From Lachnospiraceae bacterium (lineage in GTDB: Bacteria > Bacillota > Clostridia > Lachnospirales > Lachnospiraceae), in assembly GCA_017624235.1 (NCBI GenBank), contig JAGANL010000015.1, positions 62,001 through 126,000 of the forward strand: DNA of 64,000 nt. Reading direction: 5' to 3'. Positions 1 to 64,000 of this stretch are shown in pieces (position 1 is the stretch's first letter; each line of letters begins with the position of its first letter). A model generated the notes under the pieces. The model was not told the DNA's origin. It did not search any database and saw nothing but the letters and a program-made list of their open reading frames with translations. The position numbers and the translations under genes are program-made.

Positions 1-728
1 TGACCGGTCTCCTCCGATACGATCACCGTCATGGAATCCGTAACCTCAGAAATACCTACTCCGGCACGGTGTCTTGTTCCCAGCTCCTTGCTGAGCGCCA
101 TATTATCGGAAAGCGGCAGATAACAGGTAGCCGAAACGATTCGGTCTCCGCGCACAATAACAGCACCGTCGTGCAACGGTGTATTGTGCTCAAAAATATT
201 GATCAAAAGCTGGCTCGTCAGGATACCGTCCACTTCGATGCCGGTCCGTTCAAACTCACTCAGAGAATGATTCTGCTCGATTACAATAAGTGCCCCTGTC
301 TTGACCTTGCCCATCTCAAAGCTGGCCTTGACAATTTCGTTCATCGTTTTATCAGAGAAACGTCCTTCGGACACCTTCCCGTTATCAAAAGGGAACAATG
401 CCGCTACGATATTCTTCCTTCCCAACTGTTCTAAAGCCCTTCTTAGCTCCGGCTGCAGCACAACAACAATAGCAACCACAGCAAGACTCAGGACATTCCG
501 CACAATCCACAGAATCGTGTTCATTTGGAAAAGCGCAGCAATCAGTATGAACACCATAATGACTACAACGCCCTTTAAGAGTGCCCATGCCTTGGTATTT
601 TTCACCCACAGCATAATCTGGTACACCAAAAAGGAGATGATCAGAATCTCCACTACATCATTCCAGCCAACGGGGGGAACATATACTTCATACTGCAAAT
701 TTTGAATAAAATTGGTCAACCGTTCCAT
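1..728 (-). CDS. cdaA: Diadenylate cyclase CdaA (partial, C-terminus beyond window)
   Basis: Membrane enzyme that makes cyclic di-AMP from two ATP. Reading the minus strand from an ATG at 728 (MERLTNFIQN) gives 242 residues without a stop to the window edge. Three hydrophobic segments occupy about residues 15-85, followed by the DAC catalytic domain with the DGA motif (LHDGAVIV, about residue 190) and the RHR motif (TRHRAG, about residue 222). The C-terminal 30-40 residues and whatever follows (usually the YbbR-type regulator CdaR) lie outside. Two uncharacterised membrane proteins lie immediately upstream on the same strand. Identity is secure from the two catalytic motifs plus the N-terminal membrane block. 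Confidence 0.95.
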   Translation of the reverse strand, partial: MERLTNFIQNLQYEVYVPPVGWNDVVEILIISFLVYQIMLWVKNTKAWALLKGVVVIMVFILIAALFQMNTILWIVRNVLSLAVVAIVVVLQPELRRALEQLGRKNIVAALFPFDNGKVSEGRFSDKTMNEIVKASFEMGKVKTGALIVIEQNHSLSEFERTGIEVDGILTSQLLINIFEHNTPLHDGAVIVRGDRIVSATCYLPLSDNMALSKELGTRHRAGVGISEVTDSMTVIVSEETG

Positions 729-756
729 ATACTGCTTACCTTGTTACCTAATCTGT

Positions 757-1725
757 CTAATATCTTGGTCTGCTTCCGTTCCTTGCGGGAGCTTTTCTTT
801 GTGTATTGATCCGCTTCACGGATTTTTCCGGCGTAGCCAGTGTAATTTTCGGCACTGCCTTTACATAATAGTAATATTCATCGTCTTCAAACTGCACCAA
901 TTCAGTTCTGCTGTAATCCACATTGAAAGCGAAAAACTGTATCAGCTTTGCAATCGCCAGAGACGCGATTGTGCCCAAAATCGTGCCTGCTATCGAAATG
1001 TTCGTATCAAAAATCAAATCTCCCAGCAATAAGATGACCACATCCGCTAACGCACCTGCCATCATTGCAATCGTCCAGGAATGATTGATTGACATTCTGC
1101 GAATCAGATATACCAGAATAACGGTCACAGCAAAAGCTGCCACCGTAACCAACATTGCCTTGTTATTGAGAAGTCCGTCAAAAACGACCTTAAACTTCTG
1201 CATTCCGTTCTCTGCATCCGTCACTCCCAGTGTTGCCTGATTCTCTGCAATATATGCCAGAATATAGTAAACCATGACACCACAGCTGACCGAAACTGCT
1301 GCCACAGGCGTTCCTAATAGTCCCATCGCCAGAGGCACCGCATACGGTATTTTCAGTAGAAAGCAGACCGGAAGGAACAGCACGACCAATGTATCTTTTG
1401 GTGAAAACCGGAAATAAAGCAAAAACATCAAAAGGAATACCGCAAAGACCACCAATGCACACTCCACTGATAACGCATATAGATGCAGCAGCATGAACAG
1501 CGCTGCCGCCAGTATGATACAGTTCATGGGCAGGAAGGAACACATCAAAGCCACGATCAGCACGACTGGAAAGCTCTTGAGCTTTTCCATATATCCCCAG
1601 GCCCCATTGATGAGCAGCAGCGATAGAAGCGCCAGCAGGAATTTAAATAAAGGAATGAGATAAATCTCATATTTTCCGTAAAAATTCCTGATCTGCTCCT
1701 TCAATACAAGTAAAGTTTTCATCAT
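757..1725 (-). CDS. Polytopic membrane protein of unknown function upstream of cdaA
   Basis: No family recognised. The protein (322 residues) has about eight to ten hydrophobic segments, for example YLIPLFKFLLALLSLLL near the N-terminus and ISIAGTILGTIASLAIAKLI near the C-terminus, with a soluble loop in the middle and a charged tail that contains RKAPARNGSRPRY. I prefer the ATG at 1725 (MMKTLLVLK) because GAAAGGA lies seven bases upstream; the longer frame to 1773 would overlap the previous gene. It is 28 bases before cdaA and 25 bases after the gene at 1751-2149, so all three are probably one transcript. A role linked to c-di-AMP or envelope homeostasis would be inference from position only. 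Confidence 0.75.
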   Translation of the reverse strand: MMKTLLVLKEQIRNFYGKYEIYLIPLFKFLLALLSLLLINGAWGYMEKLKSFPVVLIVALMCSFLPMNCIILAAALFMLLHLYALSVECALVVFAVFLLMFLLYFRFSPKDTLVVLFLPVCFLLKIPYAVPLAMGLLGTPVAAVSVSCGVMVYYILAYIAENQATLGVTDAENGMQKFKVVFDGLLNNKAMLVTVAAFAVTVILVYLIRRMSINHSWTIAMMAGALADVVILLLGDLIFDTNISIAGTILGTIASLAIAKLIQFFAFNVDYSRTELVQFEDDEYYYYVKAVPKITLATPEKSVKRINTQRKAPARNGSRPRY

Positions 1726-1750
1726 TTCTAATCCTTTCGGCAGCCTCCTC

Positions 1751-2149
1751 TTATTTTCTGTTTTCTTCCTCATACAGTAAGGAGAGCTGCTTTAAGTTGT
1801 TATAATATTGCCGAAGGCTCTTTCTTGCTCTGCTATACCGATAGGAATATACAATATAAGAAATCACGGCATAAACAGCAACAAAAATCACATACACAAG
1901 CAGGAGCTTCCTGCCTGCTGCCAACAGATCTTTGTTATAAATATCCTGCATGAATACTTCAAAATCATAGATTACCGCAGCACCACATAAAATCACAAAT
2001 GCAATGGTCGCACTGATCACAGACTTCAATACCTGCAGGCTGATATAGTCGCTTCTGAAATAGCTTCCGATGGAAACATTCTTTTTACCCTCATGCTCCT
2101 CATAGGATGCCATGCGGGTCATCAGTTTAATCCGTTCTTCGTTCAGCAT
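1751..2149 (-). CDS. Small membrane protein of unknown function
   Basis: 132 residues: a hydrophilic N-terminus of about 40 residues, two membrane spans (VISATIAFVILCGAAVIYDF and LLLVYVIFVAVYAVISYIV) and a basic C-terminal region with a short predicted helix (RYSRARKSLRQYYNNLKQL). No domain recognised. It lies between the YvyF-like gene and the polytopic membrane protein upstream of cdaA, all on the minus strand with short gaps, so co-transcription is likely. The topology (two spans with a cytosolic helical tail) would fit a partner subunit of the following membrane protein, but that is inference. Confidence 0.7.
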   Translation of the reverse strand: MLNEERIKLMTRMASYEEHEGKKNVSIGSYFRSDYISLQVLKSVISATIAFVILCGAAVIYDFEVFMQDIYNKDLLAAGRKLLLVYVIFVAVYAVISYIVYSYRYSRARKSLRQYYNNLKQLSLLYEEENRK

Positions 2150-2197
2150 TTTATTTCCTCAAATCATCTTATTGCCATTCTATTCCACAACAGCCTG

Positions 2198-2605
2198 TTA
2201 TTTGTCCAGAAAACGCATCTTGGGATTTTCCTTGGCAGATCTTTTCGCCGGCTCAGGCTTTTCCTGATGCGGAAGCACTTCACCAAAACGGTTTGCCATC
2301 TCATTTTTACATTTTTCACAGAATTTACCGCTCCGAATGATTGCGCCACAGCATTCACAAGGCAGACCTATAGGGGAATCCTCGGCAAATTCAAGACGTT
2401 CTTCCCGAATCCATTTACGAATCTGGTTAGCATCCACATCACATTCCTCTGAAATCATCGCTATCGTTGCAGTCTTATGTTCGGACACAAACTGCTTTAC
2501 CTCCTGGAACTTTTCCTCCAGTTTCTCTTTGCATTGCGCGCAAATCGGCTGCCCGGATACATAGTTAAACATCCTCCCGCACTTTCTGCAATTACGTACA
2601 TCCAT
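2198..2605 (-). CDS. Flagellar operon protein, YvyF (TIGR03826) family
   Basis: 135 residues. An N-terminal zinc-ribbon-like pair (CRKC at residue 6, CAQC at residue 22) is followed by a helix-turn-helix-like stretch (ATIAMISEECDVDANQIRKW) and a second cysteine cluster (CECC, CEKC). This matches the YvyF-type proteins that lie next to comFC and flgM in Bacillus and many Clostridia; their exact role is unclear, possibly in flagellar gene control. Here it follows comFC by 18 bases, reproducing the comFC-yvyF order, although flgM is absent from the next position and is replaced by membrane proteins. The C-terminal 30 residues are charged and proline-containing. Confidence 0.75.
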   Translation of the reverse strand: MDVRNCRKCGRMFNYVSGQPICAQCKEKLEEKFQEVKQFVSEHKTATIAMISEECDVDANQIRKWIREERLEFAEDSPIGLPCECCGAIIRSGKFCEKCKNEMANRFGEVLPHQEKPEPAKRSAKENPKMRFLDK

Positions 2606-2623
2606 GAATTTATCCCTCCTGCA

Positions 2624-3355
2624 TTATAAACTATTCCCCATCGCCAGTACAACAAAATAAACCTTCTCCGCACCGGCCCTTCTACACTCCCCGGCCAGTG
2701 CGTCTATTGTACTTCCTGTCGTGTATATATCATCGATAATTATAATCGTCTTTAATTTTACATCATTTTGTCTGATTTTAAAAGCCTTTTTCAAATTATT
2801 TTGACGTTCTGATACATTTAGTCCCTTTTGCGGCACGGTTTTACGCACTCTCCAGGCTGTTTTTTTCATGACGGGAATGGAAAGCCTCCTGCCGATTTCC
2901 TCTGCCAGAAGCTCAGCCTGATTATAACCTCGTTTCCGCATCCTCGCAGCATGAATCGGGACAGGCAAAAGCAGATCTGCATTCCACTCCCGGATTTGTC
3001 TCCCCAGATATCTGCTGATTTCCTCTCCATAAAACTCCTTATATTCCTGTCGCCCCATATACTTGAAACGGTAAATGGATTCCCGTACCGAAGCATATTC
3101 ATACAATGCAGCGCCCTGATCAAATTCATGCCGTCTCTTCAGACAATCCGAACAATATTCCTCCTCTGCATCTTTGATCGGCTTACCGCACCTTCGGCAA
3201 ATCGGCTCCCGTAATATTTGAAAGGCTTCCCTGCATCCCGGACAGACCCGGATTCCATCCGTCCCGAGAATTTCATCACATACCGGACACCTGCGCGGAA
3301 AAACCGCATCCAAAATCCACTCCCATACCCCTTTTAAACTTCCCTTCTCCCTCAT
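2624..3355 (-). CDS. comFC: ComFC-type phosphoribosyltransferase-like protein
   Basis: 243 residues, usual length for ComFC. An N-terminal four-cysteine zinc module (CPVC, CPGC, CRRC, CSDC between residues 21 and 70) precedes a PRTase fold ending with the PRPP-binding motif IIIIDDIYTTGSTIDAL near residue 205. ComFC takes part in natural transformation in Bacillus, working with the ComFA helicase on incoming single-stranded DNA; many non-competent Firmicutes also keep it. No comFA is in the window; instead recD2 lies 75 bases upstream. The gene begins with an ATG at 3355 and is followed closely by the yvyF-like gene, the same pairing as in Bacillus. Confidence 0.9.
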   Translation of the reverse strand: MREKGSLKGVWEWILDAVFPRRCPVCDEILGTDGIRVCPGCREAFQILREPICRRCGKPIKDAEEEYCSDCLKRRHEFDQGAALYEYASVRESIYRFKYMGRQEYKEFYGEEISRYLGRQIREWNADLLLPVPIHAARMRKRGYNQAELLAEEIGRRLSIPVMKKTAWRVRKTVPQKGLNVSERQNNLKKAFKIRQNDVKLKTIIIIDDIYTTGSTIDALAGECRRAGAEKVYFVVLAMGNSL

Positions 3356-3430
3356 CCTGTTCCTTTCACTTCTTCTATCTTTTCTGCTGTTCTTTTTCCC
3401 TCGTTTCCTGTCGCTACTTCTGCCCCCGAC

Positions 3431-5671
3431 CTATCCGTTTTCCAGCATCAGCTCCTGAATCCGGTCGCTCAGTCCGCTTAAGCGCTTCTGCTGGCTCTCA
3501 TTTTCCACCATTTCATGAAACGTCTCCTTACTGCCCAGAATAGTGACGCAATCTCTGGCTCTTGTGATACCCGTATAAAGCAGATTGCGGTTCATCAGCA
3601 TCCTCGGCCCGGACAATAACGGCATGATGACCGCCGGATATTCGCTTCCCTGAGACTTGTGAATGGTAATCGCATAGCTGAGCTCCAGCTCATCCAGCTG
3701 GGCGAAGGGATAGACGACACGCCGTACATCATCAAAAACTACGGTTATCGTCTGGGAAAACTCGCTGATTTCCCGAATGATCCCCATATCTCCGTTGAAT
3801 ACTCCAACCCCCTTATCAATTGGAATACCATAACGGCTTTGAATTTCCCATTCCAGCTGATAGTTGTTTTTGGTCTGCATCACCTTGTCGCCTTCTCTGA
3901 AAAGCCGCTCTCCATACATATATTCTCTTTTGTCCTTTGCCTGTGGATTCAGATATTTCTGTAAAATTACATTCAATGTCTCCACACCCAGATTTCCCTT
4001 ACGCATCGGTGTAAGCACCTGAATATCAAAGGGTGTTGCATTCACATAGTGGGGCAGCTTGTCCTGTATCAGCTGAATCATATGCTTATAAATGACATTT
4101 GCGTCATTTCTTTCCAGAAAGAAAAAGTCCCTGCTCTTATTATTCAGCTCCACCATGCGTCCCTCGTGAATCGTATGTGCATTGACAACAATGTCACTTT
4201 CCTCTGCCTGCCGGAAAATCTTCTTCAGGCAGGTCACGGAAAAGCAGCCGCTTTCTATCAGGTCACGAAGCACCTGCCCGGGTCCTACCGACGGAAGCTG
4301 ATTGACATCTCCCACGAGAATCAGCCTGGTGCCCGGAACGATTGCCTTGAGCAAAGCCTGAAACAGATGAATATCCACCATGGACATCTCATCAATGATA
4401 ACGACATCCGCCTCCAGAGGATTCTTTTCGTTCCGTTCAAAGGAGGCCCCTCTTTTATCCTCCTCCATGGAGCCATTAAGCTCCAACAGCCTGTGAATGG
4501 TTTTGGCCTCATAGCCGGTAGCCTCGCTCATCCGCTTGGCTGCTCTTCCGGTCGGTGCTGCCAGATAAAGATCCAGCCCCTCTTCCATGAAAAAGCGGAT
4601 CATCATATTGATCGTGGTCGTCTTACCCGTTCCCGGCCCACCGGAAAGGATAAAAATACCATTTTCTATACTTTTACGCACAGCCTCCCGCTGCAGCGTA
4701 TCCAGCTGCACCGACAGTCCCTGCTCCAGCTTCCCAAGCTTCTGATCCAGAAGCGCCGCCTCCATTCCACTGCCTTCCCCTGCCAGCGCCATATCCAGTT
4801 CCTTCAGCATTCTGGCACAGTTTAGCTCCGCATAATAATAGCTCATGCCATAGACCTGGCAAACCCCGTCCTTTTCCTTCATAACCAGCTTCTTATCCAT
4901 CATCAGATTGCCAAGCTGGGGCTCTAAATATTCTTCCTTTACTCCGAGCAGCTGAGATGTCCGTGCCAACAGCTGTGGCTTTGGGAGATATACATTACCG
5001 TCTGCCGCAGCCTGTAACAGGGTATAGAGAATACCGCTTCTGATCCGGTAATCCGAATCGGTATGTATACCAATCCGCGCTGCAATTTCATCGGCCGTTT
5101 TAAAACCAATGCCTGCTATGTCATCCGCCAGACGATAGGGATTCTCCTGCAGCACACTGTATATTTCATTCCCGTATTCCTCATAGATACGTACTGCAAG
5201 GGTATTGGAAATCCCATATTTCTGCAGGAAAAGCATCGCCTCACGCAGCTCCCTCTTTTCCTCCATCTGAATGCCGATTTCCCTAGCCTTTGCCTCACTG
5301 ATCCCTTTGATCTCAGCCAGCCGCTCCGGCTCCTCCTCCATAATTCGGAAAGTTTCTTCTCCAAACTTGCGGATGATACGGGAAGCAAGAGACGGCCCGA
5401 TTCCTTTTACAGCACCGGAAGCCAGATAACGTTCCATACTGACCACATCATCCGGCTCAATAATCTTGTAACGCTGCATCTTAAACTGCTCTCCATACAC
5501 AGGATGCTCCACGAAGTCTCCCTCTGCTTCCAGATTTTCCCCTTGGGTAATCGTCTGAAAGAAACCGACACAGGTAATCTCCTCACCGTCCGCTATGAGT
5601 TCCATCACCGTATAACCGTTCTCTGTATTCCGATATATGATATGATCAATATAGCCTCTGATTTTCTCCAT
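3431..5671 (-). CDS. recD2: RecD2-type ATP-dependent DNA helicase
   Basis: 746 residues, normal for RecD2. The N-terminal third holds an OB-like segment and helix-hairpin-helix repeats (GIGPSLASRII, GISEAKAREIG, GIGFKTADEIAARIG). The SF1B motor follows: Walker A GGPGTGKTTTIN, GRAAKRMSEATG, Walker B IIDEMSMVD, and a C-terminal UvrD_C_2-like part with AITIHKSQGSEYP. RecD2 is a 5'-3' helicase acting in replication-fork and mismatch repair in bacteria that lack RecBC. Frame and stop are unambiguous. A bidirectional terminator at 5715-5746 separates it from the flagellar rod genes upstream, so it likely begins its own transcript with comFC and yvyF. Confidence 0.95.
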   Translation of the reverse strand: MEKIRGYIDHIIYRNTENGYTVMELIADGEEITCVGFFQTITQGENLEAEGDFVEHPVYGEQFKMQRYKIIEPDDVVSMERYLASGAVKGIGPSLASRIIRKFGEETFRIMEEEPERLAEIKGISEAKAREIGIQMEEKRELREAMLFLQKYGISNTLAVRIYEEYGNEIYSVLQENPYRLADDIAGIGFKTADEIAARIGIHTDSDYRIRSGILYTLLQAAADGNVYLPKPQLLARTSQLLGVKEEYLEPQLGNLMMDKKLVMKEKDGVCQVYGMSYYYAELNCARMLKELDMALAGEGSGMEAALLDQKLGKLEQGLSVQLDTLQREAVRKSIENGIFILSGGPGTGKTTTINMMIRFFMEEGLDLYLAAPTGRAAKRMSEATGYEAKTIHRLLELNGSMEEDKRGASFERNEKNPLEADVVIIDEMSMVDIHLFQALLKAIVPGTRLILVGDVNQLPSVGPGQVLRDLIESGCFSVTCLKKIFRQAEESDIVVNAHTIHEGRMVELNNKSRDFFFLERNDANVIYKHMIQLIQDKLPHYVNATPFDIQVLTPMRKGNLGVETLNVILQKYLNPQAKDKREYMYGERLFREGDKVMQTKNNYQLEWEIQSRYGIPIDKGVGVFNGDMGIIREISEFSQTITVVFDDVRRVVYPFAQLDELELSYAITIHKSQGSEYPAVIMPLLSGPRMLMNRNLLYTGITRARDCVTILGSKETFHEMVENESQQKRLSGLSDRIQELMLENG

Positions 5672-5714
5672 CTTTCTGTCCCTAACTCCAACTGTGGAAG
5701 CTTCCTATCGTATG

Positions 5715-5746
5715 AAAAGGGCCGCCTGTTTCAGGCAGCCCTTTTT
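5715..5746 (-). terminator. Rho-independent terminator after the flagellar rod genes
   Basis: Stem AAAAGGGCCGCCTG / CAGGCAGCCCTTTT with a TTT loop region; both flanks are A- or T-rich, so it could work in either direction. It lies just after the stop of the rod-binding protein gene (5769) on the minus strand and just before recD2 begins at 5671. CTATCG and CGATAG flank it and extend the symmetry. Confidence 0.85.
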
Positions 5747-5768
5747 GTCCGATAGTGGTTTTCCCGTT

Positions 5769-6131
5769 CTACTTCGTTGTTTCTCCACCGATATTCCGTT
5801 TCATCTGCTCATAGAGCATCTGTGCCAGTCCAAGGCTGTTCTGCTCTGCCGACTGTTCCGCCGCCTCCTGAATCATGCTGTCCGTATAAAAATCGATCAG
5901 ATTTTTGTTTGCCCCGGTTGCTCCGCTGATATCCGGTATGGTTTTTTTCACTTCCTTGAAGACCTGCTCAATGAAATAGGCTTCAAACTGTTTACAGACG
6001 TCCATCAGCTTTTCATCGTCTGCATCACTGTAATCCGCATCCAGACTCTGTTTCATTTTATCTGCACTGCTTGTCTTGGCTGTATTTGTTACATAATCCA
6101 TAAAACCTGTATTGATTCCGCTTATATCCAT
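5769..6131 (-). CDS. Flagellar rod-binding protein (FlgJ N-terminal domain type)
   Basis: 120 residues. The centre (LMDVCKQFEAYFIEQVFKEV, then MIQEAAEQSAEQNSLGLAQM) is the rod-binding domain shared with the N-terminal half of FlgJ, which helps cap and assemble the flagellar rod. There is no peptidoglycan hydrolase domain, as is common in Gram-positive species where that part is separate. I chose the ATG at 6131 (MDISGIN) because GGGAGGA lies eight bases before it; a longer frame to 6182 has no good ribosome site. It is the last gene of the mbl-flhO-flhP cluster and precedes the strong terminator at 5715-5746. Confidence 0.85.
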   Translation of the reverse strand: MDISGINTGFMDYVTNTAKTSSADKMKQSLDADYSDADDEKLMDVCKQFEAYFIEQVFKEVKKTIPDISGATGANKNLIDFYTDSMIQEAAEQSAEQNSLGLAQMLYEQMKRNIGGETTK

Positions 6132-6201
6132 CGCCTGTTCCTCCCATGGCGCATACCCGCTGCATACTACGTAAAGCTCCATTCAGCATTCTGTCCAAAC
6201 A

Positions 6202-7017
6202 CTATCTGCGAAGCTGGTTCGCCTGCTGAAGCATCTCATCCGATGCCTGGATTGCCTTGGAATTCATTTCATAAGCTCTCTGTGCGACGATCAGATTGAC
6301 CATTTCATCAGCCACCTGAACGCTGGAGCCTTCGAGATACCCCTGCATCAGCTTGCTCTTGGTAAGATTGGCTGCCTTAGCCTCATTCAGCACCTGTCCG
6401 CTCGCTGCAGTCTGCGCAAACAGGCTGTTTCCAACCTTGTCCAGCCCTGCAGGGTTATTGAACTGATATACCCCTAGCGTAATTCCCAAAGATTTCGGCT
6501 GATTGTTAGCGTCCGGGTAATAGAAGGTGCCGTTCTGATCCACCGTAATCTCGCTGGCAATCAGATTCTTGTTGAATACAATTGCCTTACCATTCGTATC
6601 CAGAACCGGTCGACCATCCGAATCAGTCAGAGTCAGTCCGTTAGTCCCTACCGCAATTCCGAAGTTACCATTTCGTGTATAATATGTAGTATTGTCCTCA
6701 CCCTGTACTGCAAAAAAGCCTCTTCCGCTGATTGCAAAAGCAAAGTCATTCTCCGACTGATATACGCTTCCGTCTTTAAAAATGGAAGTAATTGCAGAAT
6801 TACGGACACCGAGTCCCACCTGTGCGCCAATCGGCTTCTCTTCCCCGTTTGCGGAAGTGGTTTTTGCCTGCAATGTCTGATAGAGCAGTGATTTAAACTC
6901 TGCCACCTCTGTCTTATAGCCTGTCGTATTGACATTTGCAAGGTTATTTGCAATCGTGTCCACATTTGTCTGTTGTGCAATCATTCCGGTTGCTGCCGTC
7001 CAAAGAGATCTTACCAT
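6202..7017 (-). CDS. flgG: Flagellar basal-body rod protein FlgG (FlhP type)
   Basis: 271 residues. The N-terminus (MVRSLWTAATGMIAQQTNVD, then IANNLANVNTTGYK) is the hallmark of axial rod and hook proteins; the central ISGRGFFAV and YTRNGNF stretches and the C-terminal GYLEGSSVQVADEMVNLI with AQRAYEMNSKAIQ match FlgG. These axial proteins are exported by the flagellar type III system and pack through N- and C-terminal coiled coils to form the distal rod. It follows the paralogous gene at 7034-7813 by 16 bases and matches flhP in the Bacillus mbl-flhO-flhP cluster. The rod assignment is firm; FlgG versus FlgF naming follows position. Confidence 0.92.
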   Translation of the reverse strand: MVRSLWTAATGMIAQQTNVDTIANNLANVNTTGYKTEVAEFKSLLYQTLQAKTTSANGEEKPIGAQVGLGVRNSAITSIFKDGSVYQSENDFAFAISGRGFFAVQGEDNTTYYTRNGNFGIAVGTNGLTLTDSDGRPVLDTNGKAIVFNKNLIASEITVDQNGTFYYPDANNQPKSLGITLGVYQFNNPAGLDKVGNSLFAQTAASGQVLNEAKAANLTKSKLMQGYLEGSSVQVADEMVNLIVAQRAYEMNSKAIQASDEMLQQANQLRR

Positions 7018-7033
7018 TTATTTATCCTCCCAT

Positions 7034-7813
7034 CTATCCCAGTTTACCAAGCTGGTTCACTGCAATATCCAAAGAACCGTCATAGGTCTGGATGATTTTC
7101 TGATTCGTCTCATAGGCCCTTGTGATGGCTATCATATTAACCATTTCACTGACCACCTGGAGATTGGCCATTTCCAGATAACCGGAACGGATCTGCGCGG
7201 TGGCTTCCCTTTCCGTTGCCCCATCCACAGTCTGATACAAATTCTCACCATATTTTTCCAGATAATTATAATCTTCAAAATCCGTAATGCCGATGGTAGC
7301 AACAATGGTATTGCCCTGATAAATATTGCCGGCAGCATCAATGACAGAATCCAGAAGCGGATTCAGTTTAATCTGGTCTCCGTCCTCATCCAGCACATAA
7401 TCTCCGTCCTCTGTGACCAGATACCCCTCCTGATTCAGAGTAAAGGAGCCGTCTCTTGTATATTTGGTAGAGGTCTCTCCTGCTTTATTGGTAAACTCAA
7501 TTGCAAAGAAGCCGTTTCCGGCAATGGCGAGATCATACGTATTACCAGTTTCCCGAAAAGAGCCCTGACTGTAATCGGTGTAATTTTCTCCAATCTTTAC
7601 ACCCATGCTCATCGTTCCCAGCCTTTTGGCACAGTTCGGTGATTCCGAAGTATCCTTGATTTTCAAAGCAAGAACATCATCAAATGCCTGGCTGGTAGCC
7701 CCTTCCTTCTTAAATCCGATGGTACTGGCGTTAGCCAGATTATTGGTCAGCACATCCATCCGGTTCTGTTCATTGATCATACCGGTATATGCGGTATATA
7801 ACCCTTTCAGCAT
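7034..7813 (-). CDS. flgF: Flagellar hook-basal body protein (FlhO/FlgF type)
   Basis: 259 residues. It carries the axial protein N-terminus (MLKGLYTAYTGMINEQNRMD, then LTNNLANASTIGFK), a central IAGNGFFAI segment, and the C-terminal GYLEMANLQVVSEMVNMI with TRAYETNQKIIQTYD. It is a paralogue of the next gene. In Bacillus the matching position downstream of mbl is flhO, a rod protein of the FlgF/FlgG family. The gene is 48 bases after mbl and 16 bases before flgG, so all are likely co-transcribed from the promoter at 8981-9008. Family is certain; the choice of FlgF over FlgG is positional. Confidence 0.88.
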   Translation of the reverse strand: MLKGLYTAYTGMINEQNRMDVLTNNLANASTIGFKKEGATSQAFDDVLALKIKDTSESPNCAKRLGTMSMGVKIGENYTDYSQGSFRETGNTYDLAIAGNGFFAIEFTNKAGETSTKYTRDGSFTLNQEGYLVTEDGDYVLDEDGDQIKLNPLLDSVIDAAGNIYQGNTIVATIGITDFEDYNYLEKYGENLYQTVDGATEREATAQIRSGYLEMANLQVVSEMVNMIAITRAYETNQKIIQTYDGSLDIAVNQLGKLG

Positions 7814-7861
7814 GTATGTCTCTCCTTCGTTTTCTGCTTCTGTAAAGCCCTGCTCTATTCC

Positions 7862-8857
7862 CTAGATTTCTTCCCGATAGCCTGCCAGAAATTCTACGTA
7901 TTTTCCGGTTCCGATTGCAACGGCCGTCATCGGATCTTCCGCAGTCATCGTATTGATGCCGGTCTTGGATTCAATCAGATCCTCCAGACCTCTAAGCAGA
8001 CTTCCTCCTCCGGTCAGAACGATTCCACGATCTGCAATATCTGCTGCCAGTTCCGGCGGTGTCTTTTCCAAAACACTGTGAATCACTTCAATAATCTGAG
8101 AGGTAGTCTCCTTTAACGCTTCCTCCGTCTCCTCCGAAGAAACCTTTACCGTCTTGGGAAGTCCGGTTACCAGATTCCTTCCTCTGACATCCATATAATC
8201 CACCTCGGTACGCTTATAAGCAGAACCGATCTTAATTTTTAAATCCTCAGCCGTTCTTTCACCAATCAGCAGATTATGCTTCTTACGCATGTAACGGACA
8301 ATCGCCTCATCAAAATCATCACCGGCCACCTTGATGGAGGCACTGACTACCGTACCGCCCAAGGAAATGACAGCAATGTCAGATGTACCGCCTCCGATAT
8401 CTACGATCATATTGCCGCACGGCTTGGAAATATCAATTCCGGCTCCGATTGCAGCTGCAATCGGCTCTTCAATAATCGAAACCTCTCTTGCACCAGCCTG
8501 ATAGGTTGCATCCTCTACCGCCTTCTTTTCTACCTCGGTCACACCGCTCGGCACGCAGACTGCAATACGCGGCTTACGGAAGGCTCTCTTTCCGAGTGCC
8601 TTCTGGATAAAATATTTCATCATTTTTTCTGTCACGGTGTAATCGGAAATAACACCCTGGCGAAGCGGTCTGACTGCCACAATATTGCCCGGTGTCCTTC
8701 CGAGCATCAGTCTGGCATCCTCACCAATTGCCTTGATCTTATTTGTATCTCTATCAAAAGCTACAACAGACGGCTCTTTGAGCACAACACCCTTACCTCT
8801 GATGTAAACTAAAATGCTGGCTGTTCCCAGATCAATTCCGATATCTGTATACTGCAT
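7862..8857 (-). CDS. mbl: MreB-like actin Mbl, rod-shape determining protein
   Basis: 331 residues of an MreB-family actin with phosphate-1 motif DIGIDLGTASILVY, GVTEVEKKAVEDA, IIEEPIAAAIGAG, phosphate-2 motif MIVDIGGGTSDIAVI, and adenosine motif LTGGGSLLRGL. It polymerises under the membrane and guides side-wall peptidoglycan synthesis. Mbl rather than MreB is favoured because flhO and flhP homologues follow directly, as in Bacillus, and mreC/mreD are absent. A promoter with TTGAAA, 16 bp and TATAAT lies upstream (8981-9008). Length and motifs are complete. Confidence 0.9.
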   Translation of the reverse strand: MQYTDIGIDLGTASILVYIRGKGVVLKEPSVVAFDRDTNKIKAIGEDARLMLGRTPGNIVAVRPLRQGVISDYTVTEKMMKYFIQKALGKRAFRKPRIAVCVPSGVTEVEKKAVEDATYQAGAREVSIIEEPIAAAIGAGIDISKPCGNMIVDIGGGTSDIAVISLGGTVVSASIKVAGDDFDEAIVRYMRKKHNLLIGERTAEDLKIKIGSAYKRTEVDYMDVRGRNLVTGLPKTVKVSSEETEEALKETTSQIIEVIHSVLEKTPPELAADIADRGIVLTGGGSLLRGLEDLIESKTGINTMTAEDPMTAVAIGTGKYVEFLAGYREEI

Positions 8858-8980
8858 ATTCTAAACCCCTTTCTCGGTCCTCTTTTCATTCTTTCCATAA
8901 TATTGAAAATATATTTCCTCAAAATATATTTAACTTTGCTTTTGTTCGGGATGTTTGCCAAAGTACAGACATCCTACGTT

Positions 8981-9008
8981 ATTATACAATGAAACACATG
9001 ATTTTCAA
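8981..9008 (-). promoter_or_regulatory. Sigma-A type promoter for mbl and the rod genes
   Basis: On the minus strand TTGAAA (9003-9008) is separated by 16 bases from TATAAT (8981-8986), about 120 bases before the mbl start. The leader holds two near-identical AAAATATATTT tracts (8908-8933) of unknown meaning. The perfect -10 makes this a likely vegetative promoter rather than a sigma-D one. Confidence 0.65.
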
Positions 9009-9048
9009 AGGGGTTTGCAAAAATTCATAAAATTTTAAACAAACAGTA

Positions 9049-11910
9049 CTATTTTTTAGCAGCCTCCAGCATTTTTTTGACATATATGCCCGTATAGGAT
9101 GCCGGATTTTCAGCAATCTGCTCCGGTGTGCCCTGTGCAACAATGCGTCCGCCCTTGTCACCGCCCTCCGGGCCGATATCGATAATATAATCCGCCGTCT
9201 TGATGACATCCAGATTGTGTTCAATGACCACTACCGTATTTCCGCCCTCAGCCAGTTTCTGAATGATTTCCGTCAGCTTGTGTACATCGGCAAAATGCAG
9301 TCCGGTCGTAGGCTCGTCCAGGATATAGATGGTCCTTCCGGTACTGCGCTTGCTTAACTCGGTTGCCAGCTTAATTCGCTGTGCCTCACCGCCGGAAAGC
9401 TCGGTAGAGGGTTGTCCCAGCTTAATATAGGAAAGCCCCACATCGTATAAGGTCTGAATCTTCCGATGGATGGAGGGTACGGATTCAAAGAAGTGAAGCG
9501 CCTCCTCCACCGTCATATCCAGCACATCAAAGATACTCTTGCCCTTATACTTCACATCCAGCGTCTCCCGATTATAGCGCTTGCCACCACACACCTCACA
9601 GGGGACATAGACATCCGGCAGGAAATGCATCTCGATTTTGATGATACCGTCGCCGCTGCAGGCTTCACACCGTCCTCCCTTGACGTTAAAGCTGAAGCGG
9701 CCCTTCTTATAGCCTTTGGCCTTTGCATCCGCCGTAGCAGCAAACAGATCCCGGATCATATCGAACACACCTGTATACGTTGCCGGATTGGAACGGGGCG
9801 TCCTGCCGATTGGAGACTGATCAATATCAATCACCTTGTCCAGCTGTTCGATTCCTTCCATACGGGCATGCTTACCCGGTATCGTCCTGGCGCGGTTCAG
9901 CTCTTTCGCCAGCCGTTTATACAGTATTTCATTGACCAGAGAGCTTTTGCCGGAACCTGACACGCCTGTCACACAGGTAAATACTCCCAAGGGAATTTCC
10001 ACATCTATATTTTTCAGATTATTCTCTGCCGCTCCGAAAATCTTTAAATAACCGGAGGGACTGCGCCTTGTCTCAGGCACCGGGATACGCACCTTCCCGC
10101 TGAGATACTGTCCCGTAATCGATTCCTGCACCTGCATGATTTCCTCTGCTGTTCCGACTGCCACTACTTCGCCGCCATGGGAACCGGCTCCCGGGCCAAT
10201 ATCCACAATATAATCCGCTGCCCGCATCGTATCCTCATCGTGCTCCACCACAATAAGCGTATTTCCCAAATCCCTTAAATGATGCAGGGTAGCTAACAGC
10301 TTGTCATTGTCACGCTGATGCAGTCCGATACTCGGTTCATCCAGAATATAGCAGACACCCACCAGCCCGGAACCGATCTGTGTCGCCAGACGGATACGCT
10401 GCGCCTCACCGCCGGACAAGGTGCCGGTTGCCCGGGAAAGCGAAAGATATTCCAGCCCCACATCCATCAGGAACCCTACTCTGGCGCGGATTTCCTTTAA
10501 AATCTGTTTTCCGATCAGCTCCTGCTGCGCTGTCAGCTTCATTTCCTGTAAAAAGCTATGCAGCTTACGAATGGAAAGGGAGGTCACCTCATAAATATTT
10601 TTATCGCATACCGTGACTGCCAGCGCACTGCTTTTCAGACGCATTCCCTTACAGAGTTTGCATGGCGTAATGCGCATGAAGCTTTCGTACTCCTGCTTCA
10701 TGGTATCCGAACCGGTTTCCCGGTAACGGCGCTCTACATTTTTAATAATTCCCTCAAACGCTACCGGGTAAATTCCTTCTCCACGCTGCCCTTTGTAATG
10801 CACCTTTATTTCTCTGCCGTCCGTTCCATGCAGCAGAACATTTTTCACCCGCTCCGGGTATTCCTCAAACGGTGTATCCAGATCAAAATCATATTCCTTC
10901 ATCAGCGCCTGCAAAATGGCATTGGTAAAGCTGGACTTATCACCGCATGACTGCCATCCGGTTACCGCAATGGCCCCTTCGTTTATGCTCAGCTTTGGAT
11001 CCGGTATCATCAGCTCCGGATCAAATTCCATCTTATAGCCCAGTCCAAAGCACTCCGGGCAGGCGCCGAACGGATTGTTGAAGGAAAAGCTTCTCGGCTC
11101 AATTTCATCCACGCTGATTCCGCAGTCCGGGCAGGAAAAGCTCTGGCTGAAGGTCATAGTCTCTCCATCTATGACATCCACTACAGCCAGCCCGTCTGTC
11201 AGCTCCATAACATTTTCCAGAGAATCCGTCAGTCTCCTTCCAATTCCTTCCTTGACCACCAGACGGTCGACGACAATTTCAATCGTATGCTTAATATTCT
11301 TATCCAGCTTGATTTCCTCAGACAGCTCATACAGATTACCATCGATGCGAACCCGGACATAGCCGCTCTTTTTCGCACGCTCCAGAACCTTCTGATGTTC
11401 GCCCTTTCTGCCCCGTACGACCGGTGCCAGCAGTTGGATTCTCGTTCCGGCAGGCAGATCCATCACCTGGTCCACCATCTGATCGACACTCTGCTTTTTG
11501 ATTTCCTTGCCGCACTTAGGGCAGTGTGGAATACCGATACGGGCATACAGCAGACGGAAATAATCATAAATTTCCGTTACCGTTCCCACCGTAGAACGAG
11601 GATTCCGGTTCGTGGACTTCTGATCGATCGATATGGCCGGAGAAAGGCCCTCTATCTTTTCCACATTCGGCTTCTCCATCTGACCCAAAAACTGCCTCGC
11701 ATAGGAAGAAAGCGATTCCATATAGCGTCGCTGTCCCTCTGCATAGATCGTATCGAATGCCAGAGAAGATTTCCCGGAGCCTGACAGTCCTGTCAGAACT
11801 ACAAATTCGTTACGTGGTATATCCACATCTATATTCTTCAAATTATGCTCATTCGCCCCGCGAATTTTAATAAATTCACGGCGCGGCTGCATCTTTACAG
11901 GTGTTTCCAT
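9049..11910 (-). CDS. uvrA: Excinuclease ABC subunit A
   Basis: 953 residues, full length. Two ABC ATPase modules are visible: Walker [21 protein letters not shown] near residue 32 and [16 protein letters not shown] near residue 640, with signature motifs LSGGEAQRI twice. Zinc modules [18 protein letters not shown] and CEACSGDG are intact. UvrA finds helix-distorting lesions and loads UvrB in nucleotide excision repair. It lies 62 bases after uvrB on the same strand, so both should share the SOS-linked promoter at 14138-14166. No obvious terminator follows before the mbl promoter. Confidence 0.98.
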
Positions 11911-11972
11911 TTTATCGTCCTTTCCTTTCCGACTCCTGCCGGCCTTCTGCCTTTTACTGCACTGCTGCCCTT

Positions 11973-13961
11973 CTATTCTTCCTCCAGATCACGCAGCTTT
12001 CCCTTTAGCTCCACCATCTTATCACGCAGTTCTGCCGCCGCCTCGAAGTTTAAGTCTGCCGCCGCCTGCTTCATCTTCTTCTGAACCGTAGCAATCAGTT
12101 TTTCCAGTTCCTTCCGGTTCATGGATTCCGGGTCCTTCTCAAAAGCGATCTCCTCTTTTGCAATCGTCTTGGATATGCTGATCAGATCGCGCACTGCCTT
12201 GCGGATCGTCTGCGGAGTGATACCGTGCTCCTCATTATACTGCATCTGAATCTTACGTCTTCGCTCTGTCTCCTCAATGGCACGCTTCATGGAGTCCGTC
12301 ATCTGATCGGCATACATGATAACATGTCCGTCCGCATTACGTGCCGCACGTCCCACGGTCTGAATGAGCGAAGTCTCAGATCGTAGAAAGCCTTCCTTAT
12401 CAGCATCCAGAATTGCCACCAGCGAAATTTCGGGAATATCCAATCCCTCTCGTAACAGGTTAATACCCACCAGTACATCAAAGACATCCAGACGCATATC
12501 CCGGATGATTTCGGCACGTTCCAGCGTGTCAATATCCGAATGCAGATATTTTACACGGATGCCAACCTCTTTCATATAATCGGTCAAATCCTCTGCCATC
12601 CGTTTTGTCAGAGTGGTAACCAGCACCTTATTATGCTTTGCGACCTCCCGATTGACCTCACCGATCAAATCATCAATCTGCCCCTCCACCGGACGCACAT
12701 CAATCTCCGGATCAAGCAGTCCGGTCGGACGGATAATCTGCTCGGTACGAAGCAGCTCATGCTCTGCCTCGTAGTCCGACGGAGTTGCCGACACGAACAG
12801 AAGCTGGTCAATATGCTGCTCAAACTCTTCAAAATTCAGAGGACGGTTATCCAGCGCAGAGGGCAGCCGAAAGCCGTAATCTACCAGCGTATTTTTACGG
12901 GAACGGTCTCCGGCAAACATACCTCTGATCTGCGGCACCGTCATATGGGATTCATCAATAATAATCAGATAATCGTCCCCGAAATAGTCCATCAGCGTGT
13001 GCGGCATAGCACCCTCCGGCATCGCATTTAAGTGTCTGGAATAGTTCTCAATACCGGAACAGAAGCCGGTTTCCCGAAGCATCTCGACATCAAAATTCGT
13101 CCGCTCCGAAATACGCTGTGCCTCCAATAATTTATCCTCTCCCTTAAAGAAGCGCACCCGCTCCTCCAACTCCTTCTCGATCTCCACGCAGGCTGCATTG
13201 ATCTTTTCCTGCGGCACGACATAATGCGAAGCCGGGAAAATAGATATATGCTTCAGCTCCGTATGCACCTGTCCGGTCAATGGATCAGCCTCCACGATAC
13301 GGTCAATCTCATCTCCGAAAAATTCAATTCGGATCAGATAATCTCCTCCCTGTGCAGGATAGATTTCCACAACATCTCCCCTCACCCGGAAGGTTCCCCG
13401 TGAAAGCTCCATATCATTCCGGTTATGCTGTATATTCACAAGCTCCCTGAGCACCTCATCCCGATCCTTTTCCATACCGGGCCTGAGTGACACGATCATT
13501 TCCTGATAGTCGTCGGGGCTTCCCAGACCATAGATGCACGATACGCTCGCTACGACTATAACATCCCTTCTTTCGGTCAGGGACGCCGTTGCCGACAGTC
13601 TGAGCTTGTCAATCTCCTCATTGATGGCCGAGTCCTTCGCAATATAAGTATCCGTCGAAGGCACATAGGCCTCCGGCTGGTAATAGTCATAATAGGACAC
13701 AAAATACTCCACCGCGTTCTCAGGGAAAAATTCCTTGAACTCCCCATAAAGCTGACCCGCCAGCGTTTTATTGTGCGCAATAATCAGTGTCGGTTTATTT
13801 AAAGCCGCAATTACATTTGCCATCGTAAAGGTCTTGCCGGAACCGGTGACACCTAACAATGTTTCAAATTGATTGCCCTTTTTGAATCCCTCTACCAGAT
13901 CAGCAATCGCCTGAGGCTGGTCGCCGGTCGGCTGGTACGGAGCATGAAGTTTGAATTCCAT
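11973..13961 (-). CDS. uvrB: Excinuclease ABC subunit B
   Basis: 662 residues with Walker [16 protein letters not shown], the beta-hairpin region with [23 protein letters not shown] box ([16 protein letters not shown]), helicase motifs in the C-terminal half ([23 protein letters not shown]) and a C-terminal UVR domain ([20 protein letters not shown]) that binds UvrC. UvrB verifies damage after UvrA loading. A LexA box at 14175-14188 lies directly above a good promoter, about 175 to 225 bases upstream of the ATG at 13961, which fits known SOS control of uvrBA in Firmicutes. A second possible start site (TTGGAC, 18 bp, TATAGA at 13985-14014) lies close to the ATG. Confidence 0.98.
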
Positions 13962-14093
13962 ATCATCATCTTCTCTTTCTATTATCTATAGTAAAATTGA
14001 ATTGAAAAGTCCAAACTAAACATGTTAATCCGGACTATATAGACATTGTTTACACTTTTCTGTATACTCACAAACGAACAGGCAATAACAAAA

Positions 14094-14168
14094 AATGGAC
14101 AAAATCCAGCATCTTTATAGTACGCACATATATTGCGATTATACTACAAAACTTTGATTTTGTCCATT
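14094..14168 (-). terminator. Long nested stem-loop with T-run enclosing the uvrB promoter
   Basis: A perfect 13-bp inverted repeat, AATGGACAAAATC against GATTTTGTCCATT (14094-14106 and 14156-14168), encloses a second stem, TAGTA/TACTA plus CGCA/TGCG (14118-14126 and 14134-14146). On the minus strand the closing arm runs into TTTTTTG, as in an intrinsic terminator. It lies 85 bases after the stop of the ATPase gene (14254), so it can stop that transcript. The uvrB -35 is in one arm and the -10 is in the loop, so a transcript starting at this promoter would contain only one arm of the outer stem. Confidence 0.6.
14138..14166 (-). promoter_or_regulatory. Promoter for uvrB-uvrA
   Basis: On the minus strand TGGACA (14161-14166), 17 bases, TATAAT (14138-14143). 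Only one base differs from consensus across both hexamers. The predicted start near 14131 gives a leader of about 170 bases before the uvrB ATG. The LexA-type box lies eight bases above the -35. Confidence 0.75.
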
Positions 14169-14174
14169 CCAAAA

Positions 14175-14188
14175 CGAACATTTGTTCC
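14175..14188. promoter_or_regulatory. LexA (DinR) SOS box
   Basis: CGAACATTTGTTCC matches the Gram-positive LexA consensus CGAACRNRYGTTYC at all but one position and is a near-perfect palindrome (GAAC-N4-GTTC). It is the only such full site I found here, upstream of uvrB where SOS control is expected. A CGAAC half-site lies at 14074-14078. Confidence 0.8.
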
Positions 14189-14253
14189 TTTATTATTAAT
14201 TATTACATCTAACAGAATTTACTCACATCAATAGCAACTCTCTTAAAGTATTC

Positions 14254-15507
14254 TTACAGTTCTAAACTATTTTCTTTCAATAAAAAATCATAGATACTCA
14301 TGGTGGTAATTCCCTGTTCATCTCTTGTAATGTTCACTACGTCCTTAACAACAATAATCTTCTTGAATGAATCATTTACATTGACAAGAGAAGCTTTTTC
14401 CTGAATACATTTCTCTTCTGTTGGCATACTGAACGCTGATTGAATGTAATAACGTTTACTACCGAGGTTTGCTACAAAGTCAATTTCCAACTGATTTTTG
14501 TACTCTTTACCATCTTCATTTGTTCCACGCTTTTCTACAACACCCACATCTACAGAATATCCTCTGCTTCGCAACTCATTATAAATAATATTTTCCATCA
14601 GATATGTTTCTTCAACCTGTCTGAATCCTAATCTTGCATTTCTAAGTCCCACATCTTCAAAATAATATTTCAACGGTGTGCCGATATATTTTCTGCCTTT
14701 TACATTATAACGATTAGCCTTATTGATAATAAAAGCATCTTCCAGATATTCGATATACTGTCTGATTGTGTTCAGGCTGATTGTTGACTGAATCGCACTT
14801 TTAAATGTGGCTTCCATTTTCGGTGGATTTGTCAACGAACCAATCGTAGAAGCCAGAATGTTAACTAAATCTTCCAACTCCTGTGTTTTTTCAATATGGT
14901 GTCTTTCAATAATATCCTTCAGATAAGTTTCTTTGAAGAGATTTGTCAGATAGTTAATTTTCTGTTCTTCCGTTTTCATTGTTACGGTAAGCGGAAGACC
15001 ACCATATACAACATACTCTGCCCATCCACGGTACATATCACCATCATAGGCTTCCATAAATTCCTTGAACGTTAACGGATAAATATGAATTTCATCGCCT
15101 CTTCCTCTAAATTCAGTAATTACATCTTTGGATAAAAACTTAGAGTTACTTCCGGTTACATAGATATCTGCATTTCTGATATGAAGCAGTGAATTTAAAA
15201 CTTCCTCAAACTCCTGTAACATCTGCACTTCATCAAGCATGATATAATATTGCTCATCATCTTCTATGAAAGATTCAATATAATCTAATATTGTATCCGG
15301 ATCACGATACTTTTTATTTTTACGTTGATCCAGTTCAATCGTAATGATATGAGATGTCGGCACTCCCTGCTCTAACAAATAGTTCTTGAAAATATGAAAC
15401 AAAAGATATGACTTCCCACATCTTCTGATACCAGTTACAACCTTTATCATTCCATTATGCATACGGTTAACCAAAGCGTTCAGGTATTTATCTCTCTTGA
15501 TATCCAT
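14254..15507 (-). CDS. ATP-binding protein, AAA_14/DUF4143 type
   Basis: 417 residues. An N-terminal P-loop (VTGIRRCGKSYLL, about residue 24) and Walker B (YYIMLDEVQM, about residue 92) mark the AAA_14 ATPase; a sensor-like YVTGSNSKFL follows, and the C-terminal half with a REXXXENIIYNELRSRG-like stretch (YLMENIIYNELRSRGY) and IDFVA resembles the DUF4143 domain, which often looks nuclease-like. The physiological role of this widespread family is not established. Base composition is clearly more AT-rich than the neighbours, and two inverted repeats surround its promoter, so it may be a recent arrival with its own regulation. It stands alone with a terminator-like structure after it. Confidence 0.8.
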   Translation of the reverse strand: MDIKRDKYLNALVNRMHNGMIKVVTGIRRCGKSYLLFHIFKNYLLEQGVPTSHIITIELDQRKNKKYRDPDTILDYIESFIEDDEQYYIMLDEVQMLQEFEEVLNSLLHIRNADIYVTGSNSKFLSKDVITEFRGRGDEIHIYPLTFKEFMEAYDGDMYRGWAEYVVYGGLPLTVTMKTEEQKINYLTNLFKETYLKDIIERHHIEKTQELEDLVNILASTIGSLTNPPKMEATFKSAIQSTISLNTIRQYIEYLEDAFIINKANRYNVKGRKYIGTPLKYYFEDVGLRNARLGFRQVEETYLMENIIYNELRSRGYSVDVGVVEKRGTNEDGKEYKNQLEIDFVANLGSKRYYIQSAFSMPTEEKCIQEKASLVNVNDSFKKIIVVKDVVNITRDEQGITTMSIYDFLLKENSLEL

Positions 15508-15522
15508 AAGTCACTCTCCTTT

Positions 15523-15559
15523 ATTGAACATTTTATACGTTCCCGGAACTTTTATTCAA
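15523..15559. repeat. Inverted repeat in the ATPase gene leader
   Basis: TTGAACATTTTATAC then GTTCCCGGAAC then TTTTATTCAA forms an imperfect palindrome around a perfect GTTCC-C-GGAAC core (15539-15549). It lies between the -10 and the start codon of the ATPase gene, an operator-like place. Confidence 0.55.
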
Positions 15560-15563
15560 TGTA

Positions 15564-15592
15564 ATTATACGTCCCTCAGACGCTGAATGCAA
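15564..15592 (-). promoter_or_regulatory. Promoter of the DUF4143-type ATPase gene
   Basis: On the minus strand TTGCAT (15587-15592), 17 bases, TATAAT (15564-15569), 57 bases upstream of the ATG at 15507. It is bracketed by inverted repeats on both sides. Confidence 0.7.
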
Positions 15593-15595
15593 ATC

Positions 15596-15637
15596 TTATT
15601 GAATATTTTTGACAGTTCCGTAAAAAATATTCAATAA
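15596..15637. repeat. Perfect 15-bp inverted repeat above the ATPase promoter
   Basis: TTATTGAATATTTTT (15596-15610) and its exact complement AAAAATATTCAATAA (15623-15637) with a 12-base centre that contains GTTCC. It abuts the -35 of the ATPase promoter, so it could be an operator; its A/T-rich arms could also act as a bidirectional terminator. Confidence 0.6.
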
Positions 15638-15726
15638 AAGTATAGTAATGAACTTCATTTTATATTCATATTAATATGAGATCTCATCTCGGAATCAATA
15701 TCAAATGCCACTTATCCCCTACCATG

Positions 15727-15753
15727 CAAAAGAGGTAGCTAACCGCTACCTCT
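15727..15753 (-). terminator. Terminator of the sucrose operon
   Basis: On the minus strand AGAGGTAGC, loop GGTTA, GCTACCTCT followed by TTTGC. It lies 37 bases after the stop of the sugar kinase gene (15790), the last gene of the sugar operon. Confidence 0.85.
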
Positions 15754-15789
15754 CCATGCTTTATTTCGTACTTTCCTATTTTCTTTACA

Positions 15790-16662
15790 TCACAGTTCTC
15801 TTCTGAACGGAATCGACGGTGCCGCACCCGGTCTCGATACCGCTATGGACGAAGCCTTCGCTGCATGTGCCATAGCTTCCTTCGGTGTTTCCCCCTGCAT
15901 GATTCCTCCAATAAAGAATCCGGTAAAGGTGTCGCCTGCAGCCGTTGTGTCCACAACCGGGACTCTGAAAATCGGCTGCTCGATCATTTCATTTTCATCT
16001 TTATAGACAGATCCCTTTTCACCCAGAGTCAGAACGATCCGGCTTTCCGGAAATCTGTCTGCCACTGCCTGCAGAAGCTCTTCATCCGTCTCTCTCTTTC
16101 CGCAGAGTTCTTCTGCCTCCACTTCATTGAGCAGGAAATAATCCACATAGTCTAATGGATAGGTTTCTATCTTTTCATCCATAGGAGAAGGATTCAGTAC
16201 AATCGTCATTCCCTTTTCATGCGCCTTTTCCATAATATATCCGATTTCATTGATCTCATTCTGCAAGACCAGAAAATCTCCTTCTGAAAAATGTTCCAAA
16301 ACTTCATCTACACGCATTTTTGTATTTCTTTGATTGGTTCCTCCAAACAACAGAATACAATTCTGTCCCGATGGATCTCTCTGAATAATTGCATGCCCCG
16401 TTCGTCCCGGAAGTCTGGAAACCAGCTCTGCATGTACGCCTGCTTCTTTCATGGTCTCCAGAAGAATTTCGCCATCCTCACCAACAGCTCCTGCATGCCA
16501 GGTCTCTACTCCGCTTTTTGCAAGCGCAATGGACTGGTTCAAACCTTTTCCACCCGGAAAAATTTCCATATTCCGGGAAGATATGGTTTCTCCGCCTCTT
16601 ACAAAATGAGTCACTCCATAGACAAAATCAATGTTTAATGATCCAAAGTTCAACACCTTCAT
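15790..16662 (-). CDS. PfkB-family sugar kinase (ribokinase-like, possibly fructokinase)
   Basis: 290 residues with the two PfkB signatures: GGKGLNQSIALAKSG near residue 37 and DTTAAGDTFTGFFIGGI near residue 237, with the catalytic Asp in AAGD. The N-terminus (MKVLNFGSLNIDFVYGV) is ribokinase-like. The family phosphorylates ribose, fructose or other sugars with ATP; substrate cannot be read from the motifs. As the last gene of an operon holding sucrose phosphorylase and a GH32 beta-fructosidase, which both release fructose, a fructokinase role is a reasonable inference. It follows lacI by 48 bases and precedes the operon terminator. Confidence 0.85.
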   Translation of the reverse strand: MKVLNFGSLNIDFVYGVTHFVRGGETISSRNMEIFPGGKGLNQSIALAKSGVETWHAGAVGEDGEILLETMKEAGVHAELVSRLPGRTGHAIIQRDPSGQNCILLFGGTNQRNTKMRVDEVLEHFSEGDFLVLQNEINEIGYIMEKAHEKGMTIVLNPSPMDEKIETYPLDYVDYFLLNEVEAEELCGKRETDEELLQAVADRFPESRIVLTLGEKGSVYKDENEMIEQPIFRVPVVDTTAAGDTFTGFFIGGIMQGETPKEAMAHAAKASSIAVSRPGAAPSIPFRREL

Positions 16663-16710
16663 CTCATGATCCTTTCCTTACAGAAATAGCACCGGCAGCC
16701 GTAGGCTGTA

Positions 16711-17688
16711 TCATGCCGTCCCCCGCTCCACCAATGCCACCGGCAGTATGGAACGCTTTGGCACTACCTTTCCTTCTACTGCATCTGCCAGCAGGTTGAC
16801 CGCCATCTCAGCCATTTCGCGGATTGGCTGGTGAATCGTCGTAATCGGCGGTGTCGTCAGGGATGCGATATTCACATCGTCAAATCCCACGATCCGAATC
16901 TGCTCCGGTACCCGGATTCCCATACCATAGCAGACCTGAAGCGTCTGTGCCGCAATCAGGTCGCTGCTTGCAAAGATTCCGTCTATGTCCGGATTTTCCT
17001 GCAGAATTTTTTTGACCAGATCGTGATATTCCAGATGTTCATACTCAAAGGAGCTGGTATCTACCCCTTTACATGGGATTCCTCTTTCCCCGCATACCTC
17101 TTCAAAGCCTACCGCACGCAGATCGGCCGGCATCGCTGTCTCACGTACGCCGCTGATATGTAAAAGCCTTTTGCAGCCGCTCTCAATCAGCTTTTTTGCC
17201 GCCAGCCTTCCGCCCTGTCTGTTGTCACATTCCACCGTAGCAGTTCCGTTTTCCAAATATCGTTCCACGGTAATCAGCGGAATATTGCTGCCTTCAAATT
17301 CCTCTACCGCAACCGTACCGCTGCACAGGATAATGCCCGCTACCCGGTTGCTCGTACACATATCCAGATATTCCTTCTCCTTTTCTCCTTTTTCCTGAGA
17401 ATTGCAGAGCAGTATCTTATAGCCTTTCTTATAGGCCTGATTTTCCAGATTGCTGATCAGCTCCGCAAAATACGGATGCCGGATATGGGGTACAATAATT
17501 CCTATCGTATTCGTTGCCTGCTTAGACAGGGAACGTGCTACCTCATTCGGATGATAATTCAGCTTTTTCATGGCATCATACACCTTCTGCCTTGTCTCCG
17601 CACTGATATATCCTCTGTTATTCAACACTCTGGAAACCGTAGTAACGGTCAGTCCGGTTTCCTTTGCCACATCCTTTAAGGTTGCCAC
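16711..17688 (-). CDS. LacI-family transcriptional regulator of the sucrose operon
   Basis: 325 residues. The N-terminal LacI helix-turn-helix (TLKDVAKETGLTVTTVSRVL) and hinge helix (PNEVARSLSKQ) precede a periplasmic-binding-protein-like sensor (NTIGIIVPHIRHPYFAELI, later VGFDDVNIASLTTPPITTI). These repressors bind palindromes with a central CG and release DNA or bind it depending on a sugar ligand. A matching palindrome, TCAATCGGTTGA, overlaps the -35 of the operon promoter at 24311-24322, which makes autoregulation within the operon likely. It lies between the GH32 gene (41 bases away) and the kinase gene. Confidence 0.92.
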   Translation of the reverse strand: MATLKDVAKETGLTVTTVSRVLNNRGYISAETRQKVYDAMKKLNYHPNEVARSLSKQATNTIGIIVPHIRHPYFAELISNLENQAYKKGYKILLCNSQEKGEKEKEYLDMCTSNRVAGIILCSGTVAVEEFEGSNIPLITVERYLENGTATVECDNRQGGRLAAKKLIESGCKRLLHISGVRETAMPADLRAVGFEEVCGERGIPCKGVDTSSFEYEHLEYHDLVKKILQENPDIDGIFASSDLIAAQTLQVCYGMGIRVPEQIRIVGFDDVNIASLTTPPITTIHQPIREMAEMAVNLLADAVEGKVVPKRSILPVALVERGTA

Positions 17689-17729
17689 CCAAATTCCCTC
17701 CTTTTATCATTGCGTATGTCCTGCTTTTC

Positions 17730-19346
17730 CTAGGGAGTATCGGTTCTGATCCGGTACAGATGTACGCTCTTATATCCCCGGTTCGCAAATGCGATACCCG
17801 ACGCTGCAGCCTTTGCTTCAAAAGCACCTGTTACCGCACCGTCTGTCTCCCATATTTCTACCACCTTATCATCCAGCAGGACAGACAGCCTTGTCCTGTC
17901 TTTTCCAATAAAATATGTCTCTCCGCCCACAGTAAGCCTTCCGTCAGAGGCTCTGTAAGTCAAAGACAGACCTCCGATTTCAGCCTCAAACGGCGTATCA
18001 TTTTCCAATTCCTGCTCTATTTCCAAAAGAAGAACCCTGTCATCCTTTCTATTATAACAGATACCTTCTCCATTCTCAATTTTCTTTCCGGCGATTTCCA
18101 CAACAGCCTTTTCTCCGGCAGACATTTTCTGTGCAAAAAGCTCTGCTTCTTCAATTTCTTCCATGCATTCAAAAAATTCCCGTACCGGACGCTGTACTAA
18201 AACCCTCTCCCCGTCCATTTCCCGATAAGAAAATTCTCTGGGAATCCCCATCGCTCCCGTATACGGATATCCCTCAAATGCAATCCGAAGCCACGGAACC
18301 GAAATCACCCTGTCCGACACACCGGAATAGGTCTGCGCCGCATACGGCACCGTATTCAAATACGCTTTATGCTGTGTGCCATCGGTTTCAAAGTGATAGC
18401 CGTCAAATTCACCCCAGTAATAAAAGCCGTCTGCACTCCAGAACATCCATTTGGTACCGCCATCCTCACCGGACAATCTTACCAGATCCGGACACTCCCA
18501 TGCCTCCGGCAGTGTAAAACGGTCTGTCATGTTCCATTCTGCCATATCCTCCGACCTGAGAATCGCAAAATCATTGCCCTCCAGCCAAAGCACCATAATA
18601 TAGGCTCTGCTTTCCTCATGCCAGAATATCTTCGGGTCCCGGTTTTCCTTACAGATCGTATCCAGATAAGGCTTCTCCAGCTTTATCAGTGTATCTCCTC
18701 CATCCGTACTGTACGCGATCCTCTGGGTAAAGGTTCCGTCACCGTTCCAATTGGTACAGCCTGCTGCAGCCGTATAAAAATAAAGCACAGCTTCATCGGT
18801 CAGCCCCAGCTTTTTCTTCTCATTCGGCACGGCACAGCCGGAAAACATCATCCCGTGCTCATCCGGGAACAACACGCTGTCCTTCTGCTCCCAGTGAAGA
18901 AGATCTGTGCTGACCGCATGTCCCCAGCTCATATTCTGCCAGCTGGTGTTAAACGGATTGTACTGAAAATAAAGATGATATACTCCATCCCGATAGAACA
19001 ATCCGTTGGGATCGTTGATCCATCCCCGTTCTGCCGTAAAATGTATCGAAGGGCGCACCAGAGACTCCTGCTTTCTGTCAGAGGCGTTAACTACCTCCCG
19101 CATAAAAGCCTCCGGCACTTCTCCCTTCAGGGTTAGGGTTTTATCGGTAAATTGCTTTACCGCAAAACGGGCCAAATAATCGTAGGAATAGCTTTCCCCT
19201 GCCGTATGGTCTGTCGGAATCATAAATTCAAATACCTTCTGTTCGCTACCACATTCTTCGACAAACACTTCAAGCAATTCTTCCTTTTTACCCGCACAGA
19301 CCGGCACATACAAATAGGTTTCGGTAATTCTGATTTTCTTTTCCAT
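17730..19346 (-). CDS. Glycoside hydrolase family 32, beta-fructosidase / sucrose-6-phosphate hydrolase type
   Basis: 538 residues from an ATG at 19346 that has GGAGGAATAGCGACC before it. An N-terminal region of about 95 residues of unknown fold precedes the GH32 five-blade propeller with nucleophile motif WINDPNGLFY, RDPKIFW, and acid/base motif WECPDLVRL; a C-terminal beta-sandwich ends the protein. The family hydrolyses terminal beta-fructosides (sucrose, inulin-type oligosaccharides, or sucrose-6-phosphate). No signal peptide is visible, so it works in the cytoplasm on imported sugar. With an ABC importer and no PTS nearby, unphosphorylated sucrose or short fructo-oligosaccharides are the likely substrates. 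It follows sucrose phosphorylase by 60 bases. Confidence 0.9.
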   Translation of the reverse strand: MEKKIRITETYLYVPVCAGKKEELLEVFVEECGSEQKVFEFMIPTDHTAGESYSYDYLARFAVKQFTDKTLTLKGEVPEAFMREVVNASDRKQESLVRPSIHFTAERGWINDPNGLFYRDGVYHLYFQYNPFNTSWQNMSWGHAVSTDLLHWEQKDSVLFPDEHGMMFSGCAVPNEKKKLGLTDEAVLYFYTAAAGCTNWNGDGTFTQRIAYSTDGGDTLIKLEKPYLDTICKENRDPKIFWHEESRAYIMVLWLEGNDFAILRSEDMAEWNMTDRFTLPEAWECPDLVRLSGEDGGTKWMFWSADGFYYWGEFDGYHFETDGTQHKAYLNTVPYAAQTYSGVSDRVISVPWLRIAFEGYPYTGAMGIPREFSYREMDGERVLVQRPVREFFECMEEIEEAELFAQKMSAGEKAVVEIAGKKIENGEGICYNRKDDRVLLLEIEQELENDTPFEAEIGGLSLTYRASDGRLTVGGETYFIGKDRTRLSVLLDDKVVEIWETDGAVTGAFEAKAAASGIAFANRGYKSVHLYRIRTDTP

Positions 19347-19406
19347 GGTCGCTATTCCTCCAAATCCGCAAATTTCTGTCACATTCTGCCATATACCGTG
19401 CAGTCT

Positions 19407-20852
19407 TTAGAAACGTAATTCCTGTCTGCTTCCATTTTCCGTATAATAGATTGTAAACTGCTTTTTTTCAAAATCAGCAATCAGCTCTGCTCTTTCTCCT
19501 TCATGCTCCCTTACGATATGCAGCATGCTTTCTCCGCACTCCTCCATACGGAAGCTTCCGTCAAATGCCGGATGACTGTTGCGGAACTCCATCAGGGCAA
19601 GCAGCTTTTTGACAACCGGACGTTCCGTCTCTGTCTCCAGCTCATCCAACGTATAGTAATGTCTGTTGATGTTCCTGCCTACCTTCGTCTCCTCCAGCAG
19701 CTTCAAATCATTTCTGCCGGCTAACAATCCCACATAATAAACCTGCGGAATGCCCGGTGCAAAGAACTGTACGGCACGTGCCAGAAGATAAGAGTCATCA
19801 TCATCCCCAAGCGCCGAATAATAGGTACAGTTCACCTGATAAATGTCCAGATTATTGTAAGCAGCCGTATTGTAAATCTTCTTTACATTTGCACCGTAAC
19901 GGAAGATACCCTCCTTGGTGCGGTCAATTTCCTCATCCGGGAGCAGATCCTTTACATCCACAACACCGATTCCGTCATGGGTATCCAGCGTCGTAAACTG
20001 CTTTCTCGGACAAATTTCCAGCCAGTGCTTCAGATAACAGGTCTTTCCAAAATAGATGGCATTGATCAGAAGCATCGGCAGTGCAAAATCATATACATAG
20101 AAATCCTTTTCTGCAATCCTCTCCTGCATCGTATAATGCTCATGAATCTCCGGCAGGATTTCCACCTGATACGGAGCAATGACCTCCTCACACTCCTTCA
20201 GGAAATCCCATACCTCCGGCTCGATGAAAAAGCAGCTCGTTCCGGCCTTCTTCGTCGCATAAGCAAAGGCATCCAGACGAATCAGCGCCGCGCCATGCTT
20301 ACATAAGGTTTCCAGGTTGTCCCGGATAAACTGTTTGGCTGTGTCCGATTTGCAGTTGATATCAATCTGCTCCTCATCAAAGGTGCACCACACCTTTTCT
20401 GTCGTACCGTCTGCAAAGTGAGCCTCTACATAAGGTGCGCGCGGCTTTCTCTTGTAAATGGCATCCACCTCAGCCTCGGTGGGTTCTCCGTTCTCCCAGA
20501 AATCCTTATAGCGGATGAACAGATCCTTATACTGCGACTCATCCTTTTTCTGCAGAAAATCCTTATAATATTCACTCTGTGCCGAGATATGATTGATCAT
20601 ATAATCAAACATCAGATAATAGTTTTCCGCAAGCCTCTCCACATCGCTCCAGTCACCGAAGACCGAATCCACCTTATGATAATCCATCGGTGCAAAGCCA
20701 CGGTCACCGGAGGAAGGGAAGAACGGAAGGATATGTACTCCCCCTACCGCTTTCTTAAAATATTTATCCAACACATATTCCAGATCCTTCAGATTGTTTC
20801 CCATAGAATCAGAATAGGTAATCAGCATACACTTGTTTTCCAGTTTTTTCAT
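19407..20852 (-). CDS. Sucrose phosphorylase (GH13 subfamily 18)
   Basis: 481 residues. The N-terminus (MLITYSDSMGNNLKDLEYVL, then GGVHILPFFPSSGDRGFAPM) is typical of sucrose phosphorylases. GH13 catalytic positions are seen in LIRLDAFAYATKK (nucleophile Asp), EILPEIHEHY (acid/base Glu) and TLDTHDGIGVVD (third Asp). The enzyme converts sucrose and phosphate to glucose-1-phosphate and fructose, saving ATP. Glucosylglycerate or sucrose-6-phosphate phosphorylases are close relatives, so substrate is inferred. It follows the inner-membrane permease gene by 27 bases. Confidence 0.9.
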   Translation of the reverse strand: MKKLENKCMLITYSDSMGNNLKDLEYVLDKYFKKAVGGVHILPFFPSSGDRGFAPMDYHKVDSVFGDWSDVERLAENYYLMFDYMINHISAQSEYYKDFLQKKDESQYKDLFIRYKDFWENGEPTEAEVDAIYKRKPRAPYVEAHFADGTTEKVWCTFDEEQIDINCKSDTAKQFIRDNLETLCKHGAALIRLDAFAYATKKAGTSCFFIEPEVWDFLKECEEVIAPYQVEILPEIHEHYTMQERIAEKDFYVYDFALPMLLINAIYFGKTCYLKHWLEICPRKQFTTLDTHDGIGVVDVKDLLPDEEIDRTKEGIFRYGANVKKIYNTAAYNNLDIYQVNCTYYSALGDDDDSYLLARAVQFFAPGIPQVYYVGLLAGRNDLKLLEETKVGRNINRHYYTLDELETETERPVVKKLLALMEFRNSHPAFDGSFRMEECGESMLHIVREHEGERAELIADFEKKQFTIYYTENGSRQELRF

Positions 20853-20879
20853 AGCTTGATCTATGCTCCTTACATTTTC

Positions 20880-21743
20880 TTATGATTTCACCGCACCGGC
20901 TACCACACCATCAATGATCTGCTTCTGTAAGAACAGATAGAGAATCAGAATCGGCGCTACCGTCAGCACCAATGCCGCCATGATGACACCATAATCTGCG
21001 GAATAGGTTCCATAAAACAGGTATGTGGACAGCGGCAGCGTATACAGATTTTTCTTTCCCAGCACCAGAGACGGAAGCAGGTAGTCATTCCAGAATGCCA
21101 GTACATTCAAAATAACCAGTGTTGCCGTGGTCGGCTTTAACAGCGGAAATACCACCTGAAAGAAGGTCTGCAGCTTGGTACAGCCGTCCAGATAAGCAGC
21201 CTCCTCCAGCGAAATCGGAATACCGCTCTTGATAAAGCCCTGGTAAATAAAGACCGACATGCTCATAGCAAATCCGGTATGCATGAAAATCAGTGTTGCC
21301 CGATGATTCAATACCTGAAGCTGTGCTCCGTAGATCGATACAAGCGGAATCATGATTGCCTGGAACGGAATAATCATGGATGCGGACATCAGCGCGAAGA
21401 ACACCTTGGAGAAACCGTCCTTTGCTCTGGTGAAATAATAAGCTGCCATAGAAGCCAGAACGACTACAAGCAGGGTACTTAAGCCCGTGATCAGGAAGGA
21501 GTTGCCAAACGCCTTTAAAAAGTCCATCTTGTCAAATGCTTTCGCATAATTTTCCAATGTATATCCCTTTTTCGTTACCAGAGAAAACGGATTGGTAATG
21601 ATATCTCTTTTATGTTTAAAGGAGTTTAGCAGTACAAGAATAAAAGGAATCATATACAGTACAAACAAAACTGTAACCGCCAGAAAACCTGTTGCATCCA
21701 GTACGCGCTTTTTGGTGCCGCCAACCTTGGAACCTCTTGCCAT
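20880..21743 (-). CDS. Carbohydrate ABC transporter permease (MalG-like, CUT1)
   Basis: 287 residues, six predicted membrane spans. The EAA loop reads EEAAYLDGCTKLQTFFQVVFPLLKP, where the permease contacts the ATPase, and is typical for CUT1 oligosaccharide importers. The start overlaps the stop of the partner permease by one base (TAATG), with GGAGG inside the previous gene, so the two are translationally coupled. There is no ATPase gene in this operon, so a shared MsmK-type ATPase encoded elsewhere is expected. Confidence 0.93.
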   Translation of the reverse strand: MARGSKVGGTKKRVLDATGFLAVTVLFVLYMIPFILVLLNSFKHKRDIITNPFSLVTKKGYTLENYAKAFDKMDFLKAFGNSFLITGLSTLLVVVLASMAAYYFTRAKDGFSKVFFALMSASMIIPFQAIMIPLVSIYGAQLQVLNHRATLIFMHTGFAMSMSVFIYQGFIKSGIPISLEEAAYLDGCTKLQTFFQVVFPLLKPTTATLVILNVLAFWNDYLLPSLVLGKKNLYTLPLSTYLFYGTYSADYGVIMAALVLTVAPILILYLFLQKQIIDGVVAGAVKS

Positions 21744-22630
21744 TACGCCTCAACCTCCTTTTTCTTACCAAGATAAATCTGTAAACCACTGATGCAGGCT
21801 ACGACGATAAAGAGTACCAATGCCTCGGCCTGACCTACACCATAATTTCTTGCAGTAAACGCTTTTTCATATACAAACATGGCAACCAGCTTTGTTGTGC
21901 CATACGGCTCTCCGCCTGTAAGAGTCAGGTTGATATCATATACCATAAATGCTCTCGACAGCGTGAAGAACAGACAAATAACAAAGGATGGTACCATGAG
22001 CGGCAGGATAATACTCTTCATTCTCTGGAAGCCTGTCGCTCCGTCTATACTGGCTGCCTCCAGAACATCCGTGGACAGCCCCGTGAAACCGGCAATATAA
22101 ATCAGCATCATATAACCGGATAATTGCCAAACTGTAACAATAACCAAAGACCAGAATGCTTTATTCGGATCTGCCAGCCAGGAAGAAGAAAAGATTCCCC
22201 AGCCCGTGCTCTCTCCAAAATTCACCAATACTCTGGAAAATACAAACTGCCAGATAAAACCAAGTACTACACCGCCAATCAGGTTCGGTGTAAAAAATCC
22301 GGTTCGGAAGAAATTCTGCCCCTTCAGACCGTTAGTCAGTGCATAGGCCAGAAGGAAGGCCACCGCATTCACCAGTACAACCGATATTACTACATATTTC
22401 AAAGTCAGTCCCAAAGAGGACCAGAATCCGGCATCCTGAAAAACTGCCGTATAATTTGCGAATCCAACTATATTTTTTACTTTTCTGACACCGTCCCAGT
22501 CTGTCAATGTCAGATAAAAACCATAGAGAAACGGCACGATTACCACTGCGCCAAATACCAAACATCCAGGCAATGCAAAAATACATAGGTTTTTGATTCT
22601 TTCACCCGTTTTTCTTCCCATAGTACCCAT
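21743..22630 (-). CDS. Carbohydrate ABC transporter permease (MalF-like, CUT1)
   Basis: 295 residues with six predicted spans and the EAA-like loop LEAASIDGATGFQRMKSIILPLMVP. It forms the channel with the downstream MalG-like subunit. The start at 22630 has AAGGAACG ten bases upstream; a second in-frame ATG at 22621 is possible. The gap of 191 bases to the binding-protein gene upstream holds a palindrome (22667-22681) and the tandem repeat at the binding-protein stop, which may adjust the relative expression of the binding protein and the permeases. Confidence 0.93.
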   Translation of the reverse strand: MGTMGRKTGERIKNLCIFALPGCLVFGAVVIVPFLYGFYLTLTDWDGVRKVKNIVGFANYTAVFQDAGFWSSLGLTLKYVVISVVLVNAVAFLLAYALTNGLKGQNFFRTGFFTPNLIGGVVLGFIWQFVFSRVLVNFGESTGWGIFSSSWLADPNKAFWSLVIVTVWQLSGYMMLIYIAGFTGLSTDVLEAASIDGATGFQRMKSIILPLMVPSFVICLFFTLSRAFMVYDINLTLTGGEPYGTTKLVAMFVYEKAFTARNYGVGQAEALVLFIVVACISGLQIYLGKKKEVEA

Positions 22631-22666
22631 AATGATCGTTCCTTTCCTAAACCATGTGTAACCGTT

Positions 22667-22681
22667 CTGTAACAGTTACAG
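22667..22681. repeat. Short palindrome between binding-protein and permease genes
   Basis: CTGTAACAGTTACAG is a 15-base palindrome with one central mismatch, and GTAAC-GTTAC symmetry continues outward (GTGTAACCGTTCTG). Such hairpins after binding-protein genes often stabilise the upstream mRNA; it could also be an operator. Confidence 0.45.
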
Positions 22682-22785
22682 CCTTTCCTTGATATCACTG
22701 CGGGAAACAGACTCCATACACTTTCCTGCATCTGCCCTCCCGCAGTTTCCTTCTTTCCTATCGTATTCTGCCTGTCAAACTACCA

Positions 22786-22834
22786 CTTTTACTGCTCAAC
22801 TATTTTTACTGCTCAGCTATTTTACTGCTGTGCG
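22786..22834 (-). repeat. Tandem repeat over the stop codon of the sugar-binding protein gene
   Basis: Three copies of a 16-17 base unit (minus strand CAGCAGTAAAATAG, GAGCAGTAAAAATAG, GAGCAGTAAAAG) begin in the last codons of the gene and continue past its stop. Each copy repeats the in-frame or near-frame sequence CAGTAA. It looks like slippage-type duplication of the 3' end. Confidence 0.6.
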
Positions 22835-24201
22835 GTCCAGTAAGCATCCACTTCACCTGCAAGCTGCTCTCTGGTGGACTGTCCTGCCAGATACTTCTGC
22901 ATGGATACACCTAATTCGCTCCAGTGATCAGACGGTGCAATGAAGGAAGAAGAATAGGTTTTGCCTTCTTTCATCTTGCTCTGAATATCCTTTCCAAGCG
23001 GGTCAAGAGCCTCGTTCGGATTGTTTCCGCAGGACGGAATGATTGCTACATCTTCCACTAACATCTTCTGGCCTGTTTCAGAATATACCATCCAGTTTAA
23101 GAACTCTTTTGCTGCTGCAATTTCCTGCTCGGTTGCCTGAACCGCATCGATCATAACCTGCTTTGTAGCGCATGCCTGAATCTGATTATTGGCAAAATCA
23201 GAGGTATCATTTCCTAAAAACATCGGCAGGAATCCATACTCATCATCCTTGGATGCTCCGGCTTCCTCCAGATTCGGCCATGCCCAGCAGCCGTTTGCCC
23301 AGAATGCAGCATCTCCGTCTGCTAAAAAGATCGGGTCCTGATCATAAAGTGCTCCCAGCGGGTCAGCGCCGTTGATGTTATATTCCATCAGCAGATCGAA
23401 GGTATCCATAAACTGATTAAATCTTTCATAATCGGATGCCTTTAAGCTGCCGGACTTTAACTGTTCAATCACTTCAGCACTTCCTGCTGTCGTTCCGTCA
23501 TAGGTATCATAGATAAATCCTAACTGATGTGCTCCCAAAGACCAGTCCTCCTTGGAAAGTACGACCGGCTTCTCCATGCCTGCTGCCTTCAGCTCTTCCA
23601 GCAGTGCTTTGAAGGTGTCATAGGAATTGATTGTCGAAGGATCAAAATCCCTGCCAAGTGTATCCTCAATCGCTGTCTTATTGTAAATCAGGCCGCGTCC
23701 CTCGATGCAGAACGGGAAGCTGTATACCTTATCATTTATTTTGTATACCGAGTTCTCACATTCGGAAACCCATTTCTCACCGGACAGATCGATTGCGTAT
23801 TCCTCTGCAAGAGCTACGATATCTGTCGTATCCAGCATAGCCATGGTCGGCGCCGAGCCTGCATTGTATGCTGTCGTTACCTTGGTATAAGGAACCTCGC
23901 CTGCACCGCATGCCATAATTTCCACTTCGATACCTGTTTCTTCCTGGAACGCTTCCGCAACCTCCTCCATAGCTGCCTGAATCTCACCCTTACTGTTCAG
24001 GAATGTGATCTTTGTACCTGCCAGATCACCTGTTCCTTCTGTAGCGGCTTCTGTCTCCGCACCTGCTTCAGAAGCAGCTTCTGCGGAAGCGTTGCTCTCT
24101 GCAGATGCTGCAGAATCCTCTGCACTGCTTCCGCATCCTGCCATCATTCCTGTTGTCATAGCTGCTGTCATAAGTACTGCCAACATTTTCTTTACCTTCA
24201 T
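22822..24201 (-). CDS. ABC transporter sugar-binding lipoprotein (CUT1)
   Basis: 459 residues from an ATG at 24201 preceded by GGGAGGTAACAAA. A lipoprotein signal peptide ends with lipobox MAGC (Cys about residue 22), then an Ala/Glu/Ser-rich linker and a type 1 extracellular solute-binding domain (ITFLNSKGEIQAAMEEVAEA, later GDAAFWANGCWAWPNLEEAG). It captures sugar outside the cell and delivers it to the two permeases that follow. First gene behind the promoter at 24286-24314. Specificity for sucrose or fructo-oligosaccharide is inferred from sucrose phosphorylase and GH32 downstream. Confidence 0.93.
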   Translation of the reverse strand: MKVKKMLAVLMTAAMTTGMMAGCGSSAEDSAASAESNASAEAASEAGAETEAATEGTGDLAGTKITFLNSKGEIQAAMEEVAEAFQEETGIEVEIMACGAGEVPYTKVTTAYNAGSAPTMAMLDTTDIVALAEEYAIDLSGEKWVSECENSVYKINDKVYSFPFCIEGRGLIYNKTAIEDTLGRDFDPSTINSYDTFKALLEELKAAGMEKPVVLSKEDWSLGAHQLGFIYDTYDGTTAGSAEVIEQLKSGSLKASDYERFNQFMDTFDLLMEYNINGADPLGALYDQDPIFLADGDAAFWANGCWAWPNLEEAGASKDDEYGFLPMFLGNDTSDFANNQIQACATKQVMIDAVQATEQEIAAAKEFLNWMVYSETGQKMLVEDVAIIPSCGNNPNEALDPLGKDIQSKMKEGKTYSSSFIAPSDHWSELGVSMQKYLAGQSTREQLAGEVDAYWTAQQ

Positions 24202-24285
24202 TTTGTTACCTCCCATGTAAACTGTGTTTATCCATTTTTCCCGTTTTCTTAACCCTGTAACAACGTTGCGCTTTGTTGTATCTGT

Positions 24286-24322
24286 ACTATATCACCATGT
24301 CACATATATGTCAATCGGTTGA
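24286..24322 (-). promoter_or_regulatory. Promoter of the sucrose operon with overlapping LacI-type operator
   Basis: On the minus strand TTGACA (24309-24314), 17 bases, TATAGT (24286-24291). TCAATCGGTTGA (24311-24322), symmetric as TCAA-N-CG-N-TTGA with the central CG of LacI-family operators, overlaps the -35. The leader also contains ACAAAGCGCAACG (about 24264-24276), which weakly resembles a cre site. The whole gap 24202-24539 holds this promoter, the palindrome at 24437-24460 and the ctpA terminator. Confidence 0.82.
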
Positions 24323-24436
24323 TATACGATTCGTTTGTTATTACTGATTTTCAACTGTCTATTTTGTACATATTGCACATTAAAACTTTGTATCTTGAAC
24401 TTTTTATAAAATGATTTAGAATTTTTGTGTAGTTCA

Positions 24437-24460
24437 TGTATGACAATCGTTTGTCATACA
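24437..24460. repeat. Perfect 9-bp inverted repeat, operator-like
   Basis: TGTATGACA, six bases (ATCGTT), TGTCATACA. It lies about 115 bases above the -35 of the sucrose promoter and just after the ctpA terminator. The symmetry suits a dimeric regulator; none can be named. Confidence 0.5.
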
Positions 24461-24489
24461 AGTCACAAACCATACATCATAAGCCACGC

Positions 24490-24532
24490 AAAAAAAAGAA
24501 AAGCCCGCGGTCACCACAGACTTTCCTTTTTT
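24490..24532 (-). terminator. Terminator after ctpA
   Basis: On the minus strand AAGTCTGTGG, loop TGA, CCGCGGGCTT followed by TTCTTTTTTTT. All ten pairs form if three U-G wobbles are allowed, which fits minus-strand RNA. It ends the ftsEX-pcsB-ctpA transcript eight bases after the ctpA stop. Confidence 0.8.
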
Positions 24533-24539
24533 CAATCCA

Positions 24540-25754
24540 CTATTTCGTTCTCAAAATTTCCTTCGCCCTCTCCAGCTGATTGTCCGTTCCATCGCTCAAA
24601 TAAGCATCCGCATCAAAAGTAAGCTCTTCATCCGGTTCAATGCCAACCTCATGGATATTATTCCCCTTCGGCGTATAATAATGGCTGACCGTCAGCTTCA
24701 GCGCAGAACCATCCGTAAGCGGTACAATCCTCTGCACGATTCCTTTTCCAAAGGTAGTCGTACCAAGCAGGATGCCCTTTCCGTAATCCTTGATGGCTCC
24801 GGCCAGAATCTCCGATGAACTGGCGCTTCCTCCGTTCACCAGAACGACCATCGGCACCTGCAGCTCATTCAGACCGTTACAGGAATATTCCGTACGCTTT
24901 CCATCCTTATCCTCCGTGTATACGATCAGCCCCTCCGGCAAAAGCTGTCTGGCAATTTCCATCACTGTCTGCACGTTGCCTCCCGGATTATTTCTAAGAT
25001 CCAGTATCAGCCCCTTCATATCCGAGCCCTTGCAGACAGCCAGTGCTTCCGTAAACTGATCTACGGTCACATCATCAAATTCCATAATCCGTATATAGCC
25101 GATTCCATCCTCAAACATCTCCTGATTCACAGTCGGACTCTCAATTTTCTTCCGTTCTATATCAAAGTCCAGATAATCCGATTCACCCTCACGATATACC
25201 GTGACAGTGACCATCGTACCTTCTTCTCCCTTAATGAGCATGACAACCTCAGAATTATCCATCCCTTCGACGGACTGGCCATCTACTTTACAGATCAAAT
25301 CCCCGTACTGCAAACCACTGGCTTCTGCAGGAGTTCCTTCAATCGTACCGGTAATCATAGGCAGTCCCGTATTCGTATCCTTGCCGATATAAGCGCCAAT
25401 TCCATAATAGATTCCCTGAGTCTCCTGTCTAAGTTCCTCCAGTTCCTCCTGGGAGTAATATTGGGAATACGGATCACCGAGCGAAGCGACCATGCCGGCA
25501 TAGACACCGTCTTTCATGTTCTCTTCGTCCACATCCTCCAGATAATATTGCTCAATCGTATTTTTGATGACCTGCATCTTATTGCTGGTAGACGCATTGA
25601 CAACCGAATCTCTGGCCTCCGCATTTGCTGCCTGGCTATCCTGATACAATATCTTTGCATAGACCTGCGAGCCAATATAGATACTTCCAATCATCAAAAT
25701 GGCAAGAAGCAGACCGCACAGCAGTCCACTTCTAAAACTTTTCTTTTCTGACAT
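24540..25754 (-). CDS. Carboxy-terminal processing protease (S41 family)
   Basis: 404 residues from an ATG at 25754 with AAAGGC seven bases before it. One N-terminal membrane anchor (LLCGLLLAILMIGSIYIGS), a PDZ domain (GIGAYIG to VMLIKGEEGT) and the S41 catalytic core with the nucleophile in NGGSASSSEIL and general-base Lys in GTTTFGKGIV. It works outside the membrane and cleaves proteins near their C-terminus; CtpB of Bacillus cuts a sporulation factor, and ctpB there also lies next to ftsEX. Last gene of the ftsE-ftsX-M23-ctp run; overlaps none of its neighbours (16-base gap). Confidence 0.92.
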   Translation of the reverse strand: MSEKKSFRSGLLCGLLLAILMIGSIYIGSQVYAKILYQDSQAANAEARDSVVNASTSNKMQVIKNTIEQYYLEDVDEENMKDGVYAGMVASLGDPYSQYYSQEELEELRQETQGIYYGIGAYIGKDTNTGLPMITGTIEGTPAEASGLQYGDLICKVDGQSVEGMDNSEVVMLIKGEEGTMVTVTVYREGESDYLDFDIERKKIESPTVNQEMFEDGIGYIRIMEFDDVTVDQFTEALAVCKGSDMKGLILDLRNNPGGNVQTVMEIARQLLPEGLIVYTEDKDGKRTEYSCNGLNELQVPMVVLVNGGSASSSEILAGAIKDYGKGILLGTTTFGKGIVQRIVPLTDGSALKLTVSHYYTPKGNNIHEVGIEPDEELTFDADAYLSDGTDNQLERAKEILRTK

Positions 25755-25770
25755 TTCTTTGCCTTTCTTC

Positions 25771-27003
25771 TTAGCTGGACAAATAATTCCACGGGCTGAC
25801 ATAGCTTCCGTTCAACCGGACGCTGAAATGAAGATGCGGGCCGGTCGAACGGCCGGTTGATCCTACCGCTGCAATCTTCTCACCACGTGCAACCGTCTGC
25901 CCCTTTGAAACATACAATGCTGACGCGTGCATATAAATGGTATACAATCCGTCCCCGTGATCAATCATAATGTAATTCCCCATACTGCTGCTGTAAGAGG
26001 CTGCAACCACTTCACCATCATAGGCCGCCAGAATCGGAGAGCCGCTGGGTGCTGCCATATCAACACCATTATGGAACTGCTGTACCTTGAGAATCGGGTG
26101 TATACGGTATCCGTAATCATCCGATATTCTTGTATAGGATGGCGCCGGCCACTTGAACTGTCCGCCATCGTAGGTCTTGACCGCCCCGTTCTGAGCCGCA
26201 ATCCGTTTCCTTTCTTCCAGAACCGCTGCCTCCAGGGCCGCTATCTCTGCATTCTGAGCCGCTATTTCCGCCTCATACTGCTTGATGATCTGTTCCTTAT
26301 TGGAAATATCTGACTCATAGAGGTCAATCTGCTGTTCCTTCTCGGCAATCAATGTATTTAAAGCCGCCTCTTCCTGCTCTACCGCTTCCCTAGCTTCCTC
26401 CAAAGTAGCCTGTTCTTCCTCGAGCTGGACCTTATACGCCTCAATCTGCTCCCGGTTTTCGATATAAGAATCCAGCATGGAACGGTCATAGGCAGAAAGC
26501 TTTTCAATATAATCGGTTTTATTGAGCATATCGCCGAAGCTTTCCGCCGACAGAAGCACCTCCAGATAGAAGCCGCTTCCTCTCTCATACATGAATCTTA
26601 TGCGGCTTTTCATCTCTTCATACTGCTTTTTTTCCGTGGCCTCCGCTTCCTTCAGCTCTTCCGACGTAATCTTGATTTCTTCTTCCTTCTCAGAAATCAG
26701 CTGCTTGATCTCCGAAATCTTAGCCTGAATCGTATCCAGATTGCCGTCCAGCTTTGTTACATAAGCCTCCAGATCACCCTTGACAGAAGAAAGCTCAGCC
26801 ACCATCTTCTTGACGTCCGTCATTCCCGACTCCAGGACCTTTTTTTCCTTCTGTGCTTCGCTGATCTGATTTTCCTTTTCCTTGATACTGTCCGATGTAA
26901 TGTCCGAGAGCGAAGTGGTCTTTGCATAGCCCTTCTGCGCGCTTCCGGTCACGGCACATACTGCCAGAATCAGACAGATTACGCTTCTCATGCGTTTTTT
27001 CAT
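25771..27003 (-). CDS. M23 peptidase with coiled coil, PcsB/EnvC-like murein hydrolase partner of FtsEX
   Basis: 410 residues. A signal peptide (VICLILAVCAVTGSAQKGYA) is followed by a coiled coil over about residues 35-270, rich in Glu, Lys and Gln, then a LytM/M23 domain with zinc ligands in FHNGVDMAAPSGSP and GPHLHFSVRL. Coiled-coil murein hydrolases of this type (PcsB in Streptococcus, EnvC in Gammaproteobacteria, CwlO in Bacillus) are controlled by FtsEX through the coiled coil. It lies two bases after ftsX, which supports this pairing strongly. The M23 zinc residues are intact, unlike in EnvC, so it is likely an active endopeptidase. Confidence 0.9.
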   Translation of the reverse strand: MKKRMRSVICLILAVCAVTGSAQKGYAKTTSLSDITSDSIKEKENQISEAQKEKKVLESGMTDVKKMVAELSSVKGDLEAYVTKLDGNLDTIQAKISEIKQLISEKEEEIKITSEELKEAEATEKKQYEEMKSRIRFMYERGSGFYLEVLLSAESFGDMLNKTDYIEKLSAYDRSMLDSYIENREQIEAYKVQLEEEQATLEEAREAVEQEEAALNTLIAEKEQQIDLYESDISNKEQIIKQYEAEIAAQNAEIAALEAAVLEERKRIAAQNGAVKTYDGGQFKWPAPSYTRISDDYGYRIHPILKVQQFHNGVDMAAPSGSPILAAYDGEVVAASYSSSMGNYIMIDHGDGLYTIYMHASALYVSKGQTVARGEKIAAVGSTGRSTGPHLHFSVRLNGSYVSPWNYLSS

Positions 27004-27005
27004 CT

Positions 27006-27902
27006 TTAAACCCTCAGATGCTTTCTAACCGTAATAAAGCTTCCAAAGAAACCGATGCCCACACCAATCGCCAGTGATACCGGAAGAAGTATGGAAAAAA
27101 TCTTATCCACTGTCAGGAAGTTTAACAATCCGGAAAGCACATTGAAACGCTCCTGCACATAATTCACGGCATTCTCATAAATAAAATAAATAAACACAAG
27201 CGGCAGAGCGGAACCGATCAGTCCGATCAAGATGCCTTCAATGACAAACGGGGAACGTACAAAGAAATCCGTCGCTCCGATATACTTCATAATGGAAATC
27301 TCTTCCTTGCGGACTGAGATACCGATAGTAACAGTATTGCTGATTAAGAACACCGAAACCGCTAACAAAATCGCAATAATGCCAACCGACACATAACCAA
27401 TCAGGGCATTCACACCTGTCAACGTAGAGGCTGTTACCTCAGACCGGTTCACCTGTCTGACGCCGTCTACCGATTCCAGCCAGGTAACAAGCGCACTCTG
27501 CATGGAAATATCATTCAGATAAATCTCATAGCTGTCGCAGCCCTCTAACGGGTTTTCGGTAAAGCCATCTGCATATTCTCCCAGATAATCCACCTTAAAG
27601 GATTCCCACGCATCCTCATCAGAGATATACTTCACATCCTTGACCTCGACCCGCTTCTGAATCTGGTCGCCGATCGCCTGAATCTGCGCATCCTCCAGTC
27701 CCTCATCAAAAAATACGGTCACGGAGACACCTTCCTCAGCCGTTTTGACAATGTGCCTGAAATTGGCCAGCACCGCATAAAAAATTCCAAACAGGAACAG
27801 ACATGCTGCAATGGTTGCTACAGAGGCCAGTGAAAACCACTTATTTCGGAAAATATTGCTGATGCCCTGCTTGAGTGTATAAAAAAACGTACTAATCCTC
27901 AT
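27006..27902 (-). CDS. ftsX: Cell division protein FtsX
   Basis: 298 residues from an ATG at 27902 that has AAGGGTGG eight bases before it and overlaps the ftsE stop by 11 bases. Four membrane spans: one near residue 25-45, and three in the C-terminal FtsX domain (GYVSVGIIAILLAVSVFLIS, FVIEGILIGLIGSALPLVFI, IFSILLPVSLAIGVGIGF). The large extracellular loop (about residues 55-165) is where FtsX contacts its murein hydrolase, here most likely the M23 protein encoded two bases downstream. The frame continues upstream to 27929 but without a ribosome site. Confidence 0.93.
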   Translation of the reverse strand: MRISTFFYTLKQGISNIFRNKWFSLASVATIAACLFLFGIFYAVLANFRHIVKTAEEGVSVTVFFDEGLEDAQIQAIGDQIQKRVEVKDVKYISDEDAWESFKVDYLGEYADGFTENPLEGCDSYEIYLNDISMQSALVTWLESVDGVRQVNRSEVTASTLTGVNALIGYVSVGIIAILLAVSVFLISNTVTIGISVRKEEISIMKYIGATDFFVRSPFVIEGILIGLIGSALPLVFIYFIYENAVNYVQERFNVLSGLLNFLTVDKIFSILLPVSLAIGVGIGFFGSFITVRKHLRV

Positions 27903-28650
27903 CGATATATCCACCCTTTTCTTCGTCACTGATAATAATGCCCTTCTTCACGGTAATGACCCGCTTCTGCATAGCATTGACGATTTCACGATTGTGAGTT
28001 ACGACCAGAATCGTGGTGCCGCTCTTATTGATCTCGTCCAGTAATTTCATAATTTCCCATGAGTTCTTCGGGTCCAGATTACCGGTTGGCTCATCACACA
28101 AAAGAATCGGCGGATTGTTGACCAATGCTCTGGCAAGTGCCACTCTCTGCTGCTCTCCACCGGAAAGCTGCTTCGGTTTAGCCTTATATTTTCCTGCCAG
28201 CCCGACCACTGAAAGGATCGCCGGTACATTCCTTCTGATTTCCCTCGTGGGCACCTGGATAATACGCTGCGCAAATGCAACATTCTCATAGACATTCCGA
28301 TCCTTTAACAGACGGAAATCCTGAAACACCACTCCGATATTACGGCGGAATTTCGGGATTTTACGCCTCTTTAACCGTACCACATCATATCCGTTTACCG
28401 TAATCTCACCATCTGTCGGTGTCAATTCCCGTAACAGCAGCTTAATCAGGGTAGATTTACCCGACCCGCTGTCCCCTACGATAAATACAAATTCTCCTCT
28501 TTTGACATTCAGACTGACGCCATTCAACGCAGGAGCACCTGTTGAATAGGATTTGCTGACATTTTTCAAGGTGATCACGTCATTGCTGCTTCCTCCTGCA
28601 CCTCTTTTCGCCGTATGTCTTTTACCTCTGTCTATTGCCAATTTCTTCAC
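27892..28650 (-). CDS. ftsE: Cell division ATP-binding protein FtsE
   Basis: 252 residues as drawn, with Walker A GDSGSGKSTLIKLLLRE, signature LSGGEQQRVALARALV, Walker B ILLCDEPTGNLDP and His switch VVTHNRE. FtsE forms the ABC complex with FtsX that gates cell-wall hydrolysis at division or along the side wall. The start is uncertain: a GTG at 28650 gives an unusual 24-residue basic extension (KKLAIDRGKRHTAKRG), whereas a GTG at 28578 with GGAGG 13 bases upstream gives the standard FtsE N-terminus (ITLKNVSKSY). I list the longer frame; the shorter is perhaps more likely. Confidence 0.9.
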   Translation of the reverse strand: MKKLAIDRGKRHTAKRGAGGSSNDVITLKNVSKSYSTGAPALNGVSLNVKRGEFVFIVGDSGSGKSTLIKLLLRELTPTDGEITVNGYDVVRLKRRKIPKFRRNIGVVFQDFRLLKDRNVYENVAFAQRIIQVPTREIRRNVPAILSVVGLAGKYKAKPKQLSGGEQQRVALARALVNNPPILLCDEPTGNLDPKNSWEIMKLLDEINKSGTTILVVTHNREIVNAMQKRVITVKKGIIISDEEKGGYIDED

Positions 28651-28670
28651 CTACCTGTTCCATATTCCAA

Positions 28671-29759
28671 TCAGTATTCAAATGATTCCATATATTTCAT
28701 ATATTTTACGACCATGAGTGCAATCTTGAAGGTAATCGCATCCTCAAATACGCGCAGGTCAAGCCCCGTACTCTTCTGCAGCTTATCCAGCCTGTATACA
28801 AGCGTATTTCTGTGAATGAACAGCTGCCTTGAGGTTTCTGATACATTCAGACTGTTCTCAAAGAACTTATAAATCGTGGTCAGCGTCTCTTCATCAAAAT
28901 CATCCGGGCTCTTGCCCCCGAAAATTTCACGAATGAACATTTTACAAAGCGGAATCGGCAGCTGATAGATCAGACGACCGATACCCAGCTCACTGTATGC
29001 GATGATATCTCTTTCATCAAAAAAGATCTTTCCAACATCCAGCGCCATCTTCGCTTCCTTGTAGGAACGGCTGACTTCCTTGATTTCGTTCACTATTGTA
29101 CCATAAGAGATATGTATATTGCGAATACCTTCTTTTGCCAATACGTTTTCAATCACCTTTGCTGCACGGTCAATGTCCCGGTTGTCATCATTCTCGGCAA
29201 GCTCCTTCACCACGATGACATTATTCTCATCGACCGCCGTGACGAAGTCCTTGCTGGATGCTCCGGCGCTTTCCCGGATAATCTCCAGCACATTACTGTC
29301 CTTATTGCTTTCCGCTTCTACGATCATGACTACCCGTCTGGCATCGGTCGGTATGTGCAGCTTCTTCGCACGACTGTAAATATCTACAAGAAGCAGGTTG
29401 TCCAACAGAAGATTCTTAATAAAATTATCCTTGTCAAAACGTTCCTTGTACGCTACCAGAAGATTCTGTATCTGAAACGCCGACATCTTGCCGACCATAT
29501 ACAAATCGTCCGATGCGCCGCAGACAATCAGAATATATTCCAGTTGCTGTTCATCGAATATCTTGAAAAACTGATCTCCCTGTATTTCCTGGCTGTCTGC
29601 CGGGGAAGCCGCGAATTCCATTGCCATGTCCACCGCACTGCCTAGCTCTTCCGATGTGCTGGCAGCTATCTTCCCATCCACGTCCACAACACACAGCTCC
29701 ACTCTTGCAATCGACTTAAGCCCGTCAATCGTGGTCTGTAAAATTTGATTTGAAATCAT
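28671..29759 (-). CDS. PucR/CdaR-type transcriptional regulator
   Basis: 362 residues. An N-terminal sensor region (residues 1-130, with CVVDVDGKIAASTSEELGSA) resembles the sugar-diacid recognition domain; a GGDEF-like linker domain is likely in the middle, and the C-terminus is the PucR helix-turn-helix (NVSETSRQLFIHRNTLVYRL then LDLRVFEDAITFKIALM). Regulators of this group usually sense small metabolites, but the ligand here is unknown. It lies 20 bases upstream of ftsE on the same strand, an arrangement that hints at co-transcription without showing regulation of ftsEX. Confidence 0.82.
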   Translation of the reverse strand: MISNQILQTTIDGLKSIARVELCVVDVDGKIAASTSEELGSAVDMAMEFAASPADSQEIQGDQFFKIFDEQQLEYILIVCGASDDLYMVGKMSAFQIQNLLVAYKERFDKDNFIKNLLLDNLLLVDIYSRAKKLHIPTDARRVVMIVEAESNKDSNVLEIIRESAGASSKDFVTAVDENNVIVVKELAENDDNRDIDRAAKVIENVLAKEGIRNIHISYGTIVNEIKEVSRSYKEAKMALDVGKIFFDERDIIAYSELGIGRLIYQLPIPLCKMFIREIFGGKSPDDFDEETLTTIYKFFENSLNVSETSRQLFIHRNTLVYRLDKLQKSTGLDLRVFEDAITFKIALMVVKYMKYMESFEY

Positions 29760-29873
29760 ATCCCCACTCCTTTGCTACGCCCATAAACGGCTGTATACCC
29801 CATGATTCTAATACCCTTTTTCTATATTAAAATAATTTTACAAAAAAATCTATAGGAAATTGTACATTATACA

Positions 29874-29910
29874 CAAAAAAAGACAGAAAAATATTTCTAT
29901 TCCGTCTTTT
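29874..29910 (-). terminator. Terminator of the WecG/TagA-like gene
   Basis: On the minus strand AAAAGACGGAA, an eight- to ten-base loop, TTCTGTCTTTT followed by more T. The gene stop codon (29897-29899) lies in the loop. Confidence 0.75.
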
Positions 29911-30580
29911 CCTGATGGTTATATTTTTTCACTCTATGTCGGAAGATTTTCCGGTAGGCATATCCTGTCAATTTAAAAAATCCCCTTGGTTCTGCTGCCA
30001 AAATCCCCTCCTGAGGCAGTCCAAGTAACAGGCCGGCATTGATAAACCGCCTGTTACGCTCTACAAAGCTGCACAATTCAGTAAAGGGAAGCCGGGCTAT
30101 GATAACCCTCGGTGCCACACTATTGATCTCATTGACCAGCGTGCTGTCCGCCTCTGTTTCCTCCTGCCCCTGCAAAACGCCTTCGCCGGCAATGTTTAAG
30201 GAACCCTGTCTGCCAAACAGAGTTTCACGCAGCAGATCAACCTGTTCCTTAGAATCTGACAGAAGGAAAATCTTGCTCCTGGTCTTTACGGCCCTTTTTA
30301 AAAATTCATGCACGTATTCCTGATTTTCCGCCTCCTTCAGACGGGTTCTGCTGATATTCTTCTCTGTTTCCAGAATATCCGGGTCACAGAAGACGGTCAA
30401 ATCCGCATGCTCCACCCATTCCTTCAGTTCTGCATGATCCGCCGCCTCGATCAGCTGCTTCTTGGACACACAGACTACGGTACTGAGCGGCCCTGTTTTC
30501 ATATATTGTTCTGTTAAACGTAGGGATTCCCTCAGGGAATAATACTTGAATGTAATGCCTAATATATCCATCGTCTTCAT
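29897..30580 (-). CDS. Divergent WecG/TagA/CpsF-like protein
   Basis: 227 residues from an ATG at 30580 with AGGTGAG four bases before it. The N-terminus (MDILGITFKYYSLRESLRLT), the middle (SKIFLLSDSKEQVDLLRETL) and the end (IIARLPFTELCSFVERNRRF, INAGLLLGLP, AAEPRGFFKLTGYAYRKIF) follow the outline of WecG/TagA/CpsF N-acetylmannosaminyl transferases. Key family motifs are weak: the usual PDG with active-site Asp is replaced by HADLTVFCDPDILE and the PKQE motif is missing. It may be a non-catalytic or altered-specificity member acting in cell-wall polymer synthesis. The neighbours (PucR regulator, CPBP protease) do not help to define the role. Confidence 0.5.
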   Translation of the reverse strand: MKTMDILGITFKYYSLRESLRLTEQYMKTGPLSTVVCVSKKQLIEAADHAELKEWVEHADLTVFCDPDILETEKNISRTRLKEAENQEYVHEFLKRAVKTRSKIFLLSDSKEQVDLLRETLFGRQGSLNIAGEGVLQGQEETEADSTLVNEINSVAPRVIIARLPFTELCSFVERNRRFINAGLLLGLPQEGILAAEPRGFFKLTGYAYRKIFRHRVKKYNHQEKTE

Positions 30581-30669
30581 AAATCTCACCTGTACTGACA
30601 TATTATAGCAAAGCATCCCTCAATTTTCAACAAAATTCCCATATAACAATGTGAAATTATTGTGAATTT

Positions 30670-31581
30670 TTATAAAAATACTACGTCCAGCACCATATAG
30701 AACAAACAGATGAACGCTCCCAGAAGGAGAGGCATAGTAACCAGACTTTTCTTTTCAGGACTCCGTACGAGAACGGCCCGGAAGCTCTCCGCACGGTTTT
30801 CATTCCGCGCCATCCAGAAAAGTGCCATCACCGCCAACGTAGTAAAAACAGCAGCCAAAATCAGATAAATGCCGATTGAATAGCACAGCACATCACCGGA
30901 CATCTCCATCTCCGCCTGTGCCTCTAAAAGTCCCGGCGCTGTCCGGTTCATGAAAAACAGCAGGCAAACCGACTGCGCATTAAACAGACAATGATACAGT
31001 ATGGAAGCCCACAGGCTGCCGGTAGCCTCTACCAGCAGCGCAAGCAGAACACCGACGACAAAAGCATATGCCGCCTGGTTAAAATTCAGATGTATCAGTC
31101 CAAACAAAAGCCCCGACAAAAGTACTGCGCCAAGGCACCCTCCATCCCGTCTGTAGCCGCCATATACCGCTCCGCGGAAAGCCACCTCCTCGCAGATTGG
31201 TCCATAGACCGCCATCAGGAACAGCATGACAGGAAACGGAACACTCACGATATTCCCGCTCACCGCAAGCAGCGTATTGTCCACAAACAACATACTGATC
31301 AGATTGACCAGAGCCGTTAACGGCATCGTCAGCCAGGTAAACAGTACCGTCATGAACACCGTAGACAGCTTCATGGGACGAAGCCTCAGCGTCTCCTTCA
31401 CGCTTCCCCTTGTACCGATAAGAAAAAGCAGCGTGGGTACCAATAGGATCAACTCGCTGCAAATCAGATTCCATATAATGTTAAGAGTAAAAAACCGGCT
31501 CGTAACTGTCAACAATACGACCACCGCAAAGTGGGTCAGTATCACTGACAGAAAGAGCCGGTTCGATTTTTTGCTATTCAT
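30670..31581 (-). CDS. CPBP-family intramembrane metalloprotease
   Basis: 303 residues with about eight membrane spans. The CPBP (Abi) motifs are present: EEVAFRGAVYGGYRR in motif 1 (Glu-Glu and Arg) and FGLIHLNFNQAAYAF in motif 2 (His), which bind the catalytic zinc within the membrane. In Gram-positive bacteria such proteins are linked to bacteriocin self-immunity or protein processing; nothing here shows a bacteriocin gene. The last span and short cytosolic tail end next to a small HPr-fold gene ten bases upstream. Confidence 0.88.
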   Translation of the reverse strand: MNSKKSNRLFLSVILTHFAVVVLLTVTSRFFTLNIIWNLICSELILLVPTLLFLIGTRGSVKETLRLRPMKLSTVFMTVLFTWLTMPLTALVNLISMLFVDNTLLAVSGNIVSVPFPVMLFLMAVYGPICEEVAFRGAVYGGYRRDGGCLGAVLLSGLLFGLIHLNFNQAAYAFVVGVLLALLVEATGSLWASILYHCLFNAQSVCLLFFMNRTAPGLLEAQAEMEMSGDVLCYSIGIYLILAAVFTTLAVMALFWMARNENRAESFRAVLVRSPEKKSLVTMPLLLGAFICLFYMVLDVVFL

Positions 31582-31591
31582 GTATGACTTC

Positions 31592-31825
31592 CTAGCTTTC
31601 CATCATAAAGTTTACCAGCTTGGTAATATCTTCCGGTTCATACGCAATAATCTCCAGTTCAGCAATCGTGCCATCGGAAAAAATATTAGCCATAGATACG
31701 TACTGGGATAATTTGGATTTCAGATTCAGTCTGTCTCCTTCACCGGTAACCAGCTCTACCTTTCCGGCGCAGCTGTCAACTACCTTAAAGAATTTATCAA
31801 TGTCTTTAATATTCTGTACCTTCAT
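31592..31825 (-). CDS. Small HPr-fold-like protein lacking the active-site His
   Basis: 77 residues from an ATG at 31825 with AAAGGAG nine bases before it. The layout resembles HPr: VELVTGEGDRLNLKSKLSQY aligns with the HPr strand and Ser46 region (NLKS), followed by LEIIAYEPEDITKLVNFM, like the HPr C-terminal strand and helix. The His15 region (GIHARP in HPr) is absent; the N-terminus is KDIDKFFKVVD. It is related in size and pattern to the plus-strand gene at 43544-43774. A role as non-phosphotransfer adaptor is possible but unproved. Confidence 0.6.
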   Translation of the reverse strand: MKVQNIKDIDKFFKVVDSCAGKVELVTGEGDRLNLKSKLSQYVSMANIFSDGTIAELEIIAYEPEDITKLVNFMMES

Positions 31826-31881
31826 TTTTCTCAACTCCTTTCTGCTACTAGTTTATACTACCCCCATTCTTCTTGCAAGCA

Positions 31882-32721
31882 TTATTTGCACTTCAGAATA
31901 GCTTTTTTCGTAATTCGGATACGTCCTTCCTTGAGCAGATGCCCCACTGCTCTTTTAAATTCATTTTTGCTCATCTGCATTTCCCTGCGGATGACCTCCG
32001 GTGATGCTTTGTCCGTAAAAGGAAGCGCCCCGTCAAAGCTTTCAATGACCTCCATGACCTTCTCCGCATCCTTTTCCATCTGCAGATAAGCCTTTTCCCG
32101 GACGCTCAGATCCAGCTTACCATCCGGCTTTACCGCAGTGACTCTTGCCGATACCTCATCACCGATTTTGATATCACCATACATCTCCTTTAACGGAATC
32201 AGGGCAGAATACCGATTGTCCACTGCCACAAAGGCGCCGAAATTCTTACTGGTCTCATAGACCCTTCCCGTCACCCTGTCATCCTTCTGATAAGGGCTGT
32301 CCGTTTCCAGATACGGATAGACATTCATCGTCGCACACAGTCTCTGGCTCTTATCAATGTAAAGAGCCACCAGACAGCTTTCTCCTTCCCGTACCTTTCT
32401 GGTCTGCTCCCGAAACGGCAGAAACAGCTCCTTTTCCAGTCCCCAGTCCAAAAATGCACCGAATTTACCAACCTGCGACACCGTAAGCTCTGCCATACCG
32501 TGCAGCGTCAGCTTCGGCTCATTCGTAGTTGCTATGATGCGGTCTCTGGAATCCTTATAGATAAATACCTCGACCGTATCTCCCATTGCTGCGCCCTCCG
32601 GCACCTGTTTTTTCGGCAGCAGAACCCTTTCTTCGCCCTCCGCACCTTCTTCTGCCAGATAGACACCAAATTCTACCTTTTTAATAATCTTAAGCTCCTG
32701 TTTTTCTCCCAAATGTATCAT
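31882..32721 (-). CDS. cvfB: CvfB-type S1 RNA-binding protein
   Basis: 279 residues from an ATG at 32721 with AGGAGG upstream; the start overlaps the previous stop as ATGA. Repeated S1-like folds are visible (KKVEFGVYLAEEGAEGEERV, VSQVGKFGAFLDWGLEKELF, VYETSKNFGAFVAVDNRYSA), ending in a winged-helix domain (MSKNEFKRAVGHLLKEGRI, ITKKAILK). CvfB (YitL) proteins bind RNA and affect virulence regulators in Staphylococcus; a general role is unclear. It overlaps the acyl-ACP thioesterase gene by four bases. Confidence 0.88.
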   Translation of the reverse strand: MIHLGEKQELKIIKKVEFGVYLAEEGAEGEERVLLPKKQVPEGAAMGDTVEVFIYKDSRDRIIATTNEPKLTLHGMAELTVSQVGKFGAFLDWGLEKELFLPFREQTRKVREGESCLVALYIDKSQRLCATMNVYPYLETDSPYQKDDRVTGRVYETSKNFGAFVAVDNRYSALIPLKEMYGDIKIGDEVSARVTAVKPDGKLDLSVREKAYLQMEKDAEKVMEVIESFDGALPFTDKASPEVIRREMQMSKNEFKRAVGHLLKEGRIRITKKAILKCK

Positions 32722-33434
32722 GTGTTCCGTCCTCCTGTAAACTCTACGACTGCATAGGGCTGTTCCTCCGAATCGCACAGTGCGATCACATACCCGTCTT
32801 CCTTTTCATAAACAATCGTTATAATGACATCATGTAAAACCGCCTGCTTCTTATATTCTGCCCGAAGTTCCCTGATTTCAAAACCGGCCGGCAGATATTC
32901 CATAGCGATACGCACATACTGTCCGTTATTGACATGGTTGTTGCTGTCTATGTGATGGGGCTTGACCAGAATTTCTTCCTGCTTCTTCCCATGCTCCGGC
33001 AGCTCGATTTTGCGCGGCGCATATTCCATCGGAAGCTTTTCCTCAGGAACATATCCCTCCTTCATCTCTTCGGTCGGCCTTGCAGGACGCATATCATCCG
33101 TATTTAGCAATGTCCAGATCGAATTGGCCCTCGCCAGAAAATTCCCCTCTGAATCCTTTAAAAAGAAATTACGATATCCCAGAAAGCCTTTAAATCCATA
33201 AGGCAGTGTCCCAATCTCAATCTCATCACATAGCTTCGGTGAAGCCTCGATCACAATCTGCCAGGCCGAAAGCACCCATACCATATGATGCTCCTTTAAA
33301 TATGGAATACCCAGGCCCAATTCCTCCGACTGAAAGGTGCTGCAGTCTTGAAAATAATCAATCATAGCTTCCAGAGTCAGCTTTCCGTCCCGATCCGTCT
33401 CGCTGTACCTTACCTTGCTTTTAAATGAGTACAT
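32718..33434 (-). CDS. Acyl-ACP thioesterase
   Basis: 238 residues from an ATG at 33434 with GAGGAGG six bases before it. Two hot-dog folds are apparent: the N-terminal YSETDRDGKLTLEAMIDYFQ and the C-terminal PHHIDSNNHVNNGQYVRIAM, where the Asn/His/Cys-type catalytic area of FatA-like enzymes lies. It hydrolyses acyl-ACP to free fatty acid. The gene lies between the tRNA-Gln terminator and cvfB and is translationally coupled to cvfB. Confidence 0.88.
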   Translation of the reverse strand: MYSFKSKVRYSETDRDGKLTLEAMIDYFQDCSTFQSEELGLGIPYLKEHHMVWVLSAWQIVIEASPKLCDEIEIGTLPYGFKGFLGYRNFFLKDSEGNFLARANSIWTLLNTDDMRPARPTEEMKEGYVPEEKLPMEYAPRKIELPEHGKKQEEILVKPHHIDSNNHVNNGQYVRIAMEYLPAGFEIRELRAEYKKQAVLHDVIITIVYEKEDGYVIALCDSEEQPYAVVEFTGGRNT

Positions 33435-33456
33435 GATATCCTCCTCACGTAATTTC

Positions 33457-33484
33457 AAAAACCCGACAGATCAATCTGCCGGGT
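33457..33484 (-). terminator. Terminator after tRNA-Gln
   Basis: On the minus strand ACCCGGCAGAT, TG, ATCTGTCGGGT followed by TTTTTG, a nearly perfect stem with one G-U pair. It lies nine bases after the 3' end of the tRNA gene. Confidence 0.88.
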
Positions 33485-33492
33485 CTCAATAG

Positions 33493-33564
33493 CTGGGCTA
33501 CAAGGATTCGAACCTTGAAATGACGGAGTCAGAGTCCGTTGCCTTACCATTTGGCGATAGCCCA
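33493..33564 (-). tRNA. tRNA-Gln (anticodon CTG)
   Basis: A 72-base cloverleaf on the minus strand: acceptor stem TGGGCTA/TAGCCCA, D-arm with AAATGGTAAGGC, anticodon stem ACGGA/TCCGT with loop CTCTGAC and anticodon CTG, and T-arm with GGTTCGAATCC. CCA is not encoded (the bases after the discriminator G are CTA). A strong promoter lies upstream and a terminator downstream, so it is a single-gene unit. Confidence 0.95.
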
Positions 33565-33601
33565 ATATTTTGTTTCGCTGTCATCTCCATGACACTAGCA
33601 T

Positions 33602-33630
33602 AGTATATCCTATTCTTTTTCATTTTGCAA
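33602..33630 (-). promoter_or_regulatory. Promoter of tRNA-Gln
   Basis: On the minus strand TTGCAA (33625-33630), 17 bases, TATACT (33602-33607). The -10 ends about 37 bases above the mature tRNA 5' end. The rest of the gap 33565-33998 is filled by A/T-rich sequence and the large inverted-repeat element. Confidence 0.8.
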
Positions 33631-33664
33631 GTACTTTTTTCAATTTTTTTCATTTTTTTGTTTT

Positions 33665-33949
33665 AGCGCAGGCCGTCCCCTATCCGGTCATCCCCGCCCC
33701 GGGTGTACAGAGAAAATTTCGTGACATACAGCAGGACTGAGCGTTTTCTTAATGGGGCCTTCATAATTTAGGGGAAAATCGGCACGGATGCCGATTTTAG
33801 GCGTCATGTGCATGGATGCACATGGACGCCGCCCCGAACGGCTGTCGATACTTTTCAGCTCCATTTAGAAAACTCCAGTCCGAATGTTGTCACGAAATTT
33901 TCTCTGTACACCCGGGGCAGGGATGGCCGGACAGGGGACAGACTGCGCT
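33665..33949. repeat. 285-bp inverted-repeat element between glnA and tRNA-Gln
   Basis: The outer 62 bases (33665-33726 and 33888-33949) are inverted copies with only five mismatches; weaker symmetry continues inward for about 40 bases (GGACTGAGCGTTTTCTTAAT against GGACTGGAGTTTTCTAAAT). The centre holds two hairpins, AAAATCGGCA-CGGA-TGCCGATTTT (33775-33798) and GGCGTC...GACGCC (33800-33830). Ends AGCGCAG/CTGCGCT. No credible ORF crosses it. On the minus strand three of the five mismatches would be G-U pairs. It may be a miniature inverted-repeat element or a structured RNA. Confidence 0.75.
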
Positions 33950-33982
33950 GAAACGGGGGACTCCTTTGGAATCCCCCGTTTC
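33950..33982 (-). terminator. Hairpin after glnA
   Basis: A perfect 11-bp stem, GAAACGGGGGA against TCCCCCGTTTC, 16 bases after the glnA stop. It lacks a T-run on the minus strand because the inverted-repeat element starts at once, so it may act as an RNA-stabilising or processing hairpin instead of a classical terminator. Confidence 0.6.
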
Positions 33983-33998
33983 AAATTACACTATATCC

Positions 33999-36110
33999 TT
34001 ATACTTCAAAAATCAACTCGCCATAGGTCGGAAGCGGCCATACATCTTTATCTACAATCATTTCAAGTGCATCTGCCGGTGCTCTTAAAGCTGCCATAGC
34101 TTCTTTTACCGTATCCTTGTAGTAGAATGCCTGTGCCTTCGGATCTTCCATGGCACCTGCTGTTTTCTCTACCTCAATCAGTTTTGCAAGCGCTGCCTTC
34201 ATTTCCTTTAAGTAAGCTGTTACCTCTGTCAAAAGCTCAGCCTGCACAGACGCGTCTGCACCTGCTTCCTTGACAGCAAGAACGGTATCTGCCAGTGTTT
34301 TGGTATATCCGGTTACCGCCGGAACCAGCTGTTTGGAAGCCATATCAATCATCGTCAGAGCCTCGATATTGATGGTCTTTGCGTAGGTCTCATACAGAAC
34401 CTCTTCACGGGATTCCAGCTCAGCTCTGGTAAAGATACCAAATTTCTCAAACAGCTTCACTGCCTTGTCGGTCGTCAGAGTCTCGGTAGCCTCTACCATG
34501 GACTTGATATTCGGAAGTCCTCTTCTTTCAGCCTCTGCTACCCATTCATCGGAATAGCCGTTGCCGTTGAAGATGATTCTCTGATGCTCGGATAAATATT
34601 TCTTAATCAGATCATGTACTGCGACATCAAAATCTTCTGCTTTTTCCAGAATGTCAGCCGCCTCGCAAAATGCTTCTGCAACAATGGCATTCAGAGTCGT
34701 ATTCGGGCTTGCGATAGAGTCCGCAGAACCAACCATACGGAATTCAAACTTATTGCCGGTAAATGCAAACGGTGATGTTCTGTTACGGTCTGTTGCATCC
34801 TTATCCAGATCAGGAAGTGTAGATACACCGGTTTCCAGCTTACCGCCTTCTACACAGTGAGTAGCCTCACCTGTCTCAACCAGCTGCTTTACCACATCCT
34901 CAAGCTGCTCTCCAAGGAATACGGAAATAATAGCCGGAGGTGCCTCGTTTGCACCAAGTCTGTGATCGTTTCCTACATCAGATGCACTCTGGCGGAGCAG
35001 ATCTGCATGAATATCTACTGCCTTTAAGATACATGCCAGTACAAGTAAGAACTGGATATTCTGGTTCGGAGTATCACCCGGATCTAACAGGTTCACGCCG
35101 TTGTCTGTTGTGATAGACCAGTTGTTATGCTTACCGGAACCATTCACACCTGCAAACGGTTTCTCATGCAGCAGGCATCTGAGTCCGTGTCTGCCGGCTA
35201 CTCTCTTCATCGTTTCCATAACAATCTGGTTGTGATCTACTGCAATGTTTGCAGTTTCATAAATCGGAGCCAGCTCATGCTGTGCCGGAGCCACCTCGTT
35301 ATGCTGTGTCTTAGCTGTTACACCAAGCTTCCAGAGTTCCTCGTTCAAGTCCTTCATGTATGCGCCGATACGCTCACGGATAACACCGAAGTAATGATCC
35401 TCCATTTCCTGTCCTTTCGGAGCGGGTGCGCCAAACAGTGTACGTCCGGCAAAGATCAGATCCTCACGAAGCAGTGCCTTCTTCTGGTCAACCAGGAAAT
35501 ATTCCTGCTCCGGTCCTACGGAAGCAGTTACCTTGGTTGCACCGGTATTGCCAAACAGTCTCACAATACGAAGTGCCTGCTCACTCAAAGCCTCCATGGA
35601 GCGAAGGAGCGGAGTCTTTTTGTCAAGCGCTTCTCCTTTATAGGAACAGAAGGCGGTCGGAATGCAGAGAATCGGTCCTGTTGCCGCTTCCTTTAAGAAA
35701 GCCGGAGAAGTAATATCCCATGCTGTATAACCTCTTGCTTCAAAGGTTGCACGAAGTCCGCCTGAAGGGAAGGAGGATGCGTCCGGCTCACCCTTGATCA
35801 GTTCCTTTCCGGAAAATTCCATCAGCATCTTTCCGTCTGCATCCGGGTGGGATACGAAGGAATCATGCTTCTCAGCCGTGATACCGGTCAGAGGCTGGAA
35901 CCAGTGTGTATAATGTGTTGCGCCTTTTTCCACAGCCCAATCCTTCATGGCCTTTGCCACAACATCAGCGGCTGCCGGAGAAAGCTCTCCACCCTGATCC
36001 ATTACCTTTTTTACTTCCTGAAATACTTTCTTCGGCAGACGTTCTCTCATCTTGCTGATGGTAAACACGTTTTCGCCAAAGATTTCTTCTACGTTTAATA
36101 CTTCGCTCAT
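33999..36110 (-). CDS. glnN: Glutamine synthetase type III
   Basis: 703 residues from the ATG at 36110 ([12 protein letters not shown]) with AAGGAAG nine bases before it; size and sequence fit type III (GlnN), not the 440-residue type I. Typical stretches are [73 protein letters not shown] and [16 protein letters not shown], covering glutamate and ATP sites. It makes glutamine from glutamate, ammonia and ATP as a dodecamer. Expression is probably controlled by a leader terminator (36147-36181) behind its own promoter. The frame extends to 36182 but the leader structures there argue against translation. Confidence 0.96.
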
Positions 36111-36146
36111 CTCTTTATCTTCCTTTCCTTTTAATTCGTTCTCTGT

Positions 36147-36181
36147 AAAACAAAAAATGCCCCAAAAAAACTTTTGGAACA
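36147..36181 (-). promoter_or_regulatory. Terminator (attenuator) in the glnA leader
   Basis: On the minus strand TGTTCCAAAA, loop GTTT, TTTTGGGGCA followed by TTTTTTGTTTT: ten base pairs including two U-G wobbles, then a strong T-run, ending only 36 bases before the start codon. This leaves no room for a promoter between it and glnA, so it must lie inside the glnA leader and control read-through. The two wobbles form only on the minus-strand RNA. The gap 36111-36426 holds this, the two hairpins and the promoter above. Confidence 0.75.
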
Positions 36182-36220
36182 TCCTCGTTCAAGATACCTG
36201 TATGTAGAAGGTTTCCCTTC
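36177..36220 (-). promoter_or_regulatory. Two leader hairpins upstream of the glnA attenuator (possible antiterminator)
   Basis: Hairpin 1 is GAAGG-GAAA-CCTTC (36207-36220). Hairpin 2 is GAAC-GAGGAT-GTTC (36177-36190); its right arm GTTC is also the left arm of the terminator, so they exclude each other. Paired hairpins where the second overlaps a terminator are the known layout for ANTAR-protein antitermination (NasT, EutV and NitR, the last upstream of glnA in Clostridium). The second loop is six bases with G at position 4 but G, not A, at position 1, and hairpin 1 has a four-base loop, so the fit is partial. Confidence 0.45.
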
Positions 36221-36229
36221 GTTATCCAT

Positions 36230-36258
36230 ACGATACCCCATTCCTCCGAAAAATGCAA
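36230..36258 (-). promoter_or_regulatory. Probable glnA promoter
   Basis: On the minus strand TTGCAT (36253-36258), 17 bases, TATCGT (36230-36235). It puts the transcript start near 36223 and makes a leader of about 113 bases that contains hairpins 1 and 2 and the attenuator. Confidence 0.6.
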
Positions 36259-36326
36259 GAGTATTTTGCAAATTTCTGTCTTTTCTAATGTTTATGCAAA
36301 AAAGCAAGAGATTTCCCAAGTTTTAC

Positions 36327-36341
36327 TGTACATATTGTACA
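36327..36341. promoter_or_regulatory. TGTACA-N3-TGTACA palindrome above the glnA promoter
   Basis: TGTACATATTGTACA lies about 70 bases above the glnA -35. Each half is itself palindromic. It looks like an operator; no regulator can be named. Confidence 0.45.
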
Positions 36342-36426
36342 ATGCGTGCGTTAAACAGGTCAATACGTATTCTTTAACATTTATTTTGTGCGTTATAACG
36401 TATTTGTTGGCAAAATTACCCATCCT

Positions 36427-37686
36427 CTACTGCTTTTTTACTCGAAGGATATCGTACTGTTCCGGTCTTTCGGAGAGACGGATATACAGCTTCTGCTGCG
36501 GATGCGGGCAGGACTCCATCGCTTCGCCCTCTTCGTTCGTGATTGCCTCCACAACCGCTTTTTTATTGTTACCGTCCGGCTGCATGATTTCAATGACATC
36601 TCCCACGGCAAATTTATTGCGCTGGGTAATCTGTGCCTCGCCTCTTTCATTGACATCCTCGGTAATGCCCAGATAGATATATTCGTTGATATAGGTATTG
36701 GAATCATAAATCTGTGTATTTTCATCCGGCTTTCCGAAATAAAAACCCGTCGTAAACTGACGGTAGGTGCACTTTGCAATTTCCTCCTGATACCAGGACA
36801 TGTTAGCCCGGTACTTTTCTTCCGATTCAAAGAAATCGTCAATGGCCTTCCGATAGGTTCTTGCCACAGTTGCCACATACAACGCAGTTTTCATCCGGCC
36901 CTCAATTTTCAGACTGTCAATTCCGGCATCCACAAGCTCCGGAATATGCTCAATCATGCAAAGATCCTTGGAATTGAAGATATAGGTTCCACGCTCATTT
37001 TCATAGACAGGCAGATACTCTCCCGGACGTTTTTCCTCTACGACTGCATACTTCCAACGGCACGGATGAGTACAGGCTCCCTGATTGGCATCCCGTCCCG
37101 TAAAATAATTGCTCAACAGACATCTGCCGGAATAGGAAATGCACATAGCTCCGTGAATAAAGCTCTCAATCTCCATTTCCTCCGGAATATGCGCACGAAT
37201 CTCTTTAATCTCTTTTAAGGAAAGCTCACGCGCCGATACGACACGCTTTGCACCCTGTTGCCACCAGAACTGATAGGTACGGTAATTGGTGTTGTTTGCC
37301 TGCGTAGAAATATGAATCTCTACCTCCGGCCAGACCTCCTTCGCAATCGAAAACATCCCCGGATCCGAAATAATCACCGCATCCGGTTTAGCAGATACGG
37401 TTGCATCCGTTCCATTTTCTCCCAGCTGCTTTAATTCCCGGAAATATTCCGCTGCACCTTCCAGATCATCGTTGTGCGCCAGAATATTGGCCGTCACATA
37501 CACCTTCACTCCATGGGAATGAGCAAAACGAATACCCTCTGCCATTTCCTCTAACGAGAAGTTTTTTGCCTTTGCTCTCAGGCCGAAGGCTTCTCCTCCA
37601 ATATATACCGCATCCGCTCCAAATATGACAGCGATCCGAAGCACCTCCAGACTGCTGGCCGGAATCAGTAATTCTGGTTTTTTCAT
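36427..37686 (-). CDS. trhP: U32-family tRNA uridine-34 hydroxylation protein (TrhP)
   Basis: 419 residues from an ATG at 37686 with AAAGGA seven to ten bases before it. The N-terminus KPELLIPASSLEVLRIAVIF and the signature ESFIHGAMCISYSGRCLLSN, followed by GACTHPCRW, mark the U32 family and its clustered cysteines. In Bacillus two such proteins (TrhP1/TrhP2, yrrN/yrrO) are needed to make 5-hydroxyuridine at tRNA position 34, which TrmR then methylates. Here one TrhP2-sized protein follows trmR after 74 bases, in the same order as Bacillus yrrM-yrrN-yrrO. The old label peptidase U32 is misleading. Confidence 0.85.
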   Translation of the reverse strand: MKKPELLIPASSLEVLRIAVIFGADAVYIGGEAFGLRAKAKNFSLEEMAEGIRFAHSHGVKVYVTANILAHNDDLEGAAEYFRELKQLGENGTDATVSAKPDAVIISDPGMFSIAKEVWPEVEIHISTQANNTNYRTYQFWWQQGAKRVVSARELSLKEIKEIRAHIPEEMEIESFIHGAMCISYSGRCLLSNYFTGRDANQGACTHPCRWKYAVVEEKRPGEYLPVYENERGTYIFNSKDLCMIEHIPELVDAGIDSLKIEGRMKTALYVATVARTYRKAIDDFFESEEKYRANMSWYQEEIAKCTYRQFTTGFYFGKPDENTQIYDSNTYINEYIYLGITEDVNERGEAQITQRNKFAVGDVIEIMQPDGNNKKAVVEAITNEEGEAMESCPHPQQKLYIRLSERPEQYDILRVKKQ

Positions 37687-37760
37687 ATCTTCTATCCTTT
37701 CTTTCCTCTCCTGCCGTTCTTCTATCTCTGTCCGACATATCATCCGCGCATCTGTCAGAA

Positions 37761-38402
37761 TCATTTTTTCGTGCTCAGCGTTACGCCGTCTCCCACCGGA
37801 AGAATCACCGTTTCCAGCTGTTCGTTGTGCTTTAGTTCATACAGATAATCCCGCATACGGCTGTGAATGGTTCTGTCCCTGCGTGTCACGGCATACCGGG
37901 ATTCGATAATATTTCCGTCCTGCAGCACATTGTCTGACACCAGCAGACCTCCTTTGTCCAGAAGACGCAGGACATCCGGCAGAAAATGTATGTACTGTCC
38001 CTTCGCGGCATCCATGAAAATCATGTCATAGCTTCCGGTAAGCTCCTTTAAAACCTCCGCCGCATCCCCCTCCAACAGAGTAATGCGATGCCCGGTATCA
38101 TACTTCTGAAAGTTCTCCTTTGCAACCGGAATACGCTTCTCGTATTTTTCAATCGTGGTAATACGGCAGTCTGCCGGTGCATACTCCAACATCAAAAGCG
38201 CCGAAAATCCAATGGCAGTGCCGACCTCCAAAATCCTCTCAGGCTTATGGGAAGCCAGCAGGAATTTTAACAGGCTCTGCATATGTGTGCGGATAATCGG
38301 CACATCCGTCCTTTTTGCAAAATGTTCTATTTCATTCAAATAGGAGGCATTTCCCCTATCCAAGGAGTTGATAAATGCCTCCATTCTTTCATCTACGATC
38401 AC
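37761..38402 (-). CDS. trmR: O-methyltransferase, TrmR (YrrM) type
   Basis: 213 residues from a GTG at 38402 with GGAGGAG eight bases before it. It is a class I SAM methyltransferase of the O-methyltransferase 3 family: ILEVGTAIGFSALLMLEY (SAM loop), ITTIEKYEKRIPVAKENF, YDMIFMDAAKGQYIHFLPDV and GGLLVSDNVLQDG (metal site). TrmR methylates 5-hydroxyuridine at the tRNA wobble position to 5-methoxyuridine; the U32 gene next door supplies the hydroxyl group. It starts four bases after the MltG-like gene ends. Confidence 0.85.
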   Translation of the reverse strand: MIVDERMEAFINSLDRGNASYLNEIEHFAKRTDVPIIRTHMQSLLKFLLASHKPERILEVGTAIGFSALLMLEYAPADCRITTIEKYEKRIPVAKENFQKYDTGHRITLLEGDAAEVLKELTGSYDMIFMDAAKGQYIHFLPDVLRLLDKGGLLVSDNVLQDGNIIESRYAVTRRDRTIHSRMRDYLYELKHNEQLETVILPVGDGVTLSTKK

Positions 38403-38405
38403 GTT

Positions 38406-38801
38406 CTACTCCTCCGCGGAATTACCATCCGTCTCTTCCTTCTCTGCCGCCATGACCTCCAGCATCTCCTCGGCTGTCATGGATGTGTTCAGCTCATAGG
38501 TTCCCGGACTGAGCATATCCTTATAAGTAGAAAACTTTTCCTGCACCCAGAAGAGATCCGCATCCCGGATCAGCCCCCGCTCCTCAAGCCTGGCTGCCAC
38601 ATCCTTCACGGAATCTCCGTCATTTACGGTTATGGAAATATTGATTCCTTCGCCCTGTGTCATCGGTTCTTCACCGAACAGTCGGAATCCAAAATCATAT
38701 GCCGTTACCGAAAAGCGATACACGAACATGACAACAACCGCCACTACCACGATTTTAATCATCGTTCCAAAAACTGCGCCCGCTACATGTTTCCCATCCA
38801 T
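38406..38801 (-). CDS. Short MltG-like membrane protein without the lytic domain
   Basis: 131 residues: a membrane anchor (GTMIKIVVVAVVVMFVYRFS) followed by ISITVNDGDSVKDVAARLEE, GLIRDADLFW and LSPGTYELNTSMTAEEML, which is the LysM-like N-terminal part of MltG/YceG. Full MltG is about 340-400 residues with a lytic transglycosylase domain with a catalytic Glu; that part is absent and the gene ends cleanly with an acidic tail before trmR. It sits exactly where yrrL (mltG) lies in Bacillus. Either it is a reduced regulatory form or a full copy exists elsewhere in the genome. Confidence 0.75.
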   Translation of the reverse strand: MDGKHVAGAVFGTMIKIVVVAVVVMFVYRFSVTAYDFGFRLFGEEPMTQGEGINISITVNDGDSVKDVAARLEERGLIRDADLFWVQEKFSTYKDMLSPGTYELNTSMTAEEMLEVMAAEKEETDGNSAEE

Positions 38802-38822
38802 ATTGCTACCATGCCTTTCCTG

Positions 38823-39149
38823 TTATTCAAAATCTACGCCTTCTATGATCCTGATATTGATTTCCTGCATCATACGGCAAAACGCAAGCTCTGCAGCCAG
38901 AAAATCGCTGACCATCGGATCCTCGCGGAACTGCTCATATTCCTGCTGAAATGCGTCGATCTTCTCAAACAGCTCATCCGAATCACCCAGACACTGCAGC
39001 TCATAATTTTTCCTTCTGTATTCATAGATCTGCTCCTTTAGCTCCGGGTACCGGTCGATTTTTTCTTTTTGAACAATATACTCCCGGTACTCCTCTGTCT
39101 GGCGGATTGCTGCAATAAATTCCTCTGTTGCCTGTTCAATCATCTTCAT
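38823..39149 (-). CDS. YlbF/YmcA-family protein
   Basis: 108 residues, nearly all helical (TEEFIAAIRQTEEYREYIVQ, YPELKEQIYEYRRKNYELQC, DAFQQEYEQFREDPMVSDFL). This is the YlbF family, whose Bacillus members form the Y-complex with RNase Y and influence RNA maturation, competence and biofilm. The gene directly follows RNase J (18 bases), a coupling that suits a role in RNA turnover. The family fit is good, while its partner here is inferred. Confidence 0.8.
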   Translation of the reverse strand: MKMIEQATEEFIAAIRQTEEYREYIVQKEKIDRYPELKEQIYEYRRKNYELQCLGDSDELFEKIDAFQQEYEQFREDPMVSDFLAAELAFCRMMQEINIRIIEGVDFE

Positions 39150-39167
39150 GTCGTCGCTTCCTTACCT

Positions 39168-40844
39168 TCAGACCTCCATGATAATCGGTAATATCATCGG
39201 ACGTCTTTTTGTCTTTTTCCATACGTAGTCACTCAAATTATCCTTAATACTGGACTTGATTTTGCCCCAATCCGAAATACCCTTGTCCATCAGGCGTTCC
39301 ATCGTATCCTGTAAAAGCGCTCTTGCTTCATCCATCAGTTCATCGGACTCACGCACATAAACAAAGCCTCTGGAAACAATATCCGGGCCGGATACCAGCT
39401 CGCCGCTTGCCCCGTCAAGAGCCAGTACGACAATCAGAATGCCATCCTCTGCCAGATGCTGTCTGTCACGCAGCACGATATTTCCTACATCACCTACGCC
39501 CAGACCATCCACCAGAATGGCACCTACCGGCACCTTACCGGTCACATCTGCACCTTCCTCATCCAGCTCCAGCACATCTCCGGAGGAAAGAATAAAGATA
39601 TTGTCCTTCGGAATGCCAAGCCCCTCTGCCAGTCTGGCCTGTGCCTTCAGGTGCTTGAATTCACCATGTACCGGAATCGCATATTTCGGCCTGACCAGCG
39701 TATATAAAAGCTTAATTTCTTCCTGACAGGCATGTCCTGATACATGGACATCCTGGAAAATGACATCCGCACCCTTGCGGAACAATTCATTGATGACATT
39801 GGTGACAGCCTTTTCATTTCCCGGAATCGGATGTGACGAGAAGATGACCGTATCCCTCGGCCCGATTGAAATCTTCCGGTGCATATTGCTTGCCATTCTG
39901 GAAAGCGCCGCCATGTTTTCACCCTGGCTTCCGGTCGTAATAATGACCGTTTTCTCATCCGGGTAGTTTTTCAGCTGCTCAATATCAATCAGCGTATTCT
40001 CCGGTACATTGAGTCTTCCGAGCTGAGTTGCCGTCTCAATGATGTTTACCATGCTGCGTCCTTCTACTACCACCTTTCTTCCGAAGCGGTAGGCCGCATT
40101 GACAATCTGCTGCACACGATCCACATTAGACGCAAAGGTTGCAATGATAATCCTCGTATCCTTATGCTCTGCAAAGATGGTATCAAAGGTCTTGCTGAGC
40201 GTCCTCTCAGACGGTGTGAAGCCCGGCCGTTCTGCATTGGTAGAGTCGCACATCATGGCCAGAACGCCTTTTTTCCCAATCTCCGCAAAACGCTGCAGAT
40301 CAATCGGATCTCCGAATACCGGTGTATAATCTACCTTAAAGTCACCGGTATGCACTACGATTCCAGCCGGAGAATAAATGGCAAGAGCAGCCGCATCCAC
40401 GATACTGTGATTCGTACGGATAAATTCGATTCGAAACTGGCCCAGATTGATGGACTGGCCAAACTTGACCACCTTTCGCTTCGTACAGTTCGTCAGATTG
40501 TGTTCCTTTAGCTTATTTTCAATCAGCCCCATGGTCAGCTTGGTGGCATAGATTGGAACATTCAGCTCCTTTAACACGTACGGAAGCGCTCCGATATGAT
40601 CCTCGTGTCCATGGGTAATCATAAAGCCCTTTACCTTGCTGATATTATCCTTCAGATACGTGATATCCGGGATTACCAGATCGATTCCAAGCATATCATC
40701 TGCCGGGAAGGAAAGGCCACAATCCACCACAACAATACTGTCTTCGTACTCAAAGGCAGTAATGTTCAAACCAATCTGTTCCAAGCCGCCAAGCGGTATG
40801 ATCTTTAACTTGGAACCGCTATTCTTTTTTTCATTTTTTTTCAA
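39168..40844 (-). CDS. rnj: Ribonuclease J
   Basis: 558 residues. Metallo-beta-lactamase motif MITHGHEDHIGALPYVLKEL, beta-CASP motifs and C-terminal domain (GLGVGDVGNIVLRDRQHL and ending with RRPMILPIIMEV) are present. RNase J degrades and processes RNA through 5'-3' exonuclease and endonuclease action. Start: I choose the TTG at 40844 because GGAGG lies eight bases upstream in ATGGAGGTATATTTC; the ATG at 40859 that contains this GGAGG would have a much poorer site and adds only MEVYF. The gene stands between DUF1292/ruvX and ylbF. Confidence 0.93.
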   Translation of the reverse strand: MKKNEKKNSGSKLKIIPLGGLEQIGLNITAFEYEDSIVVVDCGLSFPADDMLGIDLVIPDITYLKDNISKVKGFMITHGHEDHIGALPYVLKELNVPIYATKLTMGLIENKLKEHNLTNCTKRKVVKFGQSINLGQFRIEFIRTNHSIVDAAALAIYSPAGIVVHTGDFKVDYTPVFGDPIDLQRFAEIGKKGVLAMMCDSTNAERPGFTPSERTLSKTFDTIFAEHKDTRIIIATFASNVDRVQQIVNAAYRFGRKVVVEGRSMVNIIETATQLGRLNVPENTLIDIEQLKNYPDEKTVIITTGSQGENMAALSRMASNMHRKISIGPRDTVIFSSHPIPGNEKAVTNVINELFRKGADVIFQDVHVSGHACQEEIKLLYTLVRPKYAIPVHGEFKHLKAQARLAEGLGIPKDNIFILSSGDVLELDEEGADVTGKVPVGAILVDGLGVGDVGNIVLRDRQHLAEDGILIVVLALDGASGELVSGPDIVSRGFVYVRESDELMDEARALLQDTMERLMDKGISDWGKIKSSIKDNLSDYVWKKTKRRPMILPIIMEV

Positions 40845-40964
40845 GAAATATACCTCCATTTTTCTCACCGTGCTGTTCAGACGCCATAATCGACTCGCAG
40901 GCTTCCGTGATCCGGTCAACTCATGACTGCCTGACAGCAATGGTTTTCTTTTTCTAACCTAAAA

Positions 40965-41225
40965 TCAACATAGTTCAATATCGTCCAGAAGGTTTTCAAA
41001 AACACCCGCTACCGCCGAAAGCTCCATTTCGTCCGATACGATCTCATAAAGACCCTCTGCATCCTCTTCCTTTGACAGATCCTTTAAGATCAGGGCCTCT
41101 CCGTCACCCTCTTCATAATCCGTTACCAAAATATAATTCACACCATTCAATCTGGTCTGTTCCAGCACAAAAAATTCAACCGGTTCTGCTCCCTCCGGTT
41201 TAAAGGTTATCTTCTCCAATTTCAT
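40965..41225 (-). CDS. DUF1292 family protein (YrzB-like)
   Basis: 86 residues, acidic, with the DUF1292 pattern of short beta strands ([46 protein letters not shown]). Function unknown. The start lies inside the end of ruvX (26-base overlap), reproducing the Bacillus yrzL-yrrK-yrzB order. Probably co-transcribed with ireB and ruvX. Confidence 0.85.
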
Positions 41226-41652
41226 TCTCCCTGTTCCTTCTATAATCCAGATATCCCTGCAAAATGAACACGGCAGCTATCCGGTCTACGTGTTCTTTAC
41301 GTTCCTCCCGACGGATGCCCGCTTCCATCATCGCTTTATCGGCCGCAACGGTTGTCAGTCTTTCATCCCATGTATGAACCGTAAGACCGGTACGTCGCTC
41401 CAGCATTTCCTGAAATTCCTTTGTTTTTTCCACTCTCTCGCCTTCACTGCCATCCATATTCTTCGGCAGTCCCAGCACCAGCTCTTCCACACCGTACTCT
41501 ACAATCAGCTCTTCGATTCTGGCCAGCGTCTGACGCAGCTTATTTTCCTGCTTTCTCCGCACGATTTCAATGCCCTGTGCTGTTATGAGCAGCTCATCAC
41601 TGACGGCCACTCCTACGGTCTTGCTGCCAAAATCCAGCCCCATAATACGCAT
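41200..41652 (-). CDS. ruvX: Putative Holliday junction resolvase RuvX (YqgF)
   Basis: 150 residues. RNase H-like fold with catalytic Asp in [40 protein letters not shown] and the ending [13 protein letters not shown]. YqgF proteins are implicated in pre-16S rRNA processing and possibly junction resolution. It follows ireB by 48 bases and overlaps DUF1292. Position in the yrzL-yrrK-yrzB block supports the call. Confidence 0.93.
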
Positions 41653-41700
41653 GTATCTCTCTTCTCCTCTTCTGAACCGGGATATCCTTCATCCGGACTG

Positions 41701-41964
41701 TTACTTCCAGTGATTGTTCTTGATGTATTCCTTCAGCATCTCTTCGACAAGCTCGTCCCTCTCCACCTTCATAATCAGGCTTCTGGCATTCTTGTAGCTT
41801 GTAATATAGGTCGGATCCCCGGACATGATGTATCCCACAATCTGGTTCACAGGATTGTAGCCTTTTTCTGTCAATGCCTCATAGACGGTAGATAAAACAA
41901 GCTTTACCCCTGTCTCCGGTTCTGCCTCTACTCTAAAAAATTGTGTATTTCCCAAATCCTGCAT
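41701..41964 (-). CDS. ireB: IreB-family regulatory phosphoprotein
   Basis: 87 residues matching IreB/YrzL over the full length ([40 protein letters not shown]). In Enterococcus IreB is phosphorylated by the IreK kinase on two N-terminal Thr residues and affects antimicrobial tolerance. Here Thr7 ([10 protein letters not shown]) could be such a site. First gene of the ireB-ruvX-DUF1292 run; an AT-rich stretch (TTTATATATTC, about 42003-42013) just upstream may be its -10 region. Confidence 0.93.
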
Positions 41965-42046
41965 TTTTTCACGCCCTTATCTGTTCGTTATCGTTTCGTT
42001 CTGAATATATAAACTATTTCTAGTGTAACCCAAGTTGCCGGAAATT

Positions 42047-43441
42047 TCAACGGATAGTTTCCGCAAGCAGTATATCTTCCGTCAGGAAACCGCTGATACG
42101 ACAGGTTCTTATTTCATTGGAGAGCTCCTCCCCGGCCTTTACTGCCACCTTCAGATACCGTTTGGAATGACCGACCATATAACTCTCATCCTGAATTTCC
42201 ATCGTTTCCTCAAACAGCACCTCGCATTCCCTGCCGACAAACTGTTCTCTGTACTCTTTGGAATGCCGTTTTTCCATCTCCAGCAGGACGGCGCTCCGTT
42301 TAGCCTTTTCCCGTTCCGTCATCTGTCCCGGCATGGACGCCGCCACGGTTCCCTGGCGTTTTGAATATTTAAAAATATGCATTTCATAGAAATGAACCTT
42401 TTCCAGAAAGGCTTTCGTTTCTTCAAACTCTTCCTCTGTCTCCTGCGGAAAACCGGTAATGACATCCGTCGTGATGGCCGGATTGGAAAAATATTTTCTT
42501 AAAAGCAGCACTTTTTCATAGTATTCACCGGATGAATAATGTCTATTCATTCGCTGCAGTACGGTATCGCTGCCGCTCTGCAGGGAAAGATGAAAATGCG
42601 GGCAGAGCCTGGATAAGCCTGCAAGCTCTCTGACAAATTCCTCTGTCATAATGCGTGGCTCCAGAGAACCGAGACGGATACGCTCGATTCCATCTACCTC
42701 ATGCACCGCCTTGATCAGATTCAGGAAATGATTTTTCCGGAGTGCCTCTTCCTTCGCGCTCCGGTAGTCTCCCGTCTGCTTCTGTTCAAAGTCAATCCCG
42801 TAGGAACTGATATGGATTCCCGTAAAGACAATCTCCCGATAACCGTTTGCCGCAAGCCCTTTCACCTCTGCCAGTACATCCTCCGGCCTCCTGCTCCGTA
42901 TCCGGCCTCTGGCATACGGAATGATGCAATAAGAGCAGAACTGATTACAGCCATCCTGAATCTTAATATATGCTCTCGTATGATCCGCCGTATGCTCCAG
43001 CGTCATTTCCTCGTATTCATCCGTATGATTGATATCAATCACCGTAGTCCCGTGAAGCGTCTTCTCTCCCGTTTCCTCTCCCCGGCACTCCTCCTTCGAT
43101 GCCAGAAATTCCTCCAGGATCGAGATAAGATCCTTCTTTCTGTTATTGCCGACTGCCAGATCGATACACGGATCCTTCTCCACCGCTTCACGCCCCGTCT
43201 GCACATAACACCCTACCGCAACCACCACTGCATCCGGATTCTTCTTCTTCGCTTTATGCAGCATCTGCCTGCTTTTCCGATCCGCAATATTCGTGACAGT
43301 ACACGTATTTATGATATAAATGTCAGCATCTTCATCAAAAGGTACAATTTTAAATCCTTTTTCTTGTAACATTTGTCCCATTACATCCAATTCATATCCA
43401 TTCACTTTACATCCGAGATTATGTAATGCTACACTTTTCAT
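42047..43441 (-). CDS. mtaB: tRNA (N6-threonylcarbamoyladenosine-37) methylthiotransferase MtaB
   Basis: 464 residues from an ATG at 43441 with AAAGGAA before it. UPF0004 domain with cysteines in HNLGCKVNGYE, NTCTVTNIADRKSR and VAVGCYVQ; radical SAM motif GCNQFCSYCIIPYARGRIRS; C-terminal TRAM-like domain. The enzyme converts t6A37 to ms2t6A37 in tRNAs reading ANN codons. In Bacillus yqeV (mtaB) follows the dnaJ-prmA-rsmE genes; here nifS, thiI and a divergent HPr-like gene lie between. Confidence 0.93.
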   Translation of the reverse strand: MKSVALHNLGCKVNGYELDVMGQMLQEKGFKIVPFDEDADIYIINTCTVTNIADRKSRQMLHKAKKKNPDAVVVAVGCYVQTGREAVEKDPCIDLAVGNNRKKDLISILEEFLASKEECRGEETGEKTLHGTTVIDINHTDEYEEMTLEHTADHTRAYIKIQDGCNQFCSYCIIPYARGRIRSRRPEDVLAEVKGLAANGYREIVFTGIHISSYGIDFEQKQTGDYRSAKEEALRKNHFLNLIKAVHEVDGIERIRLGSLEPRIMTEEFVRELAGLSRLCPHFHLSLQSGSDTVLQRMNRHYSSGEYYEKVLLLRKYFSNPAITTDVITGFPQETEEEFEETKAFLEKVHFYEMHIFKYSKRQGTVAASMPGQMTEREKAKRSAVLLEMEKRHSKEYREQFVGRECEVLFEETMEIQDESYMVGHSKRYLKVAVKAGEELSNEIRTCRISGFLTEDILLAETIR

Positions 43442-43474
43442 ATTATTCCTTTCTTTTTTTGTCATGTTTGATTA

Positions 43475-43503
43475 TTGACTTTTACCCCCTTTCCCATTAG
43501 TAT
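43475..43503 (+). promoter_or_regulatory. Promoter of the HPr-like gene
   Basis: TTGACT (43475-43480), 17 bases, TAGTAT (43498-43503), then AAGGAGG at 43528-43534 nine bases before the ATG at 43544. Confidence 0.7.
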
Positions 43504-43543
43504 AGAAACAGAAGGTATGAACAAATTAAGGAGGTAGATTCCA

Positions 43544-43774
43544 ATGAAGACAGTACAGATTTCTTTAAATTCCATTGATAAGGTAAAATCATTCGTTAAT
43601 GACATTACGAAGTTCGATTACGATTTTGACTTAGTATCCGGCAGATACGTTATCGATGCAAAGTCCATCATGGGTATCTTCAGCTTAGACCTTTCTAAGC
43701 CGATCGATTTAAACATCCATGCAGAAGACAATGTAGATGAAGTATTAGCAGTACTGAAGCCATACATGATCTAA
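43544..43774 (+). CDS. HPr-family protein with Ser46-type site but no His15 (Crh-like)
   Basis: 76 residues. The middle reads VIDAKSIMGIFSLDLSKPID, which matches the HPr/Crh regulatory Ser46 motif (KSIMG), and the strand-helix order of HPr is kept. The first loop, where HPr has GIHARP, reads LNSIDKVKSF, so phosphotransfer by His15 is impossible. This is the pattern of Bacillus Crh, where His15 is replaced and Ser46-P helps CcpA repress. Strong own promoter, ribosome site and terminator make a single-gene unit, read opposite to almost everything else here. Whether HPr kinase acts on it is untested. Confidence 0.85.
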   Translation: MKTVQISLNSIDKVKSFVNDITKFDYDFDLVSGRYVIDAKSIMGIFSLDLSKPIDLNIHAEDNVDEVLAVLKPYMI

Positions 43775-43800
43775 TTGAGTAGTGCAAAAACAAAAAAATT

Positions 43801-43850
43801 GAGGCTGAACGGGAAGCTTGCTTACCGGGCAGTCTCTATTTTTTTGTTTT
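43801..43850 (+). terminator. Terminator of the HPr-like gene
   Basis: GAGGCTG (43801-43807) pairs with CAGTCTC (43830-43836; one G-U pair), with CGGG/CCGG inside, followed by TATTTTTTTGTTTTT. Located 26 bases after the stop codon. Confidence 0.8.
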
Positions 43851-43868
43851 TATAGGGCGAAAGCCCTC

Positions 43869-43897
43869 ATCCGGTGGATGCAAAGCATCTACCGGAT
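43869..43897. repeat. 13-bp inverted repeat
   Basis: ATCCGGTGGATGC, AAA, GCATCTACCGGAT: a near-perfect hairpin (one G-T) between the HPr-like gene and thiI. Without a T-run it is not a typical terminator. Confidence 0.6.
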
Positions 43898-43929
43898 GGC
43901 ACTACGGGGTAAACCATTCCCCCCACCCT

Positions 43930-44041
43930 ACCGTCCAACGCTCAAAAGGCGCGCAGCGTAGCGTCCGCGCCGCCCGGCAAATCCACTCTCACCTCACCGT
44001 CCAACGCTCAAAGGCGCGCAGCAAAGCGTCCGCGCCGCCCG
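43930..44041. repeat. Two direct copies of a 46-47 bp GC-rich hairpin repeat
   Basis: ACCGTCCAACGCTCAAA followed by GGCGCGCAGC...GCGTCCGCGCCGCCCG occurs at 43930-43976 and 43996-44041 with four differences. Each copy folds by GGCGCG/CGCGCC. The copies lie just after the thiI stop (44064) on the minus strand, and GC content is far above the surroundings. It looks like a REP-type element that may also end or stabilise the thiI transcript. Confidence 0.75.
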
Positions 44042-44063
44042 CGTAGCCACACTCTCACCTACT

Positions 44064-45263
44064 CTACTCTGCCTTCACCACAATCACTTCATCCGACTCC
44101 AGCGCCGCTTTCACCAGCTCGTCAATCCTCTCCGCCAGATTCTCCTCATGCTTCCTAATCACCTTCAGATTCGGCTTCGTCACCGGATGCTTTGCCACAA
44201 AAATCGTACAGCAGTCCTCAAACGGCTGAATCGATGTCTCATACGTATCAATCTTTTCAGACACCGCCACAATCTCCTGCTTGTCCATTCCGATACACGG
44301 CCTGTACACCGGAAGCGTACACACCTCGTTCGTTGCCGCCAGAGACTGCATCGTCTGGGAAGCCACCTGCCCGATGCTCTCTCCCGTAATCAGGCCAAGA
44401 CACTCATTTTGCTTTGCAATCTCCTCCGCAATCTTCATCATATATCTTCGCATAATAATGGTCAGTTCATCATGCGGACACTTCTCATAAATATACAACT
44501 GAATATCCGTAAAATTGATCACATGCAGATAAATCGGCCCGCTGTAACGGGATACCTTTCTCGCCAGATCCACAACCTTCTGCTTGGCCCGCTCGCTCGT
44601 ATATGGGGGTGCATGGAAATAGACCGCATCAATCTTCACACCGCGCTTGGATATCATATAACCGGCAACCGGGGAATCAATGCCGCCGGAAAGAAGCAGC
44701 ATTGCCTTGCCGTTCGTACCTACCGGCATTCCTCCCGGTCCCGGAATAGTTTCGGAATAAATATAGATTCTCTCTCGAATCTCGATATTTAAATAAATAT
44801 CGGGCTTATGGACATCCACCTTAAGCCGGGAAAATTCATCCAAAAGAACGCCTCCCACCTCCATATCAATTTCCATGGAATTTAACGGATAGTCCTTTCT
44901 CGCCCTTCTGGCCATGACCTTAAAGGTCAGCGTGTCATCCTCTGCCATTTTATCCATGTAGACTCTTCTCATATAATCCTTTAAGTCTTCACACAGCTTT
45001 TCAAAGCCTTCATCCTGCACATAGATCATCGGACAGATGCCGGAGATTCCAAATACCGTTCTTAAATTCTCAACTGCCTCATCATAATCAAAATCCGTCA
45101 GAGCCTCAACATAGATTCTGCCCTGCGTCTTCCATACTTTAAATTCGCCTTCACAACGCTTCATGGCGTACTTGATCTGCTGTACCAGTGCGTCCTCGAA
45201 CAGATATCTGTTCTTTCCCTTTACACCGATTTCCGCATATTTTATCAAAAAAGCCTTAAACAT
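44064..45263 (-). CDS. thiI: tRNA 4-thiouridine synthetase ThiI
   Basis: 399 residues from an ATG at 45263 with GGAGG six bases before it. N-terminal ferredoxin-like and THUMP domains (ALVQQIKYAMKRCEGEF, GISGICPMIYVQDEGF) and the PP-loop ATPase motif LLSGGIDSPVAGYMISKRGV. The rhodanese extension found in enterobacterial ThiI is absent, as in Bacillus. It adenylates U8 of tRNA for sulfur insertion. The cysteine desulfurase gene 50 bases upstream is the likely sulfur donor, like NifZ of Bacillus. Confidence 0.95.
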   Translation of the reverse strand: MFKAFLIKYAEIGVKGKNRYLFEDALVQQIKYAMKRCEGEFKVWKTQGRIYVEALTDFDYDEAVENLRTVFGISGICPMIYVQDEGFEKLCEDLKDYMRRVYMDKMAEDDTLTFKVMARRARKDYPLNSMEIDMEVGGVLLDEFSRLKVDVHKPDIYLNIEIRERIYIYSETIPGPGGMPVGTNGKAMLLLSGGIDSPVAGYMISKRGVKIDAVYFHAPPYTSERAKQKVVDLARKVSRYSGPIYLHVINFTDIQLYIYEKCPHDELTIIMRRYMMKIAEEIAKQNECLGLITGESIGQVASQTMQSLAATNEVCTLPVYRPCIGMDKQEIVAVSEKIDTYETSIQPFEDCCTIFVAKHPVTKPNLKVIRKHEENLAERIDELVKAALESDEVIVVKAE

Positions 45264-45313
45264 AAATTTCCTCCACTTTTCTCCGTTGCACCCGGATTTA
45301 AATGACACCATTG

Positions 45314-46468
45314 TCAGTGTCTTGTATATTTACGAAGCATCGGTATCATATCGTACATTGCCTGCAAAGTATACTCGATTTCTTCTCTGGTTGTAAATAC
45401 AGAAAAGCTGAAACGTATAGTAGATTCCAACAGCTCCCTGTTCACTCCGATTGCCTTAAGCGTGGCCGAGGGCATCGGCTTGTTGGACGAGCATGCACTT
45501 CCTGCGGATACATAGATGCCTCTGTCCTCCAGGGCATGAAGCATGACCTCGCTGCGGACACCTGCAATCGATACGCTCACAATATGCGGCGCACTATCCC
45601 TGCCTGTCAGTCCATTGATCCGCACATTGTCAATTTTGCTTACACCATCGATAAATTCCTGCTTCAATTCATAGAGCTTATCCACATCCGTATCCAGGTC
45701 CCGGTAAATATCCTCTACCGCTTTGGCCAGTCCTGCAATTCCGGGAACATTCTCCGTACCGGAGCGCATATTCTTCTGCTGTCCGCCTCCGAAAATAATC
45801 GGACGAATCTTTACCTTTTCATTGATATACAAGAACCCGACACCCTTTGGCCCATGAATCTTGTGTCCACTAACCGAAAGCAGATCGACATTCATCTTTT
45901 TCGGAAGGATACGGAACTTTCCAAAGCCCTGAACCGCATCTACATGAAAGACCGTATTCGGATTCATCCGTTTGATCAGTGCTCCTGCCTCTGCAATCGG
46001 CTGCAGCGCTCCGATTTCATTATTAGTGTGCATGATGGACACTAAAATCGTATGCGGTGTCATGGCCGCCTGCAGATCCTTCAGCCTGATCTGTCCGTTT
46101 TCATCCACCGGAAGATAGGTAACCTGAAAGCCCTGATCCTCCAGATACTGCATCGTCTGCAAAATGGCCGGATGCTCAATCCTTGTGGTAATCAGATGCT
46201 TTCCGGCGCGCATATTGGCATAGGCTGTTCCCATTAGCGCCAGATTATCCGATTCCGTTCCGCCGGAGGTAAACAGAATCTCCTTTTCATTCACTTTCAA
46301 ATTTCGGGCAATGACCTCGCGGGCATAGCGGACATACTGCTCTGCCTGCACGCCCTTCATGTGCATACTGGAAGGATTGCCATAATCCTCGCACATTATT
46401 TTCATCATAAGCTGCGCCACACTGTCAAAGCTGCGTGTCGTTGCCGAATTGTCCAAATAAACTTCCAT
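45314..46468 (-). CDS. Cysteine desulfurase (NifS/IscS family), likely sulfur donor for ThiI
   Basis: 384 residues of a PLP-dependent enzyme: N-terminus VYLDNSATTRSFDSV, PLP Lys in LSVSGHKIHGPKGVGFLY and the mobile Cys loop in VSAGSACSSNKPMPSATLKA. It releases sulfur from cysteine as a persulfide. Close linkage to thiI suggests a dedicated partner for 4-thiouridine synthesis, as with NifZ-ThiI of Bacillus, though supply of Fe-S cluster assembly cannot be excluded. Gene lies 48 bases after rsmE. Confidence 0.93.
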   Translation of the reverse strand: MEVYLDNSATTRSFDSVAQLMMKIMCEDYGNPSSMHMKGVQAEQYVRYAREVIARNLKVNEKEILFTSGGTESDNLALMGTAYANMRAGKHLITTRIEHPAILQTMQYLEDQGFQVTYLPVDENGQIRLKDLQAAMTPHTILVSIMHTNNEIGALQPIAEAGALIKRMNPNTVFHVDAVQGFGKFRILPKKMNVDLLSVSGHKIHGPKGVGFLYINEKVKIRPIIFGGGQQKNMRSGTENVPGIAGLAKAVEDIYRDLDTDVDKLYELKQEFIDGVSKIDNVRINGLTGRDSAPHIVSVSIAGVRSEVMLHALEDRGIYVSAGSACSSNKPMPSATLKAIGVNRELLESTIRFSFSVFTTREEIEYTLQAMYDMIPMLRKYTRH

Positions 46469-46516
46469 GTGCTCTCCTTCTATCGTGCTGTAGCTTCTAT
46501 TATTCTATCATATGAC

Positions 46517-47257
46517 CTATTTCTCCAAGTGGTACATAAGAAAAGACAGCACTGTAAAGCCTGCTGTTTCTGTCCGCAGAATCCTCTTGCCGAGCGTGAC
46601 CGGCTCGATTCCGGCCGAAAGCGCCAGTTCGATCTCCTCCTCCGCAAAACCGCCCTCCGGCCCGATAAAGACCGCCACAGACTGCCCTTCGCGAATGCGC
46701 TCGATACACTCCCTTGTCTTGTCCATTCCTTCTGCCAGTTCATACGGAATGAGACGGACATCCATCTGGCCCGCAAGGGAAACCGCCTCCTTAAAATTCA
46801 TGACAGGCGCCACCTTCGGAATAATCCGGCGTTTGCTCTGCTTTGCCGCCGCCTCGGAAATTCCCTGCCAGCGCGCAAGCTTGTTCTTTTCCTTCTTTGC
46901 ATCCAGCTTCACAACCGCCCGTTTGGTTGCAACCGGAATAATCTCATAAGCACCCAGCTCTACCGCCTTTTGAATGATCAGTTCCATCTTGTCCGCCTTG
47001 GGAAGCCCCTGAAACAGATAGACCTTTGCCGGAAGCTCGAGTCCCTCCTCTTTGATAAAGCGAAGAGTACAAAGGATACTGTCATCCTGAATTTCAGAAA
47101 TCTCACAGCGGTACTCCTTTCCGTCCACACCGTTGCTGACTGCAATTTCCTCACCCGGCTTCATGCGGAGTACATTTTTAATATGATTTACATCGCTGCC
47201 GGTGATGACAATCCGCTTATCCTGAATCTGTCCCGGCTCCACAAAAAACTGATACAT
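46517..47257 (-). CDS. rsmE: 16S rRNA (uracil-1498-N3)-methyltransferase RsmE
   Basis: 246 residues from ATG 47257 (MYQFFVEPGQI, the usual RsmE start); a TTG at 47266 is less likely. SPOUT-fold motifs VFIGPEGGFAEEEIELALSA and LGKRILRTETAGFTVLSF are complete. It methylates U1498 in 16S rRNA. Directly follows prmA (29 bases), as in Bacillus yqeT-yqeU. Confidence 0.94.
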   Translation of the reverse strand: MYQFFVEPGQIQDKRIVITGSDVNHIKNVLRMKPGEEIAVSNGVDGKEYRCEISEIQDDSILCTLRFIKEEGLELPAKVYLFQGLPKADKMELIIQKAVELGAYEIIPVATKRAVVKLDAKKEKNKLARWQGISEAAAKQSKRRIIPKVAPVMNFKEAVSLAGQMDVRLIPYELAEGMDKTRECIERIREGQSVAVFIGPEGGFAEEEIELALSAGIEPVTLGKRILRTETAGFTVLSFLMYHLEK

Positions 47258-47286
47258 TTTCTCCAATTTCCTTACTCAATCCATAA

Positions 47287-48282
47287 TCAAGCACGCTCGG
47301 GCTTTCTGGCAGTCACACTGACCCATTCTCCCTGATACGTAACCTCCAATACCTCCAGACCGGCCTCCTTTACCGCAGCCACAACAGTCTGTTCCTTATC
47401 ATCAATAATACCGGAGGTAATATAGATACCGCCCTCCTTCAACTGATTGACAATCACAGGAGTCAGCGGTACCAGCACATCCGCCAGAATATTTGCCACA
47501 ACAATATCATAGCAGTCATAGCCCACAGCATCCTGCGTCTCCCTCTCCGTAATGATATTTCCAATCATCATCCGGAACCGGTCTGCCGGAATATGATTCG
47601 TTTCCATATTCTCCCGGACAGCATCCACGGCACACGGGTCCAGATCGGTTCCGACTGCCTCTTTGATTCCGTACATCAGTGAAACAATCGCCAGTATGCC
47701 GCTTCCGGTTCCCACATCCAAAAGCTTCGTCTCCGGCGTAATGTACTTCTTCAACTGACGGATGCACAACTGCGTCGTCTCGTGCATCCCGGTTCCAAAG
47801 GCCGTACCCGGATCAATATGAAGAATCATCTTATCCTGATCCTCCGGTTTAACCTCCTCCCAGGACGGAATCACTAACAGATCATCGATATAGAACTGGT
47901 GAAAATACTGTTTCCAGTTATTGATCCAGTCAATGTCCTCTGTTTCATCGACCGTGATACTGCCTTCACCGATGTCCATGAAGCTCTGAAGTTCTGCAAG
48001 CTCGGCCTGTACCCGTTCTATAATCGTTCCGGCATCCGTCTTCTCTCCATTCACATTCAGGCTTCCGTCTTCATTTTCTTCTACAAAAAAGCTCAGATAG
48101 GCAATGCCGTCATCCTCCGGCCCGTCCGGCAGGATATCCACAAACATCTGCTCCTTTTCCGCAGCCGTTAACGGAACCTTGTCTTCAATCTGCGCTCCCT
48201 CCAAGCCAATGTCATAAAGGGTGCTGATGATAATATCTTCTGCATCTGTAATTGTTTTAATCCGAAATTTCGTCCATTTCAT
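47287..48282 (-). CDS. prmA: Ribosomal protein L11 methyltransferase PrmA
   Basis: 331 residues from ATG 48282 (MKWTKFRIK), the normal PrmA N-terminus; AGGAG lies 14 bases upstream, so a TTG at 48294 cannot be fully excluded. SAM-binding motif LLDVGTGSGILAI, DPGTAFGTGMHETTQLCIRQ and VVANILADVL are typical. Methylates the L11 protein. A terminator lies between dnaJ and this gene (48347-48385), so prmA may have its own start. Confidence 0.94.
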   Translation of the reverse strand: MKWTKFRIKTITDAEDIIISTLYDIGLEGAQIEDKVPLTAAEKEQMFVDILPDGPEDDGIAYLSFFVEENEDGSLNVNGEKTDAGTIIERVQAELAELQSFMDIGEGSITVDETEDIDWINNWKQYFHQFYIDDLLVIPSWEEVKPEDQDKMILHIDPGTAFGTGMHETTQLCIRQLKKYITPETKLLDVGTGSGILAIVSLMYGIKEAVGTDLDPCAVDAVRENMETNHIPADRFRMMIGNIITERETQDAVGYDCYDIVVANILADVLVPLTPVIVNQLKEGGIYITSGIIDDKEQTVVAAVKEAGLEVLEVTYQGEWVSVTARKPERA

Positions 48283-48346
48283 ATACGTTCTCAATCTCCT
48301 TTACTGTACAGACTACCACACGAACGATTGATTTGCAAGGAAACGC

Positions 48347-48385
48347 AAAAAAGCAGTAAACTCTTTTTCGGAATCTACTGCTTTC
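48347..48385 (-). terminator. Terminator after dnaJ
   Basis: On the minus strand AAAGCAGTA, a 15-base loop region, TTACTGCTTT followed by TTTT. It lies 36 bases after the dnaJ stop and separates the heat-shock operon from prmA-rsmE-nifS-thiI. Confidence 0.8.
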
Positions 48386-48420
48386 AAATCTATTCTGCCT
48401 GAAGCTTTCCTGTCATGCTT

Positions 48421-49602
48421 TTATTTTTCCCAGAACTTCTTTTTCTTTCCACCGCCGGAGGACTCTTTCTTATCCTCGCCTGCGGTCGCACGCTTCGCTG
48501 CATTCAGAGTATCCCCTGTCTCTTCATCGAACTTCTTTAAAAGTTCCCTGGCTTCATGAGACAGCTTATCCGGTACCTGAACCACCAAAGTTACATAATG
48601 GTCACCTCGTACCTCCTTATTGCGCAGGGACGGAACACCCTTGCCCTTCAAGCGTACACGTGTATCGGTCTGCGTACCCGGTTTTACCTCATAAACCACT
48701 CTTCCGTCTACCGTATCGATAACCACCTCTCCGCCGAGAGCTGCCACTGCAAAGGAAACCGGAACAGTTGAGAAAATATTACACTCCTGTCTCTGGAAAA
48801 TCGGATGACGGGATACGACAACCTCTACCAGAAGATCTCCTCTCGGGCCACCGTTGGTACCCGGCTCGCCCTTTTCGCGGATACGTACACTCTGTCCATT
48901 GTCAATTCCTGCCGGAATGGATACCTGAATCTTCTTCCTGCTGGCTATATAACCGGAGCCATGGCAGTCCGGACATTTTTCCTTTACAACCTTACCGGAG
49001 CCGCCGCAGTCCGGACAGGTCTGCACATTCCGCACCGTTCCGAAGAAGGACTGCTGTGTAAAGACTACCTGACCCTTGCCGCCGCACTTCGGGCAGGTTT
49101 CCGGGCTGGTTCCCGGCTTTGCCCCGCTACCGTGACAGGTCTTACATTCATCCTTTAAGGTCAGTTCTATTTCTTTTTCTACACCGAATACTGCTTCCTC
49201 AAATGTAATACGTACACTGGTACGGATATTGGCACCCTTCATAGGCCCGTTATTCGCACGTCCTCTTCTTCCACCGCCGAACAAATCCCCGAAAATATCG
49301 CCAAAAATATCACTGAAATCGCCGCTGTTAAAATCGAAGCCTCCAAATCCTCCGGCACCGCCGCCCGGGCCGTCAAAAGCAGCATGACCAAACTGGTCAT
49401 ACTGACGCCTTTTCTCCGGATCGCTTAAAACAGCATAAGCCTCGGATGCTTCCTTAAATTTCTTTTCTGCCTCGGCATCACCCGGATTCATATCCGGGTG
49501 ATATTTCTTGGCAAGTGCTCTGTATGCTTTTTTGAGTGCAGCATCGTCTGCGTTCTTATCTACCCCGAGTACCTCGTAGTAGTCGCGTTTCTGCTCTGCC
49601 AT
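48421..49602 (-). CDS. dnaJ: Chaperone protein DnaJ
   Basis: 393 residues. J-domain with HPD ([15 protein letters not shown]), Gly/Phe-rich linker ([20 protein letters not shown]), four zinc repeats ([32 protein letters not shown]) and C-terminal substrate-binding domain. It delivers substrates to DnaK and stimulates its ATPase. Last gene of hrcA-grpE-dnaK-dnaJ, 61 bases after dnaK. Confidence 0.98.
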
Positions 49603-49663
49603 ATTATTTCCTCAATTCTTTCTGCGCTACATTACATTGCGGACAGTTTTTCCTGTTCGCACC

Positions 49664-51562
<1,899 letters not shown>

Positions 51563-51587
51563 CTATTTGAATTCTATATTTTGCTTG

Positions 51588-52271
51588 TTATTGTGTCACC
51601 GCTACCATGCTGTGTCTTACGACGCTTTCTCTGTAGGTATAGCCCTTTAACAGCTCCTGGGCTACAATACCCTCTTCGTATTCATCGCTTTCCACCTGCA
51701 TGACCGCATTGTGTAAGTTCGGATCAAACTCCTTGCCTACCGCTTCTATCGGCTTAACGCCTAAGTTATCAAGTTCTGTCACGAGCTGGTCATAAACCAT
51801 TTTCATGCCCTTTGCAAACGGGGCTTCTAAATCTTCCTCGGACATCCCCTGGAAACCTCTTTCAAAATTATCAACGACCGGAAGAATCTTTTCAATTACA
51901 CTCTTTGCGCCGGTCTCAAACATGGCTGATTTTTCCTTGTCTGTGCGCTTTCTGAAATTTTCAAATTCTGCCATCTGACGTTTTACCTTATCTTCCAGTT
52001 CGTCAATCTTTTCTTTCATGGCATCCGCTTTTTTATCTGCCTTTGCCTTTTTCTTAAAAAGCTTGGATTCCTTTTTGTCATCCTTCTTTTCGTCCGCTTC
52101 AGCCTCTTCTGCTTCCTCTTCGGAAGCATCCTCAGCCTCCTCTATGTTAATTTCTGTTTCTTCCTCTTCGGGAACGGCTTCTGCGGAAGCTTCTTCAGCC
52201 GCAGCCTCTTCCTGCACCTGCTGATCCGTTTCCATTGTTTCTTCTAAAATTTCCTTTTCCTGTTCTGCCAC
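51588..52271 (-). CDS. grpE: Nucleotide exchange factor GrpE
   Basis: 227 residues. An extended acidic N-terminus (EEEETEINIEEAEDASEEEA) precedes the long helix and the conserved end with VEKILPVVDNFERG-like sequence (KILPVVDNFERGFQGM), EFDPNLHNAVMQVES and LLKGYTYRESVVRHSMVAV. It exchanges ADP on DnaK. It is 27 bases after hrcA. The acidic N-terminal 80 residues are longer than in most GrpE proteins and lysine-rich in one part (KKDDKKESKLFKKKAK). Confidence 0.97.
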   Translation of the reverse strand: MAEQEKEILEETMETDQQVQEEAAAEEASAEAVPEEEETEINIEEAEDASEEEAEEAEADEKKDDKKESKLFKKKAKADKKADAMKEKIDELEDKVKRQMAEFENFRKRTDKEKSAMFETGAKSVIEKILPVVDNFERGFQGMSEEDLEAPFAKGMKMVYDQLVTELDNLGVKPIEAVGKEFDPNLHNAVMQVESDEYEEGIVAQELLKGYTYRESVVRHSMVAVTQ

Positions 52272-52298
52272 GCCTCGTCACTCCCATTTCTTTCTGTA

Positions 52299-53333
52299 TT
52301 ATTTTTTCTTATACAGGGCATCCAGCTGATTCATTAAGGTCTTCAATGTGCCAATGACCTTATCATAATCCATCCGCTTCGGGCCGATAATACCGATCGT
52401 CCCTTTCATGCCCTCTCCCAGCTCGTAGGTCGCTGTTACGACACTACAGTCCTTCATACTCTGAACCGGTGTCTCATCACCGATATAAACCTGGATGGCA
52501 TTCTTGCCTTCCTCTCCGTCGGAGAGCGTATCGTTCACAAGCTGGGTCAGCATTTCCTTTTCTTCAAATGTATTGATCAGCTCGCTTGCCCTCTGGTGAT
52601 CAGCCAGCTCCGGATAGCGGAAAATGTTGTTGGCACCGCTTGTGTAGATTTCCATATCCTCGTCTGCCTTAATGGCATCCGCCACAGCATCAATCACGCT
52701 GCTTACTATCTCGCTGTGAATCCCCGCCTGTGTTTTCATTGCGGAAATCATTCCCAGATTGATCTCATCCAAAGACAGTCCGTTCAGCTGCGTATTCAGC
52801 AGAATATTCAGCTTCAGGATCGTTTCATCATCCAGTTCTTCCTCTACCGGCAGAATGGAATTCTTAATGACATTTCCTTCTACCACTACCACAACCAGTA
52901 TCTGATGAGAATCCACCTTGGAAAGTTGAATGAACTTTACCTTGTTCTTGCGGATTGCCGGCGCGGAAATCATCGTCGCATAATTTGTACTGTCTGCCAG
53001 CACTTTAGCGACCTGCTTTAACAGCTGCTCCGTCTTTTCCTCCCGCTCGATCAGGACTTCCTTCATTTCCTGAATCTCGCGTTCCTTCTGCTCCAGCATC
53101 GTGTCTACATATAACCGATAGCCCTTATCCGACGGGATACGTCCTGCGGAGGTATGCGGCTGTATAATGTAGCCAAGCTCTTCCAGATCAGCCATCTCAT
53201 TTCGTATCGTCGCAGAACTCAGATTCAGATCCGTATACTTTGAAATAGTCCTGCTGCCGACCGGCTCCCCTGTTTCCAGATAATTGCGGATAATGGCCTG
53301 CAATATTTTTTGTTTTCTTTCATCCAACTGCAT
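52299..53333 (-). CDS. hrcA: Heat-inducible transcription repressor HrcA
   Basis: 344 residues from an ATG at 53333 (MQLDERKQKIL), with AGGATGATGGAG eight bases upstream. N-terminal winged helix (LSSATIRNEMADLEELGYI), HTSAGRIPSDKGYRLYVD, GAF-like centre and C-terminal end. It binds CIRCE and represses hrcA-grpE-dnaK-dnaJ when GroE keeps it active. A CIRCE copy lies over the leader of its own gene. Confidence 0.97.
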   Translation of the reverse strand: MQLDERKQKILQAIIRNYLETGEPVGSRTISKYTDLNLSSATIRNEMADLEELGYIIQPHTSAGRIPSDKGYRLYVDTMLEQKEREIQEMKEVLIEREEKTEQLLKQVAKVLADSTNYATMISAPAIRKNKVKFIQLSKVDSHQILVVVVVEGNVIKNSILPVEEELDDETILKLNILLNTQLNGLSLDEINLGMISAMKTQAGIHSEIVSSVIDAVADAIKADEDMEIYTSGANNIFRYPELADHQRASELINTFEEKEMLTQLVNDTLSDGEEGKNAIQVYIGDETPVQSMKDCSVVTATYELGEGMKGTIGIIGPKRMDYDKVIGTLKTLMNQLDALYKKK

Positions 53334-53356
53334 CTCCATCATCCTTTCTTTGGTTG

Positions 53357-53383
53357 TTAGCACTCAACTCTTTGGAGTGCTAA
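53357..53383. promoter_or_regulatory. CIRCE operator
   Basis: TTAGCACTC, nine bases, GAGTGCTAA, an exact consensus CIRCE, between the promoter (53398-53426) and the hrcA start. Binding of HrcA there blocks transcription of the heat-shock operon. Confidence 0.97.
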
Positions 53384-53397
53384 CATCTTCTTACCCT

Positions 53398-53426
53398 AAA
53401 ATAGCACTTACCCTATCTATTGTCAA
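53398..53426 (-). promoter_or_regulatory. Promoter of the hrcA operon
   Basis: On the minus strand TTGACA (53421-53426), 17 bases, TATTTT (53398-53403), just upstream of CIRCE, so the transcript carries the operator in its leader as in other Firmicutes. Confidence 0.82.
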
Positions 53427-53466
53427 TCATTTTCCTTGAAATAATTTATAAAAAAAGCATAAAATG

Positions 53467-53498
53467 AAATCCCCCGAAACCGACGTTCCGAGGGATTT
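53467..53498 (-). terminator. Terminator of the DUF6465 gene
   Basis: On the minus strand AAATCCCTCGGAACG and GGTTTCGGGGGATTT form a long stem followed by CATTTTATGCTTTTTTTA. It separates this gene from the hrcA promoter. Confidence 0.7.
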
Positions 53499-53554
53499 GT
53501 TCCCGTTCCAGTATATTTTTCTTTTTCTGACATGTCGTTCAGAATATGTACCGA

Positions 53555-54007
53555 TTAGATTCCGAAGCTTCCTGTAATCTCTCCGTTAGCTACATAATAA
53601 ACCGCATTCTCTTCCGGTTTTACATACAGCTCAACGTCCTTTAACTCAGCTTCCTTCTTGCCCAGATCATAGGTCCATACATCCTTCATAATCTTCATGA
53701 GATCCTCTGTGGTATAGGACTTACCGCCAAACTGTAAGGAAATGCTGGTCTTAGCTGCTTCCTTGGCTTCTTTCACAGTCTCTTCTTTTTTTACAGTTGT
53801 CTTAGCTTCTGCTTTTTTTACTGTAGTCTTCTTTGCTGCAGTCTTCTTAGCCGGTTCTGCTTTTGTCTCAGCCTTTGCTGCTGCCTTTACTTCTTTTACG
53901 GGTTCTGCTTTCTTTACTTCAACTGCCGGTTTTACGGTCTCTGTAACTTTCGCTGTTTCTGCCTTTACTGCTGCTGCCGGTTTTGCTGCTGGTTTCTTAG
54001 ACTCCAT
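53555..54007 (-). CDS. DUF6465-type protein with Lys/Ala-rich N-terminus
   Basis: 150 residues from an ATG at 54007. The first 90 residues are repetitive, made from Lys, Ala, Glu, Val, Thr and Pro (AKKTAAKKTTVKKAEAKTTV), and would be disordered and basic, like histone H1-type tails. The last 60 residues form a compact domain (ISLQFGGKSYTTEDLMKIMK, VELYVKPEENAVYYVANGEI) seen in many Lachnospiraceae and matched to DUF6465. No function is known; DNA or envelope binding by the tail is speculation. Single gene with its own terminator between phoR and hrcA. Confidence 0.75.
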   Translation of the reverse strand: MESKKPAAKPAAAVKAETAKVTETVKPAVEVKKAEPVKEVKAAAKAETKAEPAKKTAAKKTTVKKAEAKTTVKKEETVKEAKEAAKTSISLQFGGKSYTTEDLMKIMKDVWTYDLGKKEAELKDVELYVKPEENAVYYVANGEITGSFGI

Positions 54008-54124
54008 CACAATAACTCCTCCTATCACAAGGTCTTATACCTTTTCAGGCTGTCCGCCCGAGTGATCTAATAACAAAAAAATACTTGGTTTCGAAACACA
54101 GTTTAGCGTATTGCCCTGAAAAAG

Positions 54125-55546
54125 TCAAGAAATCTGGCTCTTTTCTTCCTGTTTTTGCAGTTTTTCCATAGGAAGCGCCACGAAAAAGGTACTTCCTTCC
54201 CCCAATTTGCTCTGCAGGCTGATCTCTCCGTCATAGTATTCCACGATATGCTTGACTATGGAAAGACCAAGTCCCGTACCGCCCATTTTACGGCTTCGTC
54301 CCTTGTCCACACGGTAGAAACGTTCAAAGATCCTCCTCTGATCCTCTTCTGAAATACCGACACCGTCATCCCGGACCTCAATCGTCAGATTCTCTCCAAG
54401 CCTCCGAACCGTTACCCAGACATTTCCTCCCGGCTGGTTGTATTTCAGACCGTTGCCTACCAGATTCATCAAAAGCTCCCGCATCTGCTTGGCACTCGCT
54501 TCCATCACGACCGGTTCACATTCCCGGTGAAGCGTAATCTGACAGTCTGCAGCAATCGGCTCCAATGCCTCAAACACATCCTCTACCAGCAGATTCATCC
54601 GTACCTCCGAAAAAGTCACCTCTATCTCATTGGCCTCCAATCTGGATATCATCAGAATATCATTGATCAGATTCGTCATATTGTCTGTGGTCTTTAAGAT
54701 TCTCTTTAAGAAATTCTTTTTGGTCTCTTCATCCTGCGCAAATCCATTGTCCAGAAGCTCCGCATAGCCCTTGATTGCCGTAATCGGCGTCTTCAGTTCG
54801 TGGGAAGCGTTGCTGAAAAACTCCTGACGAATCCGCCGTTCCTTTTCCACCTGGCTGATATGCTCCCGGATTTCCTCCGAAAGCTTCAGGGTCGCATCGG
54901 AAATGACATTCAGCTCTTCATATTTATATTTCTTAAAATTGAAGTCCAGCTCTTCCCCCTGTGCCTTTTCCATTTCCTGTGAAATCTCATAAAGCGGCTC
55001 TGTCACCGTGTTGGTAAAACGGATGCCGATGATGACGGAAAGCACAAAGGCTACGGCAATACCTAAAAGCAGCATCGGGAAAATGACTCTCAGATAATCC
55101 CGGATGCCGGTAAACGGTATCGCGATACGCAGAATAAAATCACTGCTGTCGGACGGCTTTGCCACATAGAGCATATTCTCTCCGATGGTCTTGGAATGTC
55201 GGATAGCATATCCAAAGCCCTCCGACAGTGCAAGCTGTATTTCCTCCCGTTCCAGATGGTTTTCCAGTCTGGACGCTGCCGTATCCGTATCCGCCCATAC
55301 CCTGCCGTTCTTATCCAGTATCGTGATACGGATGTTCTCATCCATGGAGGCCTTCAGCTCATCCATCTCCTGCTGCAAATCCCCGTTATAATCTGCCGAA
55401 CAGTCTATGACCTGCAGCAGGTTCCTCATATGTATCATATTCTCACTGAGCATTTCCTGTCCCATTGCATAATAGGAAATGACGCTGCTCAATACAAGAG
55501 CAAGCAGAATGACCGCAGTAAACCTGCTTAAAATGGCTTTCTTCAT
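54125..55546 (-). CDS. phoR: Sensor histidine kinase PhoR
   Basis: 473 residues. Two membrane spans (about residues 8-28 and 153-175) flank an extracellular domain of about 120 residues; HAMP follows, then HisKA with FFSNASHELKTPITAIKGYA and HATPase motifs NLVGNGLKYN, VRDDGVGISEED and GGTGLGLSIVKHIV. No PAS domain is evident. It pairs with the response regulator 14 bases upstream and closes the phosphate cluster, so phosphate limitation is the most likely signal. Confidence 0.9.
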   Translation of the reverse strand: MKKAILSRFTAVILLALVLSSVISYYAMGQEMLSENMIHMRNLLQVIDCSADYNGDLQQEMDELKASMDENIRITILDKNGRVWADTDTAASRLENHLEREEIQLALSEGFGYAIRHSKTIGENMLYVAKPSDSSDFILRIAIPFTGIRDYLRVIFPMLLLGIAVAFVLSVIIGIRFTNTVTEPLYEISQEMEKAQGEELDFNFKKYKYEELNVISDATLKLSEEIREHISQVEKERRIRQEFFSNASHELKTPITAIKGYAELLDNGFAQDEETKKNFLKRILKTTDNMTNLINDILMISRLEANEIEVTFSEVRMNLLVEDVFEALEPIAADCQITLHRECEPVVMEASAKQMRELLMNLVGNGLKYNQPGGNVWVTVRRLGENLTIEVRDDGVGISEEDQRRIFERFYRVDKGRSRKMGGTGLGLSIVKHIVEYYDGEISLQSKLGEGSTFFVALPMEKLQKQEEKSQIS

Positions 55547-55560
55547 CCGTACGTGCTCCT

Positions 55561-56265
55561 CTATTCCTCTTCCTTCTCAGGAAGTATGAAACGATAGCCC
55601 ACACTGCGTACCGTCTTAATATAGCTGCTGCCCTCTTCCCCCAGCTTCTGCCGCAGGGTCCTGATATGGATATCCAGCGTTCTGGTCTCAATTTCCGCAT
55701 TGTAGTCCCACAGCTCATCCAAAAGCTCTTCTCTGGGCACCACGCGGTCCCGATTTTCAATCAAATACATCAAAAGCTCATATTCCTTGAAGGTCAGAGC
55801 AATGGCGCGGCCATCCATAAACACCTCTCTGCCGGCTGCATCCACGGAAAGCTTCCCCAAAGAAAGCTTGTCAAAGGATGCCTTTCTGCTCCCGGCATTG
55901 CTTCTACGAAGCAGGGAACGGATTCTGGCTGCCAGCTCCAGAATACCAAACGGCTTGGTCATATAATCGTCCGCCCCTCCGTCCAATCCGACCACCTTAT
56001 CATATTCCTTATCCTTGGCCGTCAGCAGGATAATGGGCATATCCCGTATCTCCCTGTTTTCCCGAATCAGCCGGATAGCCTCCAGACCATCCATGCCCGG
56101 AAGCATCCAGTCAAAAATGGCCAGATCCGGCTTTTCTGTCCCGATGCAGTCCAAAGCCGCCTCGGCAGTCTCAAATGCCTGCACGGCATAGCCATAGCCC
56201 TCCAATGCGATTCTGACCAATTCCCGGATGTTCTCATCATCCTCAATGACAAATATCTTCTGCAT
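55561..56265 (-). CDS. phoP: Response regulator PhoP (PhoB type)
   Basis: 234 residues. Receiver domain with VIEDDENIRELV, phosphoacceptor Asp in LAIFDWMLPGMDGLEAIRLI and Lys in LTAKDKEY; C-terminal OmpR winged helix (ALTFKEYELLMYLIENRDRV, TRTLDIHIRTLRQKLGEEGS). Phosphorylated PhoP should bind the TTTACA-N5-TTTACA boxes at 58023-58039 and 62452-62468. The gene follows the Na/Pi cotransporter by 19 bases. Confidence 0.9.
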   Translation of the reverse strand: MQKIFVIEDDENIRELVRIALEGYGYAVQAFETAEAALDCIGTEKPDLAIFDWMLPGMDGLEAIRLIRENREIRDMPIILLTAKDKEYDKVVGLDGGADDYMTKPFGILELAARIRSLLRRSNAGSRKASFDKLSLGKLSVDAAGREVFMDGRAIALTFKEYELLMYLIENRDRVVPREELLDELWDYNAEIETRTLDIHIRTLRQKLGEEGSSYIKTVRSVGYRFILPEKEEE

Positions 56266-56284
56266 ACGAAGCCTCCATCTCTAT

Positions 56285-57946
56285 TTATTCGTGCTCTGTT
56301 CCCACATAACCTGCAATATTGCTGGCATGATCGGAAATCCTCTCCAGATTGCTCATAATATCCAGGAAAATAACACCGCTCTCCGGTACGCACTTTCCCT
56401 TGGAAAGACGCTGAATATGCTTTTCTCTCAGCACACTCTCCAGTTCGTCCACCTTTTTCTCGCAGCTCTCCACCTTCTGCATCGATTCCAGATGATGATA
56501 TTTTCTGGCATCCAATGCCCAGCGTAACGTCTCCATGGCCGCCTCGGCTATAGCGGTCAAATCACGTACTCCCTTCTGGGAAAATACGATTTTATCCCTG
56601 CGTTTTGTATCGGCAAGCTCGGCAATGTTCTCACTGTGGTCACCGATACGCTCCATGTCGCTGACCGTATAGAACAGATTCTTGATAATCAGATGCTGCT
56701 CCTCCGTCAGTGACAGATTATCCACATCCACTAAAAAGGAAGTCAGCAGCTTTTCGATCTGGTTAATTTCCTTCTCCGTCGCATAGACCTGTTTTGCCTT
56801 CTCCTTATTATCCTCCTGAACCGCCTCAATCGCAAGTCTGGCATTGCTCTGCGTCAGTTCTCCCATAAAATTTACTTCCTTTAAAGCTGTCTCAATGGCA
56901 AAGGCCGGATTGCCCAGAATACGTCTGTCCAGTCTTCTGGCCAGCTGCGCAGCAGCTCCTTCCTCCACTTTCTCCTGTACCCGATCCCGGATGAGTATCT
57001 CGGACAGATGTACAAGACCGCCAGCAAACGGAAATAAAATACAGGTATTGAGCACATTAAAGATGGTGTGGAACACGGAAATTTCCACGCTGTTGATTTC
57101 CGATGCCGCCCACTGTGCATTGAACTGAAACAGGATAAACATCACGCATCCGAACAGAATTGCTCCGATGCTGTTGAACAGAAGATGTATCACAGAAGCA
57201 CGCTTCGCGTTTTTTCCGGCACCCGCACTGGAAAGAATGGCCGTCACACAGGTACCGATATTCTGTCCAAGCGTGATGAACACGGCAGACTGCCAGTTTA
57301 CGATACCATTCATGGCAAGCGTCTGTAAAATACCGACCGATGCCGAAGAGCTCTGGATGACTGCCGTGACAACCGCACCTGCCAGGACAGCCAGAACCGG
57401 ATTCCTGCCAAGCACAGCAAACGCCTGTGCAAATACCGGAGCATCCCGATACGGCCCGATTGCACCGGACATAAAGGAAAGACCGATGAACAATACACCA
57501 AAGCCCACCAGAATCTCTCCTATTTTATTCTTTTTCTCCGACTTGGAAAACAGCATCAGAAAAGCACCGATTCCAACCAGTACCGGTGCAAAAAATTCCG
57601 GCTTCAAAACCTCTCCCCATTCGCTCATCGAGACAAGCCATGCCGTAATGGTCGTACCAATATTAGCACCCATGATGACACCGACTGCCTGCGTCAGATT
57701 CATCATGCCCGCATTTACAAATCCGACAACCATGACCGTCGTGGCCGAACTGCTCTGGATGATAGCAGTGATTCCGGCTCCCAGAAGCACCGCCATAATC
57801 CGGTTCTTGGTCAAAAAACCCATCAGCTTCTGCATTTTGCCACCGGCTGACTTTTGAAGTCCGTCTGCCATGATATTCATGCCATACAGAAACATCCCAA
57901 GTCCGCCGATGAACTGAAACAACATTCCCAAATCGTTTACTGACAT
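56285..57946 (-). CDS. Na/Pi cotransporter with C-terminal PhoU domain
   Basis: 553 residues. Two inverted membrane repeats hold the hallmark QSSSA motifs (ITAIIQSSSATTVMVVG and VVTAVIQSSSASVGILQ), plus GANIGTTITAWLVS and GQNIGTCVTAIL. The last 200 residues resemble PhoU (IEAVQEDNKEKAKQVYATE, SDMERIGDHSENIAELA). It imports phosphate with sodium at the membrane. An excellent PHO-box promoter lies directly upstream (57997-58039), so the gene can be induced separately from pst. Confidence 0.93.
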   Translation of the reverse strand: MSVNDLGMLFQFIGGLGMFLYGMNIMADGLQKSAGGKMQKLMGFLTKNRIMAVLLGAGITAIIQSSSATTVMVVGFVNAGMMNLTQAVGVIMGANIGTTITAWLVSMSEWGEVLKPEFFAPVLVGIGAFLMLFSKSEKKNKIGEILVGFGVLFIGLSFMSGAIGPYRDAPVFAQAFAVLGRNPVLAVLAGAVVTAVIQSSSASVGILQTLAMNGIVNWQSAVFITLGQNIGTCVTAILSSAGAGKNAKRASVIHLLFNSIGAILFGCVMFILFQFNAQWAASEINSVEISVFHTIFNVLNTCILFPFAGGLVHLSEILIRDRVQEKVEEGAAAQLARRLDRRILGNPAFAIETALKEVNFMGELTQSNARLAIEAVQEDNKEKAKQVYATEKEINQIEKLLTSFLVDVDNLSLTEEQHLIIKNLFYTVSDMERIGDHSENIAELADTKRRDKIVFSQKGVRDLTAIAEAAMETLRWALDARKYHHLESMQKVESCEKKVDELESVLREKHIQRLSKGKCVPESGVIFLDIMSNLERISDHASNIAGYVGTEHE

Positions 57947-57996
57947 CTCATTTCTCCTCCGTACAACGCAGAAAAGCCCTGCGAATCTATATATCT

Positions 57997-58039
57997 ATCA
58001 TATCGTATTTCGGAAAAATGTATGTAAATTCTGTGTAAA
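57997..58039 (-). promoter_or_regulatory. PHO-box promoter of the Na/Pi cotransporter
   Basis: On the minus strand TTTACA (58034-58039) and TTTACA (58023-58028) are repeated with an 11-base period and continue into a TTTTCC-like third box; a -10, TATGAT, lies at 57997-58002, 20 bases further. The spacing matches PhoP boxes of Bacillus. It is about 50 bases before the cotransporter ATG and immediately after phoU. Confidence 0.75.
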
Positions 58040-58045
58040 GTTTTC

Positions 58046-58708
58046 TTACAAAAGCCGTACCTTATCAATAGAGCCGGTTTCCTTAAACACTTCCCACTCT
58101 GCTATATTGACCGCATGATCCCCAATCTTCTCCAGATATTTTGCAATCATCATCGTATCAATACACAGATCCTCTTCTCCTCTTTCCGTACGCAGCTTCT
58201 CGATCACATCCAGCTTTACCCGGTTGAACAGGCGGTCTACCACATCATCGCTAGCAATGACCTTGCCCGCATCCTCCACGCTCTTTCCGACAAAAGCATC
58301 CACGGCATTGTGTACCATTTCTCTGGCTGCCATCAGCATAACCGGAATATGCTCCGAAATGACGCACGGATCCAGATTTTCAAAACGCATCAGAAGCTCT
58401 GCAATATCCGCCACATGATCGCCCACACGTTCCAGATCCGTCACAACCTTCAATGCCGCAGAAATGACACGAAGATCCCTTGCAATCGGCTGCTGTCTGG
58501 TAATTAAGGACAGACATCTGGACTCGATATTCCGTTCCATATCATTGACATAGCGGTCATTTTTTATCATCTCCTGCGCCAGATTCCTGTTTTTCTCATC
58601 AATCGCCCTGGTCAGCTTTTCCAGACTGTTCTCCACAAAAACACCCATATCCTCAAAGCTCTTATTCAGCTCAATAAGCTCCTGCTCAAATGTCACTCTT
58701 GTTGTCAT
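58046..58708 (-). CDS. phoU: Phosphate-specific transport system accessory protein PhoU
   Basis: 220 residues, two three-helix bundles each with metal-binding E/DXXXD: LERVGDHVADIAELLMR and LEKIGDHAVNIAEWEVF. PhoU links Pst transport to signalling by PhoR and limits phosphate uptake. It is 24 bases after pstB, the usual position. Confidence 0.96.
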   Translation of the reverse strand: MTTRVTFEQELIELNKSFEDMGVFVENSLEKLTRAIDEKNRNLAQEMIKNDRYVNDMERNIESRCLSLITRQQPIARDLRVISAALKVVTDLERVGDHVADIAELLMRFENLDPCVISEHIPVMLMAAREMVHNAVDAFVGKSVEDAGKVIASDDVVDRLFNRVKLDVIEKLRTERGEEDLCIDTMMIAKYLEKIGDHAVNIAEWEVFKETGSIDKVRLL

Positions 58709-58732
58709 AAAATGCTACTCCTTCCTGCCATA

Positions 58733-59503
58733 TCATCCAAATCGTCCGGTTATGTAATCCTCAGTCCGTTTTTCCTTCGGTCTTGAGAAGATGTCTCCCG
58801 TAGCGCCAAATTCCACTACCTCGCCTACCAGGAAAAATGCCGTATCATCCGAAACTCTGGCTGCCTGCTGCATATTATGCGTAACCACCACGACCGTATA
58901 CTGTTTTTTCAGTTCTACCATCAGATCCTCTATCTTCAGGGTAGAAATCGGATCGAGTGCAGAGGTGGGCTCATCCATCAACAGGATTTCCGGCTCCACG
59001 GCCAACGCACGGGCAATGCACAGACGCTGCTGCTGTCCGCCGGAGAGTCCGAGCGCCGATTTTTTCAGACGATCCTTGACCTCATCAAAAATAGCCGCAC
59101 CACGCAGGCTGCTTTCCACGATTTCATCCAGCTTTGCTTTGGATTTGATACCATGAATCCGCGGCCCATAGGCAATGTTATCATAAATGCTCATCGGGAA
59201 AGGATTGGGCTGCTGGAACACCATTCCTACCTTCTTACGAAGCAACGTCGTTTCGACACGACTGTCATAAATATTTTCTCCGTCAATCAGGACATCCCCT
59301 TCAATCCTGACGCCGTCCACCAGATCATTCATACGGTTCAGGGTCTTTAAAAAAGTGGATTTACCGCAGCCTGACGGCCCGATAAATGCTGTGATTGCCT
59401 TTTCCCGAATCTCCATATCGATATCCTTGAGCGCGTGGTTCTGCCCATAGTATAGATTCAGTTTTCTGGTACTGATTTTTGTATTTTCCATTTTTCTATC
59501 CAT
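58733..59503 (-). CDS. pstB: Phosphate ABC transporter ATP-binding protein PstB
   Basis: 256 residues from ATG 59503; a second ATG at 59491 (MENTKIS) is possible, as neither has a strong ribosome site. Walker [21 protein letters not shown], signature [18 protein letters not shown], Walker [20 protein letters not shown] and [13 protein letters not shown] identify PstB. It drives phosphate import. Confidence 0.97.
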
Positions 59504-59542
59504 GCCTTTCTTATCCTTCCTTCCAATCCCGGTATGCAAGCC

Positions 59543-60418
59543 TTATACACGGCTCCTGACATCAAACCTCTTTGTCAGATATTTGGTCAGGAAATTGATC
59601 GCCAGTACAATGACAAGCAGAACAACCGCAATACCAAACGCATCATCGTACTTTGCCTTAGACATGCTCAGATAAAGCTGCACGGTCAACGTACCGCCGG
59701 ACTCCAGAATCTTTTTGAAAAAGCCCAAGCCGCCCTTCGGTAGCAGATAACCGCTTCCTGCCGTGAACAGCAGTGCAGCTGACTCGCCTACAATACGCCC
59801 GATTGCCAGAATGACACCGGTAATGATGCCCGGCATGGCGGAAGGAAGCAGAATCGTCCGAATCATATACCACTTTGTTGCTCCCATTCCAAGCGCCCCG
59901 CTCCGGTAGCTCTCCGGTACGGTCTTTAATGCCTCCTGCGTATTTCTCGTAATCAGCGGCAGGATCATCAGAGTCAGGGTCAGTGAACCCGTCAGGATGG
60001 AATAACCCAGATGAAGCGTCGTACCGAAAAAGATCATACCGAACAAGCCAAAGATGATGGACGGTATACCGGATAAGATTTCTGTCGTAAACTCAACCAT
60101 ATCCACGATTTTTCCCGGCCTTGCGTACTCATTCAGATAAACGGCCGAGCCGATTCCGATGGGTGTCGCGATCAGCAGTGTCAGTATTACGATATAAATC
60201 GTATTCACGATATTTCCCGCAATACCGGAGGTTCCCTTGATTGCGCTGGTCACGGTGGTCAAAAACGTCATGCTGACACAGCCCAGACCCCGATAGAGGA
60301 CATAGCCGATAATGCCTGCCAGCAGCGCAACGGAAAAGAATGCAGAAATATAGATGAAAACCGTCAGAAGAAAATCCAACGGCCTTGCCTTCTTTTGGTA
60401 AATGCTGTTATTTTTCAT
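59543..60418 (-). CDS. pstA: Phosphate ABC transporter permease PstA
   Basis: 291 residues from ATG 60418 (MKNNSIYQKK) with AAGGGGG ten bases upstream; it overlaps the pstC stop by 11 bases. Six membrane segments and the loop motif ALKTVPESYRSGALGMGATK where it meets PstB. Typical PstA. The frame runs to 60460 but that part overlaps pstC. Confidence 0.95.
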   Translation of the reverse strand: MKNNSIYQKKARPLDFLLTVFIYISAFFSVALLAGIIGYVLYRGLGCVSMTFLTTVTSAIKGTSGIAGNIVNTIYIVILTLLIATPIGIGSAVYLNEYARPGKIVDMVEFTTEILSGIPSIIFGLFGMIFFGTTLHLGYSILTGSLTLTLMILPLITRNTQEALKTVPESYRSGALGMGATKWYMIRTILLPSAMPGIITGVILAIGRIVGESAALLFTAGSGYLLPKGGLGFFKKILESGGTLTVQLYLSMSKAKYDDAFGIAVVLLVIVLAINFLTKYLTKRFDVRSRV

Positions 60419-61337
60419 CCTTACGTACCCCCTTGTCAAACAACCGGTTGAGTCCCACATTGATTATCATAATGAAAACAAACAGCACCAGACCAATGGT
60501 AAACAATACCTTCCGGTGCATATCCTGTGCATAGCCCATTTCCGCTACGATTGCCGTAGTCAGGAATCGTACCGAATTAAACGGCAGCGGCAGATTGACC
60601 GAGCTGCCTGAAACCAGACTGATGGCCATAGCCTCACCAATCGCACGGCCCGTACCCAGCACGATTGCAGTTACGATACCGGATTTAGCCGCCGGAAGTA
60701 TCACTTTAAATATGGTCTGAATGTGCGATGCCCCAAGCGCGAGGGAGGCTGCTTTATAATGAGCGGGCACCGCACGGATAGATGACTCACTGATATTGAT
60801 AACGGTCGGAAGAATCATGACCGCCAAAACGATGACTGCCGAAATCAGATTTGCTCCGCCGGTAAACTGGTGTGTCTCCGAATCCTTAAAAACAGCCATT
60901 TCCAATTTATACATAAGAGGGTTTAAAATCAAAATTCCAAGCAGACCATAGATAACAGACGGAATACCAGCCAAAAGCTCCACGGCCGGTTTTACGACCC
61001 CTGCTAACTTCGGAGGCGCTACCTCTGCCAGAAAGACTGCGGTCAGGACTCCCACAGGCACACCGATCAGAATCGCAAGCGCGGTTCCTGTAATAGACGT
61101 CAGGATAACGAACAAAATACCATACTGCGGCTCAGCTGCCGTCGGTTTCCATACCGTCCCAAATAAAATATCCCCGATACCGACCTGAAAAAGCGCCGGA
61201 GTGCCATTTAATATCATATAAATGGTAATCGACGCTACTGCCAATACGGCGAAGAATGCGCAGACGGTAAATACCGCCTGTGCAATTCTTTCTACCAGGG
61301 AGATTGATTTTCTGTTTCCGAAAATTGAAAACTCCAT
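60408..61337 (-). CDS. pstC: Phosphate ABC transporter permease PstC
   Basis: 309 residues. Six membrane segments; the extended loop between (GLLGILILNPLMYKLEM to GGANLISAVIVLAVMILPTV) and EAA-type AVPAHYKAASLALGASHIQT are PstC-like. Pairs with PstA. Lies 60 bases after pstS. Confidence 0.95.
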   Translation of the reverse strand: MEFSIFGNRKSISLVERIAQAVFTVCAFFAVLAVASITIYMILNGTPALFQVGIGDILFGTVWKPTAAEPQYGILFVILTSITGTALAILIGVPVGVLTAVFLAEVAPPKLAGVVKPAVELLAGIPSVIYGLLGILILNPLMYKLEMAVFKDSETHQFTGGANLISAVIVLAVMILPTVINISESSIRAVPAHYKAASLALGASHIQTIFKVILPAAKSGIVTAIVLGTGRAIGEAMAISLVSGSSVNLPLPFNSVRFLTTAIVAEMGYAQDMHRKVLFTIGLVLFVFIMIINVGLNRLFDKGVRKDEK

Positions 61338-61397
61338 ATCATACCTCTTCCATCATGTACTGCTTCATATGTCTGTCTGCTGAAGGAACATCAACCG

Positions 61398-62345
61398 TTA
61401 GTCTACTGTAATCAGTCCGACCGATGTAATCAGTTCCTTTCCTTCCTCTGATGCCAGATAATCAAACAGTGCTTTTACTGTTTCACTCTGTTCAGAAATC
61501 TCTCCTTTGGTTGCCATAACAAAAGGTCTCTGTAAGAAATAGTCTCCCGCCTTGATCGTATCTACAGTCGGAGCTACATCGTCAATCGTCAGGGCAATAA
61601 CGCTGTCATCTACTACATCCAGGGAAACATAGCCGATTGCGCCCGGTGTGGAAGCGACCTTTGCCATAACAGCGCCTGTGCTGTCCAATTCGTTTGCATA
61701 AGCACATTTGTCTTCAATCTCAAGCAGCTCTTCAAAGCCTCCTCTTGTACCAGAGCCAGCCTCACGTCCTACCACTACAATAGCCTGATCTGCTCCGCCG
61801 AGGTCTTTCCAGTTCTTCGTCTCACCTGTATAAATGCTTACCAGCTGATCCTTTGTCAGGTTAGCTACCGTATTGGCCGGGTCTACTACGACTGCAATAC
61901 CGTCAATCGCTACGACATTCTGTACAGCGCCGCCTTCCTTTTCACTGTCCTTTAAATTTCTGGAAGAATTTCCGATATCCACGCTACCTGCGAGTACGGA
62001 TTCTACACCTGCGGAGGAACCTGTAAACTCTGCCGTTACGGTAACATTCGGATATTTTGCCATAAAGCTCTCTGCCACTGCATTGGCAAGCTTCTCCATG
62101 GAGGTAGATCCAGCCATGGTAATGCTTCCGCTCAGATCAGCATCTGCTGCATCCTCAGCTCCCGTTTCTTCCGCCGGTGCTTCCTCTTCTGCCGGTGCCG
62201 CATCTTCTGCAGGCGCTGCCTCCTCTGCCGGTGTTTCTGCTGCCGGAGCAGCTGCCTCTTCCGTAGAACCACAGGCTGTCATACCAAGAACCATTGTTGC
62301 TGCCATTACAAGGCCGAGCATTTTTCTCATCTTGTTTTTCATCAT
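61398..62345 (-). CDS. pstS: Phosphate-binding lipoprotein PstS
   Basis: 315 residues. Signal peptide with lipobox MTAC (Cys25), an Ala/Glu/Pro-rich linker (EEAAPAEDAAPAEEEAPAEE), then the PBP-like phosphate-binding domain: SITMAGSTSMEKLANAVAES, GSVDIGNSSRNLKDSE, GREAGSGTRGGFEELLEI. GAGGAG precedes the start, with two adjacent ATG codons (62345 or 62342). The first gene of pstSCAB-phoU. A PHO-box candidate lies 107 bases upstream. Confidence 0.95.
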   Translation of the reverse strand: MMKNKMRKMLGLVMAATMVLGMTACGSTEEAAAPAAETPAEEAAPAEDAAPAEEEAPAEETGAEDAADADLSGSITMAGSTSMEKLANAVAESFMAKYPNVTVTAEFTGSSAGVESVLAGSVDIGNSSRNLKDSEKEGGAVQNVVAIDGIAVVVDPANTVANLTKDQLVSIYTGETKNWKDLGGADQAIVVVGREAGSGTRGGFEELLEIEDKCAYANELDSTGAVMAKVASTPGAIGYVSLDVVDDSVIALTIDDVAPTVDTIKAGDYFLQRPFVMATKGEISEQSETVKALFDYLASEEGKELITSVGLITVD

Positions 62346-62451
62346 AAACTCCTCTTTTCTTTTTTCGCTTTTTCATTTTTCTGACTTTTCTCGTCGAGTT
62401 ATACAATACACGGATTTGCCAAGCGGAAAAAGCAGAGTTAGGTTTGGGATT

Positions 62452-62468
62452 TGTAAAGGAAACGTAAA
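62452..62468 (-). promoter_or_regulatory. PHO-box candidate upstream of pstS
   Basis: On the minus strand TTTACG (62463-62468) and TTTACA (62452-62457) repeat with an 11-base period, the layout seen above the Na/Pi cotransporter. The first box overlaps the T-run of the terminator at 62469-62518. No -10 could be placed with certainty in the remaining 100 bases. The rest of the 512-base gap 62346-62857 contains terminator-like hairpins only. Confidence 0.55.
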
Positions 62469-62518
62469 AACAGGACCGGACAATGCTTTTGCATTGCCTG
62501 ATCCTGTTAGGCTTACTT
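62469..62518 (-). terminator. Terminator-like hairpin above pstS
   Basis: On the minus strand AACAGGA...GCAATGC, AAAA, GCATTG...TCCTGTT followed by TTTACG. The long stem with CCGG mismatches in the middle would end transcripts coming from the recombinase side before pstS. Confidence 0.7.
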
Positions 62519-62636
62519 ATCCTTAGCCTTGTGCGAAGTGGTAAACTTTCACTGTATCGTTGTTTCGCTCTCAATCACTTCCCGTTGCTCTGATTTTCAC
62601 CTGCTTTCCGTTCTTCTTCTGTTCTCTCGTAAACAT

Positions 62637-62676
62637 AAAAATAGAACCGAACAGCCTTCTATCTGCCCGATTCTAT
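62637..62676 (-). terminator. Second hairpin with T-run between recombinase and pstS
   Basis: On the minus strand ATAGAATCGGGCA and TGTTCGGTTCTAT can pair with a few mismatches, followed by TTTTATG. Weaker than the one at 62469, similarly placed to stop read-through. Confidence 0.45.
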
Positions 62677-62740
62677 ATCGCCTTTTTACCCCTCGAAATC
62701 AAAAATCCTTAATTTACCATACATAACATGATATAAAAAA

Positions 62741-62767
62741 TGCAACATTATGTAATAAAATGTTGCA
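62741..62767. repeat. Left inverted site of the recombinase (also terminator-like)
   Basis: TGCAACATT, nine bases, AATGTTGCA, within AAAAAA and TTTTT flanks. Bases 62751-62767 (TGTAATAAAATGTTGCA) are the exact reverse complement of 63478-63494. The structure could be a recombination site with two inverted arms or a bidirectional terminator after the recombinase gene. Confidence 0.7.
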
Positions 62768-62857
62768 TTTTTGTTTACATGATATATATCGGCCGCGCTC
62801 TGAAATACTTAATAGTTTTTTTCATTTTTTCTAAATTTTTTAAAGGGATTTTTTCTT

Positions 62858-63439
62858 CTATAACATTACTTTTCGGAACACTTCATCCTTGTCATCCTGC
62901 TCGATGCAAAGATAACGCATTGTAATCTGATAGGAAGAGTGATTGAAAATCTTCATCAGCATTACAGGTGGTATGCCCTGTTTCCACGCATGATAGCCAA
63001 AGGTTTTACGTAGGGAATGACAGCTGATATGTTCTTCAATCCCTGCATATTCCGCAGCTTCCCGTATGATTCGGAATGCCTGAAATCTGCTGAGCGCCAT
63101 ACCTTTGTGCTTTTGGCTCTGAAACAGATAATCGCCCTTTTGCATCGTTGGATGATCCGTCCGAAACTCCTTCAGCTTTTTCTTAATGGGCTGATTGATT
63201 GCAATGATATTCAGCTTTCCTGTCTTCTGTTCATGAATGCGGATATGCGTTTTTACACTTTTCTGTCTGAAATCATAAACATCACCCCAACGCAAATCCA
63301 GAATATCTCCGATACGCAGCGCTGTATTCAGACCAATGGTCATAAGCAGCGCATTTCGGCTGTTCGGATGAATCCTTTCATAATAATCCTTGAATTTTGT
63401 CAGGTCTTTCTTGCTCTTAATCGGTTCTGTTGTACTCAT
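62858..63439 (-). CDS. Small tyrosine recombinase (catalytic domain only)
   Basis: 193 residues with the complete catalytic set: Arg42 (TALRIGDILDLRW), Lys72 (EQKTGK), His141 and Arg144 (HSLRKTFGYHA), His167 (FNHSSYQ) and Tyr176 (MRYLCIEQ). There is no N-terminal core-binding or arm-binding domain, so it has the size of FimB/FimE-type DNA inversion enzymes. AGGAGG precedes the ATG at 63439. It is enclosed by two perfect 17-bp inverted repeats (62751-62767 and 63478-63494), and a CsrA-like gene reads away from it on the plus strand. Complete and intact, thus probably active. Confidence 0.9.
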   Translation of the reverse strand: MSTTEPIKSKKDLTKFKDYYERIHPNSRNALLMTIGLNTALRIGDILDLRWGDVYDFRQKSVKTHIRIHEQKTGKLNIIAINQPIKKKLKEFRTDHPTMQKGDYLFQSQKHKGMALSRFQAFRIIREAAEYAGIEEHISCHSLRKTFGYHAWKQGIPPVMLMKIFNHSSYQITMRYLCIEQDDKDEVFRKVML

Positions 63440-63477
63440 TTTTACCTCCTGTTTTCTGGCGACTGATATTCCCCTTC

Positions 63478-63504
63478 TGCAACATTTTATTACAGATTGT
63501 TACT
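63478..63504. repeat. Right inverted site of the recombinase
   Basis: TGCAACATTTTATTACA matches the left site exactly in inverted orientation; the next ten bases (GATTGTTACT) resemble the second arm of the left site at six positions. It lies 38 bases above the recombinase ATG and 72 bases above the CsrA-like ATG, in the shared promoter region. Confidence 0.7.
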
Positions 63505-63575
63505 GAAACAAATACCTGTTACACATGCAGGGAAGCAAAGCAGCATTGCTGCAGCACACAGGGAGGTGCACTCAT

Positions 63576-63899
63576 ATGTTAAGACTGACTCTCAGCACAG
63601 AGGAATATCTACAGGTCGGTGAAAATGTAAAAATTGTTTTCTTAGGCGGCAGCGGCAACCATCTCCGTATCATGGTGGATGCTCCGAAGGATGTCCACAT
63701 CGTCAGAAGTAAGCTGATTGAGAAGGACACCACTGATCCGGCAGAACGGGCCAGGCTTCCGAAGTTCTATGCCGAACCGGAGCTGCCGGAAAAATACCGT
63801 AAGAAAAAAGGTACTCAGAAACAGGATAACACCGCTTCCAACACATCGAAACCGGTAATTATTGTAAAAAAACCGACGACGGACAGGAATCCTTTATAA
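63576..63899 (+). CDS. CsrA-like RNA-binding protein with extended C-terminus
   Basis: 107 residues from an ATG at 63576 with GGGAGGTG upstream. The first 50 residues follow CsrA (MLRLTLSTEEYLQVGENVKI, GNHLRIMVDAPKDV, VRSKL), including Leu4 and Arg44, two positions important for GGA-containing RNA binding; the usual Arg6 and Gly11 are not kept. A basic, Thr/Lys/Pro-rich tail of about 55 residues is unusual, as CsrA normally ends near residue 65-75. No fliW or flagellin genes are adjacent, unlike the classical flagellar csrA. Its neighbour is the recombinase. Confidence 0.8.
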   Translation: MLRLTLSTEEYLQVGENVKIVFLGGSGNHLRIMVDAPKDVHIVRSKLIEKDTTDPAERARLPKFYAEPELPEKYRKKKGTQKQDNTASNTSKPVIIVKKPTTDRNPL

Positions 63900-63907
63900 G
63901 GTAATAA

Positions 63908-63930
63908 CCGGAAAATCCTAGGCTTTCCGG
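63908..63930 (+). terminator. Hairpin after the CsrA-like gene
   Basis: CCGGAAA, a nine-base loop with CCTAGG, TTTCCGG, nine bases after the stop. No T-run follows, so it is a weak terminator or a processing hairpin. Nothing else could be recognised between 63931 and 64000. Confidence 0.4.
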
Positions 63931-64000
63931 ATTGTTATAGGCGATTGTCCCATATCCTTTGAGGAAGGGCATTGCCACAATTACAACTTCATACAGCGAA

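Follow-up and report, generated by a model that had tools for sequence, protein, structure and literature searches.

We found that the locus near the end of the window, by which we mean the whole 64,000-nucleotide stretch of DNA analyzed here, is in all likelihood a site-specific inversion switch for flagellin in which the recombinase gene lies inside the segment that it inverts. At the level of sequence, our analysis established the anatomy of the locus, the pairing of its sites, the direction of its promoter motif and the occurrence of both orientations among relatives, and it indicates that the segment very probably flips back and forth, switching the neighboring flagellin on and off. In the mechanism that we propose, the segment would carry an outward-facing putative sigma-28 promoter at one of its ends; in the assembled orientation this promoter would read away from the csrA-flagellin unit and into a terminator at the distal site (OFF). 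Recombination between the sites would invert the segment, after which the promoter would read into the csrA-like and flagellin genes (ON), passing the csrA-side site, where the degenerate outer arm is predicted to give no strong terminator. The flipping would be performed by the cassette's own recombinase, promoter and terminator would work as named, and the orientation state would be heritable and reversible.

The gene within the segment (62858..63439, minus strand) encodes a recombinase of 193 aa, identified by its Pfam and NCBIfam matches and its conserved residues. It is a PF00589 tyrosine recombinase and not one of the serine type; the match (E 1.1e-26, 94.1 bits against a cut-off of 27.1) spans residues 26-177 of the 193, and therefore the usual N-terminal domain is absent and the enzyme consists of the catalytic domain alone, in agreement with the first-pass annotation. 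The catalytic residues, which had been described as intact, were each kept in at least 79 of the 80 aligned relatives: R42, K72, H141, R144 and H167 are conserved in all of them and Y176 in 79, and we take this R-K-H-R-H-Y series to be the catalytic set. FimB and FimE are recombinases of ~190-200 aa with only the catalytic domain that invert a promoter and whose genes lie outside their segment. The cassette enzyme resembles them in size, in domain content and in the proposed promoter inversion, but its gene is inside its segment, and with the NCBIfam FimB/FimE-type invertase models it scored 43.5 bits (cut-off 222) and 34.3 bits (cut-off 221).

The sequence TGTAATAAAATGTTGCA occurs at 62751-62767 on the plus strand and recurs, in exact reverse complement, at 63478-63494. 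These are the only two exact 17-bp matches in the 2.33-Mb assembly, the next best having 2 mismatches, which confirms the exact inverted copies reported in the first-pass annotation and makes the pair unique genome-wide; the recombinase gene is, as also reported there, the only gene between them. The second arm that had been suspected is real: the left site is palindromic and the right one has a degenerate outer arm. The left, or distal, site (62740..62768, no strand), recognized by the 17 bp that it shares exactly with the other site and by its palindromic arms, has the structure TGCAACATT-N9-AATGTTGCA, which we recorded as the palindrome ATGCAACATT-N9-AATGTTGCAT. The csrA-side site (63477..63505, no strand), delimited by site comparison, has an inner arm identical to that of the distal site and a spacer identical to it at 8 of 9 positions. 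The sites, of ~29 bp each, thus form an inverted pair with matching spacers around the recombinase gene and the promoter motif, as an inversion switch would have, and their centers are separated by a median of 774 bp in 80 loci.

The first gene of the controlled unit encodes a CsrA-like protein of 107 aa (63576..63899, plus strand; PF02599, 57.6 bits against a cut-off of 27). It is oriented away from the segment, and downstream of it lies a flagellin gene (449 aa; contig 126112-127461; PF00669/PF00700) whose start is 112 bases beyond the end of the window. The CsrA-like gene had been proposed as the target of the flip; it is indeed in the controlled unit, but so is the flagellin gene. On the distal side of the segment lies a phosphate-binding-protein-like gene (window 61398-62345), toward which read-through of the distal terminator in the OFF state would run on the same strand. 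Also past the window end, at the contig end, there is a gene resembling transposases of the PD-(D/E)XK nuclease family (L009:5958-6833), with a match below the Pfam cut-off.

We found the same cassette plan in 80 loci from 68 assemblies, 12 of which hold two; assemblies were counted by record prefix or handle, and the two genome sets searched may overlap. The scan of named genomes gave 152 related loci, 80 of which were taken, and further genome searches added more; when 397 genomes were drawn from the family, 30 of them, counting that of the window, carried the recombinase with an E value of at most 1e-35. After duplicate removal there were 127 recombinase loci, 95 of which had an adjoining csrA or flagellin gene in the appropriate orientation; a clear inverted site pair was also present in 80 of the 95. 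The 32 loci left out had no csrA or flagellin neighbor in reach, some owing to a contig end, while the 15 loci with neighbors but no site pair at the threshold include some at contig ends and others that are perhaps switchless. Close relatives are mostly labelled Lachnospiraceae, and the genus sister (G001) is a MAG called Clostridiales bacterium, whose locus, split over two contigs within the recombinase gene, is also OFF; the spacers of its two sites have changed alike and differ from that of the window. A genus search (3 genomes) and a second family draw (397 genomes, mostly the same ones) brought up no closer ON/OFF pair; the single locus that they added, L213, lacks a motif match and has its csrA-flagellin unit on the side where L143 has it. 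Several loci differ in their surroundings. L040, L042, L043 and L064 have a tandem pair of csrA-flagellin units behind the recombinase; L144 and L152 combine a related recombinase and an inverted site pair with no csrA or flagellin in reach, are possibly other switches, and have neighbors that by eye resemble sugar and polysaccharide genes; and the related recombinases of L089, L106 and L110, which have no inverted sites, lie behind apparent ATP synthase genes.

Between the recombinase gene and one of the sites, relatives carry the motif TAAA-N16-CCGATA, which we consider sigma-28-type because it fits the consensus TAAA N16-17 MCGATAa given for flagellin genes of this bacterial group in the excerpted text of PMC3720852. 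The candidate promoter of the window (62785..62812, minus strand), TTAA-N16-CCGATATA, faces out of the segment and away from csrA-flagellin, with a position and direction conserved in relatives; as TTAA-N16-CCGATA it carries one mismatch, in the -35 box. The outward motif is exact in 58 of 80 loci and present with at most one mismatch in 78 (the exceptions being L094 and L016), compared with 0 and 1 loci, respectively, for the inward direction and shuffled-sequence expectations of 0.25 and 4.35. A first, slightly different pattern matched outward in 70 loci and inward in none, with the reversed pattern in 2. The motif lies 3' of the recombinase gene in 59 loci (type I) and 5' of it in 11 (type II), with the same logic. 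The first-pass annotation had expected the flip to turn the recombinase promoter toward the CsrA-like gene; the turning of a promoter agrees with our results, but the promoter in question appears to be a flagellar sigma-28 motif 3' of the recombinase gene. Between the csrA-side site and the flagellin gene there was no exact sigma-28 motif in 77 loci, and a one-mismatch motif occurred in 7 of the 77 against 8.9 in shuffles. For the genome's three further flagellin-like genes, no sigma-28 motif was found, allowing up to one mismatch, in the ~500 bases upstream of the match. We scored the window as OFF because its putative promoter faces away into the terminator and no other sigma-28 motif precedes the flagellin, a call that rests on sigma-28 motifs and leaves room for promoters of other types before csrA or flagellin.

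A transcript leaving the segment from the putative promoter would pass the distal site and its flank (62734..62768, minus strand), which are predicted to form an intrinsic-terminator-like hairpin with a T-run (-14.1 kcal/mol, 7 T of 8), while the simulated ON junction of the window, at the csrA-side site, gave -4.1 kcal/mol and 0 T of 8. Such a hairpin with a T-run was found at 69 of 70 OFF junctions and at 7 of 70 ON junctions, simulated or real, a count in which the site center was picked on the distal site and is thus biased toward that side; with the center picked on the other site the numbers were 66 and 6. The mean predicted energies were -19.6 kcal/mol for OFF and -9.3 kcal/mol for ON junctions. 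L061, an ON locus, has a terminator-like ON junction. The sole OFF junction with no terminator belongs to L108, where flagellin genes lie on both sides of the recombinase and point outward, and csrA is absent; judging from this arrangement, its promoter could choose between two flagellins.

Tyrosine recombinases require identity within the overlap for strand exchange, so spacers that match locus by locus are the expected trace of recombination between the two sites. Within-locus spacer identity was 0.967 in the 61 loci with 9-nt centers, against a permuted mean of 0.466 (maximum 0.536 of 2000), and 0.928 in the 19 loci with 8-nt centers, against 0.508 (maximum 0.691). The first motif pattern allowed a state to be assigned in 70 loci: OFF in 65 and ON in 5 (L042, L057, L061, L066 and L083); since L108, scored OFF, is two-sided, the split is 64 OFF, 5 ON and 1 either-or. 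L052, from Petralouisia muris NM01_1-7b, is assembled OFF. The other 10 of the 80 loci received no state; allowing up to one mismatch, the published consensus is present in 8 of them. The comparison of relatives proposed in the first-pass annotation therefore recovered both orientations, across relatives and not within one strain. The ON loci sit singly among OFF relatives and require 5 changes on the recombinase tree, compared with a mean of 4.9 for shuffled labels, which indicates that the ON/OFF state is not inherited along the tree. When ON and OFF loci are compared, the segments align in inverted orientation, and the csrA-flagellin flanks and a short distal stretch adjoining the site align in direct orientation: for L083 and L081, the distal 49 columns are 94% identical in direct orientation, the segment 78% in reverse and the csrA side 81% in direct orientation. 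The best pairs, all from different strains, share 72-78% DNA identity over the segment, those of L057/L074 and L066/L143 being alignable there only piecewise, and the inverted part begins and ends inside the sites. Both orientations, the locus-specific spacers and the position of these ends support the self-inverting switch that had been proposed.

The CsrA of the cassette bears a C-terminal extension and obtained 37.8 bits (cut-off 73) and 29.5 bits (cut-off 70.1) with the NCBIfam CsrA equivalog models. CsrA was matched in 28 of the 30 recombinase-bearing genomes and FliW in 25; all 26 FliW matches adjoin a CsrA match scoring 68-93 bits, whereas CsrA matches with no FliW neighbor, cassette copies included, score 23-65 bits. 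On both grounds, the missed cut-offs and this difference in scores, we consider the cassette CsrA to be a divergent paralogue. Thus, it resembles the canonical CsrA-FliW system of Firmicutes in placing a CsrA family protein beside flagellin, but differs in its divergence, in its extension and in the presence of a separate, FliW-linked CsrA in 25 of the 30 genomes. The assembly of the window (~80% complete) yielded no second CsrA and no FliW. According to the excerpted PMC3720852, which cites the finding, CsrA of B. subtilis represses flagellin translation, and the paralogue may tune translation of this or other flagellins. ANGGA motifs 5' of the csrA ribosome site numbered 33 in 67 leaders compared with 21.4 in shuffles; as this enrichment is mild, we dropped the idea of a CsrA-binding leader and claim none.

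We weighed these results against three other explanations. One of them grants that the cassette inverts in relatives but holds that it is locked OFF in this genome, with the repeats as a relic. The degenerate outer arm of the csrA-side site and the predominance of OFF among assembled relatives would fit it, but the same arm is usually degenerate in relatives too, including ON loci such as L042, and the window retains an identical inner arm, the near-identical spacer and an intact recombinase, while the two spacers of the sister genome have changed alike; we therefore regard a locked cassette as unlikely.

The suggestion that the left copy is only the terminator of the recombinase gene, the right one being a chance or regulatory match, is half sustained, as the left site with its T-run makes a good terminator. 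It does not account for the locus-specific spacers common to both copies in 80 loci, for the segments inverted between the same sites, or for the position of the right copy in type I loci, which is 5' of the gene, and "only" is most improbable: the distal site looks like it doubles as recombination site and terminator. Nor do we give much more than nominal weight to a degraded integrative element with inverted ends, which the first-pass annotation had also considered. The enzyme does belong to the broad phage-integrase family and a transposase-like gene lies past the flagellin, but in 80 loci the cassette accompanies csrA-flagellin, and a viral origin was discarded after 12 pattern stretches in viral contigs gave no confirmed relative. 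An inversion switch for flagellin is thus the reading that we retain.

The Salmonella H switch has the gene order hin, hixL/hixR, fljBA, with FljA as a post-transcriptional regulator. In the parts of the sources consulted, Hin is described as inverting a promoter orientation for alternative flagellins (PMC4513852) on a segment of 966 bp (PMC5903667). As in that system, the cassette has both recombinase and flagellin promoter motif inside the putatively invertible segment and a flagellin unit that includes a post-transcriptional regulator; unlike it, the cassette has a tyrosine instead of a serine recombinase, a CsrA paralogue instead of FljA, and a site that would act as a terminator in one orientation. 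In Clostridioides difficile, as the excerpts of PMC5386303 describe, RecV inverts a 154-bp segment (Cdi4) that has 21-bp repeats and precedes the flgB operon, control takes place after transcription initiation, and RecV serves other switches too. A tyrosine recombinase inverting a segment that controls flagellar genes would be common to both systems, but the cassette carries its own recombinase and promoter and would control a single flagellin unit. In the full-text literature, judged by title and abstract start, we found no description of such a switch, although an entry in the tables of inverton papers is possible; the main text of the invertible-segment survey PMC5903667 contains no Lachno, Roseburia, Butyrivibrio or csrA, and PMC3720852 no mention of recombinase, integrase or phase variation.

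A broader reading, which we hold to be evenly balanced, is that Lachnospiraceae have a flagellin phase switch of Hin-like design that is independent of the Salmonella one and built on a self-inverting tyrosine recombinase, a travelling sigma-28 promoter, sites that terminate only in OFF and a CsrA paralogue that is maybe FljA-like toward other flagellins, with L108 choosing between two flagellins. If true, the textbook Salmonella switch would have a striking convergent counterpart that uses another enzyme family, and the locus would provide an example of a single DNA site serving as recombination site and orientation-dependent terminator; moreover, the pairing with a CsrA paralogue opens flagellin cross-regulation to direct testing. 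Lachnospiraceae flagellins are major antigens for the gut immune system, and a built-in flagellin switch could explain patchy flagellin expression in commensals.
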